A stretch of DNA of 64,000 nt from contig NZ_CP113432.1 of the NCBI RefSeq assembly GCF_026686735.1, positions 248,001 through 312,000 of the forward strand. Direction: 5' to 3'. This document shows positions 1-64,000 of this stretch, one piece after another (positions within the stretch are counted from its first letter, which is position 1; each line of letters opens with the position of its first letter). A program made the translations under genes and the position numbers. A model generated the notes under the pieces. The model was not told the origin of the DNA, searched no databases, and saw only the letters and a program-made list of their open reading frames with translations. The DNA comes from Pseudomonas triclosanedens. Its GTDB lineage: Bacteria > Pseudomonadota > Gammaproteobacteria > Pseudomonadales > Pseudomonadaceae.

Positions 1-1
1 G

Positions 2-1003
2 GGCGGTTCGCTGGTGTCCACCAACCGCAATCTCGATCTGGCCATTTCCGGCGGCGGCTTCTTCGTGGTCAAGGGTGGCAATGGCGACGTGCAGTACACC
101 CGCGCCGGCGTCTTCGGCCAGGACAAGAGCAACTTCCTGATCAACGCCACCGGCCAGCGCCTGCAAGGCTATCCGACCGACGCCGCCGGCAACCTGCTGG
201 TGGGCACCGTGTCCGACCTGCAGGTGAAGACCGCCAACCTGCCGGCCAAGGCCACCGACAAGCTGGAGTTCGTCGCCAACCTCGACTCCAACGAGAAGAC
301 CCCGAGCGTCGGCCCGTTCGATCCGCAGAACGTCGCCACCTACAACTCCACCTACACCAGCAAGATCTACGACTCCCAGGGCAAGGAACACACCCTGACC
401 CAGTACTTCGTGCTGACCTCCACCAACAACTGGGATGCCCACTATTACGTCGACGGCAACGCCGTGGGCGCCACCCAGGGCCTGCAGTTCGCGCCGAATG
501 GCTCGCTGGCCTCGCCGATCGCCGCCGTGCCGGTGAACTTCACCCTGCCGGGCGTCGACCCGATGAGCATTTCGCTGGACTACACCGGCACCAGCCAGTA
601 CGGCTCGGACTTCGTGGTCACCACCAACCGCACCACCGGCTATGCCGCCGGCGAGCAGACCGGCATCGCGGTGGAGAACGACGGCAAGGTCTACGTCAAC
701 TACAGCAACGGCCAGCGCATGCTGCAGGGCCAGGTTGCGCTGGCGAACTTCATCAACGTCGGCGGGCTGCAGAACGAGAGCGGCACCGCCTGGAGCGAGA
801 CCTCCGCCTCCGGCACCCCGCTGGTTGGCGTTCCCGGCATCGGCCAGTTCGGCAGTCTCTCGGCGGGCAACCTGGAAGGTTCCAACGTCGACATCACCCA
901 GCAACTGGTGGGCCTGATGGAAGGCCAGCGCAACTACCAGGCCAACACCAAGGTGATGACCACCGACAAGGAACTCACCCAGGTGCTGTTCGCAGCGATC
1001 TGA
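2..1003 (+). CDS. flgE: Flagellar hook protein FlgE, 5' truncated by window
   Basis: This is the C-terminal ~333 residues of the hook protein, the polymer that forms the universal joint outside the outer membrane. The reading frame is open from base 2, so the true start lies before the window. The visible part begins in the conserved N-terminal region of the family (STNRNLDLAISGGGFFVV) and ends with the typical axial-protein C-terminal helix (LEGSNVDITQQLVGLMEGQRNYQANTK). It is followed 12 bp later by flgF, in the usual flgEFGH order. The neighbouring lafK-type regulator and gene order assign it to a secondary (lateral) flagellum rather than the polar one; that assignment is an inference. Confidence 0.95.
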   Translation, partial: GGSLVSTNRNLDLAISGGGFFVVKGGNGDVQYTRAGVFGQDKSNFLINATGQRLQGYPTDAAGNLLVGTVSDLQVKTANLPAKATDKLEFVANLDSNEKTPSVGPFDPQNVATYNSTYTSKIYDSQGKEHTLTQYFVLTSTNNWDAHYYVDGNAVGATQGLQFAPNGSLASPIAAVPVNFTLPGVDPMSISLDYTGTSQYGSDFVVTTNRTTGYAAGEQTGIAVENDGKVYVNYSNGQRMLQGQVALANFINVGGLQNESGTAWSETSASGTPLVGVPGIGQFGSLSAGNLEGSNVDITQQLVGLMEGQRNYQANTKVMTTDKELTQVLFAAI

Positions 1004-1015
1004 TAGGGCGCAAAC

Positions 1016-1744
1016 ATGGACCGACTCGGCTACACCGCGATGACCGCCGCCAGCCGCAGCATGTCTGCGCTGGATGTGCGCGCCAACAACCTGGCCAACG
1101 TGAACACCCCGGGCTTCCGGGCAGACCTGGAGCACGCCACCGCCGTCGACGTAAAGGGCGCGGGCTACGACAGCCGCCACCTGGCGCGCATCGAGAGCAG
1201 CGGCGTGGACATGACGCCTGGCACCCTCATGGCCACCGGGCGCGACCTCGATTTTGCCATCCAGGGTCGTGGGCTGATCGCCGTGGCGAATGGCGGCAGC
1301 GAGGCGTACACGCGCCAGGGCAACCTTGAGATCGATGCCGACCGCCAGTTGATGATCAACGGCCGCGCCGTGCTCGGCGAGGGCGGTCCGATCAACCTGC
1401 CGGAGTACGACGCCATCGCCATCGGCAGCGACGGCACGATTTCCATCATGCCGCGCGGCGACTACCTGATGACCGACGTGGACCGCATCAAGCTGGTCGA
1501 TGCCCCGGCCGCCACGCTGGTGAAGAACGCCCAGGGCCTGCTGGTGAGCAAGGATGGGCAGAACGTCGCTGCCAGCGAAGACGTGCGCCTGGTCTCCGGG
1601 CACCTGGAGGCGAGCAACGTTTCGGCCATCGACCAACTGGTGGGCACCATGAGCCTGAATCGCCGGTTCGAGACCCAGGTGAAGATGATGAAAGCCGCCT
1701 CGGACCTGGCCGAAGCGGGCGACCGATTGATTCGCGGCGGCTGA
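1016..1744 (+). CDS. flgF: Flagellar proximal rod protein FlgF
   Basis: A 242-residue rod protein that assembles between the MS ring and the distal rod in the periplasm. It has the N-terminal axial motif (ALDVRANNLANVNTPGF, around residues 19-35) and the matching C-terminal helix (LEASNVSAIDQLVGTMSLNRRFE), which pair as a coiled coil in all rod, hook and hook-associated proteins. The length is normal for FlgF. It sits between flgE and flgG in one + strand operon. The ATG at 1016 lacks a strong Shine-Dalgarno but is 12 bp after the flgE stop, consistent with coupled translation. Confidence 0.95.
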   Translation: MDRLGYTAMTAASRSMSALDVRANNLANVNTPGFRADLEHATAVDVKGAGYDSRHLARIESSGVDMTPGTLMATGRDLDFAIQGRGLIAVANGGSEAYTRQGNLEIDADRQLMINGRAVLGEGGPINLPEYDAIAIGSDGTISIMPRGDYLMTDVDRIKLVDAPAATLVKNAQGLLVSKDGQNVAASEDVRLVSGHLEASNVSAIDQLVGTMSLNRRFETQVKMMKAASDLAEAGDRLIRGG

Positions 1745-1769
1745 TCCGCGCGCATAGCAGGAGCGAGAG

Positions 1770-2555
1770 ATGAGTTCGGCACTTTGGGTCAGCAAGACCG
1801 GCCTGGCGGCGCAAGACACCGCCATGTCGACCGTGGCCAACAACCTGGCCAACGTCAACACCGTCGGCTTCAAGAGCGACCGCGCGGTCTTCGAGGACCT
1901 CTTCTACCAGGTCGAACTGCAGCCTGGAGCACAGGCCGATCAGGTCAACACCGTGCCGTCGGGCATTCAGCTCGGCAGCGGCGTGCGTGTCGTCGGCACG
2001 CAGAAAGTGTTCACCGAAGGCAGCATGCAGACCACCGGCCAGCCGATGGACCTTGCCATCATCGGCGCCGGCTTCTTCCAGGTGGAAGCGCCCAACGGCG
2101 ACACCTACTACACCGAGAACGGCCAACTGCAACTGAACAACGAAGGCATCGTGGTCAACGCCCAGGGCCTGCCGTTGACGCCGAACATCGAAGTGCCGGC
2201 CGGCGCCAGCCGCTTCACCGTGGGCAGCGACGGCATCGTCACCGCCATCCTCCCGGGCGAGACCCTGCCGACCGAGCTGGGCCAGATCACCCTGGTCAGC
2301 TTCACCAACCCGGCTGGCCTGGAAGCCCTCGGCGGCAACCTCTACAAGGAGACCGCCGCCAGCGGCGAGCCACAGGAAGGCACACCCGGCGAAGAGGGTC
2401 TGGGTACGCTCAAGCAGGGCGTACTGGAAGGCTCCAACGTGCAGGTGGTGGAAGCGATGGTCAACATGATCGCCATCCAGCGCGCCTACGAGGCCAATGC
2501 CAAGGTACTCGATGCTGCGTCGGGCATGCAGCAGTTCCTCAACCAGACGGTCTGA
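1770..2555 (+). CDS. flgG: Flagellar distal rod protein FlgG
   Basis: A 261-residue distal rod protein. The N-terminal axial motif (MSTVANNLANVNTVGFKSDR, residues 15-34) and C-terminal helix (LEGSNVQVVEAMVNMIAIQRAYE) are both intact and the length is standard. A purine-rich site (GGAGCGAGAG) lies just upstream of the ATG. The stop codon at 2553-2555 overlaps the ATG of flgH (TGATG), so the two genes are probably translationally coupled. It is part of the flgE-L operon. Confidence 0.96.
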   Translation: MSSALWVSKTGLAAQDTAMSTVANNLANVNTVGFKSDRAVFEDLFYQVELQPGAQADQVNTVPSGIQLGSGVRVVGTQKVFTEGSMQTTGQPMDLAIIGAGFFQVEAPNGDTYYTENGQLQLNNEGIVVNAQGLPLTPNIEVPAGASRFTVGSDGIVTAILPGETLPTELGQITLVSFTNPAGLEALGGNLYKETAASGEPQEGTPGEEGLGTLKQGVLEGSNVQVVEAMVNMIAIQRAYEANAKVLDAASGMQQFLNQTV

Positions 2556-3223
2556 TGCGCATGATCCGAGCCGCCCTGCCGCTGGCCCTGGCGCTGCTTG
2601 CCGGCTGCCAGAGCTTCAACGAGATGCTGCCGGACGAGGATTCCTCGGCCTACCAGCCACCGGAGCTGGACTACAGCATGCCGCCCACCACCAGCGGCGG
2701 CCTGTTCCGCTCCGGCTACTCCGGCTCGCTGCTGCGCGACAAGCGCGCCATCGGCGTGGGCGACATTGTCACCGTGGTGCTCAACGAATCGACCCAGTCG
2801 AGCAAGAGCGCCGGCACCAGCTTCGGCAAGAAATCCAGCCTGGACGTGCCCACCCCGACCATCCTGACCAAGGAATACGGCGGGCTTGAGAGTTCGGCCA
2901 CGGCCAACCGCGACTTCAATGGCTCGGCGAAAAGTTCGCAGCAGAACACCCTCTCCGGCTCCATCGCGGTGACGGTGCACAAGGTGTTGCCCGGCGGCGT
3001 GCTGATGGTGAAGGGCGAAAAGTCGCTGCGCCTGAACCAGGGCGACGAGTTCATCCGCCTCACAGGCCTGGTGCGCCTCGACGACATCAACCGCGCCAAC
3101 CAGGTGTCCTCGCAGAACGTCGCCAACGCGAAGATTTCCTACGCCGGGCGCGGTGTGCTCAACGACAGCAACTCCGCCGGCTGGCTGACGCGCTTCTTCA
3201 CCCATCCGCTGTTCCCGATGTAA
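2555..3223 (+). CDS. flgH: Flagellar L-ring lipoprotein FlgH
   Basis: A 222-residue outer-membrane L-ring protein. It has a lipoprotein signal peptide: a short basic start, a leucine/alanine core and a lipobox LLAGC with the acylated cysteine at residue 18. The mature part carries the FlgH core (VGDIVTVVLNEST, then later NQVSSQNVANAKI). The start ATG at 2555 overlaps the flgG stop; the same frame is open further upstream inside flgG, but the signal peptide fixes the start here. With FlgI it forms the LP-ring bushing around the rod. Confidence 0.95.
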   Translation: MRMIRAALPLALALLAGCQSFNEMLPDEDSSAYQPPELDYSMPPTTSGGLFRSGYSGSLLRDKRAIGVGDIVTVVLNESTQSSKSAGTSFGKKSSLDVPTPTILTKEYGGLESSATANRDFNGSAKSSQQNTLSGSIAVTVHKVLPGGVLMVKGEKSLRLNQGDEFIRLTGLVRLDDINRANQVSSQNVANAKISYAGRGVLNDSNSAGWLTRFFTHPLFPM

Positions 3224-3238
3224 GCAGGCGAGCACTCC

Positions 3239-4342
3239 ATGCGTAGAACCCTTTCCCGCCTGCTGGCGACCCTCTGTCTGCTATGGCAGGCCGAAGCGCT
3301 GGCCATTCCGCTGCTCGACCTCGTCGACATCGAAGGCGTGCGCGAGAACCAGTTGATCGGCTATGGCCTGGTGGTTGGCCTGGACGGCACCGGCGACAAG
3401 AACCAGGTGAAGTTCACCAACCAGTCGGTGGCCAACATGCTCAAGCAGTTCGGCGTCAACCTGCCGCCGAACGTCGACCCGAAGCTGAAGAACGTCGCCG
3501 CCGTGAGCGTCACTGCCAGCGTGCCGCCCTCGTACAGTGCCGGACAGACGGTGGACGTCACCGTGTCGTCGCTGGGCGATGCCAAGAGCCTGCGCGGTGG
3601 CCTGTTGCTGATGACCCCGCTGCAGGGCGTGGACGGCGAGGTCTATGCGCTGGCCCAGGGCAATCTGGTGGTCGGCGGCCTGCATGCCCAGGGGCAGAGT
3701 GGCTCCAGCGTGTCGATCAACAGCGCCAACAGCGGCCTGATTCCCAATGGCGCGACCATCGAGCGGATGATCCCCAGCGACTTCGCCCAGCGCCCGGACG
3801 TGATGCTCAACGTGCGCAAACCGAGCTTCCAGACCGCCACCCAGGTGATGAACGCGGTGAACCAGCGCTTCGGCTCCGGCACCGCCACCGCGCTGGACGG
3901 CACCAAGGTGTCCGTGCGTGCGCCGGTCAGCCTGGCCCAGCGCACCAGCTTCATGGCCATGCTTGAAGGCATGGAAGTGCAGGAAGGCCGCACGCGGCCC
4001 AAGGTGGTGTTCAACAGCCGCACAGGCACCGTCGTGGTCGGCCAGGGCGTGCGCGTGAAGGCCGCCGCCGTGGCCCACGGCACCCTCACCGTGACCATCA
4101 GCGAGAACCCGCAGGTCAGTCAGCCGGGGCCGTTCTCCAATGGCACCACGGCCGTCACCCCGCAGTCGGACGTCTCCGTCAGCCAGGACAAGAAGCCGAT
4201 GTTCAAGTGGCCCGAAGGCACCAGCCTGGAAAGCATCATCAACACGGTGAACAGTCTGGGCGCGACGCCGGACGATGTGATGAGCATCCTCCAGGCGCTG
4301 GAGCAGGCTGGCGCGCTGAATGCCGAACTGGTGGTGATCTAG
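3239..4342 (+). CDS. flgI: Flagellar P-ring protein FlgI
   Basis: A 367-residue periplasmic P-ring subunit. A Sec signal peptide of about 22 residues ends near AEALA. Downstream are the family hallmarks: [44 protein letters not shown] and a C-terminal region ending [22 protein letters not shown]. Full length. It lies 15 bp after flgH and 3 bp before flgJ in the same operon. Confidence 0.97.
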
Positions 4343-4345
4343 AGC

Positions 4346-5386
4346 ATGAGCATCACTTCACTCAACCGCCCCATCGTTCCCACCGGCCAGCCTGGGGAGT
4401 CCCCCGAGGCGATCCGCCGCGAACAGTTGCAGGCTGCCTCCGAGCAGTTCGAGGCGATGTTCCTGCAACAGATCCTCAAGCAGATGCGCAAGGCCGGTGA
4501 TGTGCTCTCCGCCGGCAGCCCGATGCGCAGCCGCGACCTCGACACCATGCGCGACTTCTACGACGAGTCGCTGGCCGAGCATCTGGCCTCGCGCAAGCAG
4601 ACCGGTATCGCCGACCTGTTGGTGCGCCAGCTCTCCGGCGAAAGCGGCAACGCCGCAGGTGCCACCGCGCTGGCCGATGGCGGCGAGGCATTGCGGCGGC
4701 CCTCGGTGTCCGCGCGCAACCCATTGGTGGATACCTGGCAGCGCGGCGTCGAGCGCCTCTCCAGTGCCTGGGAAAGCGGCAGCGCGGCCTTCAAGGCGCT
4801 GGTCGACAGCGTGATCGGCCAGGAATCCGGCGGCAACGCGCTGGCCGTGTCGCCCAAGGGCGCGCGCGGTCTGATGCAATTGATGCCCGACACCGCGCGG
4901 GAGGTCGCCGCCGAGCTGGGCCTGCCCTATGACGAAGCGCGCCTGACCAGCGACCCGGCCTACAACAAGGCGCTGGGCAGCGCCTACCTGGGCAAGATGC
5001 TCGACCGCTACGACGGCGAGCACGTCCTCGCCCTGGCTGCGTACAACGCCGGGCCGGGCAAGGTGGACGAGTGGCTCAGGGACAACGGTGACCCGCGCAA
5101 CGGCAAGGTCGGCATGGCCGACTGGGTGCGCAGCATCCCCTACGGCGAAACCCGCGACTACACCCTCGGCGTGCTGCGCCGCCTCAAGGAAAACCCGGCA
5201 CCGGCGCGTCTGCCAGGCAGCGGGCTGTCGCCGGAGTCCGGCCTCAAGCACGCGCCGCAGGAGGGATTTAAGCGATACGCCGATTCCGTCGCCTATCAGG
5301 GGAAACAGCCTGAAGTGATCGCCCGGCCGCAGTCGGCGGCGTTTGCCCAGCCGATCCGGATCGAATCGAAGGAGAGTGCGTCTTGA
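4346..5386 (+). CDS. flgJ: FlgJ rod-cap protein fused to a lytic transglycosylase (SLT) domain
   Basis: A 346-residue two-domain protein. Residues about 20-85 are the rod-binding domain (EQFEAMFLQQILKQMRKAGD, then a DFYDESLA region), which caps the growing rod. Residues about 145-260 are a family-1 lytic transglycosylase (SLT) domain with the catalytic Glu in IGQESGGN (E160), then KGARGLMQLMP, and ALAAYNAGPGKV. This differs from the enterobacterial FlgJ, whose C-terminal domain is a GH73 glucosaminidase; SLT-type FlgJ is known from some polar and lateral systems. It opens the peptidoglycan for rod passage. The gene is followed by a TTG-started flgK. Confidence 0.92.
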   Translation: MSITSLNRPIVPTGQPGESPEAIRREQLQAASEQFEAMFLQQILKQMRKAGDVLSAGSPMRSRDLDTMRDFYDESLAEHLASRKQTGIADLLVRQLSGESGNAAGATALADGGEALRRPSVSARNPLVDTWQRGVERLSSAWESGSAAFKALVDSVIGQESGGNALAVSPKGARGLMQLMPDTAREVAAELGLPYDEARLTSDPAYNKALGSAYLGKMLDRYDGEHVLALAAYNAGPGKVDEWLRDNGDPRNGKVGMADWVRSIPYGETRDYTLGVLRRLKENPAPARLPGSGLSPESGLKHAPQEGFKRYADSVAYQGKQPEVIARPQSAAFAQPIRIESKESAS

Positions 5387-6750
5387 GTATGTTGAGCCAG
5401 ATCGGCTACAGCGGCCTGCGTGCGGCGCAGATCGCCCTGGCCACGTCCGGGCAGAACGTCGCCAACGCCAACACCCCCGGCTTCAGCCGCCTGAGCCCGG
5501 TGCTCGCGTCGCTGGCCGGCGAAGGCGGCCTGAACGTCGGCGGCGGGGTGATGGTCACCAGCATCCGCCGTATGGCCAACGACTTCCAGAATCAGCAACT
5601 GTGGCGCGCCACCACCGAGCAGAGCTATTACGACAGCGGCCAGCAGTACCTTTCCGCACTGGAAGGACTGATGGGTGGCGAAGGGTCGAGCATCAGCATC
5701 GGCCTCGACAACTTCTTCGCCGCGATCAGCGAGGCCACCGCCACGCCGGGTTCCATCGCCCTGCGCCAGCAGATCATCAACGAGACCAAGAACCTCGCCC
5801 AGCGCTTCAACGGCCTGTCCGGCAATATCGACAGCCAACTGCGCGCCCTGCAGGAGCAGCGTGGTGCGATGGTCGGCGAAATCAACGGGCTCACCGCCAA
5901 CCTCGCCGCGCTGAACAAGCAGATCGTCGAAGTCGGCTCCGCTGGCGGCGACACCACCGCCCTGCGCGACCACCGTGAAAGCCTGGTACAGGACCTCTCG
6001 AAGTACGCCTCGATCCGCGTCAACGAGGTGGCCGACGGTTCGCTCACGGTGTCCCTGGCCAACGGCCAGCCGCTGGTGGCCGGCAACTCCGCGGGCCAAC
6101 TGGCGATCAGCCGCACCGCCAGCGGCGAGCAGGAAATCGCCCTGACCTTCGCCGGCACCAGCTTCCCGCTGGCCCAGGACGGCATGGGGGGCTCCCTCGG
6201 TGCGCTGTACGACACCGAGTACGACGCCCTGCGCCCGAACCAGACCGCGCTGCACGAGATGGCCGGACAGTTCGCGCAGATGGTCAACGACACCCTGGCC
6301 AACGGCTTCGACCTCAATTCAAGCGCCGGCCAGCCCCTGCTCAACTACAACGCCGGCAGCACCACGGCGATGCTCAGCCTCAATCCGCTCAAGCCCGAAG
6401 ACCTCGCGCTGTCGGACACCGCGGGCGAGTCGGGCAACAACAAGAACCTGCTGGCGCTGCTCGACCTCAAGGGCCAGAGCATCACCGTCGGCGGCAGCCA
6501 GGTAACGCTCAACGACGCTTTCGCCGGGCTGCTCGGCAAGGTCGCCAGCGCCAGCCGGCAGAACCAGGCCGACCAGAAGACCGCCACCACCGTCGCTGCC
6601 CAGGCCCAGGCCCAGCGCGACAGTGTCAGCGCCGTCAGCCTCGATGAAGAAGCGGTCAACCTGATCACCTACCAGCAGGCCTACCAGGCCAACATGAAAG
6701 TCATCAGCACGGCCAAGGAGTTGTTCGACTCCATGCTGGCGGCCTTCTGA
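5383..6750 (+). CDS. flgK: Hook-filament junction protein FlgK (HAP1), TTG start
   Basis: A 455-residue hook-associated protein 1. The N-terminal axial motif is present (SGLRAAQIALATSGQNVANANTPGFSR), and the C-terminus carries VNLITYQQAYQANMKVISTAKELFDSML. The strong Shine-Dalgarno AAGGAG at 5369-5374 is 8 bases from a TTG at 5383 and 14 bases from the ATG at 5389. TTG is therefore the better-placed start, overlapping the flgJ stop as TTGA. The length is shorter than polar FlgK proteins (often above 540 residues) and fits the lateral type. Confidence 0.94.
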   Translation: MSMLSQIGYSGLRAAQIALATSGQNVANANTPGFSRLSPVLASLAGEGGLNVGGGVMVTSIRRMANDFQNQQLWRATTEQSYYDSGQQYLSALEGLMGGEGSSISIGLDNFFAAISEATATPGSIALRQQIINETKNLAQRFNGLSGNIDSQLRALQEQRGAMVGEINGLTANLAALNKQIVEVGSAGGDTTALRDHRESLVQDLSKYASIRVNEVADGSLTVSLANGQPLVAGNSAGQLAISRTASGEQEIALTFAGTSFPLAQDGMGGSLGALYDTEYDALRPNQTALHEMAGQFAQMVNDTLANGFDLNSSAGQPLLNYNAGSTTAMLSLNPLKPEDLALSDTAGESGNNKNLLALLDLKGQSITVGGSQVTLNDAFAGLLGKVASASRQNQADQKTATTVAAQAQAQRDSVSAVSLDEEAVNLITYQQAYQANMKVISTAKELFDSMLAAF

Positions 6751-6781
6751 TCTCTGCGCGGAACATAGGGAACGCAACACC

Positions 6782-7696
6782 ATGAGGATCACCAACGCAC
6801 AGATCACCGCGCTGATGAGCGGCTCGATGAGCAACAACTCGGCAGCCCTCGGCAAGCTGATGCAGCAGATGTCCACCGGCAAGCGCATCCTGCAGCCCTC
6901 CGACGACCCCATCGCCAGCGTGCGCATGCTGCGTATCCAGCGCGAGGAAGCGAGCCTGGCGCAGTACCGCACCAACATCAGCAACGTGTCCGGCAACCTG
7001 TCGACCCAGGAAGCCAACCTGCAGGCCACCTCCGACGCCATGCTCAACGTGCGCGACCTGCTGCTGTGGGCGGCCAACGGCTCGAACGCCGGCAGGGACC
7101 TCAACGCGATGGCCGGCGAGCTGGAGAACATCGAGAAAACTATCGTCAGCTTCGTCAACGTGCGTGACGAGGAAGGGCGCTACCTGTTCTCCGGCACCCT
7201 CAGCGACATTCCGGCGGTGACCTACGAGCCGCTGACCGACAGCTACGTCTCAACTGGCAACGACAAGTCGCGTCAGGCCGCCGTGGCCAACGGCGTGCAG
7301 GTCGAAGAGAACGTCACCGCGGTCGGCGTGTTCGGCGCCGGCATGGACTTCCTCAACCAGTTGCACGGCGTCGTGAAGATGCTCAAGGATCCGGCACTGG
7401 ACACCACCAATCCGGCGCTCGGCGCCAGCATCACCGCGACCATCGAGAGCCTCGACCGCGCCAGTGACGGCGTTCTCGGCGCCATCACCGAACTCGGCGG
7501 CCGGCAGAACACCCTCACCATGCTGCATTCGAGCAACGAAGAAGTGTCGCTGGTGAACCAGAAGATCAACGGCGAGCTGTCGCAACTGGACTACGCCACC
7601 GCGAGCATCGACCTGAACACCTACCAGCTCTCGCTGCAGGCCACGCAGAAGACCTATCTGAAGCTCAACGATCTGTCGCTGTTCAGTCGCCTGTAA
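6782..7696 (+). CDS. flgL: Hook-filament junction protein FlgL (HAP3)
   Basis: A 304-residue hook-associated protein 3 with flagellin-type N- and C-terminal helices. The N-terminus (MRITNAQI, SMSNNSAALGKLMQQMSTGKRI, PSDDPIASVRMLRIQRE) is canonical and the C-terminus ends SLQATQKTYLKLNDLSLFSRL. It is the last gene of the flgE-L run. An inverted repeat (7703-7774) lies directly downstream, followed by the flagellin-like gene. Confidence 0.95.
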   Translation: MRITNAQITALMSGSMSNNSAALGKLMQQMSTGKRILQPSDDPIASVRMLRIQREEASLAQYRTNISNVSGNLSTQEANLQATSDAMLNVRDLLLWAANGSNAGRDLNAMAGELENIEKTIVSFVNVRDEEGRYLFSGTLSDIPAVTYEPLTDSYVSTGNDKSRQAAVANGVQVEENVTAVGVFGAGMDFLNQLHGVVKMLKDPALDTTNPALGASITATIESLDRASDGVLGAITELGGRQNTLTMLHSSNEEVSLVNQKINGELSQLDYATASIDLNTYQLSLQATQKTYLKLNDLSLFSRL

Positions 7697-7702
7697 GTTT
7701 TC

Positions 7703-7774
7703 GTAGGAGCGGCCCGGCCTCGCCGACTGGAGGTCTGGACGCTGAAAGACGGTATCCTGGCCGGCCACTCCTAC
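7703..7774. repeat. Inverted repeat with REP-like ends downstream of flgL
   Basis: The outer 12 bases GTAGGAGCGGCC (7703-7714) and GGCCACTCCTAC (7763-7774) are complementary at 11 of 12 positions and enclose about 48 bases. GTAGGAGCG is a common opening of Pseudomonas repetitive extragenic palindromes. It could act as a weak terminator or mRNA stabiliser after flgL. No T-run follows it. Confidence 0.55.
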
Positions 7775-7835
7775 CTTTTATTCCACGCTCCCCGTGCCTT
7801 GGTCGGGGCAGCGTTTGCCCGGTGCAGAGGTCGCC

Positions 7836-8882
7836 ATGAAGGTCATCAAGCAACTGCCGGCGGCCGCCGTCTTCGATCCCCGCGAGCGCCGCGACGTCAT
7901 CCTGCCCGCCGCCGGCGAGCGGCAGGGCGAGCTGCGCAAACGTGAAGAGAAGGGCGAAAGCGCCGCCCAGATGGCGCGCGGCGCGCAGAAGAGCGGCAGC
8001 TTCAACCTGCAACTCAACCAGCAGCTCTCCTCGATACAGTCGGCGGACAGCTACCTGAGCGACCTGCAGGATCGCCTCGGCGGCCTCAAGCTCAACCTCA
8101 GCCGCGAACTCAGTGCCCCGCAATCCCAGGACCGCGAAGGTGTACGCCAGGCCACCCGCCAGGTGAACGAGCTGCTTGAGCAGCGGGCCGAACGCTCGGG
8201 CAACAGCCTCGACGCCAACTTCCGCCTGCGTCTGAACGAGCCGGTGCGCAGTCGCTTCAGCCTGGAGGGCCTGGAGTCGGTCGAAGCCATCCAGCGCTCG
8301 GGTAAGGAAACCCTGCTGTTCAGCGCCGGGCGCCATCTTGCCGAACCGGCGGCGGTGGTGCTCGACGAAAGCATGAGCACCGAGCAGGTGCTGCGGCGCT
8401 TCAACGCCACTCTGGGCCAGGCCGGCATCCGAGCCGAACTGGATAGCGACGGCGCACTGAAATTCTCGGCGCCAGAAGCCGACTGGCAACTGCTCAAGGG
8501 CCAGTTGGCCGTGCAGGGCGAGGGCAAACTGTTCGCCGCCGGCAAGAACACCCGGCTCAAGAGCCAGGAAGACGGCCTGCTGGCCTTCCCCACCGAGATC
8601 AAGAGCGATGCCTTCCGCGAACAGCGTCATTTGCTCGACTCGGTGGTTTCGGCGCTGGACCGCATCGGCGGCCTGCGCGACCAGCTACGCCATCGTCAGG
8701 ACGACATCCGCGACTTCCTGGACCGCCACGCCAGCGAGGACGAGCGCGAATGGGCGCACGGCTTCGCGGCTTCGATGCTCGGGCGCATGGAACGAAGCGC
8801 GACCAACTACAGCACCGCGGCGCAGACCGTAGTGGCGCAGGCGAACCTGAGCCGCTTTGCGGTGGTGAGTTTGTTGGCCTGA
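7836..8882 (+). CDS. Flagellin-domain protein next to flgL (LafW-like hook-associated candidate)
   Basis: A 348-residue protein. The ATG at 7836 is preceded by GCAGAGG with about 5 bases spacing, which is better than the upstream GTG at 7794. The C-terminal ~80 residues resemble a flagellin C-terminal domain: SALDRIGGLRDQL, then a helix ending TVVAQANLSRFAVVSLLA, compare the flagellin ending VLAQANQxPQxVLSLL. The N-terminal part (residues about 50-120) is helical with NLQLNQQLSSIQSADSYL. In lateral (Flag-2) loci a gene called lafW, for a hook-associated protein, follows flgL, and this gene occupies that position. Homology to LafW itself is inferred from position and the flagellin-like C-terminus, not from an alignment. 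It could also be a minor flagellin or junction protein. Confidence 0.6.
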   Translation: MKVIKQLPAAAVFDPRERRDVILPAAGERQGELRKREEKGESAAQMARGAQKSGSFNLQLNQQLSSIQSADSYLSDLQDRLGGLKLNLSRELSAPQSQDREGVRQATRQVNELLEQRAERSGNSLDANFRLRLNEPVRSRFSLEGLESVEAIQRSGKETLLFSAGRHLAEPAAVVLDESMSTEQVLRRFNATLGQAGIRAELDSDGALKFSAPEADWQLLKGQLAVQGEGKLFAAGKNTRLKSQEDGLLAFPTEIKSDAFREQRHLLDSVVSALDRIGGLRDQLRHRQDDIRDFLDRHASEDEREWAHGFAASMLGRMERSATNYSTAAQTVVAQANLSRFAVVSLLA

Positions 8883-9151
8883 GTGGTTGGGCCAAGCGCG
8901 GCGATCGCCAGCGAGAGCCGCACCCGACACCCGGCATGAAGCAACCAGGGTTCCCGGCGCGCGCAGAGTCCCGTCGGGATGCCGGACGGGGGAGGTCTTC
9001 GCGAAGCGAAGAGGCGGATGCCGGGACTGGTCCTTCTGGTTCCACCTGGGGCCCAAAAGGGGCTCGCCCGAGGGGGCGAAACAACGTCGCTCCGCCACAC
9101 ATCGAAGCAGCGCAGAAACACCAGCCAAGCCACGAATGCGGCAGATGCGGC

Positions 9152-9592
9152 TCAGTACCCCTGCTGCGAGTAGACCGCCTGCTCCCGCACGTCGCCCATC
9201 AGTTGGCTGAGAATGTCATGGTGCATCGCCAGCAGCTTGCCGTTGCGCTCGTTGAGGCGCTTGCACTGGGCGGTGAGCTGGCCGAGTTGCAGCCACTCCT
9301 GCTGCAGTTCTTCGCGTCGCGGGGGCGGGTAGTTGGAGAGCAGCGTGCGCATGCCCTCGGCGTCCTGCTGCAGGCCGAAGGCGCGCAGGACCTTGCTGCG
9401 GCGCTGGGCACGCAGGGTGACGGCTTCGAGCAGCGCCTGGATCTCCGGGTTGAGCCGGTCGATCTGGGCGCTGTCGCGTGCCAGCAGGTGCCGGTACAGC
9501 TCCTGTAGACGGTCGCGCAGGCCCAGGCAGTCGCGGGCATCCTGCTGGATGTCCTGGTCGACTACCTGCAAGAGCCGCGCGCGCTGGGTCAC
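9152..9592 (-). CDS. flgN: Flagellar secretion chaperone FlgN, GTG start
   Basis: A 146-residue, almost wholly helical protein of the FlgN family, the cytoplasmic chaperone that delivers FlgK and FlgL to the export gate. Visible features are the N-terminal helix (VVDQDIQQDARDCLGLRDRLQELYRHLLARDS), a central LLEAVTLRAQRRSKVL and a C-terminus ending QAVYSQQGY. The frame is open far upstream, but the GTG at 9592-9590 overlaps the flgM stop (GTGA) and gives a normal FlgN length. It forms a pair with flgM, convergent with the flagellin-like gene. Confidence 0.82.
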   Translation of the reverse strand: MTQRARLLQVVDQDIQQDARDCLGLRDRLQELYRHLLARDSAQIDRLNPEIQALLEAVTLRAQRRSKVLRAFGLQQDAEGMRTLLSNYPPPRREELQQEWLQLGQLTAQCKRLNERNGKLLAMHHDILSQLMGDVREQAVYSQQGY

Positions 9593-9873
9593 GCGTCGTT
9601 GCCGCGATGGTAGGAGAGGATGCTGGTGGCGAGCACGCTGGTGTCGCTGGACAGTTCGCCGTTGAGCAGCGCGCGGCGGATTTCCGCAACACGGTTCTGG
9701 TCGACGTCGGGCATAGCGCGCAGGGTTTCCTGCATTTCGTCCAGGCGCAGCGAGTCGTTTACCGGCGCCGGGGCGCTGGGTTCGGTCACGGGGCTGACGC
9801 GCTCGCCGCGGGCGGTCTTGGCGGACTCGCTGGCGGCCAGGGAGGCGCTGGTCAGTTGCCGGGTGATTTCCAT
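9589..9873 (-). CDS. flgM: Anti-sigma-28 factor FlgM
   Basis: A 94-residue FlgM. The N-terminus starts MEITRQL. The C-terminal sigma-binding half carries DVDQNRVAEIRRALLNGEL followed by a conserved helix (SVLATSILSYH). It holds FliA inactive until it is exported through the completed hook. Its stop overlaps the flgN GTG. A possible FliA-type promoter lies in the 71-bp gap to fliJ. No fliA is present in the window, so its target may be a lateral or shared sigma-28 factor encoded elsewhere. Confidence 0.9.
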   Translation of the reverse strand: MEITRQLTSASLAASESAKTARGERVSPVTEPSAPAPVNDSLRLDEMQETLRAMPDVDQNRVAEIRRALLNGELSSDTSVLATSILSYHRGNDA

Positions 9874-9899
9874 AGTGGTTATCCGAATTCCTGGGCTTT

Positions 9900-9936
9900 C
9901 CCCTAGAGGGCGACTGCCCGCGGAAAAAACTTAAAT
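9900..9936 (-). promoter_or_regulatory. Weak FliA (sigma-28)-like promoter upstream of flgM
   Basis: On the - strand the gap between fliJ and flgM holds TTAAGTTT, a good match to the sigma-28 -35 box, about 12-15 bases before a poor -10 match (GTCGCCCT against GCCGATAA). The position is what is expected for a separate class-3 flgM promoter. The -10 is degenerate enough that this may be chance. Confidence 0.3.
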
Positions 9937-9944
9937 GCCGATTT

Positions 9945-10367
9945 TCATGCCTGCGCACGCCACCACGACTGCGCGGCGAGGCCATCCTGGATTTTCTGCT
10001 CCTGTTGCGCAAGCTGCTGCTGCCACTGGCTGATCTTCGTCTCGATCACCTGGGTCAGCACCTTCTCGCTGCGCATCGCCTGCATGAGTTCGCCCTGGAT
10101 GCGCGCCAGGGTCTGCTCGGCCACTTCCAGTTCGCGGCGCTGCAGTTGCAGCATCTTGTGCAGGGTCGCCTTGTACTGCTGCTGGTTGTGTCGCTGCAGC
10201 GGCGTGTCGGTGGCCACGCTGAAGCCGCACAGCCGGTCGAGGCCGGTGATGTTGTTGCGGTAGCGCTGGCACAGGTTGCGCTGGTAGTTGACTCGCCCGA
10301 GCAATTCGCGAACCTTGCCGCCGCGCACGCCAGCCAGGCGCGTGAGGATATCGATCTGCGCCTTCAC
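9945..10367 (-). CDS. fliJ: Flagellar export protein FliJ, GTG start
   Basis: A 140-residue coiled-coil protein that links the FliI ATPase to FlhA. The sequence is dominated by charged/glutamine-rich heptads (LQRRELEVAEQTLARIQGEL, IETKISQWQQQLAQQEQKI) typical of FliJ. The GTG start at 10367 overlaps the fliI stop (GTGA), matching the tight coupling elsewhere in the fliE-J operon. It is the last gene of that operon before the flgM promoter gap. Confidence 0.85.
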   Translation of the reverse strand: MKAQIDILTRLAGVRGGKVRELLGRVNYQRNLCQRYRNNITGLDRLCGFSVATDTPLQRHNQQQYKATLHKMLQLQRRELEVAEQTLARIQGELMQAMRSEKVLTQVIETKISQWQQQLAQQEQKIQDGLAAQSWWRAQA

Positions 10368-11698
10368 GCGCGGCCACCGACGATGCTCTGCAAGGTGGCG
10401 ACGCTGTTGCCCAGTTCGGCGCCGTCGGCGGTCTCCTGGCGCAGGAAGCGCTCCAGGGTCGGCGCCAGTTGCACGGCGCGGTCGGTCTTCAGGTCCATGC
10501 CAGGCGTGTAGCCGCCCAGCGGGATGAGTTCCTTGATGCGCTCGTAGGTACCGCTGAACTCCTTGAACTGCCGCGCCGCGGCGAGATGCGCGGGGTCTGC
10601 CACCTGGCTCATGCAGCGGCTGACCGAGGCGGCGATATCGATGGCCGGGTAGTGGCCGATGTCGGCCAGGCGCCGCGACAGCACGATATGGCCGTCGAGG
10701 ATGGCGCGGGCGCAATCGACGATCGGGTCCTGCTGGTCGTCGCCTTCGGCCAGCACGGTGTAGATGGCGCTCAGGCTGCCGGTCGCGCTTTCGCCGTTGC
10801 CGGCGCTTTCCACCAACTCGGGGAGCATGCCGAACACCGACGGCGGATAGCCCTTGGTCGCCGGGGGCTCGCCCAGGGCCAGGGCGATTTCACGCTGGGC
10901 CATCGCGTAGCGGGTGAGGGAGTCGACCAGCAGCAGGACGTCCTTGCCCTGGTCGCGGAAGTACGCGGCGATGCTGTGGCACAGCTCGGTGGCCTTCAGG
11001 CGCATCAGCGGCGATTCGTTGGCCGGCGCCACCACTACCACGGCCTTCTGCAACCCTTCCGGGCCGAGGGAATGCAGGATGAATTCCTGCACTTCGCGGC
11101 CGCGCTCGCCGATCAGCCCAACCACTACGACATCGGCCTTGGTCTGCCGGGTAATCATCCCCAGCAGCACGCTCTTGCCCACGCCGCTGCCGGCGAACAG
11201 GCCGACGCGCTGGCCCTTGCCCAGGGTCAGCAGGCCGTTGATGGCGCGCACGCCGACGTCCAGCGGCTCGGACACCGGGCGCCGGCGCAGCGGGTTGACC
11301 TGCGGCAGTTCGCTGGGCAGCGGGTGGCGGCCGGCCAGCTTGCCGAGGCCGTCGAGAGGCTCGCCCAGGCCGTTGACCACGCGGCCCAGCCAGGAGTGGT
11401 CGATGTGCAGCACGGCTTCGTCCGGGGCAGGGAAGACCCGCGAGCCGGAGGTCAGGCCGACGGGCTTCTTGAAGGGCATGAGGTAGGTGATGTCGCGGTT
11501 GAAACCGACGACCTGGGCTTCCAGGCGTTCGCCGTCGGCCATTTCCACGTAGCAGCGCTGGCCGGTCATGCGCCGGCAGCCGAGGCTTTCCAGCAGCATG
11601 CCGGAGACCCGCACCAGGCGACCGCTGACCCGCGCGAGCTGAACCGAGTCCAGCGAGCGCAGCGCATCTTCGAGCTTGAAGCCGTCGCCCAGCGCCAT
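10364..11698 (-). CDS. fliI: Flagellum-specific export ATPase FliI
   Basis: A 444-residue member of the FliI/SctN ATPase family, which powers unfolding and loading of export substrates at the base of the flagellum. Seen are the Walker A loop AGSGVGKS (around residues 167-174), the GERGREVQEF segment, the Walker B-like VLLLVDSLTRYAMAQREI, and the GYPPSVF and GESATGSLSAIYTVL regions of F1-type ATPases. The start MALGDGFKL at 11698 is 2 bp after the fliH stop. Full length. Confidence 0.96.
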   Translation of the reverse strand: MALGDGFKLEDALRSLDSVQLARVSGRLVRVSGMLLESLGCRRMTGQRCYVEMADGERLEAQVVGFNRDITYLMPFKKPVGLTSGSRVFPAPDEAVLHIDHSWLGRVVNGLGEPLDGLGKLAGRHPLPSELPQVNPLRRRPVSEPLDVGVRAINGLLTLGKGQRVGLFAGSGVGKSVLLGMITRQTKADVVVVGLIGERGREVQEFILHSLGPEGLQKAVVVVAPANESPLMRLKATELCHSIAAYFRDQGKDVLLLVDSLTRYAMAQREIALALGEPPATKGYPPSVFGMLPELVESAGNGESATGSLSAIYTVLAEGDDQQDPIVDCARAILDGHIVLSRRLADIGHYPAIDIAASVSRCMSQVADPAHLAAARQFKEFSGTYERIKELIPLGGYTPGMDLKTDRAVQLAPTLERFLRQETADGAELGNSVATLQSIVGGRA

Positions 11699-11700
11699 CG

Positions 11701-12402
11701 TCAGTCTTCGCTCTGTTGCAAGTGGCCGCTGAGGGCCTCCATGCAGCTGTCCAGGCGCTGCTGGCAGCCGATGTCGGCCTCGGCCTGGGCGGTGACCACC
11801 CGGCACTCGCCCAGCGCCAGGCGCTCGTCGGGCACCAGGCGCCAGTTGGCGGCACGCTCGGGGGCAAGCTCGCGGATGCGCGCGCACTCCTCGGGGTTGA
11901 GCAGGATCTGCACATCGGTCGGCTCGCCGGGCATGGCGGCCAGCGCCTCTTCGGCGAGGCTCAGCAGTTGTGTCGGATGCAGGGTCAGTTCGACGCGAAT
12001 GACCTGCCTGGCCACCTTCTGCACCAGTTCAAGCAGCTCCTTGCGACGCGCCAGTTCGAAGGCCTGGTGGAACTCGGCGAACGCATCGGCGGCGGCCTGC
12101 AAGGGTGCGCAGGCTTCGTCGAAGGCCTGCCGCCCCTGGGCGCGGCCTTCCTCACGGCCCTTGCGCAGGCCGTCCTGGCGGCCAGCCTCGAAACCTTCGC
12201 GCAGGCCGGCCTCCCGGCCTTCGCCGACGCCGTCCTGATAGCCCTTCTCCAGGCCTTCCTGGAAGCCCTCGGAGATGGCGCGCTGGCGGGCGGCGGGGTC
12301 GCTGTCCCAGCCGTGATTGTCGGCGCTGGCGGTGGCGCAGCGTGGCGGGAAGCGGAAGGGGCGCCAGGCGCGGCTGTCGGCCTTGATGACTTTGATCGCC
12401 AT
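11701..12402 (-). CDS. fliH: Flagellar assembly protein FliH
   Basis: A 233-residue regulator of the FliI ATPase. It shows the FliH signature of GxxxG-type repeats: residues about 47-95 contain EGFQEGLEKGYQDGVGEG and successive G-x3-G steps. The C-terminal domain (ELVQKVARQVIRVEL, then LGECRVVTAQAEADIG) is also typical. It is located between fliG and fliI. Confidence 0.92.
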   Translation of the reverse strand: MAIKVIKADSRAWRPFRFPPRCATASADNHGWDSDPAARQRAISEGFQEGLEKGYQDGVGEGREAGLREGFEAGRQDGLRKGREEGRAQGRQAFDEACAPLQAAADAFAEFHQAFELARRKELLELVQKVARQVIRVELTLHPTQLLSLAEEALAAMPGEPTDVQILLNPEECARIRELAPERAANWRLVPDERLALGECRVVTAQAEADIGCQQRLDSCMEALSGHLQQSED

Positions 12403-12408
12403 GCGCGG

Positions 12409-13458
12409 TTACTCCACCGTCTGCTCGCGGAACAGTTGCACCTGCAGGTCGCCGTCGGCAGCCAGTTCGCGTACGACACCCATGATGTCCTTGCGCACCT
12501 GCTCGACGCGGCTCAGCGGCACCGGGCCCTGGCGCCGGTTGATGGACTCCATCTGCTGCATCTGGCGCTTGGGCATGGCACCCTGGATGGCGCGCACCAG
12601 CTCCGGCTCGGCGCCCTTGAGCGCGACCACCCACTCGTCCAGCGGGATGACCTCCAGCAGGGTCTGCAGCACTTCCTGGTTCTGCCGCGAGAGGATGAAG
12701 AAGTCGTACATCTCGTCTTCGATCTTCTCCACCAGTGTGTCGTTGTGCGCGCGCAGCAGCTCGAACATCTGGTTCCGGTCGCCCTTGAAGCGGTTCATGA
12801 TGTCCGCCGCCTGCTTCACTCCGCGCACTTGCGAGCCCTGGGTGGAAAGCACGCGCAGGCTGCGGTCGATGAGCTGCTCCAGCTCGGCGATGACGTCGCT
12901 GTTCACTTCGCTCAGGTTGGCGATGCGGAACAGCAGTTCGTCCTGGCGCTCGGCGGGCATCGCTTCGAGCACGTCAGTCGCCATGCCCGGCGGCAGGAAG
13001 GCGAGGAACACTGCCTGCATCTGCGCATGCTCCTTGGCGATCAGGGCCGCGAACTGCTTGGGATCGATCCACTCCATGCGCGCCATCTTGGCGCGGATTT
13101 CCTCGCCATAGATGCTGTCGAGCAGGTTGCGCGTGATGTCGCTGCCCAGCGCCTTGCCGAGCATGCCGGCGAGATAGGAGCGCGAGGCGCCCTTGATGCT
13201 CGATTGCAACTTGTAGTCTTCGAAGAAGCGGCCGATCACATCGGAGACCGTGTTCTGCTTGACGTTGGACAGCCGCGCCATCGCCTGGCTGATGCTGACG
13301 ATTTCTTCGCGGCTGAAATTGCGCAGGATGCCGGCGGAGGCTTCATCGCCCATGCTCAGCATAAGGATCGCCGCCTGCTCCAGCGAGCTCACCGCGCGCA
13401 CTTGCGGGCCGCGCTTCTTCAGGGTTGCGCCGTCTTCAGGCAGGCTCATGTCGGTCAT
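12409..13458 (-). CDS. fliG: Flagellar motor switch protein FliG
   Basis: A 349-residue C-ring protein that connects the MS ring to the rotor and carries the torque-generating C-terminal domain. Seen are SLEQAAILMLSMGDE near the N-terminus, a middle domain with AMPAERQDELLFRIANL, and the C-terminal IPLDEWVVALKGAEPELVRAI followed by NRRQGPVPLSRVEQVRKDI. The torque helix reads MPKRQMQQMESINRRQG, so the acidic pair found there in enteric FliG (DD) is ES here. Starts at 13467 (TTG), 13458 (ATG) and 13449 (ATG) are possible; 13458 is chosen. The start overlaps the end of fliF. Confidence 0.93.
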   Translation of the reverse strand: MTDMSLPEDGATLKKRGPQVRAVSSLEQAAILMLSMGDEASAGILRNFSREEIVSISQAMARLSNVKQNTVSDVIGRFFEDYKLQSSIKGASRSYLAGMLGKALGSDITRNLLDSIYGEEIRAKMARMEWIDPKQFAALIAKEHAQMQAVFLAFLPPGMATDVLEAMPAERQDELLFRIANLSEVNSDVIAELEQLIDRSLRVLSTQGSQVRGVKQAADIMNRFKGDRNQMFELLRAHNDTLVEKIEDEMYDFFILSRQNQEVLQTLLEVIPLDEWVVALKGAEPELVRAIQGAMPKRQMQQMESINRRQGPVPLSRVEQVRKDIMGVVRELAADGDLQVQLFREQTVE

Positions 13459-15127
13459 TGCGGCCAATCCAGTGCTTGATCACTTCCGAGACCCGTTCCG
13501 GGTCGTTCTTCGCCAGCATCTGCAGGTGCTCGATCTGGTGTTCCAGGCCCGAGCCCGGCGCCGGCAGGCGGATTTCCGAGAGCGGGTTCAGCTCGCCCAG
13601 GACGTTGAGGCCGCCGACGCTTTCGCTGCCCAGCGCCAGGCGACGCTCGGCATCCACTGCCAGCGGATACTCGTTGGCGTTATGGGGCAGTGCGGCGGCG
13701 GTCGCCGGCTGCGCGCGCTGGGTCAGGCTGCGGACCGCCGGACGTACGCCGAACAGCAGGAACAGCAGCGCGACCAGGCCGAGCACGGTGTAGCGAACCA
13801 GCGATTGCAGGGCGCTGCTTTCCCACCAGCGCGAGGTGGATTCCTCCACCGGCGTGGCGGCGAACGGGAATACGCTGACGGTGATCAGGTCGCCGCGCTG
13901 CGAGTTGAAGCCCACCGCACTCTTGACCATCGCTTCGAGATCGGCGCGGGCCTTGTCGGTCCAGCCGCCTTCCGGAGCGGTGGCTGCGTTGATCACCACG
14001 GCCACGCTCTGCTGGCGCAGGGCGAAGGCGGGGTACTTGATGTGGGTAACGGTCTGATCGAAATCGTTCTGCCGGGTGGTCTCGTTGCGGGTCGAGGTGG
14101 CAGCCTTGTTGTCGGTGTTGGCGACCTTGCCGTTGCCCGGTTGCGCAGGGTTCTGCTGGTTCGCCTGGCCCTGCTGTTGCGGCGGCGGTTCCGGCGGGCG
14201 GTTGCTCAGCGAGCCGGGCACGCCGAGGGCGAGCTGGTCGAGGGTGGTTTCGTTGCGCAGCGACTCGCTGCGCAGGCGCGGCGATTCACCGTAGCCTTGG
14301 AAGGTTTCTTCCTTCTGGCTGAAGTCGATGTCGGCGGCGACGCTGATGCGGTAGTTGCCCAGGCCCAGCACCGGCGCCAGCACTTCTTCGACGTTGGACA
14401 CCGCCTTGCGCTGGTACTCGTCCACCGCCTGCCAGTTCTGCGTCGGGCCGCCAGCACCGGTGATGCCGCGGGACAGCAGCACGCCGTTCTGGTCGACCAC
14501 GCTGACGTCCTCGGGCTTCAACTGCGGCACGCTGCCGGCTACCAGGTTGACGATGGCGCCGACCTGTTCGGGGCCAAGACGCTGGCCGGGCGCCAGTTGC
14601 AGCAGCACCGATGCCTTGGCCGGGTCCCGCCGGCCCACCACGAATGAGTTGCTGTCTTCGCGGGCGACGTGCACGCGGGCCTGCTCGATGCCCTTCAGGC
14701 CCATGATGGTGCGTGCCAGCTCGCCTTCGAGGCTGCGCTTGAGGCGTACGTCCTGGAGGAAGTGGCTGGTGCCCAGCGGCTCTTCCTTGTCGAACAGTTC
14801 GTAGCCGGCCGGTAGCGAGACTTTCACGCCCTTGGCCGCCAGCAGCATGCGTGCCCGCGCCAGGTCTTCCTCGCGCACCAGCACCTGGCCGCTCTGCGGG
14901 TGCAGGCGGTAGTCGAAGGCTTCGGCGTCCAGCACCTGCATCACGTCGGCAGCCGGGTAGGCTTCACCGGCGCCGTACAGTGGGCGGTAGGCACCCTGGT
15001 CGCGCCACAGGTAGAAGACCACCGCCGCCGCCAGCAGGGCAGCGCCCAGGGCGATGGCCAGCAGACCCATGCGCGGGTCGAGCTTGAGCTTGTCGAGCGG
15101 CAGGCGCTCTTTGAGATTCTGCAGCAC
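13436..15127 (-). CDS. fliF: Flagellar MS-ring protein FliF, GTG start
   Basis: A 563-residue inner-membrane MS-ring subunit. There is an N-terminal membrane segment at residues about 20-43, the YscJ-like ring-building motifs (VLVREEDLARARMLLAAKG, then RLKRSLEGELARTI, then ARVHVARED) and a C-terminal membrane segment at about 440-462. A Pro/Gln/Asn-rich linker sits near residues 310-340. The GTG start at 15127 has a good AAGGAA Shine-Dalgarno about 5 bases upstream. The 3' end overlaps the start of fliG. Confidence 0.96.
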   Translation of the reverse strand: MLQNLKERLPLDKLKLDPRMGLLAIALGAALLAAAVVFYLWRDQGAYRPLYGAGEAYPAADVMQVLDAEAFDYRLHPQSGQVLVREEDLARARMLLAAKGVKVSLPAGYELFDKEEPLGTSHFLQDVRLKRSLEGELARTIMGLKGIEQARVHVAREDSNSFVVGRRDPAKASVLLQLAPGQRLGPEQVGAIVNLVAGSVPQLKPEDVSVVDQNGVLLSRGITGAGGPTQNWQAVDEYQRKAVSNVEEVLAPVLGLGNYRISVAADIDFSQKEETFQGYGESPRLRSESLRNETTLDQLALGVPGSLSNRPPEPPPQQQGQANQQNPAQPGNGKVANTDNKAATSTRNETTRQNDFDQTVTHIKYPAFALRQQSVAVVINAATAPEGGWTDKARADLEAMVKSAVGFNSQRGDLITVSVFPFAATPVEESTSRWWESSALQSLVRYTVLGLVALLFLLFGVRPAVRSLTQRAQPATAAALPHNANEYPLAVDAERRLALGSESVGGLNVLGELNPLSEIRLPAPGSGLEHQIEHLQMLAKNDPERVSEVIKHWIGRNDRHEPA

Positions 15128-15136
15128 TGCTATTCC

Positions 15137-15472
15137 TTAGAGCGGCATGCGGATGATTTCGTCGAAGGCGCCGGTGAGCTTGTTGCGCACCTGCAGCAGC
15201 GCGGAAAACGACACGCTGGCCTTCTGGCTCTGGATCATCGCGCCGACCAGGTCGTCGCTCTTGCCGCTGTCCACTGCGGCCATCGCCGAGCTGGATTTGT
15301 GCTGCTCGGCATCCACCGAACGCAGCGCCTGCTCGAAGCTGCCGGCGATGCCGGATACCGGCGCCCCGGACCCCAGTTGTGCGGCCGGCTGGATCGCCGA
15401 ACCGCCGGCCAGCTCGGCGTACTGGTTCATCCGCTCCAGCATGTCCTGCTGGGCCCGCATGATCGAACTCAT
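15137..15472 (-). CDS. fliE: Flagellar hook-basal body protein FliE
   Basis: A 111-residue rod-MS ring adaptor. The conserved C-terminal half is present: SFEQALRSVDAEQHKSS, DDLVGAMIQSQKASVSFSALLQVRNKLTGAFDEIIRMPL. It is the first structural gene downstream of the sigma-54 activator gene on the same strand, with a 25-bp gap. Confidence 0.95.
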   Translation of the reverse strand: MSSIMRAQQDMLERMNQYAELAGGSAIQPAAQLGSGAPVSGIAGSFEQALRSVDAEQHKSSSAMAAVDSGKSDDLVGAMIQSQKASVSFSALLQVRNKLTGAFDEIIRMPL

Positions 15473-15497
15473 GGAAGGTTTCCCCTGAAAAGCGAAA

Positions 15498-16898
15498 TCA
15501 GAACTGCACCTGCACGCCCTGCTCGCGCATCGCGTTGAGCCGGTAGCGCAGTGCGCGAGTGGTCATGCCGAGGCTTTCGGCGGCCTTGGTCTTGTGCCCG
15601 CCGAAGCGGCGAATGGTGTCGATGACGTGCTGGTACTCGGCAAGCTTGCCGCTGGCGCGCAGCGCGGCACGTCCGCCTTCGGTAGCCAGGGGCAGTACGG
15701 CGGCGACTGTGGCCGGCGGCACTTCGGGAGCGGCCAGGCCAAGGTCGCGCGGCTGGATGAACAGGCCGTTGCGCAGCACCAGGGCGCGTTGCAGGGTGTT
15801 TTCCAGCTCGCGCACGTTGCCCGGCCAGTCGTGTTGCAGCAGCGCGCGGCTGGCGGCTTCGGTGAGCAGGTCGTGTTCGGCGTCCTGCGGGGCGTACTGG
15901 CGGATGAAGCGGCGCGCCAGCGGCAGCACGTCTTCCTTGCGTTCGCGCAGCGGCGAGATATGCAGCGGCAGCACGTCGAGACGGAACATCAGGTCGGCGC
16001 GGAACCGGCCTTCGGCGACTTCAGCCTGCAGGTCGCGGTTGGTGGCGGCGATGATGCGCACGTTGAGTTCGATCTCGCGGCGCCCGCCGAGGCGCTCCAC
16101 GCGCTGTTCCTGCAGCACGCGCAGGAGCTTGGCCTGCAGCGCCAGCGGCAGTTCGCCGATTTCGTCGAGCAGCAGGGTGCCGCCGTTGGCCAGTTCGAAC
16201 TTGCCCGGCTGGGCGCTCACTGCGCCGGTGAAGGCGCCGCGTTCGTGGCCGAAGAGAATGGATTCGAGCATCGCCTCGGGGATCGCTGCGCAGTTCACTG
16301 CGACGAAGGGCGCCTGCGGGCTGGCGATGCCGTGGATGTAGCGGGCCAGCAGTTCCTTGCCGGTGCCGGTCTCGCCGGTGATCAGGATCGGTGCGCGGGT
16401 CTGCGCCACGCGCTGGGCCATCGCCAGCAGACGGCGGCCTGCCTGGGAGCGCGAGACGAACAGGTCCTGGGCGGCGCAGGCGGATTCCTGGCGGCGCAGC
16501 AATGCGGCCAGTTGGCCGGCGCCGAAGGGGGAAAGCAGGTAATCGACGCAACCGAGTTCGAGCAGGGTGGCTGCCTTGTCCTGTTCGTCGTAGCCGACGA
16601 TGGGCACGACATCGCGTTCGCTGCCGTCGCGCAGCAGGACGCCAACCTGGGTATAGAGATCGGCTGCGTCGAAGGCGCTGGCGATCACGAACAGCAGCCC
16701 GGCGTCGCTGCGCGAGCGGAGCAGCTCGGTGAAGCCGGCGAAGCGCTCGACCCGGCAACCTTCGCCGAGCAGTGCTTGCAACAGGGGAGCGTGGGCGGGG
16801 TCGGAGGAGGGGCCGATGATCGCAATTTTTTTCTGCGCAGGCCGCTCTTCGAGCACCGTCTCACATAATTGGTCGATCGACTGGCTTAAACTGCTCAC
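15498..16898 (-). CDS. lafK: Sigma-54 activator of the lateral flagellar system (LafK/FleQ type), GTG start
   Basis: A 466-residue enhancer-binding protein. The N-terminal ~120 residues are receiver-like ([19 protein letters not shown], then [14 protein letters not shown]) but lack a clear phospho-acceptor pocket, as in FleQ and LafK. The AAA+ domain has Walker A GETGTGKE (about residue 170) and the sigma-54 contact loop GAFTGA (about 220). A Fis-type helix-turn-helix closes the protein ([20 protein letters not shown]). It sits between fliM and fliE, the diagnostic position of lafK in lateral flagellar loci, and probably activates both the fliE-J and divergent fliM-flhA operons. The GTG start at 16898 is tentative. 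Confidence 0.88.
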
Positions 16899-17372
16899 TG
16901 CAAAATTCCATTCGCTAGTGCGTTCGACGCCAGTCAGTCGTTCTATCGCTCAGACGCTTCGATCCTTCTTCCAGGAAAATATCGAAGTCTGCGGAACTCG
17001 TTTCTGCACTGTGCGTCTCACCGGGGGCATTGCGGCAACTTCGAACTTCCCTGAGTTGCAGCAACCTTTAACTAACCCGCCCACACTAACAAGTGCCAGC
17101 AATTCGCCATAGCCTCCGTTGATTAATTAAGATCAATAGCCAAAAAGTTCCGTCAAAAACAGCATTTGATATCTATTGATTTAATCAAAAGGCGACTCAA
17201 CGCTATTATTTCGCCATGTCAGTAGCCCGTGACGCTTCGGTCAGCGGTGCACACGACCCCACAGAGCGTGCCGTGAACAGCACAGCGCCGGAATTCACGA
17301 TCTCTTCGGCAGGGACTCTCCCATACGCCCGCAAGCAGATGACAGATCGAACCAGGAAGTACGACTCTGAGC
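16899..17372. other. Divergent regulatory region between lafK and fliM
   Basis: 474 bp without a convincing gene. The stretch about 17105-17205 is markedly AT-rich against its surroundings, with runs such as TTGATTAATTAAGATCAA and TTGATTTAATCAAAAG, and probably holds the promoters and regulator sites for both operons. No -24/-12 element close to consensus was found on the + strand. On the - strand TGGCGAAATAATAGC (about 17202-17216) has the GG-N10-GC spacing but is only a moderate match. Confidence 0.5.
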
Positions 17373-18212
17373 ATGACTGGCAAAACAAAAGTCCATCAAG
17401 GCGTGCCCGCCGACAGTCTGATTCGTCTTAAACCGCAGAAGCTCGGTCGGCATTATCACAAGATTCCGCAATACATTAAAGAGATCTCCGGAAAGTATCC
17501 GCGGATCATCAGTGACTATTTCCTCCGGAATTATCGAATCAATCTGGAACTCGACCGCCTGGATGTTCACGAGGAACTTCCTCGTGAACTTGAGTGCCTG
17601 TTCGATTCACCGTTGGGCAAGTTGGGTTTCGCCATGGATCGCGCCTTGCTCACCGAAGTCATCGAGTGTTACTACGGCGGCACCGTGGTGCCCAACCGTG
17701 ACACGCCGCCAATCAGTACCTCCGAGCAACGCATGCTCGATCGTCTCGGCCTGGACGTGGTGGACCTGTTCGGCCGCGCCCTGCTGGCCGGCGAGTCGGT
17801 AGGCCGACTGCAGCAGATCGACCCCACCTATGAAGAAGTGCAGTGGGAGTACGTCGCCGAGTTCAGCTACACCAGCCATCTCACCGGCACGCGCTCGTCG
17901 ATCTACCTGTACCTCGACAACCCGCTGGTGGACGAGCTGACCCGCCGTCTGGCCGGCCCGCCGCCGCCGCGCCTGACCGGTAATCCGGTGGAGCACATCA
18001 TGCACCTGCCGCTGCGCCTGGACTGCGTGATCGCCGCCGCGCGCATGCCGCTCTCCCAGGTGCTGGGGCTTGCGCCGGGCGATGTGCTGCTGATTCGTCC
18101 GCTCGACCGTGTCGAGGTGCGCATCAACCAACAGAAGCTGTTCCGTGGTGCCATCTTCGAAGACGACGGCACCCTGTTCCTTTCTTCTCTGGAAAGCGTG
18201 AAAAACCCATGA
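17373..18212 (+). CDS. fliM: Flagellar motor switch protein FliM, lateral type
   Basis: A 279-residue FliM, shorter than the ~320-330 residues of polar or enteric FliM. The core is recognisable (PISTSEQRMLDRLGLDVVDLF in the CheC-like middle domain; LRLDCVIAAARMPLSQVLGLAPGDVLLIRPLDRVEV in the FliN-like C-terminal domain). The N-terminus (MTGKTKVHQGVPADSLIRLK) does not carry the CheY-binding motif of the type LSQxEIDALL. The GGxG segment is also altered (YYGGTVVP). It overlaps fliN by 4 bp. It is the first gene of the fliM-flhA operon. Confidence 0.87.
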   Translation: MTGKTKVHQGVPADSLIRLKPQKLGRHYHKIPQYIKEISGKYPRIISDYFLRNYRINLELDRLDVHEELPRELECLFDSPLGKLGFAMDRALLTEVIECYYGGTVVPNRDTPPISTSEQRMLDRLGLDVVDLFGRALLAGESVGRLQQIDPTYEEVQWEYVAEFSYTSHLTGTRSSIYLYLDNPLVDELTRRLAGPPPPRLTGNPVEHIMHLPLRLDCVIAAARMPLSQVLGLAPGDVLLIRPLDRVEVRINQQKLFRGAIFEDDGTLFLSSLESVKNP

Positions 18213-18580
18213 CTGGCCCACTTTCGGACAACGAGTTCGACTCGTTGATCAACGACAGCGACCTCAGCCTCACCCAGGAAAGCGCCGGGGAAACCCTCGA
18301 TGCCGTGCGCGCGCCGCTGCCGCAGCAGGACTTGAGCTTCTTCGGCAAGATTCCGGTGAACGTCACCCTGGAGGTTGCCTCGGTGGAGATTTCCCTCAAG
18401 GAGCTGATGGGTGTCGACGGGGGCAGCGTGATCATCCTCGACAAGCTCGCTGGCGAGCCGCTGGACGTGAAGGTCAATGGCGCGCTGTTCGCCAAGGCCG
18501 AGGTGGTGGTGATGAACGGCAACTATGGCCTGCGCGTGCTCGAACTGTGCGGCGCCAGCCTCGACGCTCTGACCGCGTGA
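18209..18580 (+). CDS. fliN: Flagellar motor switch protein FliN
   Basis: A 123-residue C-ring protein. The C-terminal SpoA/FliN domain is intact: SFFGKIPVNVTLEVASVEISLKELM, then GSVIILDKLAGEPLDVKVNGALFAKAEVVVMNGNYGLRV. The stop (18578-18580) overlaps the ATG of fliP, leaving no room for a fliO gene. Confidence 0.95.
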   Translation: MTGPLSDNEFDSLINDSDLSLTQESAGETLDAVRAPLPQQDLSFFGKIPVNVTLEVASVEISLKELMGVDGGSVIILDKLAGEPLDVKVNGALFAKAEVVVMNGNYGLRVLELCGASLDALTA

Positions 18581-19347
18581 TGCTGCGTCGTTCCCTGGCC
18601 GCGCCCTGCGTGAAGGCGCTGGGCCTGTTCGCCGTCGCCCTGTGCCCGCTCTACGCGCAGGCGGCCGGTGGCGAGGTCACGCTGTTCAATCTCCACGATA
18701 CGGCGGACGGCCAGACGTTCAGCGTCAAGCTGCAGATCCTCATCGTCATGACGTTGCTGGGTTTCCTCCCGGCGATGCTCATGCTGATGACCTGCTTCAC
18801 CCGCTTCGTCATCGTGCTGGCGATCCTGCGCCAGGCCATTGGCTTGCAGCAGAGCCCGCCGAACAACGTGCTGGTGGGCATCGCGCTGATCATGACCATG
18901 CTGGTGATGCGGCCGGTCTGGCAGGACGTCTACGCCAACGCGTACCAGCCCTTCGAGTCCGACCAGATCAGCCTGGAAGAGGGCCTGGGCCGCGCCAAGC
19001 AGACCCTGAGCCGCTTCATGCTCGCCCAGACCAACCGCACCTCCCTGGAAATGATGGTTTCGCTGGCCGGTGAAACGGTGCCGCAGAACCTCGAGGACCT
19101 GGATTTTTCACTGTTGCTGCCGTCCTTCGTGCTCAGCGAGTTGAAAACCGCCTTCCAGCTCGGCTTCATGATCTTCATCCCGTTCCTGGTGATCGACCTG
19201 GTGGTGGCCAGCGTGCTGATGGCGATGGGCATGATGATGCTGTCGCCGATGATGATCTCGCTGCCGTTCAAGCTGATGATCTTCGTGCTGGTGGACGGCT
19301 GGGCGCTGATGATGGGCACGCTGACCAGCAGCGTGCAGCCGTTGTAG
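18580..19347 (+). CDS. fliP: Flagellar export gate protein FliP
   Basis: A 255-residue inner-membrane export gate subunit. A cleavable signal peptide (about residues 1-27, ending AQA) precedes four hydrophobic segments. Family motifs seen are LLGFLPAMLMLMTCFTRFVIVL, QQSPPNNVLVGIALIMTM, and near the end LGFMIFIPFLVIDLVVASVLMAMGMMMLSP followed by PFKLMIFVLVDGW. The ATG overlaps the fliN stop; the open frame extends 33 bp upstream but the signal peptide supports 18580. Confidence 0.96.
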   Translation: MLRRSLAAPCVKALGLFAVALCPLYAQAAGGEVTLFNLHDTADGQTFSVKLQILIVMTLLGFLPAMLMLMTCFTRFVIVLAILRQAIGLQQSPPNNVLVGIALIMTMLVMRPVWQDVYANAYQPFESDQISLEEGLGRAKQTLSRFMLAQTNRTSLEMMVSLAGETVPQNLEDLDFSLLLPSFVLSELKTAFQLGFMIFIPFLVIDLVVASVLMAMGMMMLSPMMISLPFKLMIFVLVDGWALMMGTLTSSVQPL

Positions 19348-19371
19348 CGGCCCTGACGGAGAACGCCCGCG

Positions 19372-19644
19372 ATGCTCACACCCGAAAGCGCCGTCGATAT
19401 CGTTTCCAACGCTGTGCACATCACCGCGCTGATCGTTTGCGTGCTGATCGTGCCGAGCCTGATCGGCGGCCTGCTGATCAGCATCTTCCAGGCGGCCACG
19501 CAGATCAACGAGCAGATGCTCAGCTTCCTGCCGCGCCTGCTGATTACCCTGGGAATGCTGATCTTCGCCGGGCACTGGATCCTGCGGACGCTTTCGGAGT
19601 TGTTCATCGAGTCGTTCCAGCAGGCGGGCCGACTGGTCGGCTGA
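19372..19644 (+). CDS. fliQ: Flagellar export gate protein FliQ
   Basis: A 90-residue protein with two membrane helices (residues about 16-38 and 52-75). It has the FliQ pattern LIGGLLISIFQAATQINEQMLSFLPRL. It lies 24 bp after fliP and 4 bp before fliR. Confidence 0.95.
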   Translation: MLTPESAVDIVSNAVHITALIVCVLIVPSLIGGLLISIFQAATQINEQMLSFLPRLLITLGMLIFAGHWILRTLSELFIESFQQAGRLVG

Positions 19645-19648
19645 TGCC

Positions 19649-20449
19649 ATGCAGCACGGGACGTCGATCCTGCAGGCATTCGATTACCTGCAACTGTTGC
19701 AGGCCTGGTGGTGGCCGTTCTGCCGGATAATGGCGGTGTTCGGCCTCGCGCCGATCTTCAGCCACAAGGCGATCCCGATGCGCCTGCGCATCCTGCTCGG
19801 GCTGGCGCTCACCGTCGCCCTGGGCGCCGCGCTGCCGCGCCCGCCGGCCATCGACCCGCTGTCGGCGCACGGCCTGCTGGTTGCGCTGGAGCAGGTCGCC
19901 TTCGGCCTGATGCTGGGGCTGGCGCTGATGCTGGTGTTCACTGTGTTCATGGTGGTGGGTGACGTGATCTCCACCCAGCTCGGCCTGAGCATGGCGGTGT
20001 ACAACGACCCCATGAACGGCGTGTCGTCGTCCTCGATCCTCTACCAGTTGTATTTCATCCTGCTGGTGTTCCTGTTCCTCGCCATCGACGGCCACCTGCT
20101 GGTGGTGAGCATCCTCTACCAGAGTTTCATCTACTGGCCGGTGGGCAGCGGCCTGCATTACCTGGGGCTGCAGTCGGTGCTGGGCAGCCTGGCCTGGGTG
20201 TTCTCCGCCGCCGTGCTGATCACTCTGCCGGTGGTGTTCTGCATGACCCTGGTGCAGTTCTGCTTCGGCCTGCTCAACCGTATTTCGCCAGCGCTCAACC
20301 TGTTCTCCCTGGGCTTCCCGATGGCGGTGCTGTGCGGCCTGCTGTGCATCTGGCTGACCCTGCCGGACATCCCGGAAAACTACCTCAAGCTCACCCGCCA
20401 ACTGCTCGACGCCATCGGCCGGATCTTCCAGGAGGGGCGGCATGGCTGA
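19649..20449 (+). CDS. fliR: Flagellar export gate protein FliR
   Basis: A 266-residue polytopic inner-membrane protein of the export gate. Motifs include GLAPIFSHKAIPMRLRILLGLALTVALG and VVGDVISTQLGLSMAVYNDPMNG, and the conserved FGLLNRISPALNLFSLGFPMAVLCGL. The end overlaps the flhB start by 8 bp. Confidence 0.95.
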   Translation: MQHGTSILQAFDYLQLLQAWWWPFCRIMAVFGLAPIFSHKAIPMRLRILLGLALTVALGAALPRPPAIDPLSAHGLLVALEQVAFGLMLGLALMLVFTVFMVVGDVISTQLGLSMAVYNDPMNGVSSSSILYQLYFILLVFLFLAIDGHLLVVSILYQSFIYWPVGSGLHYLGLQSVLGSLAWVFSAAVLITLPVVFCMTLVQFCFGLLNRISPALNLFSLGFPMAVLCGLLCIWLTLPDIPENYLKLTRQLLDAIGRIFQEGRHG

Positions 20450-21575
20450 TCAGAACAGCGCCCAGGAAAAGACCGAAGAGGCCTCCCAGCAGAAGCTCAA
20501 GAAGAGCCGCGAGGAAGGCCAGGTCAGCCGCTCCAAGGACCTTTCCACCACTCTGTCGCTGCTGGCCACGCTGGTGGCGCTGAAGTTCAGCGTGCTGCAT
20601 TTCTACAACGGCCTGAAGGAAGGCTTCGCGCTGTCCTTCATCGACCTCAAGCACAGCGAGATCGGCCTGGACGACCTGCCGCTGGTGCTGGGGCATCATC
20701 TCGTGCTGTTCGTCACCACGCTGCTGCCGCTGCTGGTGACGCCGCTGCTGGTGGTGCTGTTCTCGATGATTCCCGGCGGCTGGATCTTCTCCAGCAATAA
20801 CTTCATGCCCAAGTTTTCCAAGCTCAACCCGCTGACCGGGCTGGGGCGCATCTTCTCGATGCAGAACTGGACCGAGCTGGGCAAGTCGCTGCTTAAGATC
20901 GCCGTGCTGATCGCGGTGGCGGTGTATCAGTTGCTCGCCGCGCTGCCCGGGCTGCTGGCGTTGCAGCGCGGCGATGTGCAGGGCGCCATCGGCACGGCCT
21001 TCGGTACCTTCTACGACATCACCCTGTCGCTGCTGGTGGTGTTCATCCTGTTCTCCCTGATCGACATCCCGCTGCAGTATTTCTTCTTCAAGAAGAAGCT
21101 GCGCATGACCAAGCAGGAGCGCAAGGAAGAGCACAAGAACCAGGAAGGACGGCCGGAGGTGAAGGCGCGCATCCGCCAGTTGCAGCGCCAGTTGGTGCAG
21201 CGGCAGATCAACAAGGTGATCAAGACCGCCGACGTGGTGATCGTGAACCCGGTGCACTTCGCCGTGGCGCTGCGCTACGACCCGAAGAAGGCCCAGGCGC
21301 CCTATGTGGTTGCCAAGGGCCTGGACGAGACCGCGCTGTACATCCGCAAGATGGCCAGGGCCCATGACCTGGAAGTGCTCGAACTGCCGCCGCTGGCCCG
21401 CGCGATCTATGCCACCACCCAGGTCAACCAGCAGATTCCGGCGCAGTTGTACAAGGCTGTCGCCCATGTCCTGACCTACATCCTCCAGCTCAAGGCCTGG
21501 CGCTCCGGGCGCCGCGAGCGGCCCGAGCTGATCAAGAACCTCCCGATTCCCGAAGAACTGGTGAACAGAGTCTGA
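20442..21575 (+). CDS. flhB: Export switch protein FlhB with NPVH in place of NPTH
   Basis: A 377-residue protein with the usual basic N-terminus (EKTEEASQQKLKKSREEGQVSRS), four membrane segments and a cytoplasmic C-terminal domain. FlhB cuts itself between Asn and Pro of an NPTH loop, which switches substrate specificity from rod/hook to filament. Here the loop is IVNPVHFAVALRYD, with N269 and P270 retained but valine at the threonine position. The rest of the C-terminal domain (VVAKGLDETALYIRKMARAHDLEVLELPPLARAIY) is normal. Confidence 0.95.
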   Translation: MADQNSAQEKTEEASQQKLKKSREEGQVSRSKDLSTTLSLLATLVALKFSVLHFYNGLKEGFALSFIDLKHSEIGLDDLPLVLGHHLVLFVTTLLPLLVTPLLVVLFSMIPGGWIFSSNNFMPKFSKLNPLTGLGRIFSMQNWTELGKSLLKIAVLIAVAVYQLLAALPGLLALQRGDVQGAIGTAFGTFYDITLSLLVVFILFSLIDIPLQYFFFKKKLRMTKQERKEEHKNQEGRPEVKARIRQLQRQLVQRQINKVIKTADVVIVNPVHFAVALRYDPKKAQAPYVVAKGLDETALYIRKMARAHDLEVLELPPLARAIYATTQVNQQIPAQLYKAVAHVLTYILQLKAWRSGRRERPELIKNLPIPEELVNRV

Positions 21576-21577
21576 CC

Positions 21578-23674
21578 ATGCGCCTATTGCAGTCACTATT
21601 GCCGACTTTCCAGAGCGGCCGTATCGGCATCCCGCTGATCATCCTGTCGATCCTCGCGATGATCATCCTGCCCCTGCCGCCGCTGGTGCTGGATGCCCTG
21701 TTCACCTTCAACATAGTCGTGGCCATCCTGGTGCTGCTGGTCAGCGTGTCGTCGAAGAGTCCGCTGGACTTCTCGCTGCTGCCCACCGTGGTGCTGGTTA
21801 CCACGTTGCTGCGCTTGACCCTGAACGTGGCCTCCACCCGCGTCGTGCTGCTGGAGGGCCACACCGGCACGGGCGCTGCGGGCAAGGTGATCGAGGCGTT
21901 CGGCCACGTGGTGATCGGCGGCAACTTCATCGTCGGCCTGATCGTTTTCGTGATCCTCATGATCATCAACTTCATGGTCATCACCAAGGGTGGCGAACGT
22001 ATCTCCGAGGTGACCGCGCGCTTCACCCTGGACGCGCTGCCCGGCAAGCAGATGGCCATCGATGCAGACCTCAACGCCGGCCTGATCGACCAGAACGAGG
22101 CCAAGCGCCGCCGCTCGGAAGTGGCCAAGGAAGCCGACTTCTATGGCGCGATGGACGGCGCCTCGAAGTTCGTTCGCGGTGACGCCATCGCCGGCATCCT
22201 GATCCTGCTGATCAACCTGTTCGGCGGCCTGGCCATTGGCGTGTTCGTCTATGACCTGCAAGCCGGCGCCGCCTTCCAGCGCTACGCCCTGCTGACCATC
22301 GGCGACGGACTGGTGGCGCAGATTCCCGCGCTGCTGCTGTCCACCGCGGCGGCGATCATCGTCACCCGGGTCAACGAGTCAGCGGAAATAACCAGCCTGG
22401 TGCGCAAGCAGATGCTCGCCTCGCCGGCGCTGCTCTACACCGTGGCCGGCATTCTCGTGGTGCTCGGCCTGGTGCCGGGCATGCCGCACATGGCCTTCTT
22501 CGCCTTCGCCGCGCTGGTGGCGTTCATTGCCTGGCGCCTGGCGCTGGCCGGCCCGCCGGTGGAGGCGCAGACCCTGGAGCAGACCCAGGCGCTGACCCAG
22601 GCGATGGACCAGGAGCGCGCGCAGCAACTGGCCTGGGAGGACATTCCGCTGGTGGAGCGGCTGTCGGTATCGCTGGGCTACAAGCTGGTCAGCCTGGTCA
22701 ACCAGGCCAGCGGCGCGCCGTTGCCGCAGCGGATTCGCGGGGTGCGCCAGACGCTCTCGGAGAACCTGGGCTTCCTCCTGCCGGAAGTGCAGATTCGCGA
22801 CAGCCTGCGTCTGAAAGCCTCGCAGTACGCCATCCACATCAACGGCGAGCGCATCGACGGCGCGGAAATCCATGCCGACCGGCTGATGGCGATTCCTTCG
22901 CCGGAACTGTATGGCGAGATCGACGGCATCCTCGGCGTCGATCCGGCGTACCGCATGCAGGTGGTGTGGATCCTCCCGGCGGACAAGTCGCGCGCGCTCA
23001 ACCTCGGCTACCAGGTGATCGACTGCGCCAGCGTGGTCGCCACCCATCTGAGCAAGGTGATCCGAGAACACCTGCCGGACATCTTCAAGCACGATGATGT
23101 CGAGCACCTGATGCAGCGTCTGACACTGCAGGCACCCAAGCTGGCCGAGTCGCTGAAGGCACAGCTCAGCTACTCGCAGCAGCATCGCGTATACCGCCAG
23201 TTGCTGCAGGAAGAAGTGCCGCTCAAGGACATCGTCACCATCGCCAGCGCCCTGCTCGAAGGCAGCGAGACCACCAAGGACCCGGTGCTGCTGGCCTCGG
23301 ACGTGCGCTATGCGCTGCGCCGCAGCATCGTGTCGAGCATCGCGGGCGACCGCCCGGAGCTGACGGTGTTCGTGCTGGAGAATGCGCTGGAGAACACCCT
23401 GCTTGGCGCCCTGAACATCGCTCAGCAGGCAGGCCCGGTAAGCCTGGACAATATTCCGGTGGAGCCCAGCCTGCTCAACCAGTTGCAGCACAGCATGCCG
23501 GTGGTCAAGGAGAAGCTGCGCAAGGACGGCCATCCGCCGATTCTCACCGTGATGCCGCAACTGCGCCCGCTGCTGGCGCGCTATGCGAGGGTGTTCAGCC
23601 CCGGGTTGCACGTGCTGTCGCAGAACGAAATACCCGAGCGGGTCGGGGTGCAGATCATGGGAACGCTGGGCTAA
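21578..23674 (+). CDS. flhA: Flagellar export gate protein FlhA
   Basis: A 698-residue export gate protein. The N-terminal half has eight predicted membrane segments and the conserved FHIPEP-type loop region (VTARFTLDALPGKQMAIDADLNAGLID, then EAKRRRSEVAKEADFYGAMDGASKFVRGDAIAGI). The C-terminal cytoplasmic domain binds chaperone-substrate complexes and is complete. It starts 2 bp after flhB and is the last gene of the operon; no flhF, fleN or fliA follows, unlike in the polar locus of Pseudomonas. Confidence 0.97.
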   Translation: MRLLQSLLPTFQSGRIGIPLIILSILAMIILPLPPLVLDALFTFNIVVAILVLLVSVSSKSPLDFSLLPTVVLVTTLLRLTLNVASTRVVLLEGHTGTGAAGKVIEAFGHVVIGGNFIVGLIVFVILMIINFMVITKGGERISEVTARFTLDALPGKQMAIDADLNAGLIDQNEAKRRRSEVAKEADFYGAMDGASKFVRGDAIAGILILLINLFGGLAIGVFVYDLQAGAAFQRYALLTIGDGLVAQIPALLLSTAAAIIVTRVNESAEITSLVRKQMLASPALLYTVAGILVVLGLVPGMPHMAFFAFAALVAFIAWRLALAGPPVEAQTLEQTQALTQAMDQERAQQLAWEDIPLVERLSVSLGYKLVSLVNQASGAPLPQRIRGVRQTLSENLGFLLPEVQIRDSLRLKASQYAIHINGERIDGAEIHADRLMAIPSPELYGEIDGILGVDPAYRMQVVWILPADKSRALNLGYQVIDCASVVATHLSKVIREHLPDIFKHDDVEHLMQRLTLQAPKLAESLKAQLSYSQQHRVYRQLLQEEVPLKDIVTIASALLEGSETTKDPVLLASDVRYALRRSIVSSIAGDRPELTVFVLENALENTLLGALNIAQQAGPVSLDNIPVEPSLLNQLQHSMPVVKEKLRKDGHPPILTVMPQLRPLLARYARVFSPGLHVLSQNEIPERVGVQIMGTLG

Positions 23675-23730
23675 TCAGCGCATGGGCGGGCAGGCGTCGG
23701 GCTTGCCCCCTGCGCCTGTTCCCTGCGCGC

Positions 23731-24093
23731 TCACTGCAGGCGCGCGCGCCCCAGCAGGCTGCGGTTGAAGCTCACCGACATCGAGGTCACCAGTTCGGTG
23801 AAGGCCGCGCTCGGCCGGTCCAGCTTGAAGCCCTGCTCGAAGCGGCCGCTCTTGGCGTCCTTGCGCGACCACTGGCAGATCGCGGTGATGTCCACCGAAC
23901 GGGTGTGGTCCTCTCGTACCGGGATTTCCAGGCGCATGTCATAGCAACTGCCGGCGGCCAGCGGGGCGTCGGTCACCAGGCGCAGGCCTCCCATCGATAC
24001 GTCGCCCACGACGCCCATCGCGTCGCCGCTGAGGCGGTTGGTCACGTTGATCTGGCCAATGTGGCGGAAGGTCAATCGACGGTGCTTGCGCAT
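23731..24093 (-). CDS. PilZ-domain c-di-GMP-binding protein
   Basis: A 120-residue single-domain PilZ protein. Both c-di-GMP-binding signatures are present: RxxxR at residues 2-6 (RKHRR) and DxSxxG at residues 31-36 (DVSMGG). It lies just downstream of flhA in the opposite direction, so a role in brake-like control of the adjacent flagellum is plausible but not shown. Confidence 0.88.
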   Translation of the reverse strand: MRKHRRLTFRHIGQINVTNRLSGDAMGVVGDVSMGGLRLVTDAPLAAGSCYDMRLEIPVREDHTRSVDITAICQWSRKDAKSGRFEQGFKLDRPSAAFTELVTSMSVSFNRSLLGRARLQ

Positions 24094-24427
24094 GCGGGCC
24101 TCTTGTCGGGAACAGGGCTTTTAACGGGATTTCGCGCGCGCATGCTATCAGCCACACGGTCTCAAGTGGTCTCAAAAGATATCAACTAGCCAGTATTGTG
24201 TGGCCCAGGCCACGCTTTGCCTGCCTTCCGTCGCCTGGCGCGCTGCTGCATTCGTGCAGCCGCTAACCTGCAGCGTGCGCTGCATGAATGCGTCGAGTGC
24301 TGCAATTCTGCCTACACTTGCGCCCGCAACCCTGCGCCGCACGGGCTGTTCGCCGCTGGCATGCAACATGCCTCCTGTCCCTGGCTGGCCGCCAGACGGC
24401 CACTTCGGATATGCAATGGAGAGGGAA
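24094..24427. other. Intergenic region between pilZ and the PAS gene
   Basis: 334 bp between divergent genes. The frame of the PAS gene is open from about 24200, but the translation has no recognisable features before the ATG at 24428, which is the one with a good Shine-Dalgarno. No recognisable promoter was identified. Confidence 0.4.
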
Positions 24428-25549
24428 ATGGACCCGCTACAACTGCTGCTGGACAGGGGACTGCTGCTGTCCGATAGCCTGTCGTCCAATGGACGATTCA
24501 TCGAGGTTTCTGCCGAGCAGACCGATCAGCTCGGCTACCCGCCGGGTTCTCTGGATGGTGAAGGGATCGAGCAGGTTTACACCGCCGATTCGGTCAACGC
24601 CTTGCTCCAGTTGTTCGCCAGCCCGCCGGCCGATGAGCGCGTGCAGGATCTGGAGCTGACGCTGATCCGCCACAATGGAGGACTGCTGCCGGTGCTCGCC
24701 AGCGGCGTGCTGCAGTGGCGCGATGGCGCTCCGGCGCGGCTGTATCTGGTGAAAATGCCGCTGGGCCCGATCAGCCGCCGCCTGGGAGAACTGCAAAGTG
24801 CCAACGAGGTGATGAGCCAGATGCTGTTCAGCGCCCGGGTGGCGTACTGGTGTATCGAATTCGCCGAGTCGGTGGATGTGCGCGAGACGCCTGACGAGAT
24901 CGTTCGCCAGGTATTCGAGAACCGCTCCTACTGGCGCATGTGCAACCGCGCTATGGCCAACATCTACGAGATGCCTGCCGACGTTGATTTCAGCGAGCAG
25001 CCGGTGCGTTTGTACTGGCCGCGCAGCCCCGCCAACGAAGAGTTCGTGCGGCGCCTGATCGAGGCGGAGTTCCACGTCGACGGCGCGCTTTCGGTAGACC
25101 GCCGCCACGACGGCTCTCCCGCCTATGTGGAGAACGACGTGCGCGCCAGCATCCACAATGGCCGCATGCTGCGCATGTGGGGCAGCCTGCGCGATGTAAG
25201 CCAGGAGCTGCGCATGCAGCACGATGCCGAGCAGCGCATCGAGGCGCTGCGCCGGGTCTTCGATGCGGTGCCCGACGCCGTGCTGGTGATCGACGAACAG
25301 GCGCAGCCGCAATGGCGCAACGCGGCCTTCGAGCAGACTTTCGGCATCACCCGCGCCGCCGGGCTGGCCTCGACCCTGAACCGCCTGCCGCTGCCCGAAC
25401 GCACCTGGCAGGTGCTCGACCTGCCGGACCAGTTCGGCAACTACCAGTCCTTCGATAGCCACTGCTCGCGGATCCTGATCCGCGAGGGGGTAGCCTGGCG
25501 CGTCTTCGTGCTGCGTCAGGCGGGCAAGGCCACGGAGCTGCATCCATGA
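24428..25549 (+). CDS. PAS-domain sensory protein, partner of the downstream EBP
   Basis: A 373-residue soluble protein. Two PAS-like segments are seen: residues about 15-105 (SNGRFIEVSAEQTDQLGYPPGSLDGEGIEQVY) and about 260-350 (LRRVFDAVPDAVLVIDEQAQPQWRNAAFEQTFG). No kinase, GGDEF or HTH domain is visible. Start chosen at 24428 because GGAGAGGG lies about 4-6 bases upstream; an in-frame ATG at 24416 is possible. Its stop overlaps the ATG of the sigma-54 activator (ATGA), so it is probably a co-expressed sensor or co-regulator of that protein. The input it senses is unknown; given the locus, an amine or its oxidation state is a guess. Confidence 0.65.
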   Translation: MDPLQLLLDRGLLLSDSLSSNGRFIEVSAEQTDQLGYPPGSLDGEGIEQVYTADSVNALLQLFASPPADERVQDLELTLIRHNGGLLPVLASGVLQWRDGAPARLYLVKMPLGPISRRLGELQSANEVMSQMLFSARVAYWCIEFAESVDVRETPDEIVRQVFENRSYWRMCNRAMANIYEMPADVDFSEQPVRLYWPRSPANEEFVRRLIEAEFHVDGALSVDRRHDGSPAYVENDVRASIHNGRMLRMWGSLRDVSQELRMQHDAEQRIEALRRVFDAVPDAVLVIDEQAQPQWRNAAFEQTFGITRAAGLASTLNRLPLPERTWQVLDLPDQFGNYQSFDSHCSRILIREGVAWRVFVLRQAGKATELHP

Positions 25550-26883
25550 GCGAAGAAGGCTTCTTCGCGCCAATGCGTATGGGCATGCGCTCCTCGGTGA
25601 GCGCGTCCGGGGAGATGCTTTCCACATTGCTGGAAACCCCGGCGCTGCACGCACTGCTCGACAGCTTCGGCGAGGCGGTGATCGTCTGCGATGGCGAGTC
25701 GCGAGTGCGCTTCCTCAACCTGGCGGCGGAGCGGGTCAACCGTGTCTCCCGCCAGGATGTCCTGGGGTTGTCCGATGCGGACTTCTTCCAGCGCTCGGCA
25801 TTGCAGTTCGACGACTTCCTGCAGGCCCTGCGGCGCGGCGGCAAGAGTGCGCTGACCCGCTCGCGGGATGGCCGGGTATTCCTCACCCGCGCCCAGGCGG
25901 TGCCCACCGGTGCCTATGAGAAGCCTTACAGCCTGCTGATACAGCGCGAGTACGAACCCGGTACCGCCGGCAGTCTGCGCAGCCCTTCCGGCCGCGCTTC
26001 GACCACCGACCTGCAGGGCCTGGGTGATCCGCAGGACAATGCACTGCATATGTCGCCGCTGCTGTCGTCGATCGCCGACATGGGGGTGCGCGCATTCCGC
26101 CGCCGCGCCCGCCTGCTGCTGCTCGGTGAGCCGGGGGTCGGCAAGACCGCCATCGCCCGGCACATTCACCGTGCCGCCGGCTGGGGCGACCGGCCGTTCA
26201 TCGACGTGAACTGCGCGAGCATCCCGGACACGCTGTTCGAATCGGAGATGTTCGGCTACGAGCGCGGCGCGTTCACCGGCGCGCTGCAATCGGGCAAGCG
26301 CGGCTACATCGAGAGTGCTTCGGGTGGCACATTGTTCCTCGACGAGATCGGCGAGATTCCGTTGCAGGTGCAGGCCAAGCTGCTCAAGTTCCTGGAGGAC
26401 GGCACCATCCAGCCAGTGGGCTCGCCGCTGTCCAAGCAGGTCCAGGTGCAGGTGATCGCCGCCACCAACAAGGACCTGCGCGCCCAGGTGGCGGCGGGGG
26501 AGTTTCGCGCCGACCTGTACTACCGCCTTGCCGTGTTGCCGGTGGAAATCCCGCCGCTGCGTGCCCACCGCGATGACTTGCCGGTGCTGATGGATATCCT
26601 GCTGGCACGGATCAACAGCGATCGCCAACCGCCGCTGCGGATTTCCTCCGACTGCCGGGAGCGCCTGCTGGCCTACGACTTCCCCGGCAACATTCGCGAG
26701 CTGGTGAACATCTTCGAGCGCCTGGCCGTGCTGGCCGACGACGTGGCGGAGGAGTTGCACCTGCCGCCTGAATTGCTCGGCGCGCCGCCTGCTGGCAGTG
26801 CGGCCGCCGATGAGCCGGTTGCGGCCAGGCCATCGACGACCAGCCGCTCAAGGCTCAGGTACAGCGCTACGAGCGCCAGGTGA
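25546..26883 (+). CDS. Sigma-54 activator of the dmm locus, frameshifted before its HTH
   Basis: A 445-residue open frame for an enhancer-binding protein. An N-terminal PAS domain (residues about 35-120; LLDSFGEAVIVCDGESRVRFLN) precedes an AAA+ domain with Walker A GEPGVGKT (about 193-200), sigma-54 loop GAFTGA (242-247) and FLDEIGEI. The AAA+ domain runs to about residue 410. The frame then reads into low-information Ser/Arg-rich sequence and stops. The expected Fis-type DNA-binding helix lies directly downstream in another frame (26820-26984). Either the gene is broken or the window contains a one-base indel near 26815-26835. It lies upstream of, and probably controls, the sigma-54 promoter at 27282. 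Confidence 0.85.
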   Translation: MSEEGFFAPMRMGMRSSVSASGEMLSTLLETPALHALLDSFGEAVIVCDGESRVRFLNLAAERVNRVSRQDVLGLSDADFFQRSALQFDDFLQALRRGGKSALTRSRDGRVFLTRAQAVPTGAYEKPYSLLIQREYEPGTAGSLRSPSGRASTTDLQGLGDPQDNALHMSPLLSSIADMGVRAFRRRARLLLLGEPGVGKTAIARHIHRAAGWGDRPFIDVNCASIPDTLFESEMFGYERGAFTGALQSGKRGYIESASGGTLFLDEIGEIPLQVQAKLLKFLEDGTIQPVGSPLSKQVQVQVIAATNKDLRAQVAAGEFRADLYYRLAVLPVEIPPLRAHRDDLPVLMDILLARINSDRQPPLRISSDCRERLLAYDFPGNIRELVNIFERLAVLADDVAEELHLPPELLGAPPAGSAAADEPVAARPSTTSRSRLRYSATSAR

Positions 26884-26984
26884 TCCTGCGGGCGGTTCGC
26901 CTGTGCGGCAGCAAGCGCAAGGCGGCGACGCACCTGGGCATCGACGTCGGCACGCTGATCCGCAAGCTGCAGCGCGACGAGTGA
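26820..26984 (+). pseudogene. Out-of-frame Fis-type HTH tail of the dmm sigma-54 activator
   Basis: Read in the next frame, this stretch encodes QAIDDQPLKAQVQRYERQ, then VILRAVRLCGSKRKAATHLG and IDVGTLIRKLQRDE before a TGA at 26982-26984. That is a standard Fis-type helix-turn-helix (helix, GSKRKAATHLGI turn, recognition helix TLIRKL) as found at the C-terminus of EBPs. It has no start of its own and joins naturally to the upstream frame if one base is gained or two are lost near 26820. Confidence 0.85.
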
Positions 26985-27000
26985 GCTTCCTCCGCTCCCC

Positions 27001-27082
27001 GTAGGATGGGTGGAGCGGAGCGATACCCATGCTGTCTGTGCACCGAGTCGATGGGTATCGCTGCGCTCCGTGCCGTCCTGCG
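27001..27082. repeat. Palindromic repeat, copy 1 (left of dmm operon)
   Basis: The arms are GTAGGATGGGTGGAGCGGAG with CGATACCCAT and, after a short loop, ATGGGTATCG with GCGCTCCGTGCCGTCCTGC. The inner 10-bp arms are perfectly complementary; the right outer arm is imperfect. A second copy in the same orientation is at 31790-31870. This is an extragenic palindrome of the type scattered through Pseudomonas chromosomes. Confidence 0.8.
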
Positions 27083-27281
27083 ATTGTGCCTCCGGATAAA
27101 TCCGCCACGACGAAATTCAATGCCTGAGCGCGACCACTCGGTCACGCGGCTTTCCCGCGTCCGGCAGAAATGCCACTGCGACAATTCACCGCTGCAGGTC
27201 TGCCTACAGGCGTTGTCATTTCTGCTTACACCTTTGTTCCCATATTTTTACTTTTCTGTTTAATTTCAATTAGTTAGATAG

Positions 27282-27298
27282 TTGGCACAGTCTGTGCC
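27282..27298 (+). promoter_or_regulatory. Sigma-54 (-24/-12) promoter of the dmm operon
   Basis: The sequence TTGGCACAGTCTGTGCC has GG at 27284-27285 and GC at 27296-27297 with exactly ten bases between, against the consensus TTGGCACG-N4-TTGC. The predicted transcription start is about 27309, giving an ~83-nt leader before dmmA. It is also a near-perfect palindrome (TGGCACA-GTC-TGTGCCA). An upstream EBP gene supports sigma-54 control. Confidence 0.78.
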
Positions 27299-27391
27299 AT
27301 GTGTACCTCCGACCCGTGGCCGTGCATGGGTCCTCGAATCGAGCCGCTCCTTCTGACCGAGAGGGGCGGCAGTTCTGGAGGTACAAGAATA

Positions 27392-27991
27392 ATGCTCATC
27401 ACAGGTATCAAGAGCCGGCCGGTCTACGACCAGTTGCGCCCGCTCGCCGGTGGTCATCACCACATCGTCGCAGGCCAGGGCAGCGGCGGCGCCGCCATGC
27501 TCCGCCTGCTCGCCGAGATGCCGCGCACCGCGCCCATCCGCGTGCTGTATTCCACCGAGTCCTTCTCTGGCCAGAACCACCTGGCCGCGCTGCGCGACAT
27601 CACCGATGTCGAGCTTGCGATCTACCCGAGCAACCGCGCGCTCGTCGATGACCTGCACGCGCTGCTGGGCCAGTCGCGCATGGGTACCCGCCTGTACCTG
27701 GCCGGCTCCGAGAGCTTCATCGGCACCGCCATGCAGGCCGCCGACGCGATCAACCTGAACAAGGACGAAGTGCTGCGCGAGCACGCCGGCTCCTTCGTGC
27801 GCCGCGTCTGGTGCGTGCACTGCGACGGCTACACCGAGAACGTCACCCAGCGCGTCTTCGATTGCCCGCACTGCGCCCGCACCCTGGTGGTACGCGACCA
27901 CTACTCGCGCCGCCTGGCTGCCTTCCAGGCGGTGAAGGCCGACGCCGAAGTCCCCGGCGAGCTGCCGGAAGCCGAGGAGCTAGATACATGA
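27392..27991 (+). CDS. dmmA: Dimethylamine monooxygenase subunit DmmA-like protein
   Basis: A 199-residue protein. The N-terminal part is Rossmann-like (HHIVAGQGSGGAAMLRLLAEMP, then IRVLYSTESFSGQNHLAALRDI). The C-terminal part holds two CxxC pairs (WCVHC around residues 141-144 and CPHC around 161-164), a metal-binding ribbon typical of DmmA-like proteins. The ATG at 27392 has GGAGG about 10 bases upstream. Its stop overlaps the reductase ATG. In known systems DmmA is one of several subunits of an enzyme that oxidises dimethylamine to methylamine and formaldehyde; family assignment is from recognition of the cluster as a whole. Confidence 0.8.
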   Translation: MLITGIKSRPVYDQLRPLAGGHHHIVAGQGSGGAAMLRLLAEMPRTAPIRVLYSTESFSGQNHLAALRDITDVELAIYPSNRALVDDLHALLGQSRMGTRLYLAGSESFIGTAMQAADAINLNKDEVLREHAGSFVRRVWCVHCDGYTENVTQRVFDCPHCARTLVVRDHYSRRLAAFQAVKADAEVPGELPEAEELDT

Positions 27992-28956
27992 GCCAGTCCA
28001 ACGGAACTCTGAAAGTCCGCGTAACCCGCATCGAGCAGGTGACCCCGGAGATCAAGCGCTTCACCCTGGCGTCCACCGACGGCTCGCACCTGACCCCGTT
28101 CTCCGGCGGCAGCAACGTCGTGGTGCTGATGCCCCACGCCGGCGGCACCTACCGCAATGCCTACTCGCTGATGAGTTCGCCCTACGACGCCAGTGCCTAC
28201 CAGATCGCCGTGCGCCGCGTGGAAGACGGCCGTGGCGGGTCCAAGCACATGCACGACGTGGTGAAGGAAGGCGACGAGCTGGAAATCCTTCGCCCGGTGA
28301 ACCTGTTCCCGCTGAGCAAGCACGCGCGCCTGCACCTGTTCATCGCCGGCGGCGTGGGCATCACGCCGGTGTGCTCGCAACTGGCCGAGCTGCGCCTGCG
28401 CGGCACGCCCTTCGAAGTGCACCTGGCGGTACGCGGCGATGCCCATGCGCGCCTGGGTGAAGAGCTGCTGCAGGAATACGGCGATGCCGTGCGCCTGTAC
28501 CGCGACGACCGCGGCGAGCGCCTGGACATTTCCGCCGTGCTGGCCGACCGCCCGCTGGGCAGCGACGTCTACGTCTGCGGTCCCGAGGGCATGATCCAGG
28601 CGACCATCGACGCCGCCCACGCCCACGGCTGGACCGACAGCCACATCCACTACGAGCGCTTCCTCGAACAGGGCAGCGTCGGCGAGGCGTTCCAGGTCAC
28701 CCTGGCGCGCAGCGGCGCGACCATCGACGTGTCGCCTGACCAGAGCCTGCTGGAGGCCGCCGAGGCCGCCGGCCACGAGATTCCGTACCTGTGCCGCGGC
28801 GGCGCCTGCGGCATGTGCGAGACCAATGTTCTCGAACTGGACGGCGAAATCCTCCACACCGACGACTGGCTGTCCGACGAGGACAAGGCCGCCAATACCA
28901 AAATCATGCCCTGTGTGTCGCGCGCTAAGTGCTCGCGGCTGGTCATCGACTGCTGA
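27988..28956 (+). CDS. PDR/VanB-family flavin and 2Fe-2S reductase of the dimethylamine monooxygenase
   Basis: A 322-residue phthalate-dioxygenase-reductase-type protein. The N-terminal flavin domain contains YRNAYSLMSSPYD and the GGRGGSKHMHDVV-type loop. The NAD(P)H domain has FIAGGVGITPVCSQL and VYVCGPEGM. The C-terminal ferredoxin domain has the plant-type 2Fe-2S cysteines (CRGGACGMC and a fourth cysteine in IMPCVSRAKC). It passes electrons from NAD(P)H to the oxygenase subunit. It overlaps dmmA by 4 bp and is 14 bp from the next gene. Confidence 0.92.
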   Translation: MSQSNGTLKVRVTRIEQVTPEIKRFTLASTDGSHLTPFSGGSNVVVLMPHAGGTYRNAYSLMSSPYDASAYQIAVRRVEDGRGGSKHMHDVVKEGDELEILRPVNLFPLSKHARLHLFIAGGVGITPVCSQLAELRLRGTPFEVHLAVRGDAHARLGEELLQEYGDAVRLYRDDRGERLDISAVLADRPLGSDVYVCGPEGMIQATIDAAHAHGWTDSHIHYERFLEQGSVGEAFQVTLARSGATIDVSPDQSLLEAAEAAGHEIPYLCRGGACGMCETNVLELDGEILHTDDWLSDEDKAANTKIMPCVSRAKCSRLVIDC

Positions 28957-28970
28957 GCCGGAGAACGACC

Positions 28971-29987
28971 GTGACCATTCAATTCCGCCCCGACGAAACC
29001 TACCGCGACGATTACACCTACAAGAACAGCCCGGAGTGCATCGCCCGCGCGCCCTGGCCCTTCCCGGACGACGAGTACATGTACTCGATGAACCTGGAAC
29101 CGCATGTCAGCGTGGGCGACGGCGCCTTCCGCGCAGTGTTCGACATCGATGAGCACTACATCAGCGAGTGCCGCGACCGCGCGATCACCCTGGAGAAAGA
29201 CCCGGGCATGCACTACGTCTCGGCGCCGCACATGATGGAGGCGCAGTGGGACCTGCTCGAACTGATCATGGAGTCCTACGCCAAGGACTACCCGGAGTAC
29301 TTCTCCCTGGAGAAGGACGGCACCCGCTGGCACTGGACCAACAAGCTGCTGAACATCGACGACACCTTCACTTTCGGTGATCCCTCGACCCTACCCTTTG
29401 AACCGATGGAGTACGTCACCCGCCAGGCCCAGGGCGACTGGGTCCTGCAGGAAGAGCGCGACGGCACCCTGTACTGGGGCGCGGGTATCGCCACCCAGCG
29501 CGCCGACTACTCGCTGCGCTTCAACCTGGGCATGGCCTGGCACGAGTTCCACGGCCCGGTGCCGCTGGTGAAGGAAACCGGCATGCTCGACCGCGCGCTG
29601 AAGTTCCTCCTGCGCCTGCGCAACGGCCACCCGGTACGCCGCCTGAACTGGTCGCTGACCGTCAACCCGCGCCTGGACGTCTCCGCCGAGTCCCTGCCCG
29701 AGTGGGCGCCGGACCGCACCACGGTGACCGCCGAGAACGCCGGTCAAAAGGTCTACTTGCGCATCGAGCTGCAACCGCTGCACCGTCTGCCGCGCAGCAA
29801 CGCCATCGTGTTCCCGATCCGCACCTACCTGTTGAGCCTGGAAGACATCGCCACCAACCCCGCGTGGGCCAAGCGCATGCACCGCGTGCTCAAGACCCTC
29901 AACCAGGAACTGGTCGACTACAAGGGCTTCACCCGCTACCGCGACCAGGCCGTGGAGTGGCTCTCGCAGTTCGACGACGGTCAGTGA
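28971..29987 (+). CDS. Heme-dependent oxidative N-demethylase (DUF3445), catalytic subunit, GTG start
   Basis: A 338-residue protein of the DUF3445/heme-dependent oxidative N-demethylase (HODM) family, in which a PAS-like fold holds a catalytic heme. The family pattern is visible: YKNSPECIARAPWPFPDDEY, SLEKDGTRWHWTNKLLNIDDTF, QEDWVLQEE-type segment and LRIELQPLHRLPRSNAIVFPIRTYL. The GTG at 28971 has GGAGAA 5 bases upstream. It is the third gene of the dmm operon and the likely site of oxidation of the secondary amine. Confidence 0.88.
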   Translation: MTIQFRPDETYRDDYTYKNSPECIARAPWPFPDDEYMYSMNLEPHVSVGDGAFRAVFDIDEHYISECRDRAITLEKDPGMHYVSAPHMMEAQWDLLELIMESYAKDYPEYFSLEKDGTRWHWTNKLLNIDDTFTFGDPSTLPFEPMEYVTRQAQGDWVLQEERDGTLYWGAGIATQRADYSLRFNLGMAWHEFHGPVPLVKETGMLDRALKFLLRLRNGHPVRRLNWSLTVNPRLDVSAESLPEWAPDRTTVTAENAGQKVYLRIELQPLHRLPRSNAIVFPIRTYLLSLEDIATNPAWAKRMHRVLKTLNQELVDYKGFTRYRDQAVEWLSQFDDGQ

Positions 29988-30041
29988 CAGCACAAAGAGC
30001 ACCGTTGCTCGCAGCACACAACTAAAAACCCGAAAAGGGAA

Positions 30042-30067
30042 CCGGCGGGCGTCGTGAGGCCCGCCGG
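30042..30067. other. GC-rich hairpin between N-demethylase and permease genes
   Basis: CCGGCGGGC (30042-30050) and GCCCGCCGG (30059-30067) form a perfect 9-bp stem with an 8-base loop. There is no T-run after it on the + strand, so a simple terminator is unlikely. It may stabilise or partly attenuate the operon transcript ahead of the permease gene. Confidence 0.5.
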
Positions 30068-30108
30068 CCGATTGCCTTCTGCCCATCAACCCCCGAGAGG
30101 AAACAACG

Positions 30109-31638
30109 ATGAGTGGGTCCCCTGCCACGCGTGCCGCTGGCGTAACCGATACCGATGCCGCGCAGCTTGCCGCGCTTGGCTACAGCTCCAACTTCGAACG
30201 CAGCATGAGCCTGTGGGAGAACTTCTCCCTGGGCTTCACCTACCTGTCGCCGGTGGTCGGCGTCTACACCCTGTTCGGCCTGTGCCTGGCCGCCGGCGGT
30301 CCGCCGATGTTCTGGACCTACCTGCTGATCGGCCTGGGCCAGATGCTGGTGTGCCTGGTGTTCTGCGAAGTGGTCTCGCAATTCCCGATCTCCGGGGGCG
30401 TCTACCCCTGGGCGCGCCGCCTTGTCGGCAAGCGCTGGGCGTGGATGGTCGGCTGGGTGTACGCCTGGGCGTTGTGCACTTCCATCGCCGGCATCGCCGT
30501 CGGTGCCAGCCCGTACATGGCCGCCATGCTCGGCTTCGAGATGCACGGTAATGCCGCCATCGGCATTGCGCTGGCGCTGATCGCGCTGTCGACCGTGCTC
30601 AACCTCAGCGGCACCAAGCTGCTGGCCCGTGTCGCCATGTTCGGTTTCATCTGCGAACTGGGCGGTGCGCTGCTGGTGGGCGGCTACCTGCTGATCTTCG
30701 AGCGCCACAACGATTTCAGCGTGCTGTTCAACACCTTCGACATCAAGATCGACGGCAGCTATTGGCCGGCGTTCCTGGCCGCGTCGCTGGCCGGCCTGTT
30801 CCAGTACTACGGTTTCGAGGCCTGCGGTGATGTCGCCGAGGAAACCCCGAACCCCGGCAAGATGATCCCCAAGACCATGCGCATGACCATCTATATCGGT
30901 GGTGCGGCGGCGATGTTCGCCTGCCTGGCTCTGATCCTTTCGGTGCCGGACATCCAGCGTGTGATCAACGGCGAAGATACCGACCCGGTGAACACCATCC
31001 TCGCCAACGCCTTCGGCCCGGTTGGCTCGAAGCTGGTGATGGCGGTGGTGATGGTGTCGTTCGTGTCCTGCGTGCTGAGCCTGCAGGCCGCCGCCAGCCG
31101 CCTGCTGTTCGCCTATGCCCGTGACGAGATGATCGTCGGCAGCAAGGCCCTGTCGAAACTCAACACCCACCACGTGCCGGCCGTTGCGCTGGTGGTGGCG
31201 GGCGTGATGCCGGCGGCCATCGTTTGCCTGGGCCTGTTCATGGCCGACGCCGTGGCCACCATCGTCGGCTTCGCCGCGATCGGCATCTATGTGTCGTTCC
31301 AGTTGATCGTCGTCGCCGCGCTCATCGCCCGAGCCAGGGGCTGGATGCCCGGTGGCCAGTTCACCCTCGGCAAGTGGGGTATTCCGGTGAATGTGGCGGC
31401 GCTGGTCTACGGTGTTGCCGCGATCACCAACATGGTGTGGCCGCGTACCCCGGATGCACCGTGGTACATGAACTACTCGATGATCCTCACCACCGTGATC
31501 GTGCTCGGCGCGGGCCTGGTCTACATGCTGCTGGCCAAGCCCTACGACAAGGGCACCGCACCTGCGGGCGATGCCCACCGGATTTCCGGCCGCCAACGAT
31601 CCACGCGCGTTACTGGCGCGCTTACCGAACCGGCTTGA
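30109..31638 (+). CDS. APC-family amine/amino acid permease
   Basis: A 509-residue inner-membrane transporter with about twelve hydrophobic segments. The N-terminal region (LAALGYSSNFERSMSLWENFSLGFTYLSPVVG) and QFPISGGVYPWARRLVG identify it as an APC-superfamily permease of the choline/GABA/ethanolamine type. A GAGAGG Shine-Dalgarno lies before the ATG. Following the N-demethylase genes in the same direction, it is a good candidate for di- or trimethylamine (or related amine) uptake; substrate is inferred from context only. A strong terminator follows. Confidence 0.85.
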   Translation: MSGSPATRAAGVTDTDAAQLAALGYSSNFERSMSLWENFSLGFTYLSPVVGVYTLFGLCLAAGGPPMFWTYLLIGLGQMLVCLVFCEVVSQFPISGGVYPWARRLVGKRWAWMVGWVYAWALCTSIAGIAVGASPYMAAMLGFEMHGNAAIGIALALIALSTVLNLSGTKLLARVAMFGFICELGGALLVGGYLLIFERHNDFSVLFNTFDIKIDGSYWPAFLAASLAGLFQYYGFEACGDVAEETPNPGKMIPKTMRMTIYIGGAAAMFACLALILSVPDIQRVINGEDTDPVNTILANAFGPVGSKLVMAVVMVSFVSCVLSLQAAASRLLFAYARDEMIVGSKALSKLNTHHVPAVALVVAGVMPAAIVCLGLFMADAVATIVGFAAIGIYVSFQLIVVAALIARARGWMPGGQFTLGKWGIPVNVAALVYGVAAITNMVWPRTPDAPWYMNYSMILTTVIVLGAGLVYMLLAKPYDKGTAPAGDAHRISGRQRSTRVTGALTEPA

Positions 31639-31730
31639 TCGCAACGTTGACGCAATTCGGGCCATACGCCTGAGGGGCTGCGTCTGGTCCGTCATTATCT
31701 TCCCCCGTGACGGACCCCTGCGTTTGCGCA

Positions 31731-31770
31731 ACGGACCCGCCATCCCCGCGATGGCCGGTCCGTTTTTTTA
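31731..31770 (+). terminator. Rho-independent terminator of the dmm/permease operon
   Basis: ACGGACCCGCCAT, a short loop, then ATGGCCGGTCCGT followed by TTTTTTT: a GC-rich hairpin with a T-run, on the + strand about 95 bp after the permease stop. Confidence 0.85.
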
Positions 31771-31789
31771 TGCCTGCACGGCGGCTTTC

Positions 31790-31870
31790 GTGGGATGGGT
31801 GGAGTGGAGCGATACCCATGCTGCCCCCGTGCGCGGAATCGATGGGTATCGCAAGCTCCACCCATCCTAC
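31790..31870. repeat. Palindromic repeat, copy 2 (right of permease)
   Basis: This copy is the better palindrome: GGATGGGTGGAG with GATACCCAT on the left and ATGGGTATC with CTCCACCCATCC on the right. It matches the copy at 27001-27082 in sequence, length and orientation; the two enclose the dmm promoter, enzyme genes, permease and terminator. Confidence 0.85.
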
Positions 31871-31903
31871 GTTCAGCGTTTTCCCGGACGATTGCGCCGC
31901 TGC

Positions 31904-32839
31904 CTAGCGCGCGAGCCAGAGCAGGCAAAGCGACAGGGTCACCAGTGAGCCCAGCGTCGATACCAGGATGCTTCGCGACACCACTGCCGCCTCGCGCTGG
32001 TAGTACTCGGCGAGCATGAACGGCCCGGTGCCGGTGGGCAGTGCGCTGAGCAGCAGCGCCGAGTCGGCCCATAGCGGGGGCAGGTCGAAGACCTGGTAGG
32101 CGAGGAAGCCGGTGAGCAGCGGCTGGCCGACGAGCTTGATCGCCACCATTGGCCAGGCATTGACCTGCGCACCTTGGGTTTCCTGCTTCTGTGCCAGGAA
32201 CAGTCCGAGAGACACCAGCGCACAGGGCGTGGTGGCTGCCGCGAGCATGTCGAGGAAGTGCAGTAGCGGCGTGGGCAGGCCGATGCCGGCTGCCGCCCAG
32301 AGCCCGCCGAGGATTGGCGACACCACCAGGGGGTTCTTGCCCAGTGCCTTGAGCACCACGGCGATGGCGCGGCCGATGTGCTTTTCGTTCTGCAGGCCGA
32401 CTTCGATGCACACCACGGCGATGGCGAACAACACGCAGACCACCAGCAGCGAGGCGATCAGCGCCGGCTCCAGACCGTCCTGGCCGAACACCAGCAGGCA
32501 TAGCGGAATGCCCATGTAGCCGGTGTTGGCGTAGGAGGCGCTGAGGCCGTCGATGCTTGCTGCCGGCAGCGCGCGGCCCTGCACCAGGCGCCAGACGAGG
32601 GTGGCGAAGAACACCAGCAGACAGCCGCCAGTGAAGGCGGCGAGGAAGCCCGGCTGCCAGATTTCCGCCCAGGTGGAGGTGGCGGTGACCTTGAACAGCA
32701 TCGCCGGCAGGCACAGCCAGACCACCAGCTTGTTGATTTCCGACGCGGCCTGCGGCCCCAGGCGGTTGGTCCGTCGACAGAGCCAGCCGACCAGGATCAG
32801 CGCGAAGATCGGCAGAACGACGGACAGGACGTGGAACAT
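31904..32839 (-). CDS. AEC-family (auxin efflux carrier-like) transporter
   Basis: A 311-residue inner-membrane protein with about ten hydrophobic segments. The N-terminus (VLSVVLPIFALILVGWLCRR), the SASYANTGYMGIPL motif and the C-terminal GQPLLTGFLAY and LPTGTGPFMLAEYY motifs define the AEC permease family. The frame is open upstream, but the ATG at 32839 gives the standard N-terminus. The substrate is unknown; bacterial members often export organic acids. Confidence 0.9.
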   Translation of the reverse strand: MFHVLSVVLPIFALILVGWLCRRTNRLGPQAASEINKLVVWLCLPAMLFKVTATSTWAEIWQPGFLAAFTGGCLLVFFATLVWRLVQGRALPAASIDGLSASYANTGYMGIPLCLLVFGQDGLEPALIASLLVVCVLFAIAVVCIEVGLQNEKHIGRAIAVVLKALGKNPLVVSPILGGLWAAAGIGLPTPLLHFLDMLAAATTPCALVSLGLFLAQKQETQGAQVNAWPMVAIKLVGQPLLTGFLAYQVFDLPPLWADSALLLSALPTGTGPFMLAEYYQREAAVVSRSILVSTLGSLVTLSLCLLWLAR

Positions 32840-32916
32840 GGCAACACAACCGGACAGTGGAACGGCAGGCGAGCATAGGGGCAGGGCCCGCCGTCGTCCA
32901 ATGCGCTCGCGGCCGG

Positions 32917-33597
32917 TCAGACGCGCCCGGTGACTGGGATGCAGGCGCCGGTGATCGCGGCGGCCTGGTCCGAGGCGAGGAACAGCAGGGTTGCCGCCAG
33001 TTGTTCCGGGCGCACCCAGCGGTCGAACTCGGCGCCGGGCATGTCGGCGCGGTTCTGTGGGGTGTCGATGATGCTCGGCATCAGCGCGTTGACGGTGATG
33101 CGGGCGTCTTTCAGTTCCTCGGCCAGCGCTTCGGTGAGGCGCATCACGCCGGCCTTGGAGGCCGCGTAGGCACCCATGCCCAGGGCGGCGCGAGTGGCGG
33201 CGGCTGCCGCGATGTTGAGGATACGGCCGCGGCCCCGGGCCTTCAGGTGCTCCAGAACCGCCTGGCTGGACACCACCGCGGTGCGCAGGTTGATGCGGTA
33301 CATCAGGTCCCAGGTATCGACGTCGCCGTCGGCCAGGGTTTCCCAGTGGAAGCCACCGGCGACGTTGATCAGTGCATCGAGCCCGCCGAAGTGTTCGGCG
33401 GCACGGTCGATGGCGTGGTGGGCGGCGGCGCTGTCGGTGAGGTCCACGCCGCCCAGGCACAGCGCCCCGGCCTGTGGATAACGTGGGCTGACCGCGCGGT
33501 CGAGCAACGCAACCTGCCAGCCGGCGGTGGCGAACGCCTGGCCGACCACGCTGCCCAGATGGCCGAATCCGCCGGTGATGGCGACGATCTTGTTCAT
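32917..33597 (-). CDS. Short-chain dehydrogenase/reductase
   Basis: A 226-residue classical SDR. The nucleotide-binding motif is TGGFGHLG near the N-terminus, NVAGG matches the NAG motif, and the catalytic YAASK (YxxxK) follows. The start chosen is MNKIVAITGG at 33597. Substrate unknown. It may be co-transcribed with the AEC transporter 77 bp downstream. Confidence 0.9.
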   Translation of the reverse strand: MNKIVAITGGFGHLGSVVGQAFATAGWQVALLDRAVSPRYPQAGALCLGGVDLTDSAAAHHAIDRAAEHFGGLDALINVAGGFHWETLADGDVDTWDLMYRINLRTAVVSSQAVLEHLKARGRGRILNIAAAAATRAALGMGAYAASKAGVMRLTEALAEELKDARITVNALMPSIIDTPQNRADMPGAEFDRWVRPEQLAATLLFLASDQAAAITGACIPVTGRV

Positions 33598-33788
33598 GAA
33601 GTGCACCTCGAGGCATTGGGAGAGCGGCACTTATAGGGTTAGCACGCCAGCCTGAGGAAGGTCGCCGGCGACAGATGCAGGGACGGATCGGGCCGCCCGT
33701 CGACCTGCTTGTGCACCATTGCTCCGAAGCAGCTCTGGCTCGGGGGTTGCGCTGATAGACTGGGGGTTCGCATGTTTCGGAGACGGTG

Positions 33789-34526
33789 ATGAATAGCCTC
33801 TTGCCCGAGCGCACGCTGCAACGCTTTGCACGCAACCTGCGGGGGCGCGATTTCGTGGTGGGCGATGTGCATGGTCATTTCGAGCTCATCGAGCGCCTGC
33901 TGGCGCGGGTGGGGTTCGACGAGGGCGTCGATCGTCTGTTCGCGGCTGGCGACCTGGTGGATCGCGGTCCGTACTCGCCGCGTGTGGTGGATTGGCTGCA
34001 GCGCCCCTGGTTCCACTCGGTGCGCGGCAATCATGAGCAGCTGGTCATCGATGTGGTGCTGGCCGGCGACGACCGCGACCTGCACTTTCGCAACGGTGGC
34101 CAGTGGCTCTACCAGTTGCCGCAGGACGAGCGTGAGCGCATCGCCCGCAGCCTGCTGGATCTGCCGTTGGCGATCGAAGTGGAAATCGGCGAAGGCCGCC
34201 GTGTCGGCATCGTGCATGCCGAGGCTCCGGTATCGCCGGCCTTCCCGGACTGGGACAGCGGCATGGCGGCCCTGGCGGGAGAGATGGGCGGCGCGGCGCG
34301 CAAGAGTGCTGCGGCGCTGGCGATGTGGGCGCGTACTCGTATCGAAGGCGAGGATGATGCCGAGGTGCCCGGACTTGCGCGCCTGTATGTCGGGCATACC
34401 GCGCAGGTCAGCGTGCGCCGGCTGGGCAATACGCACTATATCGACACCGGCAGCGGTTACTCGGACGGCTGCCTGAGCCTGGTGGATATCGTCACTGGCG
34501 CGGTGGAGACGGCGGCCGCGCACTGA
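33789..34526 (+). CDS. Serine/threonine protein phosphatase (PPP family)
   Basis: A 245-residue metallophosphatase with the full PPP signature set: GDVHGH (metal binding), GDLVDRGP, GNHE and a late GHT histidine. It resembles the bacterial PrpA/PrpB group. Start chosen at ATG 33789; a GTG directly before it is also possible. It is divergent from the SDR gene. Confidence 0.9.
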   Translation: MNSLLPERTLQRFARNLRGRDFVVGDVHGHFELIERLLARVGFDEGVDRLFAAGDLVDRGPYSPRVVDWLQRPWFHSVRGNHEQLVIDVVLAGDDRDLHFRNGGQWLYQLPQDERERIARSLLDLPLAIEVEIGEGRRVGIVHAEAPVSPAFPDWDSGMAALAGEMGGAARKSAAALAMWARTRIEGEDDAEVPGLARLYVGHTAQVSVRRLGNTHYIDTGSGYSDGCLSLVDIVTGAVETAAAH

Positions 34527-34541
34527 GCGGCCGCCAATTCT

Positions 34542-34976
34542 TCACTCGCCGCGAATGTACTGCTCCAGTTGCTGGATCAGGTCGGCCTGCTCGGCGATGG
34601 CGGCTTTCACCAGGTCGCCGATCGACAGCAGGCCGAGCAGTTCTCCATTCTCCACCACCGGCAGATGGCGCAGGTGGCGCTCGGTCATGATGCTCATGCA
34701 CTTGTCGATGTTCAGGTGGGTGTCCACGGTGATCACCGGGGCGGTCATCACCTCGCGGATCGTCGTGTCCGCCGATGAGCGCCCTTGTAGTGCCATGCGC
34801 CGCGCGTAATCGCGCTCGCTGAAAAAGCCGACCACCTGGTTGCCTTCCACTACCGGCAGGCCGCCGAGGTTCTTCTCCGCCATCAGACGCAGCGCATCCA
34901 GCACCACGGCATCCGGCGTGATGGTGTACACCTGCTGGTCCGGTTTGGCGTTCAACAGTTGAGCCACACTCTTCAT
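34542..34976 (-). CDS. Tandem CBS-domain protein
   Basis: A 144-residue protein made of two CBS domains: residues about 10-65 (VYTITPDAVVLDALRLMAEKNLGGLPVVE) and 75-130 (VITVDTHLNIDKCMSIMTERHLRHLPVVENGELLGLLSIGDLV). Stand-alone CBS pairs usually bind adenine nucleotides. It is convergent with the phosphatase gene. Confidence 0.92.
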   Translation of the reverse strand: MKSVAQLLNAKPDQQVYTITPDAVVLDALRLMAEKNLGGLPVVEGNQVVGFFSERDYARRMALQGRSSADTTIREVMTAPVITVDTHLNIDKCMSIMTERHLRHLPVVENGELLGLLSIGDLVKAAIAEQADLIQQLEQYIRGE

Positions 34977-35142
34977 TCCAACCCCTCCGTCGTTTCATGT
35001 CGCGCTGCCCGAGATTTCTAGAGAATCGTGGACGGATGGCGATCCGGCAAGGCCGGAAAGCGGCGCCGACTCTCATGGAAAGCGTCATGGCCGGATGGGG
35101 CGGCTTATACTGTCAGTCCCTTCCCTGTTTTCCCGATCGGCC

Positions 35143-35322
35143 ATGACTGACGACGACATCGACCTTCCCGAGCCCGAACACGACCATCTGCTCGACCTCG
35201 ACGATGATCTCGACGCCCTGCTGGAGGCGGATTCGGTGCATTTCGACGACCACCCGGAAGACGACGAGGCGGAGGAGTTCCAGTCGGGCCTGGATGACGA
35301 GGACGAGTGGCTGGAAGACTGA
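35143..35322 (+). CDS. Small highly acidic protein
   Basis: A 59-residue protein rich in Asp and Glu (MTDDDIDLPEPEHDHLLDLDD, ending DEDEWLED). The ATG at 35143 starts the acidic composition; the longer in-frame start at 35095 adds sequence unlike the rest. No domain is recognised. It is divergent from the CBS gene. Confidence 0.6.
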   Translation: MTDDDIDLPEPEHDHLLDLDDDLDALLEADSVHFDDHPEDDEAEEFQSGLDDEDEWLED

Positions 35323-35387
35323 TTCCAGACGGTATCTCTGTGTCATGAAGTGCTGGCAGAATGCCCCGGACAACAAGAGGGATCACC

Positions 35388-36116
35388 ATGCGCTATCTCC
35401 CCATCGCCCTGGCCATTGCCGTGCTTGGCGGCTGCTCCTCCTCGATCCGTACCGACGAACGCACTGCCCCGATTTCGCTATACCGCGACACCCGGCACAA
35501 CCTGGTGGTGAACTTCCAGCCTGACGCCGAGGTGGCTGCCAGCCCGCGCTGGGGCGCGTTGATGAGCAGTTGGCGGGAGGCTCTGCGCGAAGAGGCTCGC
35601 TCGGCGGACTACCAGTTCTCAACGCAGGATGGCGAGCCCCGTGCGACGGAGACCCTCTCCACGCTGGTGGTGATAGAGGTCGGCGGCGGCCACGGCGCCA
35701 ACAACCGCCCGCCCGCCGAGGATGGCGAATGGGTCACCTCCACCGTGCGCTACCACGACGGGCTTACTGGCCAACTGCTGGCCTCGCGTCGATACGACAG
35801 CGAGGCGGCGACCTCTGGCGACCTGTTCGCCTCGATGGGGCAATCGCAGCTCGATGCGGTGTCCGAGCGCATCGTCGAGGAAGTCGCCGGCGCCATGCTG
35901 GTGGCCCGTCCTTCCCGCCCGCTGCCGCCTTCCCGGTCAAGCGCCCCGGCCGCTGCGCCACAGACCGCCCCCGCTCCCGTTTCGCCGGCGGCGATGGAAA
36001 CCGTCGCCCATGTCTCCCGTCCGCAGAGCCAGGAGCAGCAGCTCTTCGAACTGCAACAGCGCAACCTGCCCTACGAGCAGTACCGCGACGAGTACCAGCG
36101 CATCATGGGACGCTGA
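35388..36116 (+). CDS. Predicted lipoprotein (DUF4410-like)
   Basis: A 242-residue protein with a lipoprotein signal (MRYLPIALAIAVLGGCSSS, acylated Cys at residue 16). The body has conserved-looking β-rich segments (ISLYRDTRHNLVVNFQ, TLVVIEVGGG, WVTSTVRYHDGLTGQLLASRRYD) reminiscent of the DUF4410 family, followed by a Pro/Ala/Ser-rich linker and a Gln-rich C-terminus. The ATG at 35388 is preceded by AGAGGG. Function unknown. Confidence 0.75.
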   Translation: MRYLPIALAIAVLGGCSSSIRTDERTAPISLYRDTRHNLVVNFQPDAEVAASPRWGALMSSWREALREEARSADYQFSTQDGEPRATETLSTLVVIEVGGGHGANNRPPAEDGEWVTSTVRYHDGLTGQLLASRRYDSEAATSGDLFASMGQSQLDAVSERIVEEVAGAMLVARPSRPLPPSRSSAPAAAPQTAPAPVSPAAMETVAHVSRPQSQEQQLFELQQRNLPYEQYRDEYQRIMGR

Positions 36117-36333
36117 TCGTCGCGGAACGAAACGCTCCCCATCGAGCGGGTTCTTTCATGCCCGTGGACGTTGCGCGATGTGGTGGTGCGCGGAAAGTTT
36201 CGCCTGTTGAAAGGTCCTCGTTTCCAGCCGGCACAGAGCGGAGCAGGCGGCGGCGCGTTTCATCGCCGTCGCGTTGGCGCGACTGTCAATGGCAGCAGTG
36301 GCTTGATAAAGTAACGGCCGCAGAGGAGCACAG

Positions 36334-37647
36334 ATGAACATTCAGCAGCACGAACTTTTTCTTGAACCGACTTCAGAACATAGTCCCGTAAAAAAGAATA
36401 CTCGCTCGGCCCGTTCGGGCACTTTTACCGACAATATGAAGTTGCCAGTGCATCGCTGGTTCAGATATTCGGCCGGATTTTCTGCGGAATGGGTCGAACA
36501 AGTTATTGAAGAATATTCCCCTGCTGCGGTTCTCGATCCTTTTGCGGGTTCCGGAACAACTCTGCTTGCCGCCGAGGCTGCCGGCGTGAAGGCATATGGC
36601 TTCGAAAGCCACCCTTTCGTGGCCCGGATCGCCGAGGCGAAGATTCACTGGGATCATGATCCACGGCTGCTGCTTGAGTGCGCCGATAGAGTTCTGCTGG
36701 CATCGGCAAATGCCGTGCCGGTTGCGGAAGACGATATTCCGGAACTCATGAAGAAGTGTTATTCGCCGGAAGTCATGCAGCAACTGTATGCGTTGCAACA
36801 GGCATACTTTTCCTGCTCGCCAAGTTTCAATGTCGAAATATCAAGACTGCTCTGGCTGGCTATTACGGCAATATTGCGCCCTTGCAGTCATGTTGGTACC
36901 GCGCAATGGCAGTATGTACTTCCCAACAAGACGAAGGCGAGGACACTCGAACCTTTCTTTGCATTTACGCAAAAGGTCCGGGAGATGGCCGTGGATATGG
37001 CCGAGCTTGCCCGGAAGGTCGTACGCAGCGATGCGACGGTGTTCCAGCATGACTCCCGCCAGGAGCATGACCTGATCGCGCCGAACAGCATCGACCTCGT
37101 CGTCACCTCGCCGCCGTACCCGAACAACTACGACTATGCGGATGCCACGCGCCTTGAAATGACCTTCTGGAATGAGGTGAAGTCCTGGGGCGACCTGCAG
37201 TCGGTCGTTCGCCAGCACATCATTCGTTCCTGCTCGCAGCATTCGACTGCCGAGCGACTGAAGCTGGACGCGCTGCTTGCCGATGTGTCGGTCGATGCCA
37301 TTCGCGCAGAGCTGTCCGCCGTGTGCAATGAGTTGGCCGAAGTTCGTCTCACCAAGGGCGGCAAGAAGGCCTATCACACGATGGTGGCGGCCTACTTCTG
37401 CGACCTTTCCAGGGTCCTGCAGGGGCTGCGCAAAGTGTGCAGGCCGGGAAGCACCATGTGCTTCGTGGTGGGCGACTCTGCCCCGTATGGGGTATATGTC
37501 CCGGCGGATGTCTGGCTGGGAGAGCTCGCGCTCGCCGCTGGATTCGAGTCCTACTCCTTCGAGAAACTCAGGGATAGAAACGTAAAGTGGAAAAACAGGA
37601 AGCATCAAGTGCCCTTGCATGAAGGGCGCTTGTGGATTAAGGGATAA
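36334..37647 (+). CDS. DNA methyltransferase (TSPPY type, probable N4-cytosine or N6-adenine)
   Basis: A 437-residue methyltransferase. The S-adenosylmethionine motif DPFAGSGTT is at residues about 67-75 and the catalytic motif TSPPY is at about 260-264, so motif I precedes motif IV (alpha or gamma class order). The SPPY form is most often N4-cytosine specific, though N6-adenine is possible. It is followed 2 bp later by a putative endonuclease gene, so it is the modification half of a restriction-modification pair. The first ~450 bp are less GC-rich than the surrounding core genes, which suggests transfer. Confidence 0.87.
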   Translation: MNIQQHELFLEPTSEHSPVKKNTRSARSGTFTDNMKLPVHRWFRYSAGFSAEWVEQVIEEYSPAAVLDPFAGSGTTLLAAEAAGVKAYGFESHPFVARIAEAKIHWDHDPRLLLECADRVLLASANAVPVAEDDIPELMKKCYSPEVMQQLYALQQAYFSCSPSFNVEISRLLWLAITAILRPCSHVGTAQWQYVLPNKTKARTLEPFFAFTQKVREMAVDMAELARKVVRSDATVFQHDSRQEHDLIAPNSIDLVVTSPPYPNNYDYADATRLEMTFWNEVKSWGDLQSVVRQHIIRSCSQHSTAERLKLDALLADVSVDAIRAELSAVCNELAEVRLTKGGKKAYHTMVAAYFCDLSRVLQGLRKVCRPGSTMCFVVGDSAPYGVYVPADVWLGELALAAGFESYSFEKLRDRNVKWKNRKHQVPLHEGRLWIKG

Positions 37648-37649
37648 AA

Positions 37650-38531
37650 GTGGCGAACTCACCTGCGCATCGTTTTGGCCAGATCATTGGCGACCTGCTG
37701 GAAGAAATCATCGCTCCGCAACTTCAGGAATTCTGCAATAGCCGGGGGTATTACCTCGACAAGAAAGGCAGCAGAGGCAAGGCCAGAAAAGGGAAGAAGG
37801 TTTCCTGGCTCGACAAGTACGGCAACAGCCATGACCTGGACTTCGTCATCGAAAAGAACGGCTCCGATGATGAAATCGGGCGCCCTTTGGCCTTCATCGA
37901 AGCGGCCTGGCGCAGGTACACCAAGCACTCACGCAACAAGGCCCAGGAAATCCAGGGCGCGGTACTGCCCATCGCCGAAAAGTATTCCTGGGACAAGCCT
38001 TTCCTCGGTGCGGTGCTCGGCGGGGTTTTCACCTTGAGTTCGATCAACCAGATGGCTTCCTCCGGCTTCGATGTCGTGCTGTTCCCCTATTCGAGCGTCG
38101 TGGCTGCCTTTGCCAGCGTCGGAATCGATGCGGAATTCGACGAACATACGCCGGACAAGGTGTTCCAGGCTGCGGTCGAGCGTTACGAAGCGCTAGATGC
38201 GGCCGGTCGCGCGGCCCTTGAGCGAGATCTGGTAACGCGAAACCAGGAACTCATCGACGAGTTCTTCCAGAACCTCGCGGCGACGCTGGACCGGCAGATC
38301 GACAGCGTCGTGATCATCCCGCTGCACGGTAAATCCAACGAATTCGAGGAGATTTCCGAGGCTGCCTCGTTTGTTCAGCAGTATCAGGAGCAATCGACGC
38401 AGGGCGGCCCGTTCAGGGAGTACGAGGTAATCGTCAAATACTCCAACGGCGACAAGATCGAGGCGCTGTTCAAGGACAAGGCGCGGACTGCCGCCTTCCT
38501 TCGCTATGTGAGCGACGGGGTCGGCGTCTAG
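37650..38531 (+). CDS. Putative restriction endonuclease partner of the TSPPY methyltransferase, GTG start
   Basis: A 293-residue protein not recognised by name. A possible PD-(D/E)xK-like core is seen: D64 in LDFVIEKNG, then E84 in LAFIEAAWRRY, with the usual catalytic lysine replaced or displaced (EAA in place of ExK). The GTG start is 2 bp after the methyltransferase stop, with AAGGG upstream. Role as the restriction enzyme is inferred from the pairing; the motif match alone is weak. Confidence 0.6.
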   Translation: MANSPAHRFGQIIGDLLEEIIAPQLQEFCNSRGYYLDKKGSRGKARKGKKVSWLDKYGNSHDLDFVIEKNGSDDEIGRPLAFIEAAWRRYTKHSRNKAQEIQGAVLPIAEKYSWDKPFLGAVLGGVFTLSSINQMASSGFDVVLFPYSSVVAAFASVGIDAEFDEHTPDKVFQAAVERYEALDAAGRAALERDLVTRNQELIDEFFQNLAATLDRQIDSVVIIPLHGKSNEFEEISEAASFVQQYQEQSTQGGPFREYEVIVKYSNGDKIEALFKDKARTAAFLRYVSDGVGV

Positions 38532-38587
38532 TTGGGAGGCTCTGCCGGCGTCCGTTCGCGTCGGCATTCAGCGCGGCTGGATTCGCG

Positions 38588-38625
38588 GCAAAAAGAAAGG
38601 GCCCAGGTTTTCGCCTGGGCCCTTG
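38588..38625 (-). terminator. Terminator of the former tRNA-Arg gene
   Basis: AAGGGCCCAGG (38597-38607) and CCTGGGCCCTT (38614-38624) form a perfect 11-bp stem. On the - strand it is followed by TTCTTTTT, placing it directly after the tRNA CCA end. It may also stop + strand transcripts from the endonuclease gene. Confidence 0.85.
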
Positions 38626-38632
38626 ATTTCTA

Positions 38633-38678
38633 TGGCGCATCCGGCGGGATTCGAACCCACGACCCCTGCCTTCGGAGG
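38633..38678 (-). other. tRNA-Arg(CCG) 3' fragment: integration (att) site of a genomic island
   Basis: Read on the - strand, the 46 bases comprise the anticodon loop CTCCGAA (anticodon CCG), the 3' anticodon stem GGCAG, variable loop, a complete T arm (GTGGG TTCGAAT CCCGC), the 3' acceptor strand and CCA. The 5' half of a tRNA (D arm, 5' acceptor GCATCCG, 5' anticodon stem CTGCC) is absent: sequence diverges at 38679. This is the usual product of tyrosine-integrase insertion at a tRNA 3' end. The fragment's tRNA-terminator side is chromosomal, so the inserted element lies at higher coordinates and the intact tRNA should be at its far end. Confidence 0.8.
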
Positions 38679-39212
38679 CCAATGCGGTACAGGAATCTCA
38701 GTTGCCATGCAGAGATCAAAAATGCCGCTAAGTGCCATCCTGCAAGGGTTTCGTCTTGTGGCGCTCCCTGCAGTTTAAGGCCTATAGCGACACCTGAGGG
38801 TGGTTATCCGTGGCACAAAAAACGAAATCTGGGATGCCGGTTTTTGACTACTAGCCAAATCCAGGCTCGCCCTGCCGCCGTCTGACTGAACCTGAATTTC
38901 GACTATCGACCTACAGATGATCACCCTCACCCAGTACGTTCACTGGTGGGCCGTGGAAATTGACAGATCGATAAGACCTTGCGCTGCTCCGGTTCCATAG
39001 GACCTTGGAATGACGACTGCAAGCGGAGCTGCGCCTGAGTTCAGCCAACTCCGTTTTGCTTCTCTGGGCTGTGTCGTTACGAACGTACAACCGAGGAATG
39101 CGCGGACCAAAAAGTTAGCGAAGCTTTTTCTGGTGCCAGGCTCTGCCCTCGCAGGAGACCATGGCAGAGCGGCAAGCGCCGAGATTCGTGGGCAGGAGGC
39201 TGGGCAGTCAGC
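38679..39212. other. Island left margin without recognisable genes
   Basis: About 530 bp. Open frames here are short and translate to low-information sequence; one that spans the tRNA fragment (with GGIRTHDP) is a well-known tRNA-derived artefact. No integrase, repeat or RNA gene was recognised. Confidence 0.5.
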
Positions 39213-39458
39213 TCAGTCGTCCTTGGCGTTTACCTCGGCGGAGACCTTGTCAGACGACTCCCAGTGGCCAACCAGCTCATCTACGCGATCGGGGATGCGC
39301 GGAGATTTGCTGAGCACCAGGCAACGGGTAGTGCCTACGTACTCTTCAAGCAGATAGAGCGTGTCCCCAATGTCGACGCCCATCTCCTGCAGAACGTCAT
39401 CGGGTAGGCGAATAGCACCGTCGCCGTCCCAGTCCTCAATCACTACATGATTCCGCAT
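39213..39458 (-). CDS. AbrB/MazE-like DNA-binding protein
   Basis: An 81-residue protein whose N-terminal ~45 residues follow the SpoVT-AbrB pattern: VVIEDWDGDGAIRLPDDVLQEMGVDIGDTLYLLEE. Such domains occur in antitoxins and transition-state regulators. No toxin-like gene is adjacent on either side, so it may be an orphan antitoxin or a regulator of the island. Confidence 0.65.
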   Translation of the reverse strand: MRNHVVIEDWDGDGAIRLPDDVLQEMGVDIGDTLYLLEEYVGTTRCLVLSKSPRIPDRVDELVGHWESSDKVSAEVNAKDD

Positions 39459-40093
39459 CGTGACCCCAGGCAGCGGCTGAATGAAGTGTCCGCAGGGGGA
39501 GGCAACGGCGAGCCGATGCCAACGAAGTCCCGCGGCGCAGGTCGACAGAATAGCAAAAAGCTCTCGGGCTTAGAGCGTTGTAACGATGACACCCCTCACC
39601 TCCAGCCGCAGCTTCTGACATTTGAACTCGCTCCGGGCCTGCCAGCTACCATCGCCCTTAATGGGCAGAAAATCCCGCAATACCACCGGGGGAAATTAAT
39701 ATCCCCATGCCACATTCAGCTAATCCACCGGCAGGTCATCGAGACTTCGCTCTGTAGCCACCATGGCTGCACTGGATTACCGCAGAATGTCAGTGGCAGT
39801 CCTGCAAAAACCACTGAGCCGCCACATGCGCTCACTGGGACGCCTTCGCCGAATTAGCCAAATACACCCTCGTGACGGTAGATCCCTCCGCCAAATCGCC
39901 AATATCCAGTGCGCGAACCTGGAATAAGCCGCCAAACCTCGACTGGCCTGGCTTTTCACCCAGCTCTATTCGGGCAAGACGCGAGCTCTGCTGGCTATCA
40001 AATGGGCCCATCCGCCAAAACAAATACGTATCATGGGGCCACGACTTACTTCGGTAATCTCGTGCTCGGACTACCTTTGGAAAAGTGGCCGTC
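39459..40093. other. Region without supported genes upstream of jetA
   Basis: 635 bp. Several open frames of 60-136 codons on both strands overlap one another and show no recognisable motif or Shine-Dalgarno. The jetA promoter should lie here. It may contain decayed sequence, but no identifiable remnant was seen. Confidence 0.45.
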
Positions 40094-41593
40094 ATGGAAG
40101 AAAGCGCGCAACAGCGTTCAGAACGCTATGTATCCACCCGCAGCCAGCACCCCGCGTGGCTTTTGCTCGCCTCACGTCGTGCTCCCCTTGTACTGGGTTG
40201 CCTGCAAACGCTGTTCGAGCGGGCGCACGATGGGATCCCCATGGAGGATGCGCTGCAAGCGCTGTCCGAAATGCTGGCTGCTTATGCCAGCCAGGAGCTT
40301 TACGAGATCGACCCGGATACAACGCATCTCCAGGCCGGGCGTGAACTTCGTGAATGGATCAAGCGGCGTCTGGTCGTAGAGCGAGAGGGCCGCATCTACG
40401 CAACCGACGCGTTGGAGTCCGCCATCCAGTTCGTCGACTCGCTGGATAGTCGGATCATGACCTCCACGGCATCTCGCCTTTCGGTGGTCCAGCGCGAGAT
40501 CGAAAACCTGGAAACGGGGCTGAACCCCAGCCCAACTGGTCGTATTGCCAGCCTGCGCCGCCGAATCCGGGATTTGGAACATGAGCTTGAGCAGGTAGAG
40601 GCCGGCCACGTCATCGTGCTGGACGAAGCGCAGGTGATAGAGGGCATACGCGAGGTATATAACCTGGCCACCAGCCTGCGCGCAGACTTTCGACGGGTTG
40701 AAGACTCCTGGCGGGAGGCGGATCGCGCTCTTCGACACTCCATCATCAGCGAGCAGGCTCATCGTGGAGAAATCGTCGATCGGTTGCTGGACGGTCAAGA
40801 TGCTCTACTAAACACACCGGAAGGGCGTGTCTTCGAAAGCTTCCAGCAGCAACTGCGGCAGTCAGCTGAGTGGGAAGCCATGCGTGAGCGTTTGCGCACC
40901 ATCCTTCGTCATCCTGCGGTTCCAAAGGCGTTGAATCGTCCCCAGCAACGTGAACTGCGCTGGTTGGCGTTACGCCTGGTTCGGGAGTCGCAGGCTGTGC
41001 TTCAGGCGCGTGCCCGAAGCGAGCGCGATGTCCGTGGCTTCATGAGGACGGGCCTGGCCGCCGAGCATCATCGCGTCGGACAGTTACTCAGCGACTTCTT
41101 CAATCTAGCACTCAGCGTCGACTGGCAACGCCAGGCCGTGCGCCGTAGCGCTGTCCGTTTGCCGCCGGTTGGCGTCGCCATTGCCGGTGTCCCGGCAATC
41201 GAGCGTCTGCGTTTCAAGACCCTGGATGACGATGACACGGGCGAGCTGGATCTGAGTTTGAAGCCTGCGGGGTTGGAACATATAGATGATGACTTCTGGG
41301 ATGCTTTCGACGGGTTGGACCGTGAAGCGTTGATTCATGACACTCTGGCGGTGCTGCTGGAGCAGGGGCGACCTGTGAGTCTCGGGGAGCTTGCGTCTTT
41401 GCTTCCACCTGCTCACGACCTGGAAACCTTTGCGCTCTGGTTAGCTATGGCTCGCGAGGCAGGTATTGAGGTGCTGACAGAGGAGCGTCAGATCGTGGAT
41501 CTGTTTGACGAGGATGAGCAACGCTGGCGCTTCAACTTGCCTTATGTCGGACTCGACCACGAGGCACTCAAGGACATCGATTGGGAGTTGTGA
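40094..41593 (+). CDS. jetA: Wadjet anti-plasmid system protein JetA (MukF/kleisin-like, DUF3375)
   Basis: A 499-residue protein, the kleisin-like subunit of a Wadjet SMC complex. It has an N-terminal winged-helix-like region (HPAWLLLASRRAPLVLGCLQTLF, DALQALSEMLA), then a long helical middle (NLETGLNPSPTGRIASLRRRIRDLEHELEQV) and a C-terminal winged helix (LASLLPPAHDLETFALWLAMAREAGIEVL). The ATG at 40094 has GGAAAAG 8 bases upstream; an in-frame GTG at 40085 is possible. First of four tightly packed genes. Confidence 0.9.
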   Translation: MEESAQQRSERYVSTRSQHPAWLLLASRRAPLVLGCLQTLFERAHDGIPMEDALQALSEMLAAYASQELYEIDPDTTHLQAGRELREWIKRRLVVEREGRIYATDALESAIQFVDSLDSRIMTSTASRLSVVQREIENLETGLNPSPTGRIASLRRRIRDLEHELEQVEAGHVIVLDEAQVIEGIREVYNLATSLRADFRRVEDSWREADRALRHSIISEQAHRGEIVDRLLDGQDALLNTPEGRVFESFQQQLRQSAEWEAMRERLRTILRHPAVPKALNRPQQRELRWLALRLVRESQAVLQARARSERDVRGFMRTGLAAEHHRVGQLLSDFFNLALSVDWQRQAVRRSAVRLPPVGVAIAGVPAIERLRFKTLDDDDTGELDLSLKPAGLEHIDDDFWDAFDGLDREALIHDTLAVLLEQGRPVSLGELASLLPPAHDLETFALWLAMAREAGIEVLTEERQIVDLFDEDEQRWRFNLPYVGLDHEALKDIDWEL

Positions 41594-41595
41594 GC

Positions 41596-42345
41596 ATGGC
41601 GGGGATCTTCGATCGCATTGCAGGCGCCTCTGGTGCCGACGAAACGGAGCTGACAGCAGAGCCCATGGCGTTGGATGACGGAATGGATGACGAACAACCT
41701 GTCATGAGCGCCGCTGTACAGGTCGATGAGCGACGGACGCCGCAACGGGTACGTGAGACCGTACAGGAAATGCTCAAGTACGGGCTGCTGGAAGAGAGTC
41801 ACAAGCCCAACCTGTATCGCTCAGCGCTTTCCAATATCGAGGCGGTCGACAGAATCCTGGAGCCGCTCGACCTTGCCATGGGGGTCGACGAGGTTCGGGG
41901 GCTGGTGTTTGTTACCGTTCGCCAGGGCGAGGTGGCCGAGCAGGATGACTGGTCGCACCCCCTCGTGCGTCGGCAAAGGCTGAATCTGGAGCAGTCTCTC
42001 CTGATAGCCATCCTGCGCCAGCAGTTCATCGCCTACGAACAGGAAAGCGGTACGGGCGCCAGTCAGGCATCGGTAGCGGTCGATGAGCTGATTCCCCAAT
42101 TGCAGGTTTACCTAGGCGAGCTGGGCAGTGAGGCGAAGGAGCGCAATCGCATCATCACGCTGCTGGATCAGCTCAAGGGGCATGGCCTGGTGTCGGCTCT
42201 GGACGCCCATGATCGCGTCATCATCCGTCCCATCATTACCCACTTGGCTAACCCGGAGAACCTGCAGGCACTCGTGGCATGGCTGCGAGAGCAGGTGGAG
42301 GGCGCGGCGACGCCGGCTGCCGATGGCGAGGAGGATATGGCATGA
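41596..42345 (+). CDS. jetB: Wadjet protein JetB (MukE-like, DUF4194)
   Basis: A 249-residue protein, the KITE/MukE-like subunit that bridges the kleisin and the SMC motor. After an acidic N-terminus it has the DUF4194 pattern: VRETVQEMLKYGLLEE, YRSALSNIEAVDRILEPLDLAMGVDEVRGLVFV, HPLVRRQRLNLEQSLLIAILRQQFIAYEQE. Its ATG is 2 bp after jetA, and its stop overlaps the jetC ATG. Confidence 0.9.
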   Translation: MAGIFDRIAGASGADETELTAEPMALDDGMDDEQPVMSAAVQVDERRTPQRVRETVQEMLKYGLLEESHKPNLYRSALSNIEAVDRILEPLDLAMGVDEVRGLVFVTVRQGEVAEQDDWSHPLVRRQRLNLEQSLLIAILRQQFIAYEQESGTGASQASVAVDELIPQLQVYLGELGSEAKERNRIITLLDQLKGHGLVSALDAHDRVIIRPIITHLANPENLQALVAWLREQVEGAATPAADGEEDMA

Positions 42346-45300
42346 AGCAGGCACTCCTCTGGCGTGACAGCGAGACCTTCATTCTCACCAGCATCGAGCT
42401 CTATAACTGGGGCGGCTTTCAGGGCTATCACCGTGCCGAGATCGACCCCTCCGGTACCGCCGTGATCGGCCCGACGGGGAGCGGTAAAACGACGCTGGTG
42501 GACGCTCTGATGACCTTGCTGTGCGCCAATCCGCGCTACAACCTGGCATCCACGGGCGGGCACGAAAGCGACCGCGATCTGGTGTCCTATGTACGCGGCG
42601 TCACCGGCCCCGGGGACGGAGGTGTAGAGCAATCTCATATCGCGCGCCAGGGTAAGACGGTCACCGCCATTGCCGCCACGCTCGAGCGTGACGGTGCGCA
42701 GGTTCGACTGGGCGCCGTGCTCTGGTTCGAGGGCACCAGCTCCTCGGCGTCCGATCTGAAAAAACTTTGGCTGTTAAGCGAGTCCCCTGAGCAGAGGCTG
42801 GAGCATTGGCTCAGCCAGCATCACGCAGGCGGCATGCGGGCTCTGCGTCAGATGGAGAAGGATGGTACGGGGATCTGGCCGTATCCCAGCAAGAAAGCCT
42901 TCCTGGCCAGGCTGAGGGATTACTTCGAGGTCGGTGAAAACGCTTTCACCTTGCTCAACCGCGCTGCCGGCCTGAAGCAGCTCAACAGTATTGATGAGAT
43001 CTTTCGAGAGCTGGTACTGGATGACCGCTCCGCCTTCGAGCGGGCTGCCGAGGTCGCCAGCAGCTTCGATGATCTAACTGACATCCACCGAGAACTGGAA
43101 ACCGCTAGAAAGCAGCAGCGCTCGTTGCAACCTGTCGCCGATGGCTGGGAACGTTATAGGGCCTTGCAAGAACAGTTGCAGGATAAACAAGCGCTCGAAG
43201 GCATCCTCCCGGTCTGGTTCGCCGAGCAGGGGTATCGCCTGTGGTTGGCTGAAACCAACAGGCTTGAGAAGGAGCACAAACAGGCCGAACTGGATCAGGC
43301 GCAATGCAGGAGTCAGCTTGAGATCCAGAAGGGCGTGGTCGATCAACATCGTCAGCGCTACCTGCGAGTAGGGGGCGCAGGGATAGACCAATTACGCGGG
43401 CGCATCGCTGATTGGGTCAGGGAGTGCGATAGGCGGCGCCTGAAAGCCGAGCAATACCAACGCTTGGCCAAGGGGCTTGGACTCGCGGATGAGTTATCGG
43501 CCGCTGCGCTCGAAGAAAATCAGCAGCAGATCGCGGCACGCCTGGAAATACTGGCCCAGCAAACTACAGACGCGCGCCAGAAAGCGTTCGACGCAGGTCT
43601 CGTCCAGCAAGAGCTCAATGGCCGCCTGCAGAGCTTACAGCAGGAGCGTGCTGAGGTTGAGAGACGGCCAGGCTCGAACCTGCCCGGGAATTTTCATGCT
43701 TTTCGAAGCGATCTGGCACAGGCGCTTGGTGTCGATGAGTCGGCCCTGCCTTTCGTTGCCGAACTGGTGCAGGTCAAGCCCGAGGAGCTGGCCTGGCGGG
43801 GTGCCATCGAACGGGCAATCGGTAGCCACCGGCTGCGTATCCTAGTGCCGCAGGGTTCATCCCAGGCCGCACTGCGTTGGGTGAACCAACGGCACAACCG
43901 CTTGCATGTGCGCTTGTTGGAGGTCAAGGAGCCGTCGTCGCGCCCTGTGTTCTTCGACGATGGTTTTACCCGCAAACTGACCTTCAAGGAGCATCCGTAC
44001 CGAGAAGCTGTGAAGGCTCTACTGGCGGATAATGACCGCCACTGCGTCGAAAGCCCGGAGCAATTGCGTCATACCCCTTACGCCATGACAGCTCAGGGGC
44101 TGATGTCGGGCAAAGAACGCTTCTTCGACAAGCAGGATCAGAAGCGCCTGGATGAAGACTGGCTGACCGGCTTCGACAACCGCGATCGTCTGGCCTTCCT
44201 GACTGAGCATATTCGCGAGGTCAATGAACAGCTCGTGCCCGCCAAGCTGGCCCTGGATGCTGCCCAGGGCGATGTCGGTCAGTTAGAGAGTCAAGCTTCG
44301 CTGCTGCAACGCGTCGAAGAACTGCAGTTCGAGGAGATTGATCGGCCGGGCGCCGAGCGTCAGCTGCAGTCGCTGCGTACTCAGCTGGACACCCTGACCC
44401 GTCCCGATTCTGACCTTGCTGTGATCAAGGCCGAGCTGGATCAAGCCGAGGCCCTGCGGGAGTCTCTGGACCAACAGCTGCAACGACTGATCGAGCAGTG
44501 TGTGCAGTTGAAAACTCAGTTTGACCAGGCCGCATCCGCTACCCGTAAGGCCTATCGCGGCGCCGAAAAGGGGCTGAGCGATACACAGCGTGAACTGGCG
44601 CAAGCGCATTTCCCGACCCTGACCGCGGATGACCTCGGCGATATTGACGAGCTGGAGCGCAAGCATACGCGTGAGCTTCAAGGGCAACTCAAAACGCTCG
44701 GCGAGAAACTGGGCGACCAGAAAACAGAGCTTGCCAAACGTATGTCCGACGCCCTGAAAGCAGACACCGGTGCGCTTGCAGAGGTCGGGCGAGAACTGGT
44801 GGATGTACCCAGGTATCTGGAGCGTCTCCGTGTGCTGACCGAGGAAGCCCTGCCCGAGAAACTCAAGCGCTTCCTGGAATACCTCAATCGCTCCTCGGAT
44901 GACGGCGTCACCCAGCTGCTCAGCTATATCGACCATGAGGTCTCGATGATCGAGGAGCGCCTGGATGACCTGAACAGTACGATGCAGCGTGTCGACTTTC
45001 AGCCCGGACGCTATCTGCGCCTGGTGGCGAAAAAGGTCATCCATGAAAGCCTGCGCACCTTGCAACAGGCTCAGCGCCAACTGAACTCGGCGCGCTTCAT
45101 CGATGATGAAGGCGAGAGCCATTACAAGGCATTGCAGGCGCTCGTTGGCCTGCTCAAGGATGCCTGCGAACACAGCAGGAATCAGGGTGCCAAGGCACTG
45201 CTGGATCCGCGCTTCCGCCTGGAGTTCGCGGTATCGGTGATCGATCGGGAAGGCAATAATCTCATCGAAACCCGGACAGGTTCTCAGGGCGGCAGCGGTG

Positions 45301-45647
45301 GAGAGAAGGAGATCATCGCCTCCTATGTACTGACCGCTTCCCTGAGCTACGCGCTCTGTCCCGATGGCAGCAGCCGGCCGTTGTTCGGCACCATCGTGCT
45401 CGACGAGGCGTTCTCGCGCAGCTCCCATGCGGTTGCCGGTCGGATCATCGCGGCGCTGAGGGAATTCGGCCTGCACGCTGTTTTCATCACGCCCAACAAA
45501 GAAATGCGCCTGCTGCGCCACCATACGCGTTCGGCCGTCGTCGTTCACCGGCGCGGCGTGGAATCCAGTTTGGTTTCTCTGAGCTGGGAAGCTTTGGATG
45601 AGCATCATCAACAGCGCATCAAGGCCATGCATGAAGTCGCCCACTGA
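42342..45647 (+). CDS. jetC: Wadjet SMC-like ATPase JetC
   Basis: A 1101-residue SMC-type motor. Walker A GPTGSGKT is at residues 43-50, and long coiled coils with a hinge-like centre occupy most of the middle. Near the C-terminus are the ABC signature (SQGGSGGEKEII) and Walker B (TIVLDEAFSR). In Wadjet this ATPase extrudes loops on circular DNA and triggers cutting by JetD. The start ATGA overlap with jetB has GAGGAT upstream. The 3' end overlaps jetD by 17 bp. Confidence 0.95.
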   Translation: MKQALLWRDSETFILTSIELYNWGGFQGYHRAEIDPSGTAVIGPTGSGKTTLVDALMTLLCANPRYNLASTGGHESDRDLVSYVRGVTGPGDGGVEQSHIARQGKTVTAIAATLERDGAQVRLGAVLWFEGTSSSASDLKKLWLLSESPEQRLEHWLSQHHAGGMRALRQMEKDGTGIWPYPSKKAFLARLRDYFEVGENAFTLLNRAAGLKQLNSIDEIFRELVLDDRSAFERAAEVASSFDDLTDIHRELETARKQQRSLQPVADGWERYRALQEQLQDKQALEGILPVWFAEQGYRLWLAETNRLEKEHKQAELDQAQCRSQLEIQKGVVDQHRQRYLRVGGAGIDQLRGRIADWVRECDRRRLKAEQYQRLAKGLGLADELSAAALEENQQQIAARLEILAQQTTDARQKAFDAGLVQQELNGRLQSLQQERAEVERRPGSNLPGNFHAFRSDLAQALGVDESALPFVAELVQVKPEELAWRGAIERAIGSHRLRILVPQGSSQAALRWVNQRHNRLHVRLLEVKEPSSRPVFFDDGFTRKLTFKEHPYREAVKALLADNDRHCVESPEQLRHTPYAMTAQGLMSGKERFFDKQDQKRLDEDWLTGFDNRDRLAFLTEHIREVNEQLVPAKLALDAAQGDVGQLESQASLLQRVEELQFEEIDRPGAERQLQSLRTQLDTLTRPDSDLAVIKAELDQAEALRESLDQQLQRLIEQCVQLKTQFDQAASATRKAYRGAEKGLSDTQRELAQAHFPTLTADDLGDIDELERKHTRELQGQLKTLGEKLGDQKTELAKRMSDALKADTGALAEVGRELVDVPRYLERLRVLTEEALPEKLKRFLEYLNRSSDDGVTQLLSYIDHEVSMIEERLDDLNSTMQRVDFQPGRYLRLVAKKVIHESLRTLQQAQRQLNSARFIDDEGESHYKALQALVGLLKDACEHSRNQGAKALLDPRFRLEFAVSVIDREGNNLIETRTGSQGGSGGEKEIIASYVLTASLSYALCPDGSSRPLFGTIVLDEAFSRSSHAVAGRIIAALREFGLHAVFITPNKEMRLLRHHTRSAVVVHRRGVESSLVSLSWEALDEHHQQRIKAMHEVAH

Positions 45648-46812
45648 CATCGGTCGCAGCTTGGCCAGGCAATGGCATCGCTCCAGTGTTCGGTTGGAAC
45701 GCTTGCTCAATCCCGGCAGCTGGCCGCAATGCTTCAACATCGGTAAGCCTTCGGCACGAGTCTTCGCTGAAAACATCCATGCGGTGCTCCAGCATGTGGA
45801 GAACTGGCGGAGCGTGAAAGTGGGGAAGGTCGACTGGGAGTCAGTCAGCTATCGAGCTGGGCTGGCCCCAATTTCCTTGCCGATGCGCTGGCACTTGCGT
45901 AGTCCCTCCGAATGGATTGCCGCGACCAATGATCCAACGGTCAGCCGGGAATACGCTCAACTCGAGTATCTGGTCGAGCAGGTAGACAGTGCCTTTCATG
46001 CGCTGCTGGTGGCTCAACGCAGCCTGTGGTTGACGAAGCCGTCTGAAGAAGTCGTCGCCACGGCGCAACTCGCCACCCGGTTGTCGCCAGGCTGTGCCCG
46101 AGGCCGTCCACTGCGCCTGCTTGCAGAGCACGGCGTAGACACCAAGTTTTTCGAGCGTAACGCCAGCTTGCTGACCAGGCTCCTCGACGAGCGCTTCGAA
46201 GGCGCGGCGGCCGAGCAAGGCCTGACGACGTTTCTGGATGCCTTTGAAGAAAGCAGTCATTGGGTTCTGGTCGTTCCCCTTCAGCCTGAGCTGCTGCCCT
46301 TCAAGCGGCTCAGGCTCACCACTTCGGAACTGGCCGAAACCCCACTTCCCGGTTCGCGCTTGCTGGTGGTGGAAAATGAGCAATGCGTTCACTTGCTGCC
46401 CGAAACCTTGCCGGACACCCTGGCTGTACTGGGCTCCGGGCTCGATTTACAGTGGTTGGCGTCTGCGCACCTGGCAGGGAAACAGATCGCATACTGGGGC
46501 GACATGGATACCTGGGGCTTGCTGATGCTGGCGCGAGCGAGACTCCATCAACCTGCAGTCGAAGCACTGCTAATGGAACGGGAGCTGTTTGACCAGCACT
46601 CAGTGGGAAGCGCGGTCGTCGAGCCAACTAAAGCTCAGGAATTGGCTCCCCAAGGATTGATGACTGACGAGGCTGATTTCTATCGGTATCTCCTTACGCA
46701 GGAACGGGGACGCCTTGAGCAGGAGTATCTGCCACGCATGCAGGTCGAACTGGCCATTAGTAAATGGTTCGGAGAGTCGGTAGTGCCGGCTCATCCTGAG
46801 CGAACGGCTTGA
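45631..46812 (+). CDS. jetD: Wadjet nuclease JetD (topo VI A/Toprim-like)
   Basis: A 393-residue protein with the DUF3322 N-terminal region and a Toprim-like DUF2220 C-terminal domain. The Toprim-type acidic residues are seen in LLVVENEQC (about residue 247) and YWGDMDTWG (about 287-295). It is the endonuclease that cleaves plasmid DNA reeled in by JetABC. The ATG at 45631 lies within the end of jetC, so the four genes form one coupled operon. Confidence 0.93.
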   Translation: MKSPTDIGRSLARQWHRSSVRLERLLNPGSWPQCFNIGKPSARVFAENIHAVLQHVENWRSVKVGKVDWESVSYRAGLAPISLPMRWHLRSPSEWIAATNDPTVSREYAQLEYLVEQVDSAFHALLVAQRSLWLTKPSEEVVATAQLATRLSPGCARGRPLRLLAEHGVDTKFFERNASLLTRLLDERFEGAAAEQGLTTFLDAFEESSHWVLVVPLQPELLPFKRLRLTTSELAETPLPGSRLLVVENEQCVHLLPETLPDTLAVLGSGLDLQWLASAHLAGKQIAYWGDMDTWGLLMLARARLHQPAVEALLMERELFDQHSVGSAVVEPTKAQELAPQGLMTDEADFYRYLLTQERGRLEQEYLPRMQVELAISKWFGESVVPAHPERTA

Positions 46813-47214
46813 CTGCATGACTGACAGATGACGGCGAGGTGCAGCAACTTGGCGAGCGCGTGGGCATGTTGCATGCAACGCTCCTACAAGAAACCTCGTA
46901 ATTCCACCGAGCGGCTGAAAAATCCCCCGTCACATCTAGTGGACAGAGCAGGACGTTAATGAAGTGTTAGTAGCCGGCATTACTTTGCCATCCACTGTGA
47001 CTCTCAAATTAATGTGCTTAGCAAGTTAATCGTGCTTTCGCCCTACCCCCATTTCTGGATTTAACACCAAAACATTTTGATAAATGCGGATGCACAAAAA
47101 ATGGAGCGTGCAAGCTTCAATGTGGTTTGTGACTGGAGTGCCTGAGCTCCATTTAGGCTGGTAATGGCGCATTGCCACGCATAATCTTTCGTCATCACAA
47201 CACGGAAGATCGCT
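46813..47214. other. Intergenic region between Wadjet and YaaW clusters
   Basis: 402 bp without a supported gene. It contains a small perfect palindrome GTTGCATGCAAC near 46867-46878 and is more AT-rich from about 46900 to 47110. It probably holds the promoter of the XRE gene. Confidence 0.45.
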
Positions 47215-47844
47215 ATGGATAGAAGCTCGCCAGATGGACCCCTTATGCCGTTGGGGCGGTACTTCAGTGAAAACCTCAGCGCCGTGCTGGCGGTTGCTGG
47301 CAAGGAGCGTGAGAACCGCTCGGTAGGCTCGCCAGGGCCGATGACCGCAACCCAGATTCACCGGAAAACGGGCGTCGCCCGCAGCACGCTACGGGCACTG
47401 AAGTCACAGCGCGGCGAAAGTGCCGCCAATCCGGACCTCGACACGCTCGATCGCCTCGCCGCTGCATTGGGTGTTCCTCCTGCTTTCCTGCTCATGCGGC
47501 CGCAGGACTGGTTCGCGTTGGGCCAAGCACTGGGCGCCAGCGGTGACTATCTGGCCGCCGCCATGAAACTACATAGCGCCGGCCAACTGGATAATGGAAG
47601 CCCGGTCGAGAAGGTGTTGCGCGAATGCAAGGTTCACCCCGATGCCCGGCCGATGGGTGTTGGTTCATCTCCAGAGGTTACACGTGCCAATGCAAGGGAT
47701 GAATGGCGCCGGCGTAGCTGCCTCAAGTTCGGTGCCCTGATGCTTCGTCCAGGTCGTGCCCACCAATCTCGTGTTGCACTCGCCGCGATAGCAGGTGCGT
47801 TGGTGAGCGCCAGCACGCCGAACGATCCGAACATCGACGACTAA
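47215..47844 (+). CDS. XRE-family HTH regulator of the YaaW cluster
   Basis: A 209-residue protein. Residues about 43-95 are a helix-turn-helix of the XRE/Cro type (MTATQIHRKTGVARSTLRAL, then NPDLDTLDRLAAALGVPPAFLLM). The remainder has no recognised domain. A GGAAG Shine-Dalgarno precedes the ATG. It is 29 bp upstream of the first YaaW-family gene and in the same direction, so it likely regulates that cluster. Confidence 0.8.
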   Translation: MDRSSPDGPLMPLGRYFSENLSAVLAVAGKERENRSVGSPGPMTATQIHRKTGVARSTLRALKSQRGESAANPDLDTLDRLAAALGVPPAFLLMRPQDWFALGQALGASGDYLAAAMKLHSAGQLDNGSPVEKVLRECKVHPDARPMGVGSSPEVTRANARDEWRRRSCLKFGALMLRPGRAHQSRVALAAIAGALVSASTPNDPNIDD

Positions 47845-47873
47845 AACGTCGAGTAATCAATAGGAATCGCAGT

Positions 47874-48683
47874 ATGGCAATCATTCACGACGCCGACTTA
47901 GCGGACGTGCTATTGAGCGCAAGCTCAGACGATATCAGGCTGCTGATCGACGTCATCACGGACAACGGCAACGGACGGATCTCCTTGTCCTCCTCGGTGT
48001 GCCGCCAACTGAGCGCGGCGAAGGAGGGTGTGGTCGGCGAGTTCGAGCGCGGCATGGTCGCCGAAGAACTCACGCGCTTTGGAGGTAACTCGTTGATGAA
48101 CCTGTTCCGGGGCGGCAGCGGCGTGCCTTACAAGGAACTGCTGAGCGATGTTGCCTCTCACGTGGGTGTCTCGAAGGAGAGTACGGGCGACTGCGCACGC
48201 ATGGAAATGGCCATCATTACCAAGGTGTTCGAACAGTCGATTGGCCGCATGAGCGAGGAAGACAAGGCGACCTTTTTCGAATCACTGGGGGCAAGCTACA
48301 GATCGGGCATGGGGCCGGTTGCGCTGGCAGCACTGATAGCCAGCCTGAGCGCTTCCGGTATGACCTCCTATGGACTGGCCGCAATGGTGGCCAGCGCAAC
48401 GATGAGCAGCCTGGTCGGCCGGGGTGTCGCGCTTGCTGGGGGAGCAACCTTGGGCAGGGGACTGTCGGTGCTCGCAGGGCCCGTTGGCTGGGCGATCGCC
48501 GGCATCTGGACGGCCTTCGACCTGGCCAGCCCTGCTTACCGGGTGACGCTGCCGTGCGTTATCCAGATCGGTCACATGCGCCAGAAAATGCTGCTCAAGC
48601 CCGAATGCCCCGGCTGCCGCGCATCGGTCAGCCCTGGCAGCAACTTCTGTGGCAATTGCGGTACGCGGCTGGTCGATCGCTGA
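47874..48683 (+). CDS. YaaW-family (UPF0174) protein with C-terminal zinc ribbon
   Basis: A 269-residue protein. The architecture follows E. coli YaaW: an N-terminal helical domain (DDIRLLIDVITDNGNGRISLSS, then ELTRFGGNSLMNLFRGG), a glycine/alanine-rich hydrophobic stretch at about 145-225 with LAGPVGWAIAGIWTAFDLA, and the diagnostic AYRVTLPCVIQI. Unlike YaaW it ends in a double CxxC ribbon (CPGC ... CGNCG). The function of YaaW proteins is unknown; the hydrophobic part suggests membrane association. A paralogue follows at 49020. Confidence 0.72.
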   Translation: MAIIHDADLADVLLSASSDDIRLLIDVITDNGNGRISLSSSVCRQLSAAKEGVVGEFERGMVAEELTRFGGNSLMNLFRGGSGVPYKELLSDVASHVGVSKESTGDCARMEMAIITKVFEQSIGRMSEEDKATFFESLGASYRSGMGPVALAALIASLSASGMTSYGLAAMVASATMSSLVGRGVALAGGATLGRGLSVLAGPVGWAIAGIWTAFDLASPAYRVTLPCVIQIGHMRQKMLLKPECPGCRASVSPGSNFCGNCGTRLVDR

Positions 48684-48726
48684 CCGCATTCCCTTCACGA
48701 GTAAACACTGACCTGAGGAGCTTCTC

Positions 48727-48870
48727 ATGAACCCTACGATCTCCCCGTTGGAGTTCCTGCTGACCAACGTTATCTGTTTCGCCGCTGGTGCTGTCGTGGT
48801 TGTCACGCTGCAGATGGCGGGCAAAGCGGCCTATGCCGCAGGGAAACGCAGCTCAAATGCTCATGCGTGA
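48727..48870 (+). CDS. Small single-pass membrane protein
   Basis: A 47-residue open frame with an excellent Shine-Dalgarno (GAGGAG) about 8 bases before the ATG. It has one predicted membrane helix (residues about 8-30: FLLTNVICFAAGAVVVVTL) and a basic C-terminal tail (AGKRSSNAHA). It is located between the two YaaW-family genes in the same direction. Confidence 0.55.
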   Translation: MNPTISPLEFLLTNVICFAAGAVVVVTLQMAGKAAYAAGKRSSNAHA

Positions 48871-48921
48871 TGTACCGATGATGTGTGCCAGGTGAGCAGA
48901 GAAAACGATAAAGGATTAGCT

Positions 48922-49020
48922 ATGTACGGTAATGAGTATGCGAGCCGACCGGTTGCGCTGACCTATAGAGTGGGGCTGATCAGTCGGGACGTTTACCAGC
49001 AGGACAAGGAATCGCTGTAG
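48922..49020 (+). CDS. 32-residue micro-ORF coupled to the second YaaW gene
   Basis: Begins MYGNEYASRPVALTYRVGL and ends QQDKESL. AAAGGA lies about 7 bases before the ATG. Its stop TAG (49018-49020) overlaps the GTG start of the next gene (TAGTG), the arrangement of a translational coupling leader. It could be a genuine peptide or a coupling ORF only. Confidence 0.45.
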   Translation: MYGNEYASRPVALTYRVGLISRDVYQQDKESL

Positions 49021-49790
49021 TGACCATCAACGATACCAGCAGTACCCGCCAGCTTCTGGAGCGTGTCAGCAACGATGATCTGGAGCCTCTGGTGGAATAC
49101 ATCCTCAAGGCCCGAACCGAGTCCTTGTCGAAGCAAGTGGACTTCAAGCGCTGGCACCCGGAACACCGCCGTTATGCCAGTACGATCCTTGATGAGCTGC
49201 GTTTGTTCGGCGGCAACAGTTTCGCCAACCTGTGGCGCCAGAGCGGGCCTTCCTACACCGAGGTGGTGCGAGATGTTGCCGGTAAGCTCAAGGTCAAGGG
49301 TGTTGGTTCGATGGAGCTCATCGAGCTGGAGGAGGCGATGGTGCAGTCGATCCTACGTCAGGCGTTGGAGAAGTCGTCGGGTGAGGATCGTCGCGAGCTG
49401 GAAGAGATTCTGCGCGAGGCGGGGCTCGACAAGACCAAGATGACGGCTCTGCTGAATGGTTCGGCACTGAGTGGGCTGGTGGTGCCGGCCGTAGCACGGA
49501 TGATCCTCTATCGCACTTCGACGGTGATCGTGAATTCGATGGCCCAGCAGTTGCTTGGGCACGGGCTGCGCAGTGCGGTGGTCGCTGGGGGAGCCTTTGC
49601 CGGCGGTCGTGCCGTCGCCGCGCTGGCCGGGCCGGTCGGCTGGGTCATAGCCGGTGTCTGGACCGCCGTGGATCTGGCTGGGCCTGCCTACCGGGTCACC
49701 ATTCCTTGCGTATTGCATATCGCCATGCTGCGTCTCAAGGCTCGTGCCGAGGCAGCGACCGATTTCATGAATGGAGCTTTCGATGGCTGA
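49020..49790 (+). CDS. YaaW-family (UPF0174) protein, second copy, GTG start
   Basis: A 256-residue paralogue of the 47874 product without the zinc ribbon. It shares the same landmarks: LLERVSNDDLEPLVEYIL, ILDELRLFGGNSFANLWRQSGPSYTEVVRDVAGKL, a hydrophobic Gly/Ala region with LAGPVGWVIAGVWTAVDLAGPAYRVTIPCVLHI. It is closer to canonical YaaW than the first copy. The GTG start (AAGGA 9 bases upstream) overlaps the micro-ORF stop, and its stop overlaps the ATG of the next gene. Confidence 0.75.
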   Translation: MTINDTSSTRQLLERVSNDDLEPLVEYILKARTESLSKQVDFKRWHPEHRRYASTILDELRLFGGNSFANLWRQSGPSYTEVVRDVAGKLKVKGVGSMELIELEEAMVQSILRQALEKSSGEDRRELEEILREAGLDKTKMTALLNGSALSGLVVPAVARMILYRTSTVIVNSMAQQLLGHGLRSAVVAGGAFAGGRAVAALAGPVGWVIAGVWTAVDLAGPAYRVTIPCVLHIAMLRLKARAEAATDFMNGAFDG

Positions 49791-50736
49791 GCTAAATGTG
49801 ATCTTCGATGTTCCGGAGGCGATTGCCGAGGGGCTGAAAAACGGTGTTTACGAACGTATCGGTGGCGTCATCCGCAGGGTAGGTGACAAGCAGATCGTGA
49901 TGTGGTTGCAGGAAGGTGTTCTGCTTGAACGCGATACGGCCGAGCAACTGCTCAAACAGGGGGCCGAGCAGGTCCAGTTGCTGCGCCAGCAGGCTGAGCA
50001 GCTGCAGCTGCTCGGTGTACAGCAGCAGATGATCATGGGGCTGCAGGTGGCCAATCTGGCCGTTAGTGTCGCTGGCTTTGCGCTAACGCTTTACAAGTTA
50101 CAGGGTATCGAGAACAAGCTTAAACACATGGATGGCAAGCTCGATGACATCCGGCAGGGTGTGGAGTGGCTGGATGCCAGACAGATGATTGGCCGACTGG
50201 CCCCTCTGCATGCCTCCCTGCAGCATCTACGCGAAGCCGGGCTGTATCGCAACACCACACTGATGCATCAGCAGCTGGGTATTGCCAGCAGCCAGCTCGC
50301 AGAGAGCCACAGTTATTTTGGCGGGCTGCTGCAGCATGTGGGTGAGCGTGCGCTTGAGTATCTACAGCCTGGTGAGTTTGGGGCCGCTTACCGTGGGTGG
50401 GTGATGTCGGCTCAGGGGCGGGTACAGGTGCTGGCTCGGCTAGGTGAAATGGATGTGGCTGCGCAGCTCGCCAATGACTTCAAGGAGCGTCACGCCGGGT
50501 TCGGTCGGCAGCTGCAGCAGAGCCTGAGCAATCCAGCGCTGCGCCTCAGGGCGGGTCGGCAGGGCGAGACCAATCATGCTCGTCTGCTGAATATCGCTGA
50601 GCAGGCTGTCGGTGCGCACGAGATCATCCGCGGTAACGTAATGCAGTTGGAGTTCATGCGCGATGAGCAACTGGATCTACCGGTTCTCAATAGCCCGGCA
50701 GGATATCAAGGGTTGGCGTTCTGCCGAGTGGGCTGA
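49783..50736 (+). CDS. Coiled-coil protein with one membrane-like segment, YaaW cluster
   Basis: A 317-residue protein not recognised. Residues about 55-85 are a Gln/Leu-rich coiled coil (QLLKQGAEQVQLLRQQAEQ), followed by a hydrophobic segment (ANLAVSVAGFALTLYKL, about 90-107) and a second helix (IENKLKHMDGKLDDIRQGVEWLDAR). The C-terminal two thirds look helical. The ATG at 49783 overlaps the end of the YaaW gene and has GGAGC upstream, so the two are co-translated and may act together at the membrane. Confidence 0.6.
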   Translation: MAELNVIFDVPEAIAEGLKNGVYERIGGVIRRVGDKQIVMWLQEGVLLERDTAEQLLKQGAEQVQLLRQQAEQLQLLGVQQQMIMGLQVANLAVSVAGFALTLYKLQGIENKLKHMDGKLDDIRQGVEWLDARQMIGRLAPLHASLQHLREAGLYRNTTLMHQQLGIASSQLAESHSYFGGLLQHVGERALEYLQPGEFGAAYRGWVMSAQGRVQVLARLGEMDVAAQLANDFKERHAGFGRQLQQSLSNPALRLRAGRQGETNHARLLNIAEQAVGAHEIIRGNVMQLEFMRDEQLDLPVLNSPAGYQGLAFCRVG

Positions 50737-50915
50737 TTGGCTGGCGATGGTAATGCCCCAATTGGCAGATTACCCGTAGCAGCCTGCCGTACAAGAGCAG
50801 CGGATACTGCTCCACCTCATTTATCCGCACTCGGTGCAAACCCAGAAATTGTCGGTCAATGTCCCTTTCTGACGCTGGTCTGCTACCCCCCCCTCGTATA
50901 TGCAGTGCGGTCTTC

Positions 50916-52016
50916 ATGGCCAGCGCTGCACTTCCTTCAGGACAGTTGCCCGCGCTGCTGGCGCGAGGCTGTACAGAGTCATCGGACATGGATCTCCAAG
51001 GTCATCTGCTTTACATCGACATCACCCAGATTTGTGGAATCGGCTGTGCCTTCTGTATGTACGCCGACAAGCACAAGGCGGGCATCAGCATGGAGCTATC
51101 AACGTTGGCGCGGGAAAACCTCGCCCGGTTGATCAATGCCCCAGAGGTCAAGCGCATCTCCGTCAGTGGCGAAGGCGAGCCGCTCAACAACGCCAAAGTG
51201 TTCCACGAGATCCTCGGATTGTCCGAAGGTGGCAAGTGCTTCGAATTCATCACTAGTGGGTTCTACCCACATGACAAGATGGCGGACTTCTATGACGCCA
51301 CCAATCGCATCGTCTCGGGCAATGGCGACACCTGCAACATCCGCCTGAGCGCCGACAGCCACCATATCGAGAAGGTCAAATGGCGGGCTCATGGTTTTAG
51401 TCTGGACTATCTGAGGCGCCGGAGACCGTCGGGACTGAGCTTCTCGTTCCGCTCGATCGACACCGATCGCGACTTCACTCGCGAGTATCTGAAGTCCGAG
51501 CTGGCTTGCTGGGGAGTAGAGGCAACCATCGAGCCGCGGAGTGTTCTGGAAGACGTCTTGGTTGCGGGTGGTGAGTGCTTCGGCATCGACTACAAGAACC
51601 TGGTGCACCCCGCTCCTGGAACCGCCCCGGGTTATCTAGACATGCAGGGGTACATCGAGGCGATCGAGTCCAAAGTCAACAAACGCTTCACTTTCGGCAG
51701 TCTGAACAAGCCGCCGCAGGCTAACGGTTTGGATGTCACGGTGAAGCCTAGTGGTGACTTGTACTTGTACGGTATCGAGAACCAGCGCCTAGGCAACATC
51801 CACTTTGATCGGGTCGACTGGCAACGGCTGGTCGCCCACGTGCGGGAGACACCGTTGACCCGAGCACTCTATACGCAACCCTTGACCGAGTTGCTGGCGC
51901 GCCTGGAGAGCACCGACCTGCTGCGTTCGATCATTGCCAAGGCGAACAACCCCTACTGGCTGGTGAAGGAGCTGGCAGGTCATGCCGGGTTGCTCGAACA
52001 ATGGGAGGTTGCATGA
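50916..52016 (+). CDS. Radical SAM enzyme of unknown specificity
   Basis: A 366-residue protein (if started at ATG 50916; 50859 and 50988 are alternatives, none with a strong Shine-Dalgarno). The radical SAM cluster motif CxxxCxxC is at C40, C44 and C47 (YIDITQICGIGCAFCMY), with a GEGEP-like segment (ISVSGEGEPLNN) for SAM binding. No SPASM-type second cysteine cluster is visible in the C-terminal part. Its stop overlaps the PHP gene ATG. The substrate is unknown; the neighbours suggest a small-molecule or nucleotide-derived product. Confidence 0.85.
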   Translation: MASAALPSGQLPALLARGCTESSDMDLQGHLLYIDITQICGIGCAFCMYADKHKAGISMELSTLARENLARLINAPEVKRISVSGEGEPLNNAKVFHEILGLSEGGKCFEFITSGFYPHDKMADFYDATNRIVSGNGDTCNIRLSADSHHIEKVKWRAHGFSLDYLRRRRPSGLSFSFRSIDTDRDFTREYLKSELACWGVEATIEPRSVLEDVLVAGGECFGIDYKNLVHPAPGTAPGYLDMQGYIEAIESKVNKRFTFGSLNKPPQANGLDVTVKPSGDLYLYGIENQRLGNIHFDRVDWQRLVAHVRETPLTRALYTQPLTELLARLESTDLLRSIIAKANNPYWLVKELAGHAGLLEQWEVA

Positions 52017-52879
52017 TCGACTCACACAGCCACACCTCTTATTCGAAGCATGCAACCGGCACCGTCGATGAATTGGTTCGCGCCTCAATCGCTGCCGGCG
52101 TGACCATCCTAACCATCACCGACCACGCGCCATTCCCCGTGGATACGGACAATCGTCTGCTCGCGTCCGAACTTGATCGCTATTTCGCCGACATCGAGCG
52201 GGCACGGAAGATCTACCAGGGGCAGATCACCATCCTGTGCGGCCTGGAGCTCGACTACATGCCTGGCACCGATGCCTTCAATCGCGAGCTGCTTACTCGT
52301 TACCCGATGGACTTCGTAATCGGCTCGATTCATTACGTGGAAACTCCAGACGAAACCATGGTGAAGGTATGGGAGCTGCCGCGCCTGGCCGGGCAGGCGT
52401 TCCTGGACCGCTACTTCGCCAACCTCGAAGGGCTGTTGGACAGTGGGCTGTTCGATGCCGTAGGGCACGCCGACACTCTGCTGCGTGGCGTACCGGAAGA
52501 CATCTTCCTGCGCCGTTTCGAGCCTTTGCTGGCACCGCTCGCCCGAAGCGGTATTGCCTTCGAGCTCAATGCCTCAGGCCTTCGAAAGTCGAGCCTGGAT
52601 CCTGCAACGGGGAGGGAGGTTCAGGGCTTGTGGTCTTATCCGTCTCGGGAATTGGTGGCGCAGCTCATCGCACACGAAGTGCCCTTCACTGTTGGGTCCG
52701 ATACCCATGACCCGAGTGACGCCGGCTCTGGCATTGCCGAGCTGCTCACGGCCCTGCGGCCTTTGGGGCTGAAACGCATTAGTTACTACGAGAGGCGCCG
52801 ACGAATCGATGTTGCCCTCGACAGCCTGCCGTTGCTGGGCACACCAGCAACTTTGACAGAAGGACTTGAACGGCCTTGA
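52013..52879 (+). CDS. PHP-domain phosphoesterase (histidinol-phosphatase-like)
   Basis: A 288-residue PHP-family metal-dependent phosphoesterase. The HxH motif (IDSHSHTSYS) is at the very N-terminus, then TITDHAPFP, GSIHYVE, GHADTLLRG and GSDTHDP follow in the order of the trinuclear metal site. It is close to histidinol phosphatase HisK-type enzymes in layout but not in a histidine operon. The GGGAGG Shine-Dalgarno is strong. The stop overlaps an in-frame TTG of the next gene. Confidence 0.9.
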   Translation: MIDSHSHTSYSKHATGTVDELVRASIAAGVTILTITDHAPFPVDTDNRLLASELDRYFADIERARKIYQGQITILCGLELDYMPGTDAFNRELLTRYPMDFVIGSIHYVETPDETMVKVWELPRLAGQAFLDRYFANLEGLLDSGLFDAVGHADTLLRGVPEDIFLRRFEPLLAPLARSGIAFELNASGLRKSSLDPATGREVQGLWSYPSRELVAQLIAHEVPFTVGSDTHDPSDAGSGIAELLTALRPLGLKRISYYERRRRIDVALDSLPLLGTPATLTEGLERP

Positions 52880-52881
52880 AC

Positions 52882-54006
52882 ATGATGACCCCCGGAAAAT
52901 CACTGCTTTGGTCCGAGGTGCTTAAGAGGCCGGTTGATGTCCAATTGGCAATGTTTCGTCAGGCTTCCGCTCAGCCCTATGCTGATGATGTGAAAACTGG
53001 TTTCCGCGCGTTCGCCGCCGACCTGTTTTCACGCGAACTGGTCAGCATGACCGAGTATGTTTCGATTTTCGGCGGCACTGCCCTGAACTGCCTTACACCT
53101 GCCGAGTCGGGGTTGTTTCGAGACATGGCCACGGGCAACGATGCCACGGTACTGGCCGGGATCTACAGCCGTGCAAAATACGGCAGTGTGGGTGACATCC
53201 GGTATCTCGCACGACAACTGATCGACTACCTCTGCCGCGAGCTGGATAGGCCAGACTCGCAATGGTCATACCTGTTCCGGAACGCTAAGGCGTGTGGTGA
53301 CAACGTGGTGATGATGACCACCGGTTGGCGTAACGTGCCTTCCACGGCGAACGTGCTCTATGAGATCGTGGTAGAGGAAATAAACGTCAAACTAGCGCAT
53401 ATGGCGTTGCCTACCATCATCAACGTCAAGCTGCCCAGGATTGCGCCACCTTGTGAGGACTACGCCAGCCTCAGCACCGAGGAGCGCGAGCGGGTCAATC
53501 TGGTTCAGGATCACGTCATTCCGGCTGAAAATTTCTATCGTTGGAGCGGTGTGCATGTGATCTTCGGCGACGATGTGCTGGTTACCGGATCTACTGCCGA
53601 CAAAGTGCTTTATGAATCCATGCGTAACGGTGCAAAGTCGTTCCGCGCAATCTATCCGGTGGCGATCGATCCCCGAGTGGCCTTGGGCGATGCCTCGGTC
53701 GAGGATCGGCTGAATAGTGTGGTGGTCGAGCAACGACTGGACGATACCGTTGCGGAGTTGCTGTCTGCGCGGGACTACCAACCTATCTTGCGCACCCTGC
53801 GCCTGTTGTTCGGGGAGGGCAACCGAGAGTCACTCGCCGCTTTCCTACCGAAGGTGCCTGCGCCGACCTGGCTGCGCCTGTACAAGTCTGCCTTGGGTAA
53901 TGAGTTTCTAGGCCAGGCGCAATGTGTTCCTTCCTTGGTGTTGCTCAGGGAATACCTGACAAAAGCTGGGATGCTGAGTACCGATGGCAGGTCAATTCAC
54001 CAGTGA
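52882..54006 (+). CDS. Phosphoribosyltransferase-domain protein
   Basis: A 374-residue protein. The PRPP-binding signature of type I PRTases is at residues about 226-238 (VIFGDDVLVTGST), preceded by β-strands with INVKLPR and followed by RAIYPVAIDP. The N-terminal ~130 residues and the C-terminal ~110 are unassigned helical regions. A start at TTG 52876, overlapping the PHP stop, is also possible and is nearer the AGGA site. It would transfer a ribose-5-phosphate group onto, or remove it from, a base or ring; the real substrate is unknown. Confidence 0.75.
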   Translation: MMTPGKSLLWSEVLKRPVDVQLAMFRQASAQPYADDVKTGFRAFAADLFSRELVSMTEYVSIFGGTALNCLTPAESGLFRDMATGNDATVLAGIYSRAKYGSVGDIRYLARQLIDYLCRELDRPDSQWSYLFRNAKACGDNVVMMTTGWRNVPSTANVLYEIVVEEINVKLAHMALPTIINVKLPRIAPPCEDYASLSTEERERVNLVQDHVIPAENFYRWSGVHVIFGDDVLVTGSTADKVLYESMRNGAKSFRAIYPVAIDPRVALGDASVEDRLNSVVVEQRLDDTVAELLSARDYQPILRTLRLLFGEGNRESLAAFLPKVPAPTWLRLYKSALGNEFLGQAQCVPSLVLLREYLTKAGMLSTDGRSIHQ

Positions 54007-54803
54007 ACAGCTGCCTTCATGGTTCCGTGCGATATGTGAGCTATTGGGAGAATGCTCCTGGGCAGGTCATGCCGGCCTATGTCGCGCTGGCATTGGTCTC
54101 GATGCGTAGAACCCTGGGTGAGCGCTTTCTGTTGCTTACACCGCGGACGGTCTTGGACCTGATCGACCCACGAGTCCTTGGTAAAACATGGGGCTTTGAA
54201 CCATTGCCATTCACTCTGGCAGAGGGAATTGAGGCCATCGTTGCCAAGAGCGACTTCATCCGCATGGCCTTCGTCCATCGACATGGCGGCGCGTGGGTGG
54301 ATGCGGACACGCTGTTCTTGCGCGACCCAACCAGCGCGCTGTTTCCCGCAGGCCTCAGTCATAAGCTGCATTGGCATAGTGAATGTATTTTTGCTTCCCA
54401 GCCGGGTAACCCCTTGCTTGCACGGGCGTTGGCTACAGGTCTGGACGGAGGTGCCCATGCCTGGGGTAATCCCGGCCGTATCAAGGACATCGTGGCGCAG
54501 GCAGATGACGAACTGGTGCTTATTGCTGGAGATGTCATCGACCCCGGCTACCGTCCACGGTACAACTTCGCTAGCTGCGAGGTGATGCGTCGTCAGGATG
54601 TGAGTGTCGCTGACTTCCTACTGACAGATGCAACCATGCTCAAGCTCTACAACACCTACTTCCGGCGTACGGCCAAGCGCATGGAGTCTGTTGCAGAGTT
54701 TCTTGCTGGCGGCACCTTGCTAGCCAAGTTGTTCCTGCACATCGAGGCCGACCTTGGTTATTGGCTGGGGGAGAGCGAGCGGCTGATGGAGGCCGTTTCT
54801 TGA
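54003..54803 (+). CDS. DxD glycosyltransferase (GT32/capsular-type), GTG start
   Basis: A 266-residue protein. The glycosyltransferase core with a DxD metal/sugar-nucleotide motif is clear: AKSDFIRMAFVHRHGGAWVDADTLFL (DAD near residue 97), the pattern of the OCH1/capsular polysaccharide transferases. The GTG at 54003 overlaps the PRTase stop (GTGA), like other junctions in this cluster. The last 46 bp overlap the end of the convergent GT9 gene. Confidence 0.78.
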   Translation: MNSCLHGSVRYVSYWENAPGQVMPAYVALALVSMRRTLGERFLLLTPRTVLDLIDPRVLGKTWGFEPLPFTLAEGIEAIVAKSDFIRMAFVHRHGGAWVDADTLFLRDPTSALFPAGLSHKLHWHSECIFASQPGNPLLARALATGLDGGAHAWGNPGRIKDIVAQADDELVLIAGDVIDPGYRPRYNFASCEVMRRQDVSVADFLLTDATMLKLYNTYFRRTAKRMESVAEFLAGGTLLAKLFLHIEADLGYWLGESERLMEAVS

Positions 54804-56287
54804 TCTGGGCATGCCAGTGTTACGGCGCTTGCGCGTAGATGAAGTCGGCACTCACGGACCTCGCTCAGGTTTAGCTGCCGAGAAATCACCTCATGGACGG
54901 TCGGTGTGCAACGGTGAGGCGAACCATGGGCAACGTACAACCATGCGGCTACGCGCGCTGGTAACTGGTCGAACTCGAGCTCAACTCGCACTAGGTCGAA
55001 TACTTCTGTTGTCCGTCCGCTCGGGGTCCAGGCGAGCGGAGCGGTGCGATAGTCAGGCTGCGCCACCACTAAAGGGGAGTCGAGCTCCAAATTTATGGTT
55101 CCAGGGTGACAGTCGGCGACTTCGGGGAAGCCCTGGCTGATCAGCGGCAGTTGGCGAGCGAGAGTTCCCTTCGCAACACCTAGACCAGGCACTATCCGCG
55201 CTTTGAGCGAAAGGTAGTGGTCAGGTTCTGGCGCAGTGGCCAACAGCTCGTGGAGATTGTCGAGCAGAGCCTTGAGCGAGAATGCATTCATGTCCTTTTT
55301 CCCTGTGCGACGATATTGTCCAGGGTCTTGCCGGCTATAGATCACACGGGTCAACGGAGAGGATGGAGGCAGCCACGGGTTGGCTTGTCCATCCATGGCT
55401 GGGTAGATTGCCACCAGCCTTGTTTCCAGGCCGACCGCCATGTGTACGATTGCTGTATCGACACTGATCACGGCTTGCGTACAACGGATGTACCCAGTGA
55501 CGTCCTTGGGCGATAACAGTCCATGGACGACGCGGACGTTTCTTCGCGCCACGGTGATTTCCATGTGCTGCGCGTCCTCCAGTGTCGCGGGGCTGCACAG
55601 GATACCGACAGACCGGGCAGGGTAAGCATCGGCGATAGCACGCAGCAAGCTCACTGATCGATCGAAGGTCAAGCACTTGTCTGGCCGGCTGGCGTAGGGG
55701 TTGAACAGGATGTACGGGATTTGGGAAGAGGGTGGCAGCGCGTCGGGAAGGGGGACGATGTACTTCTTCTCGACCCGGCCTGCACCTAGGTCCATGAGCA
55801 CGCGTCGGTAGCGCTCAGCCACGTCCAGCCCGGCTGTCGCTGCACCGAACTTGCGATTGACGCAGCGTAAACGGTCGTCGAGGGAATACACCCGAACTGG
55901 GCGCAGCAGTCGTAGGAACAGGATTTCCGCAGGTTGAATCCTCCCGACCAGATGGACCACCACATCGACTCGCCCAAGCTGCGGTGCCAGTCGGCGGAGT
56001 TCGCGGACTCCGGGATTGGCTTTGGTGATCACGACCTGATCCACCGCAAAATCCAGCGTGTGCATCTGGGCAAGCTCTGCGACCGTCAACACGGTCACCC
56101 GGGCATTGAGCTTGCGCACCTCGCGAAAGAAGAAAGACGAAACGATCGAGTCGCCCAGCTTGGCATCCCATCGAGGGACAAGTATGTGCAGGATTCCTTC
56201 CGTGGCTCTGGGAGAAAGCGACCTGTCAGCCAATAAGCGAAACGCCGCTCGTGCGCATGCTTTGCGCGCATCCCGCAGGAATGACAT
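54758..56287 (-). CDS. GT9 (heptosyltransferase-like) protein fused to a riboflavin-kinase (DUF120)-like domain
   Basis: A 509-residue two-part protein. Residues about 30-355 have the GT9 layout: HILVPRWDAKLGDSIVSSFFFREVRK at the start, then VHGLLSPKDVTGYIRCTQAVISVDTAIVHMAVGLETRLVAIY. Residues about 362-490 follow the pattern of CTP-dependent (archaeal-type) riboflavin kinase: ARIVPGLGVAKG, then CHPGTINLELD, then WLYVAHGSPHRCTPTVHEVI and LNLSEVRECRLHL. Start at ATG 56287; a TTG at 56335 is possible. It is convergent with the glycosyltransferase gene and probably acts in the same pathway. Confidence 0.68.
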   Translation of the reverse strand: MSFLRDARKACARAAFRLLADRSLSPRATEGILHILVPRWDAKLGDSIVSSFFFREVRKLNARVTVLTVAELAQMHTLDFAVDQVVITKANPGVRELRRLAPQLGRVDVVVHLVGRIQPAEILFLRLLRPVRVYSLDDRLRCVNRKFGAATAGLDVAERYRRVLMDLGAGRVEKKYIVPLPDALPPSSQIPYILFNPYASRPDKCLTFDRSVSLLRAIADAYPARSVGILCSPATLEDAQHMEITVARRNVRVVHGLLSPKDVTGYIRCTQAVISVDTAIVHMAVGLETRLVAIYPAMDGQANPWLPPSSPLTRVIYSRQDPGQYRRTGKKDMNAFSLKALLDNLHELLATAPEPDHYLSLKARIVPGLGVAKGTLARQLPLISQGFPEVADCHPGTINLELDSPLVVAQPDYRTAPLAWTPSGRTTEVFDLVRVELEFDQLPARVAAWLYVAHGSPHRCTPTVHEVISRQLNLSEVRECRLHLRASAVTLACPDQETASISRSLSPSQ

Positions 56288-56755
56288 GTTGCTCAAACGC
56301 TCGATTTTCGGTGAGGCCTGGGGCAAGTAGCGCAACTTACCGGGCTCTCAATGTAGTAGCCATGCAGGCGGTTGCTGATTTTCGGCCAGGTTGCCCTGCC
56401 CTGGCTTTCTGCTTCAAATCCAACGTTTGCACTCCATGGCGGACTCCTTGACGCGGCATAGCTTGCTGCCAGCCTGTTGCGAGCATGCCAGTGGGGTGGG
56501 CAAACTGCCAGTAGTGAAGGCCGCGTGTTGGCTAATCGTGCGCCTTCGGCGGCGCCCTCCGCTGCATTGACGTACTTGCCTGCTACCGAGGAGCTGTATG
56601 AGCTTCACCAGAAGCCGACGCTGTGGCTCTGCTCAGCCGACGGCGTACAACGACCCCACAGGGTCGATGGTTTACTATTCGAGACGCGAATCGCAGCACA
56701 ATTTACTCCTGTCTGGTACCGACCAGGGGCATGAGTGGGGAGTACAGGGACAGTG
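56288..56755. other. Divergent intergenic region before the CARF regulator
   Basis: 468 bp between the GT9 gene and the CARF/sigma-54 activator. Open frames here are short, overlapping and without motifs. It must hold the promoters of both genes; none was recognised. Confidence 0.45.
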
Positions 56756-58234
56756 TTGAAGAGGCAGCGCGCATTGACTTGCTGGGTGGGCGGGAACGAT
56801 CTCAAAGCTGTTAACGACAGCGAGGTCGGGCCGATTTTGTCGACCCTGCGGGCTGCGTCCTTTGATCGTGTCGAGCTGCTTTGTTCTTACCCTGTCGAGC
56901 GGGTTGAGCCCTATCTGGCATGGTTGCGCGAGCGTGTCGATATACCGGTCGAGGCTCATTACGAATCTCTGAGCTCCCCAGTCCACTTCGGGGAAATCTA
57001 CCAGGCCGCCAACAAGCATCTGGAGCGCTTGTCCGCTTCCCGTGCCGATCTTTCGATTCTGCTCAGCCCAGGCACGCCTGCCATGCAGGCCGTGTGGATT
57101 CTTCTCGGCAAGACTCGCTATCCGGCCACTTTCTACCAATCCTCCCTCGAGCAGGGCGTACAGCAGGTTGAGGTACCATTCGAGATAGCCGCCGAGTACG
57201 TGCCCGCCGCCAATGGCATCACCAGCGACAAGCTACTGGAGCTGGCAGGACAGGACGTTCCCGTCAACGCAGCCTTCGACAGCATTGTCACGCAGAGCGA
57301 GCGTATGTTGACGCTTAAGGCTCAAGCGCAGGTCCTGGCACAGAAACAAGTACCGGTGCTGATCTACGGTGAAACCGGTACTGGCAAAGAGCTATTTGCC
57401 AGGGCTATCCACAACGCCGGTCCACGTTCTGCTGGCCCCTTCATTGCGGTCAACTGCGGGGCGATTGCGCCTGAACTCATCGACTCCACTCTATTTGGCC
57501 ATAGAAAAGGTGCTTTCACCGGTGCGGTGGAGAATCGAGATGGGGTGTTCCAGCAAGCGCATGGCGGCACGCTGTTTCTGGATGAATTTGGTGAGCTGAA
57601 GCCGGACGTGCAGGTTCGCCTATTGCGAGTCCTCCAGGGAGGCACGCTCACGCCGGTTGGAGGCAGCCAGGAGTTAAAGGTCGACGTGCGGCTGATTACG
57701 GCTACCCACCGAAATCTGATGCAGGAAGTGGCTCTGGGGCGTTTCCGCGAGGACTTGTTCTATCGGATAGCTGTCGGAGTTCTTCATCTGCCGCCTCTGC
57801 GGGAACGTGAGGGGGATCTGCTCCTGCTGGCAGATGCGCTGCTTGAAAGCCTCGCTGAGCAAGATTCCTCGCTAGCTGGTAAGAAAATTTCCGCTGAAGC
57901 AAAAAAACTTATTCTGAAACATCCCTGGCGTGGCAATGTCCGGGAGCTTCAGTCCACATTGCTTCGAGCTGCGCTGTGGTGCCAGGGAAGTGCAATCGGT
58001 GCGGCGGATATTGAACAGGCGCTGTTTCAACTTCCGCAGGAACAAGCCGACATCATGGCGCGGGATGTTGCACAAGGTATTGATTTGCAAGAGGTAGTTG
58101 CTGAGGTTGCAGGGCATTACCTGCACAAGGCACTCACTCTCACCGGGCACAACAAGACTCGCGCTGCCAGCCTGTTGGGCCTTAAAAGCCAGCAAACGCT
58201 GAGCAATTGGATGGACAAATACGGCATCGAATAA
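56756..58234 (+). CDS. RtcR-like CARF-domain sigma-54 activator
   Basis: A 492-residue EBP. The N-terminal ~170 residues follow the CARF sensor of RtcR: VHFGEIYQAANKHLERLSAS, then ILLSPGTPAMQAVWILLGKTRYPATFYQSS, where RtcR has an equivalent TTGTHVAQ...LPARLIQSS run. The AAA+ domain has Walker A GETGTGKE (about 204), GAFTGA (about 252) and FLDEFGEL. The C-terminal HTH is HNKTRAASLLGLKSQQTLSNWM. RtcR CARF domains sense RNA-end or nucleotide signals. The start is uncertain: TTG 56756 has AGGGA 5 bases upstream; GTG 56735 is an alternative. It ends just before a sigma-54 promoter. Confidence 0.85.
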   Translation: MKRQRALTCWVGGNDLKAVNDSEVGPILSTLRAASFDRVELLCSYPVERVEPYLAWLRERVDIPVEAHYESLSSPVHFGEIYQAANKHLERLSASRADLSILLSPGTPAMQAVWILLGKTRYPATFYQSSLEQGVQQVEVPFEIAAEYVPAANGITSDKLLELAGQDVPVNAAFDSIVTQSERMLTLKAQAQVLAQKQVPVLIYGETGTGKELFARAIHNAGPRSAGPFIAVNCGAIAPELIDSTLFGHRKGAFTGAVENRDGVFQQAHGGTLFLDEFGELKPDVQVRLLRVLQGGTLTPVGGSQELKVDVRLITATHRNLMQEVALGRFREDLFYRIAVGVLHLPPLREREGDLLLLADALLESLAEQDSSLAGKKISAEAKKLILKHPWRGNVRELQSTLLRAALWCQGSAIGAADIEQALFQLPQEQADIMARDVAQGIDLQEVVAEVAGHYLHKALTLTGHNKTRAASLLGLKSQQTLSNWMDKYGIE

Positions 58235-58238
58235 AAAC

Positions 58239-58256
58239 TTGGCACGGTCCTCGCTG
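58239..58256 (+). promoter_or_regulatory. Sigma-54 (-24/-12) promoter of the type I restriction operon
   Basis: TTGGCACGGTCCTCGCTG matches the consensus TTGGCACG-N4-TTGC with one mismatch (TCGC). GG is at 58241-58242 and GC at 58253-58254, exactly ten bases apart. The predicted start of transcription is about 58266, at the very beginning of hsdR. It lies 5 bp after the stop codon of the CARF EBP, which is its likely activator. Confidence 0.85.
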
Positions 58257-58266
58257 TAGGACTGGC

Positions 58267-61200
58267 ATGGACAAAATCGCCTATATGAAATCAGCCAACT
58301 TCGAATTCCTTCGCTCCGGCAACGAGTTGCTGGTAAACCTCGCGGGCCTGGCCGAAGCCGTATTGTTTATTGACCCGGGCAGCGCGCTGACTCGTCTGCG
58401 CAGCTTTGCCGAAGAGCTGACCAAGGCCATCTACAAGGAAGAGCTGCTGCCGCGCATGCCGCAGTCGACCTTCTACGATCTGGTGAAAAACCCTGTGTTT
58501 GTCGATTGCGTCAGCAAGCCTCTGGTTCATCAGATCAACTTTCTGCGTATTCAGGGCAACGACACCGCCCATGGTGCCGAAGGTGATCTGCGCAACGCAC
58601 AGTTGGCGCTGAAGACTGCTCACCAACTGGCCATGTACATGGCCATCAAGTACTACGGCACTGCGCAGGCTGATATTCCGCCCTTTGCCGAGGTGCAGGA
58701 TCCGACAGCAGCGTTGGCCAGCCTGCAGAAGACGGTTTCCAGCTACGAGAAGGAGCTCAACCAGCAGCAGGAAGAGCTTCAACGTGTCATGGACAAGCTG
58801 GAGCAGGAGCGCACCCGCAATCTCGACAAGCTGGAGCCGCCGGCCAAGCCTGACCAGCAAAAGCGCCAGCAACAGAGCCAGAAGGTTGCCGATAGCCTGC
58901 AATGGAACGAGGCCAAGACTCGTACCCTGCTGATCGATGCCATGCTTCTGCAGGCCGGCTGGGATGTCAGCAACCCCGCTCAGGTCGGTCAGGAGGTGGA
59001 GGTCGACTTCCCGGATAACACCTCTGGCAAGGGGCGTGCGGATTACGTGCTATGGGGTGATAACGGCCAGCCGCTGGCCGTAATCGAAGCCAAGAAATCC
59101 GGCAATGTCAGCCTGCAGGCCGGGCGCGAACAGGCCCGCATGTACGCCGACGGCTTCGAACGCATGGGCATGCAACGCCCGGTGATCTTCTACAGCAACG
59201 GCTACGAAACCTTCATCTGGGACGACCAGCAATACAACACCTACCGCCCCGTCTACGGCCTCTACAGCAAGGACAGCCTCGAATACCTGATCTACCAGCG
59301 CCAGTACCGCATTGCCGAGGTTGAAAAGTACAACCCCGAGCTGAGCATTGCTGATCGCCCCTACCAGATCGAAGCGATCAAGACTGTCGCCGCGCACTTC
59401 CAAAAGCAGCGCCGCAAGGCCCTGATCATCCAGGCCACAGGCACCGGCAAAACCCGTGTGGCCATCGCCCTGGCCGAGCTGCTTCTGCGCACCAGTTGGG
59501 CCAAGCGCGTATTGTTCCTGTGTGATCGCAAGGAGCTGCGCGTACAGGCCGATGATGCCTTCAAGCAGAACCTGCCCAGCGAGCCGCGCTGCGTGATTGG
59601 CGAAACCAACAAAGTCGACCGGACCGCGCGCATCTATATCGCCACCTACCCGGGCATGATGAACCGCTTCGCCCAGCTTGACGTGGGCTTCTTCGACCTG
59701 ATCGTTGCCGACGAAAGCCACCGCAGCATCTACAACAAGTACCGCGACCTGTTCGACTACTTCGATGCGTTGCAGGTGGGCCTGACCGCCACCCCGGTGA
59801 AGTTCATCAGCCGCAACACCTTCGACATGTTCGACTGTGAAACCACCGACCCCACCTTCGAGTTCGGCCTGGATGCCGCCATCAACAACGAGCCGCCCTA
59901 CCTGGTGCCGTTCCGCGTACGCGACCTCACCACCGATTTTCTGCGCGATGGCATCCACTACAACGACCTGAGCGATGAGCAGAAGCGCCAACTCGAAGAA
60001 GATCTCGGTGAAGAGGAGGCCAAGCGCACCACCATCGCTGGCAAGGACATCGGCCGCAAGATCTTCAGTGAAGACACCGACCGCATCATCCTGGAAAACC
60101 TGATCAACAACGGCATCAAGGACGAAACCGGCTCGCTGGTCGGCAAGACCATCATTTTTGCCCAGCGCCAGGATCATGCCGAGCACCTGGAAAAGCTCTT
60201 CTGCAAGCTCTATCCGCAGTATGGCACCAAGGTCTGCAAGGTTATCCACAATGCCATTCCGCACGTGGACACCCTGATCAAGGAATTCAAGAAGCCGGAT
60301 AACGACTTCCGCATCGCCATCTCGGTGGACATGCTCGACACCGGCATCGATGTGCCCGAAGTGGTCAACCTGGTATTCGCCAAGCCGGTTAAGTCCTGGG
60401 TCAAGTTCTGGCAGATGATCGGCCGTGGTACGCGCCTGCGCCCCAACCTGTTCGGCCCAGGCAAGAACAAGAGTGAATTCCTGATCTTCGACCACTACGG
60501 CAACTTCGACTACTTCGAGCAGGAGTATCAGGAGCCGGAGGACACTGGCGGCAAATCCCTCCTGCAAACCACCTTCGAGGCGCGCGTGGAGCTGGCACAG
60601 GCGGCGCTCAAGCACAACCATGCAGCCGCCTTCGATACCGCCATCGAGCTACTGCGGGCGGACATCAATGACCTGCCGGACACCAGCGTGGCCGTGAAAC
60701 GCGAGCTGCGAGTCGTGCATCAGTTGCAGCAAACCGTGCTGCTGAAACAGTTCGATGCCAAAACCCAGCACCTGCTGACGGACAGTATCGCCCCGCTGAT
60801 GTCGGCCCGGGTGCTGCGCGACAAACATGCCACCGCGCTGGACAAGCTGATCGCAGGCATTCAACGCTGCCTGGTCGAGCAGGCCAGTTGCTTTGAGGAT
60901 GGCAAGATCACTCTGCTGGCCGAAGTGGACAAGCTCGCCGTTAACATCCAGGCCGTTCGCCAGAAGGATGCCATGATCGCTGAGGTACGCAGCGCCGAGT
61001 TCTGGCAACAACCCAGCATCGGCAAGCTGGAACATGCCCGCCAAGAACTGCGCGGCATCATGAAGTACCGGCAGACCGACATCGGGCCTGGCTATGGCAT
61101 AGACACCACACGAACCACGGATGGCAACGTCCAGGGCGAAGAGCGTGTGGTGTATATCGCCGGCGCCAACGAGGCGATGATCTACCGCCGCCGCCTCAAG

Positions 61201-61665
61201 GACATTCTTGACGGTATGCTGGCCGTCAATCCAACTCTGCAGAAAATCCACAAGGGCGAGCCGATTGCCGAGCCAGAACTGAAGACGCTCACCTCGACCA
61301 TCCTCACCAGCCATCCGGGCTTTAGCCTGGACGTGCTCAACGAGTTCTACGGCCGTGCGGCCGATCAGCTGCATCTCACCGTGCGAGAGATCATTGGCCT
61401 GGATGCGCAAGCCATCGAGGAGCATTTCAAGAGTTTCCTTCATGCCCATCCCAGCCTGACCGCCCAGCAGGTTCGCTTCATGAACCTGCTGAAGAATTAC
61501 ATCGCTCAGCACGGCAGCATCGTTGTGGAAAAGCTCTACGAACCGCCGTTCGCCAATATTTCCCACGAGGGTATCGACGGCGTCTTCGCCCCTGAGGATG
61601 TCAGCGAGTTGGTCGCCGTGCTTAAGCCTTTCCTGCGCGGGGATGCCTCGCCAAGCAGTCACTAG
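58267..61665 (+). CDS. hsdR: Type I restriction enzyme HsdR-like subunit with DUF4145-type N-terminus
   Basis: A 1132-residue protein (ATG 58267; ATG 58285 is an alternative). Residues about 7-130 are a DUF4145-like helical domain, then a coiled coil (about 140-220), then an HSDR_N nuclease domain with GRADYVLW and VIEAKKSG (about 255-280, the PD-(D/E)xK site). The SF2 motor has Walker A TGTGKT (about 390) and DESH (about 481), and the EcoEI-type C-terminal domain follows. It cuts unmodified DNA after translocation by the HsdRMS complex. It is the first gene after the sigma-54 promoter. Confidence 0.93.
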   Translation: MDKIAYMKSANFEFLRSGNELLVNLAGLAEAVLFIDPGSALTRLRSFAEELTKAIYKEELLPRMPQSTFYDLVKNPVFVDCVSKPLVHQINFLRIQGNDTAHGAEGDLRNAQLALKTAHQLAMYMAIKYYGTAQADIPPFAEVQDPTAALASLQKTVSSYEKELNQQQEELQRVMDKLEQERTRNLDKLEPPAKPDQQKRQQQSQKVADSLQWNEAKTRTLLIDAMLLQAGWDVSNPAQVGQEVEVDFPDNTSGKGRADYVLWGDNGQPLAVIEAKKSGNVSLQAGREQARMYADGFERMGMQRPVIFYSNGYETFIWDDQQYNTYRPVYGLYSKDSLEYLIYQRQYRIAEVEKYNPELSIADRPYQIEAIKTVAAHFQKQRRKALIIQATGTGKTRVAIALAELLLRTSWAKRVLFLCDRKELRVQADDAFKQNLPSEPRCVIGETNKVDRTARIYIATYPGMMNRFAQLDVGFFDLIVADESHRSIYNKYRDLFDYFDALQVGLTATPVKFISRNTFDMFDCETTDPTFEFGLDAAINNEPPYLVPFRVRDLTTDFLRDGIHYNDLSDEQKRQLEEDLGEEEAKRTTIAGKDIGRKIFSEDTDRIILENLINNGIKDETGSLVGKTIIFAQRQDHAEHLEKLFCKLYPQYGTKVCKVIHNAIPHVDTLIKEFKKPDNDFRIAISVDMLDTGIDVPEVVNLVFAKPVKSWVKFWQMIGRGTRLRPNLFGPGKNKSEFLIFDHYGNFDYFEQEYQEPEDTGGKSLLQTTFEARVELAQAALKHNHAAAFDTAIELLRADINDLPDTSVAVKRELRVVHQLQQTVLLKQFDAKTQHLLTDSIAPLMSARVLRDKHATALDKLIAGIQRCLVEQASCFEDGKITLLAEVDKLAVNIQAVRQKDAMIAEVRSAEFWQQPSIGKLEHARQELRGIMKYRQTDIGPGYGIDTTRTTDGNVQGEERVVYIAGANEAMIYRRRLKDILDGMLAVNPTLQKIHKGEPIAEPELKTLTSTILTSHPGFSLDVLNEFYGRAADQLHLTVREIIGLDAQAIEEHFKSFLHAHPSLTAQQVRFMNLLKNYIAQHGSIVVEKLYEPPFANISHEGIDGVFAPEDVSELVAVLKPFLRGDASPSSH

Positions 61666-61673
61666 GAGTGATC

Positions 61674-63803
61674 ATGCAAGCCAGCCAATGGACGACAGAA
61701 ACCATCGTGATCTGCGGGGTGCTCGCTATCGCCGCCGCGCTTATCGGCTACGTGATCGCCGCCCTGCGCCAGGGAAGGCAGATCAGCCAGCTCAGCATGC
61801 AGCTTGAGCAAGCAGAGCAGGCCAGGGCGTCGACTGAGACTCAGCAGCAATCTCTGCAGATTCAGCTCAAGGCAGCAGAAGCACGCAGCCATGAGCTGCA
61901 GATCGAAGAGGGCAAGCTGAAGGCGCAGTTGCAAGCATCGGCCGATACCGCGGCACGTTTTTCTACGGAGCTGCATGAGCGTAAAGCGGCCGGATCAGAC
62001 TTGCAGGTGAAACTGGACGAAGCTACCCGGCAACATCACGAGGCCGCCAAGCGTCTGGAGGCTGTACAGGCTGGCGCCCGGGGGCTCCAGGATCAGGTGA
62101 CCGAATTGCGCCAGCGCCTCGACACCTCGACAACGACAAATGCTGCGTTGCAAGAGGAGCGTGACTCCCTCAAGGATGCCTTGGCGACTGAGGAAACTCG
62201 CGCGAAGGTGGCGGAAACCGCCGAGCGTGAAGCTCGCGAACAGCTCAACGAGATCAAGCAAAAGCTGGTCGAGCATGCACAGGCATTCGACGCTTTGCAG
62301 GCGCGTTATCAGTCGACGAGCAATGAGCATGCAGAGCTGGGGACCGCTCTGGACAAGAGCGAGAAGCAAGTGGCCGAGCTACGAGAGCGCCTGGCTCAGG
62401 CTCAAGCCACAAATGAACAGCTACACACGGATCGTGACCGTCTGAAAGACGGACTGGCGGATGAAGGCAAACGGGCCAAGGCCCTGGAAACTGCCGAGCG
62501 CGATGTGCGAAACCAACTTCTTGAAACCAAGGAAGCGCTTTCTCAGCAAGTACGATCGTTCAACGAGCTGCAGGAGCGCCTGAACGTACTTTCGTCTGAG
62601 CACACCGAACTCAAGACCACCTTGCAGAAGCGCGAGGAGCATTTCCAGGAACAGATGGCGCAGTTGGCCGACACCCGCAAGTCGCTGACCCAGGAATTTG
62701 AAAACCTGGCCAACAAGATTTTCGAGGAGAAGGGCAAGACCTTCACCCAGGCCAGCCAGACCAGTATCGATGGGATGCTCAAGCCTTTCCGCGAGCAGAT
62801 AGAAGGCTTCCAGAAGCGCATCAACGAAGTTCATGATGCCTCGCTGCAAGGCAACACCAGCCTTAATGCCGAAATCAGGAAGGTGCTGGAAATCGGCCTG
62901 CAGATGAGCAAAGAGGCCAATAATCTGACCTCGGCCCTCAAGGGTGACTCCCAGCAGCGCGGCGCCTGGGGTGAGGCACAACTGCGTCGCACGCTGGAAA
63001 TGAGCGGCCTGATCGAAGAGGCGCACTACGAAGTGCAGAGCGCCTTCAAGGATGCCGAAGGCCGTTCCAGGCAGACCGACTACCTGATCAAGCTGCCCGA
63101 CGGCAAACACATCATCATCGACAGCAAGGTTTCGCTGGTTGCATACGACCGCGCCGTGGCCGCCGAGTCTACGGAAGAATGCCAACTGGCGATGGCTGAG
63201 CACGTCAAAGCCGTACGCAAGCACATCGACGACCTTGCCTCCAAGGACTACACCAACCTCGTCGGTATGCGCAGCCCCAGCTTCGTGCTGATGTTCATGC
63301 CCATCGAGCCGGCTTACATCGAGGCCATGAAGCACAACAAGGACCTGTTCGAGTACGGCTACAAGAAAGGCATCGTGCTGGTCTCGCACACCACCCTGAT
63401 TCCCATTCTGCGTACCGTCTCCAACCTCTGGATGATCGAGCGCAGCAACGCCGAAGCGCGGGAAATCAGCGAGAAGGCGGGCGAGATCTACAACCAGGTC
63501 TGCACCGTGGCCGAGCGCCTCGGCAAGCTGGGCGGCACTCTCAACACCGTCAGCAACCACTACAACGACACCGTCAAGGCGCTGGCTGGCAAGCAAGGCC
63601 TCTACGGAAAGGTGGAGCGCTTCAACAAGCTCTCGGCCAAGGTCAGCAAGACCCTGCCAGCGCTGGAGCCCACCCACATGGACTTCGAGAGCGAGCGGCT
63701 CGCGCTGATCGTAGAGGCGCTCGAGGAAGCGCCGGAGCCAGCCGACGATCTGCCGCAACTGATCCAGAACCGTCACGAAGGCGAGCTGCTACCGCAGGCC
63801 TGA
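61674..63803 (+). CDS. rmuC: RmuC-family DNA recombination protein inside the hsd operon
   Basis: A 709-residue protein with an N-terminal membrane anchor (residues about 10-30: TIVICGVLAIAAALIGYVIAAL), very long coiled coils to about 390 and the RmuC domain at about 400-690 (GAWGEAQLRRTLEMSGLIE, YLIKLPDGKHIIIDSKVSLVAYDRAV, FVLMFMPIEPAYIEAM). RmuC proteins are PD-(D/E)xK-like nuclease-fold proteins that limit DNA inversions. The coiled coil is longer than in typical RmuC (~475 residues total). AGGAG lies just before the ATG, overlapping the hsdR end. Placement between hsdR and hsdM suggests a role in the restriction system. Confidence 0.9.
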   Translation: MQASQWTTETIVICGVLAIAAALIGYVIAALRQGRQISQLSMQLEQAEQARASTETQQQSLQIQLKAAEARSHELQIEEGKLKAQLQASADTAARFSTELHERKAAGSDLQVKLDEATRQHHEAAKRLEAVQAGARGLQDQVTELRQRLDTSTTTNAALQEERDSLKDALATEETRAKVAETAEREAREQLNEIKQKLVEHAQAFDALQARYQSTSNEHAELGTALDKSEKQVAELRERLAQAQATNEQLHTDRDRLKDGLADEGKRAKALETAERDVRNQLLETKEALSQQVRSFNELQERLNVLSSEHTELKTTLQKREEHFQEQMAQLADTRKSLTQEFENLANKIFEEKGKTFTQASQTSIDGMLKPFREQIEGFQKRINEVHDASLQGNTSLNAEIRKVLEIGLQMSKEANNLTSALKGDSQQRGAWGEAQLRRTLEMSGLIEEAHYEVQSAFKDAEGRSRQTDYLIKLPDGKHIIIDSKVSLVAYDRAVAAESTEECQLAMAEHVKAVRKHIDDLASKDYTNLVGMRSPSFVLMFMPIEPAYIEAMKHNKDLFEYGYKKGIVLVSHTTLIPILRTVSNLWMIERSNAEAREISEKAGEIYNQVCTVAERLGKLGGTLNTVSNHYNDTVKALAGKQGLYGKVERFNKLSAKVSKTLPALEPTHMDFESERLALIVEALEEAPEPADDLPQLIQNRHEGELLPQA

Positions 63804-63835
63804 CAATCCATTTTTGAACGAGAGAAGTACCCCGA

Positions 63836-64000
63836 ATGCTCACCGGCAAAATCCGCAATGATATCGATAAGCTCTGGGAAAAATTCTGGACTGGCGGCAT
63901 CACCAATCCACTGACCGTGATCGAGCAGATCAGCTACCTGATGTTCGCTCGCATGCTCGACATGCAGGAAGACGTGGCCGAACGCAAAGCCAACCGAACC
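63836..64000 (+). CDS. hsdM: Type I restriction modification subunit HsdM, 3' truncated by window
   Basis: The first 55 codons of an HsdM N-terminal domain: [20 protein letters not shown], then [27 protein letters not shown] lies about 9 bases before the ATG. It is 32 bp after rmuC in the same direction. The methyltransferase motifs and the specificity gene hsdS lie beyond the window. Confidence 0.85.

Follow-up and report, generated by a model that had tools for sequence, protein, structure and literature searches.

A CARF-domain sigma-54 activator predicted to control the adjoining type I restriction operon in Pseudomonas triclosanedens

We analyzed a 64-kb stretch of Pseudomonas triclosanedens DNA (the window), which ends in a gene for a putative sigma-54 enhancer-binding protein (EBP) directly followed by a type I restriction-modification (R-M) operon. 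The features of this locus, in window positions, are as follows.

56735..58234, forward strand: CARF-AAA+-HTH sigma-54 EBP of the RtcR_PspF2 family (the activator), 499 aa from the mechanical GTG start; an alternative start at 56753 is possible
56753..57178, forward strand: CARF sensor domain, six strands, the last two forming a hairpin
57284..57778, forward strand: AAA+ sigma-54 interaction domain (PF00158, 221.6 bits)
57880..57915, forward strand: block under synonymous constraint within the activator ORF, candidate UAS (enhancer)
58073..58085, forward strand: segment of the activator ORF that matches the IHF consensus exactly, 159 bp ahead of the stop codon
58115..58219, forward strand: Fis-type helix-turn-helix (sub-threshold HTH_8 match, 19.1 bits vs a Pfam cut-off of 22; helices present in the model)
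58239..58255, forward strand: predicted -24/-12 (sigma-54) promoter TTGGCACGGTCCTCGCT, with the -24 GG at 58241-58242 and the -12 GC at 58253-58254
58245..58264, forward strand: inverted repeat CGGTCCT / AGGACTG, spanning the -12 element
58285..61665, forward strand: hsdR, type I restriction subunit; likely start at Met7 of the ORF beginning at 58267
61668..63803, forward strand: RmuC-domain protein (RmuC, 311 bits), ShdA-like by published description
63836..64000, forward strand: 5' part of hsdM, truncated where the window ends; hsdS lies beyond it

The operon encodes a type I R-M system in one gene cluster, with HSDR_N, ResIII and EcoEI_R_C domains in HsdR (PADLOC REase_I, 1461.6 bits), HsdM_N and N6_Mtase in HsdM, and Methylase_S in HsdS. 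The RmuC-domain protein carries, by eye, an N-terminal hydrophobic stretch and a coiled coil. Farther downstream lie AAA_13, VWA, PP2C, kinase and MkoA-like helicase genes.

The architecture of a CARF domain joined to a sigma-54 activator, proposed in an earlier note on this DNA, was borne out. Pfam recognized Sigma54_activat and AAA_lid_14 in addition to the sub-threshold HTH_8, and the GAFTGA loop can be read in the AAA+ domain. The Csm6 CARF Pfam match was also below threshold (14.8 vs 27.5). A full-length structural model was built with 44 sequences, half of which (22) came from 120 listed proteins. By structural modelling, the N-terminus displays the hallmarks of the CARF superfamily, namely a Rossmann-like core, a hairpin of strands 5 and 6, and the strand-1 and strand-4 motifs, which confirms a CARF fold at the level of prediction. 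Residues 64-139 also align with the CARF domain of RtcR (hhalign E 4.9e-7, probability 92.5), and a GTxxxQxxW motif is common to both. "RtcR-like", the term of the earlier note, is thus loosely right, but the activator belongs to a separate family: it matched PADLOC PDLC01995 (RtcR_PspF2 CARF_AAA_HTH) over its full length (737.2 bits, residues 11-499 on profile positions 1-481), and its identity with RtcR was ruled out by a score of 324.5 bits against the NCBIfam equivalog NF038308, for which the cut-off is 650. The sole Pfam RtcR (PF06956) match of the same genome, a true RtcR, lies at 1005735, away from the locus. The activator would act on an RpoN promoter. The family is patchy: 25 Pseudomonadota genomes and 25 Pseudomonadaceae genomes, out of 398 searched in each case, had matches at E <= 1e-8, weak and truncated ones included; members were found on both chromosomes and plasmids.

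For comparison, we examined 100 loci, comprising the window, 45 related loci and 54 from whole-genome searches. A match was present in 98 (2 had none); 21 that were not full length were dropped, and the remaining 77 were reduced to 44 representatives at 90% identity. These relatives are not independent: single linkage at 70% identity reduced the 44 to 27 clusters and the 29 members with the promoter at the activator stop to 16. Sigma-54 sites were scored with weights fixed before the scan from the consensus YTGGCACGRNNNTTGCW; the threshold of 21 was chosen after the scores had been seen.

In the scan, TTGGCACGGTCCTCGCT scored 23.0 of a possible 24.5, more than any other sigma-54 site on the two strands of the window (runner-up 21.5), with one position differing from YTGGCACGRNNNTTGCW, in agreement with the earlier description of a near-consensus promoter before hsdR-rmuC-hsdM, a gene order that was likewise confirmed. 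The promoter does adjoin the activator gene as claimed, but the gap between the activator stop (ending at 58234) and the promoter is 4 bp and not 5 bp. A site scoring at least 21 within -45 to +100 of the activator stop was present in 31 of the 44 representatives, 25 of these 31 lying at -1 to +5; applied to 444 other ORF ends from the same loci, which were not dereplicated, the scan gave 7. Lowering the threshold to 20.5 changed these counts to 32/44 and 9/444. Before dereplication the promoter was found in 62 of 77 full-length loci, and among other activators of the same genome one of seven had such a site (L052). Because most relatives hold the promoter at the activator stop codon, it is not a chance match.

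Thirteen representatives lacked the downstream site. Seven of them (L033, L034, L039, L044, L079, L081 and L089) had a site of at least 21 upstream on the opposite strand, compared with one (L031) among the 31 promoter-bearing loci. The divergent gene at this site encodes an ARPP-1 protein (Pfam) in L033 and L034, and L037, L039 and L042 have divergent genes, likened by their closely similar N-termini, with a site of the same kind. Neither site was found in L024, L028 (20.5 upstream), L032 (19.5 at the stop), L077, L080 and L107.

The link to hsdR was conserved. The activator gene directly precedes hsdR in 27 of the 44 representatives, an arrangement that the earlier note had proposed to look for in other genomes, and 26 of these 27 carry the promoter by our tally; in the exception, L024, hsdR is present, the promoter at the stop is missing, and both the block and the IHF site have degenerated. 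This conservation bears on the reading that the activator is a mere defence-island neighbour that regulates something else. Defence islands do shuffle genes, some relatives adjoin other payloads, and L038, with an activator interrupted by a stop, has a weak HsdR match (32%) about 7 kb downstream. Against this, all but one of the 27 hsdR-linked relatives have the promoter at the stop codon, and none of five truncated activators (L045, L046, L139, L140 and L141) had an hsdR match in the downstream sequence examined. We therefore disfavour the neighbour-only reading and regard it as very improbable. The earlier claim that the sensor controls restriction holds insofar as the promoter-hsdR wiring is conserved over large distances; an RNA-damage or nucleotide signal and an off-until-induced state, which it also proposed, stay hypothetical.

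Spacing to hsdR was conserved as well. Two start codons come into question, ATG 58267 and, more likely, ATG 58285, which lies about 19 nt after the transcription start predicted from the promoter (about 58266). In 24 of 24 measured loci, that is, the 26 promoter-bearing hsdR loci minus L036 and L060 (different HsdR type), a conserved hsdR start is found at +16 to +21 from that predicted point, so the window hsdR probably starts at 58285. RefSeq places the hsdR start of a P. luteola plasmid at +20, at the second Met; on a Vitreoscilla plasmid, outside the 24-locus set, the annotated start is at +31. The mechanical TTG start at 58207 was rejected. Leaderless mRNA from an ATG at +2/+3 was set aside; this ATG occurs in 21 of the 24 loci and is missing in L083, L084 and L085.

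The genes behind the switch vary. HsdR proteins of the close Pseudomonas-type group are 80-98% identical to that of the window, those of L036, L060 and L068 29-32%. L066 and L068 have activators that share 95.5% identity, each with the promoter at its stop, whereas their HsdR-like proteins share 31% identity over 581 residues, a contrast which indicates that the payload changed while the switch stayed. Other payloads comprise VWA-kinase sets (L114, L118 and two plasmids), DUF4007 with a type IIG/DrmMI-like methylase (L032), and ARPP-1.

Two further elements lie within the activator gene. Among 19 close orthologues, synonymous conservation was highest in codons 1-15 and 381-393, where it exceeded the 99% permutation level (P < 0.01). 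In the 29 deep promoter-at-stop representatives, codon window 384-395 ranked top (permutation P 0.004), whereas in the 15 other representatives no codon window was significant (P 0.25) and the same region ranked third. The Ala389 codon, 330-357 bp upstream of the activator stop, is GCA in 29/29 promoter-at-stop loci (5.5 expected from each gene's usage) vs 5/15 others (Fisher 1.2e-6, relatedness not corrected for). To the IHF consensus, which was not fitted to these loci, the window contains a single exact match, at 58073-58085. An exact site 144-159 bp before the stop was found in 16 of the 29 promoter-at-stop loci (1.4 expected from synonymous resampling) and in none of the 15 others. Of these 16 loci, 13 cluster with the window at 60% identity, and L076, L085 and L106 fall outside this group; 12 of the 13 promoter-at-stop loci that miss the exact site are outside the close Pseudomonas-type group, and the thirteenth, L007, which represents 15 loci, has one mismatch. 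The block motif is missing in L074 and L060. Across the 16 promoter-at-stop clusters, the block motif is present in at least one member of 15, and the exact IHF site in 7.

Five plasmid loci, all found by plasmid search, provided the only out-of-sample test of the block motif, which had been fitted to the loci counted above. Three plasmids with an hsdR start behind the activator contained the promoter, the block and the exact IHF site, two of the three being close relatives; for one, from Azotobacter, the annotation lists no hsdR gene and hsdM is in pieces. Neither the full block motif nor the IHF site was present in the two other-payload plasmids, both with VWA-PP2C-kinase sets: the Rhodoferax plasmid has a promoter at -20, the block in part and no IHF site, and the Polaromonas plasmid a weaker site (20.0) at +164 before the next gene and no IHF site.

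We infer that the block at 57880-57915 acts as an enhancer and that IHF would bind at 58073-58085. Alternatively, codon effects, an RNA element or an internal promoter could account for the constraint. The motif was chosen with the sequences already in view, the permutation P values (< 0.01 close, 0.004 deep) are good but not overwhelming, and, among ten loci with divergent or upstream promoters, a block-like dyad was clear in one and nominal in two, so that the block is a candidate enhancer. However, the constraint follows promoter position, as the Ala389 codon and the non-significant windows of the other loci illustrate; in L024 the block has decayed along with the promoter; and its place upstream of an IHF-consensus site is the order known from sigma-54 promoters. 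A non-enhancer origin is possible, and we lean against it.

The sequence shows the domains, promoter, IHF-consensus match and constrained block as well as their conservation among relatives. We consider it likely that the type I R-M operon (hsdR, the RmuC-domain gene, hsdM and hsdS) is under a sigma-54 promoter activated by the upstream CARF EBP. The CARF domain would keep the AAA+ domain off until a signal is bound; the activated oligomer would then sit, via its HTH, on an enhancer within its own gene (candidate 57880-57915), IHF at 58073-58085 would loop it onto RpoN polymerase at 58239-58255, and transcription would begin just ahead of hsdR, near 58266. Repression by the CARF domain is suggested by analogy with RtcR, in which CARF is repressive and which oligoadenylates failed to activate (Kotta-Loizou 2022). 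The signal may be an infection- or RNA-damage-linked ligand, and expression of the operon would be inducible.

Strict sigma-54 control raises a problem. The promoter also serves hsdM, for which inspection of 13 loci by eye revealed no separate conserved promoter, so the chromosome would lack methylation until induction. Were there no other source of transcripts, the alarm would meet unmethylated DNA, and induction could harm the host. Read-through from the activator's own promoter could solve this, and the operon might even be expressed mainly in this way, giving basal, constitutive restriction that the sigma-54 promoter only boosts. The 4 bp after the activator stop leave no room for a terminator, hsdM overlaps the preceding stop in L009, L011 and L021, and the one short conserved element seen upstream of the activator, TTTACTAT, a possible -10 element, is exactly conserved in 16 of 24 close loci. 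Yet the conserved sigma-54 promoter and its spacing to hsdR argue that this promoter matters, with which basal activity is compatible; we consider read-through as the main source rather unlikely.

The inverted repeat might hide the AGGA ribosome site in read-through RNA only, which could also solve the methylation problem; this is speculation, since it rests on one covarying pair, changed on both sides (GC, GU, AU). Shuffles scored equally high in 26-32 of 500 cases on three of five pair measures, and in 394 and 422 on the other two. RNA folding at the promoter gave z values of -0.8, -0.4 and -1.0, with -3.4 for L027 (different fold). We treat the covarying hairpin as a lead. Since the candidate enhancer and IHF site lie in the last 360 bp of the gene and the promoter at its stop, one piece of DNA could confer CARF control. 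We tentatively propose, leaning only slightly against it, a self-contained, portable alarm switch that places whatever payload lies behind it under CARF control; in the Pseudomonas versions the repeat may also hide the ribosome site in read-through RNA, so that basal transcription would yield methylation without cutting, HsdR being added on alarm.

In general, type I restriction is viewed as always on. A conserved CARF/sigma-54 switch would make it responsive to a cellular alarm, not to foreign DNA alone, and the sites located here offer a read-out for seeking the ligand of a non-CRISPR CARF domain. The pairing is already known to specialists, and the control switch that the activator gene seems to contain is the new detail; among the open-access literature matches listed, we recognized by title or abstract no restriction operon with a mapped CARF/sigma-54 control region.

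The activator shares with RtcR of rtcBA the CARF-AAA+-HTH order and, as predicted here, UAS-IHF-(-24/-12) control, an enhancer, IHF site and promoter set having been reported for E. coli rtcBA (PMC9650030). Unlike the activator described here, RtcR governs RNA repair, and the HTH regions look different by eye. In Xylella, a 2010 table (PMC3224663) lists an in-silico RpoN site before the type I R-M operon XF2724, resembling the predicted site here; a CARF activator is not mentioned in the passage that lists it. The RmuC-domain protein is likened by description to Shield ShdA (RmuC domain, N-terminal hydrophobic stretch and coiled coil; PMC10270631), in the main text of which rtcr and hsdr occur 0 times. 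The earlier note left open whether the arrangement had been published, and its outline had in fact been predicted twice. The 2024 CoCoNuT paper (PMC11090510) describes Pseudomonas superoperons in which an RtcR homologue precedes a type I RM system that includes an additional TM-coiled-coil-RmuC gene, called ShdA; it proposes cyclic-phosphate RNA as the signal, with no mapped promoter in the parts examined. The locus here is followed by the AAA_13-to-helicase genes. Makarova 2014 (PMC4012209) stated that RtcR-like CARF-AAA-HTH proteins are often R-M-associated and probably sigma-54 activators of downstream genes, and the locus resembles these systems, and PADLOC RtcR_PspF1/2, in domain architecture, neighbourhood and predicted sigma-54 control of restriction. 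Promoter, IHF and enhancer positions are not given in the main text of that paper as far as it was covered; the present analysis gives candidates for them, and such precise sites make the 2014 prediction testable by a simple reporter.

The loci L119/L066 and L121/L068 (L-numbers denote examined stretches of the window's genome or of relatives with the activator family) carry activators that are 95.5% identical, whereas the HsdRs behind them are of different types, with 31% identity. Judged by these sequences, the difference is a recent swap of the payload behind the activator stop codon. In five other loci (L033, L034, L037, L039 and L042), activator-family members are divergent from an ARPP-1-type gene, and it is this gene that the sigma-54 site precedes instead. 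Possibly, ARPP-1 is a defence payload that has yet to be studied. Two plasmid relatives carry a VWA–PP2C–kinase set as their payload.

The following features lie around the activator in the window:

Within 50859-56335, before the activator: radical SAM-like protein, Pfam score slightly below the cut-off
Within 50859-56335, before the activator, opposite strand: GT9 glycosyltransferase
56669-56678, 5' of the activator: GGTTTACTAT
58245-58264: inverted repeat CGGTCCT/AGGACTG, spanning the -12 element of the sigma-54 promoter

One further ORF within 50859-56335 had no match in the Pfam search. Within GGTTTACTAT, TTTACTAT is identical in 16 of 24 close loci and its flanks are variable; this is perhaps the -10 region of the activator's own promoter. 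The inverted repeat is retained in 16 aligned Pseudomonas-type loci with 96% of cells paired, and one pair runs GC-GU-AU across them.

The activator is reduced to residues 1-113 in eight loci (L045, L046, L047, L108-L110, L112 and L113). Where downstream sequence was examined (L045, L046 and L139, a longer stretch of L108), hsdR was absent behind the remnant. The named loci among these remnants are Stutzerimonas.

Past the end of the window, hsdS and an AAA_13 (PDC-S06) gene come first, then the first set below; the second set differs in position between genomes:

L002:15258-19899 and L003:1-7264: VWA, PP2C, kinase, MkoA-like helicase and AAA genes
L003:10551-17873 and L007:153-7494: three-gene set with a tyrosine integrase

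In the window's genome the integrase set comes after the island, but several relatives have it ahead of the activator, a placement that suggests an integrative island.
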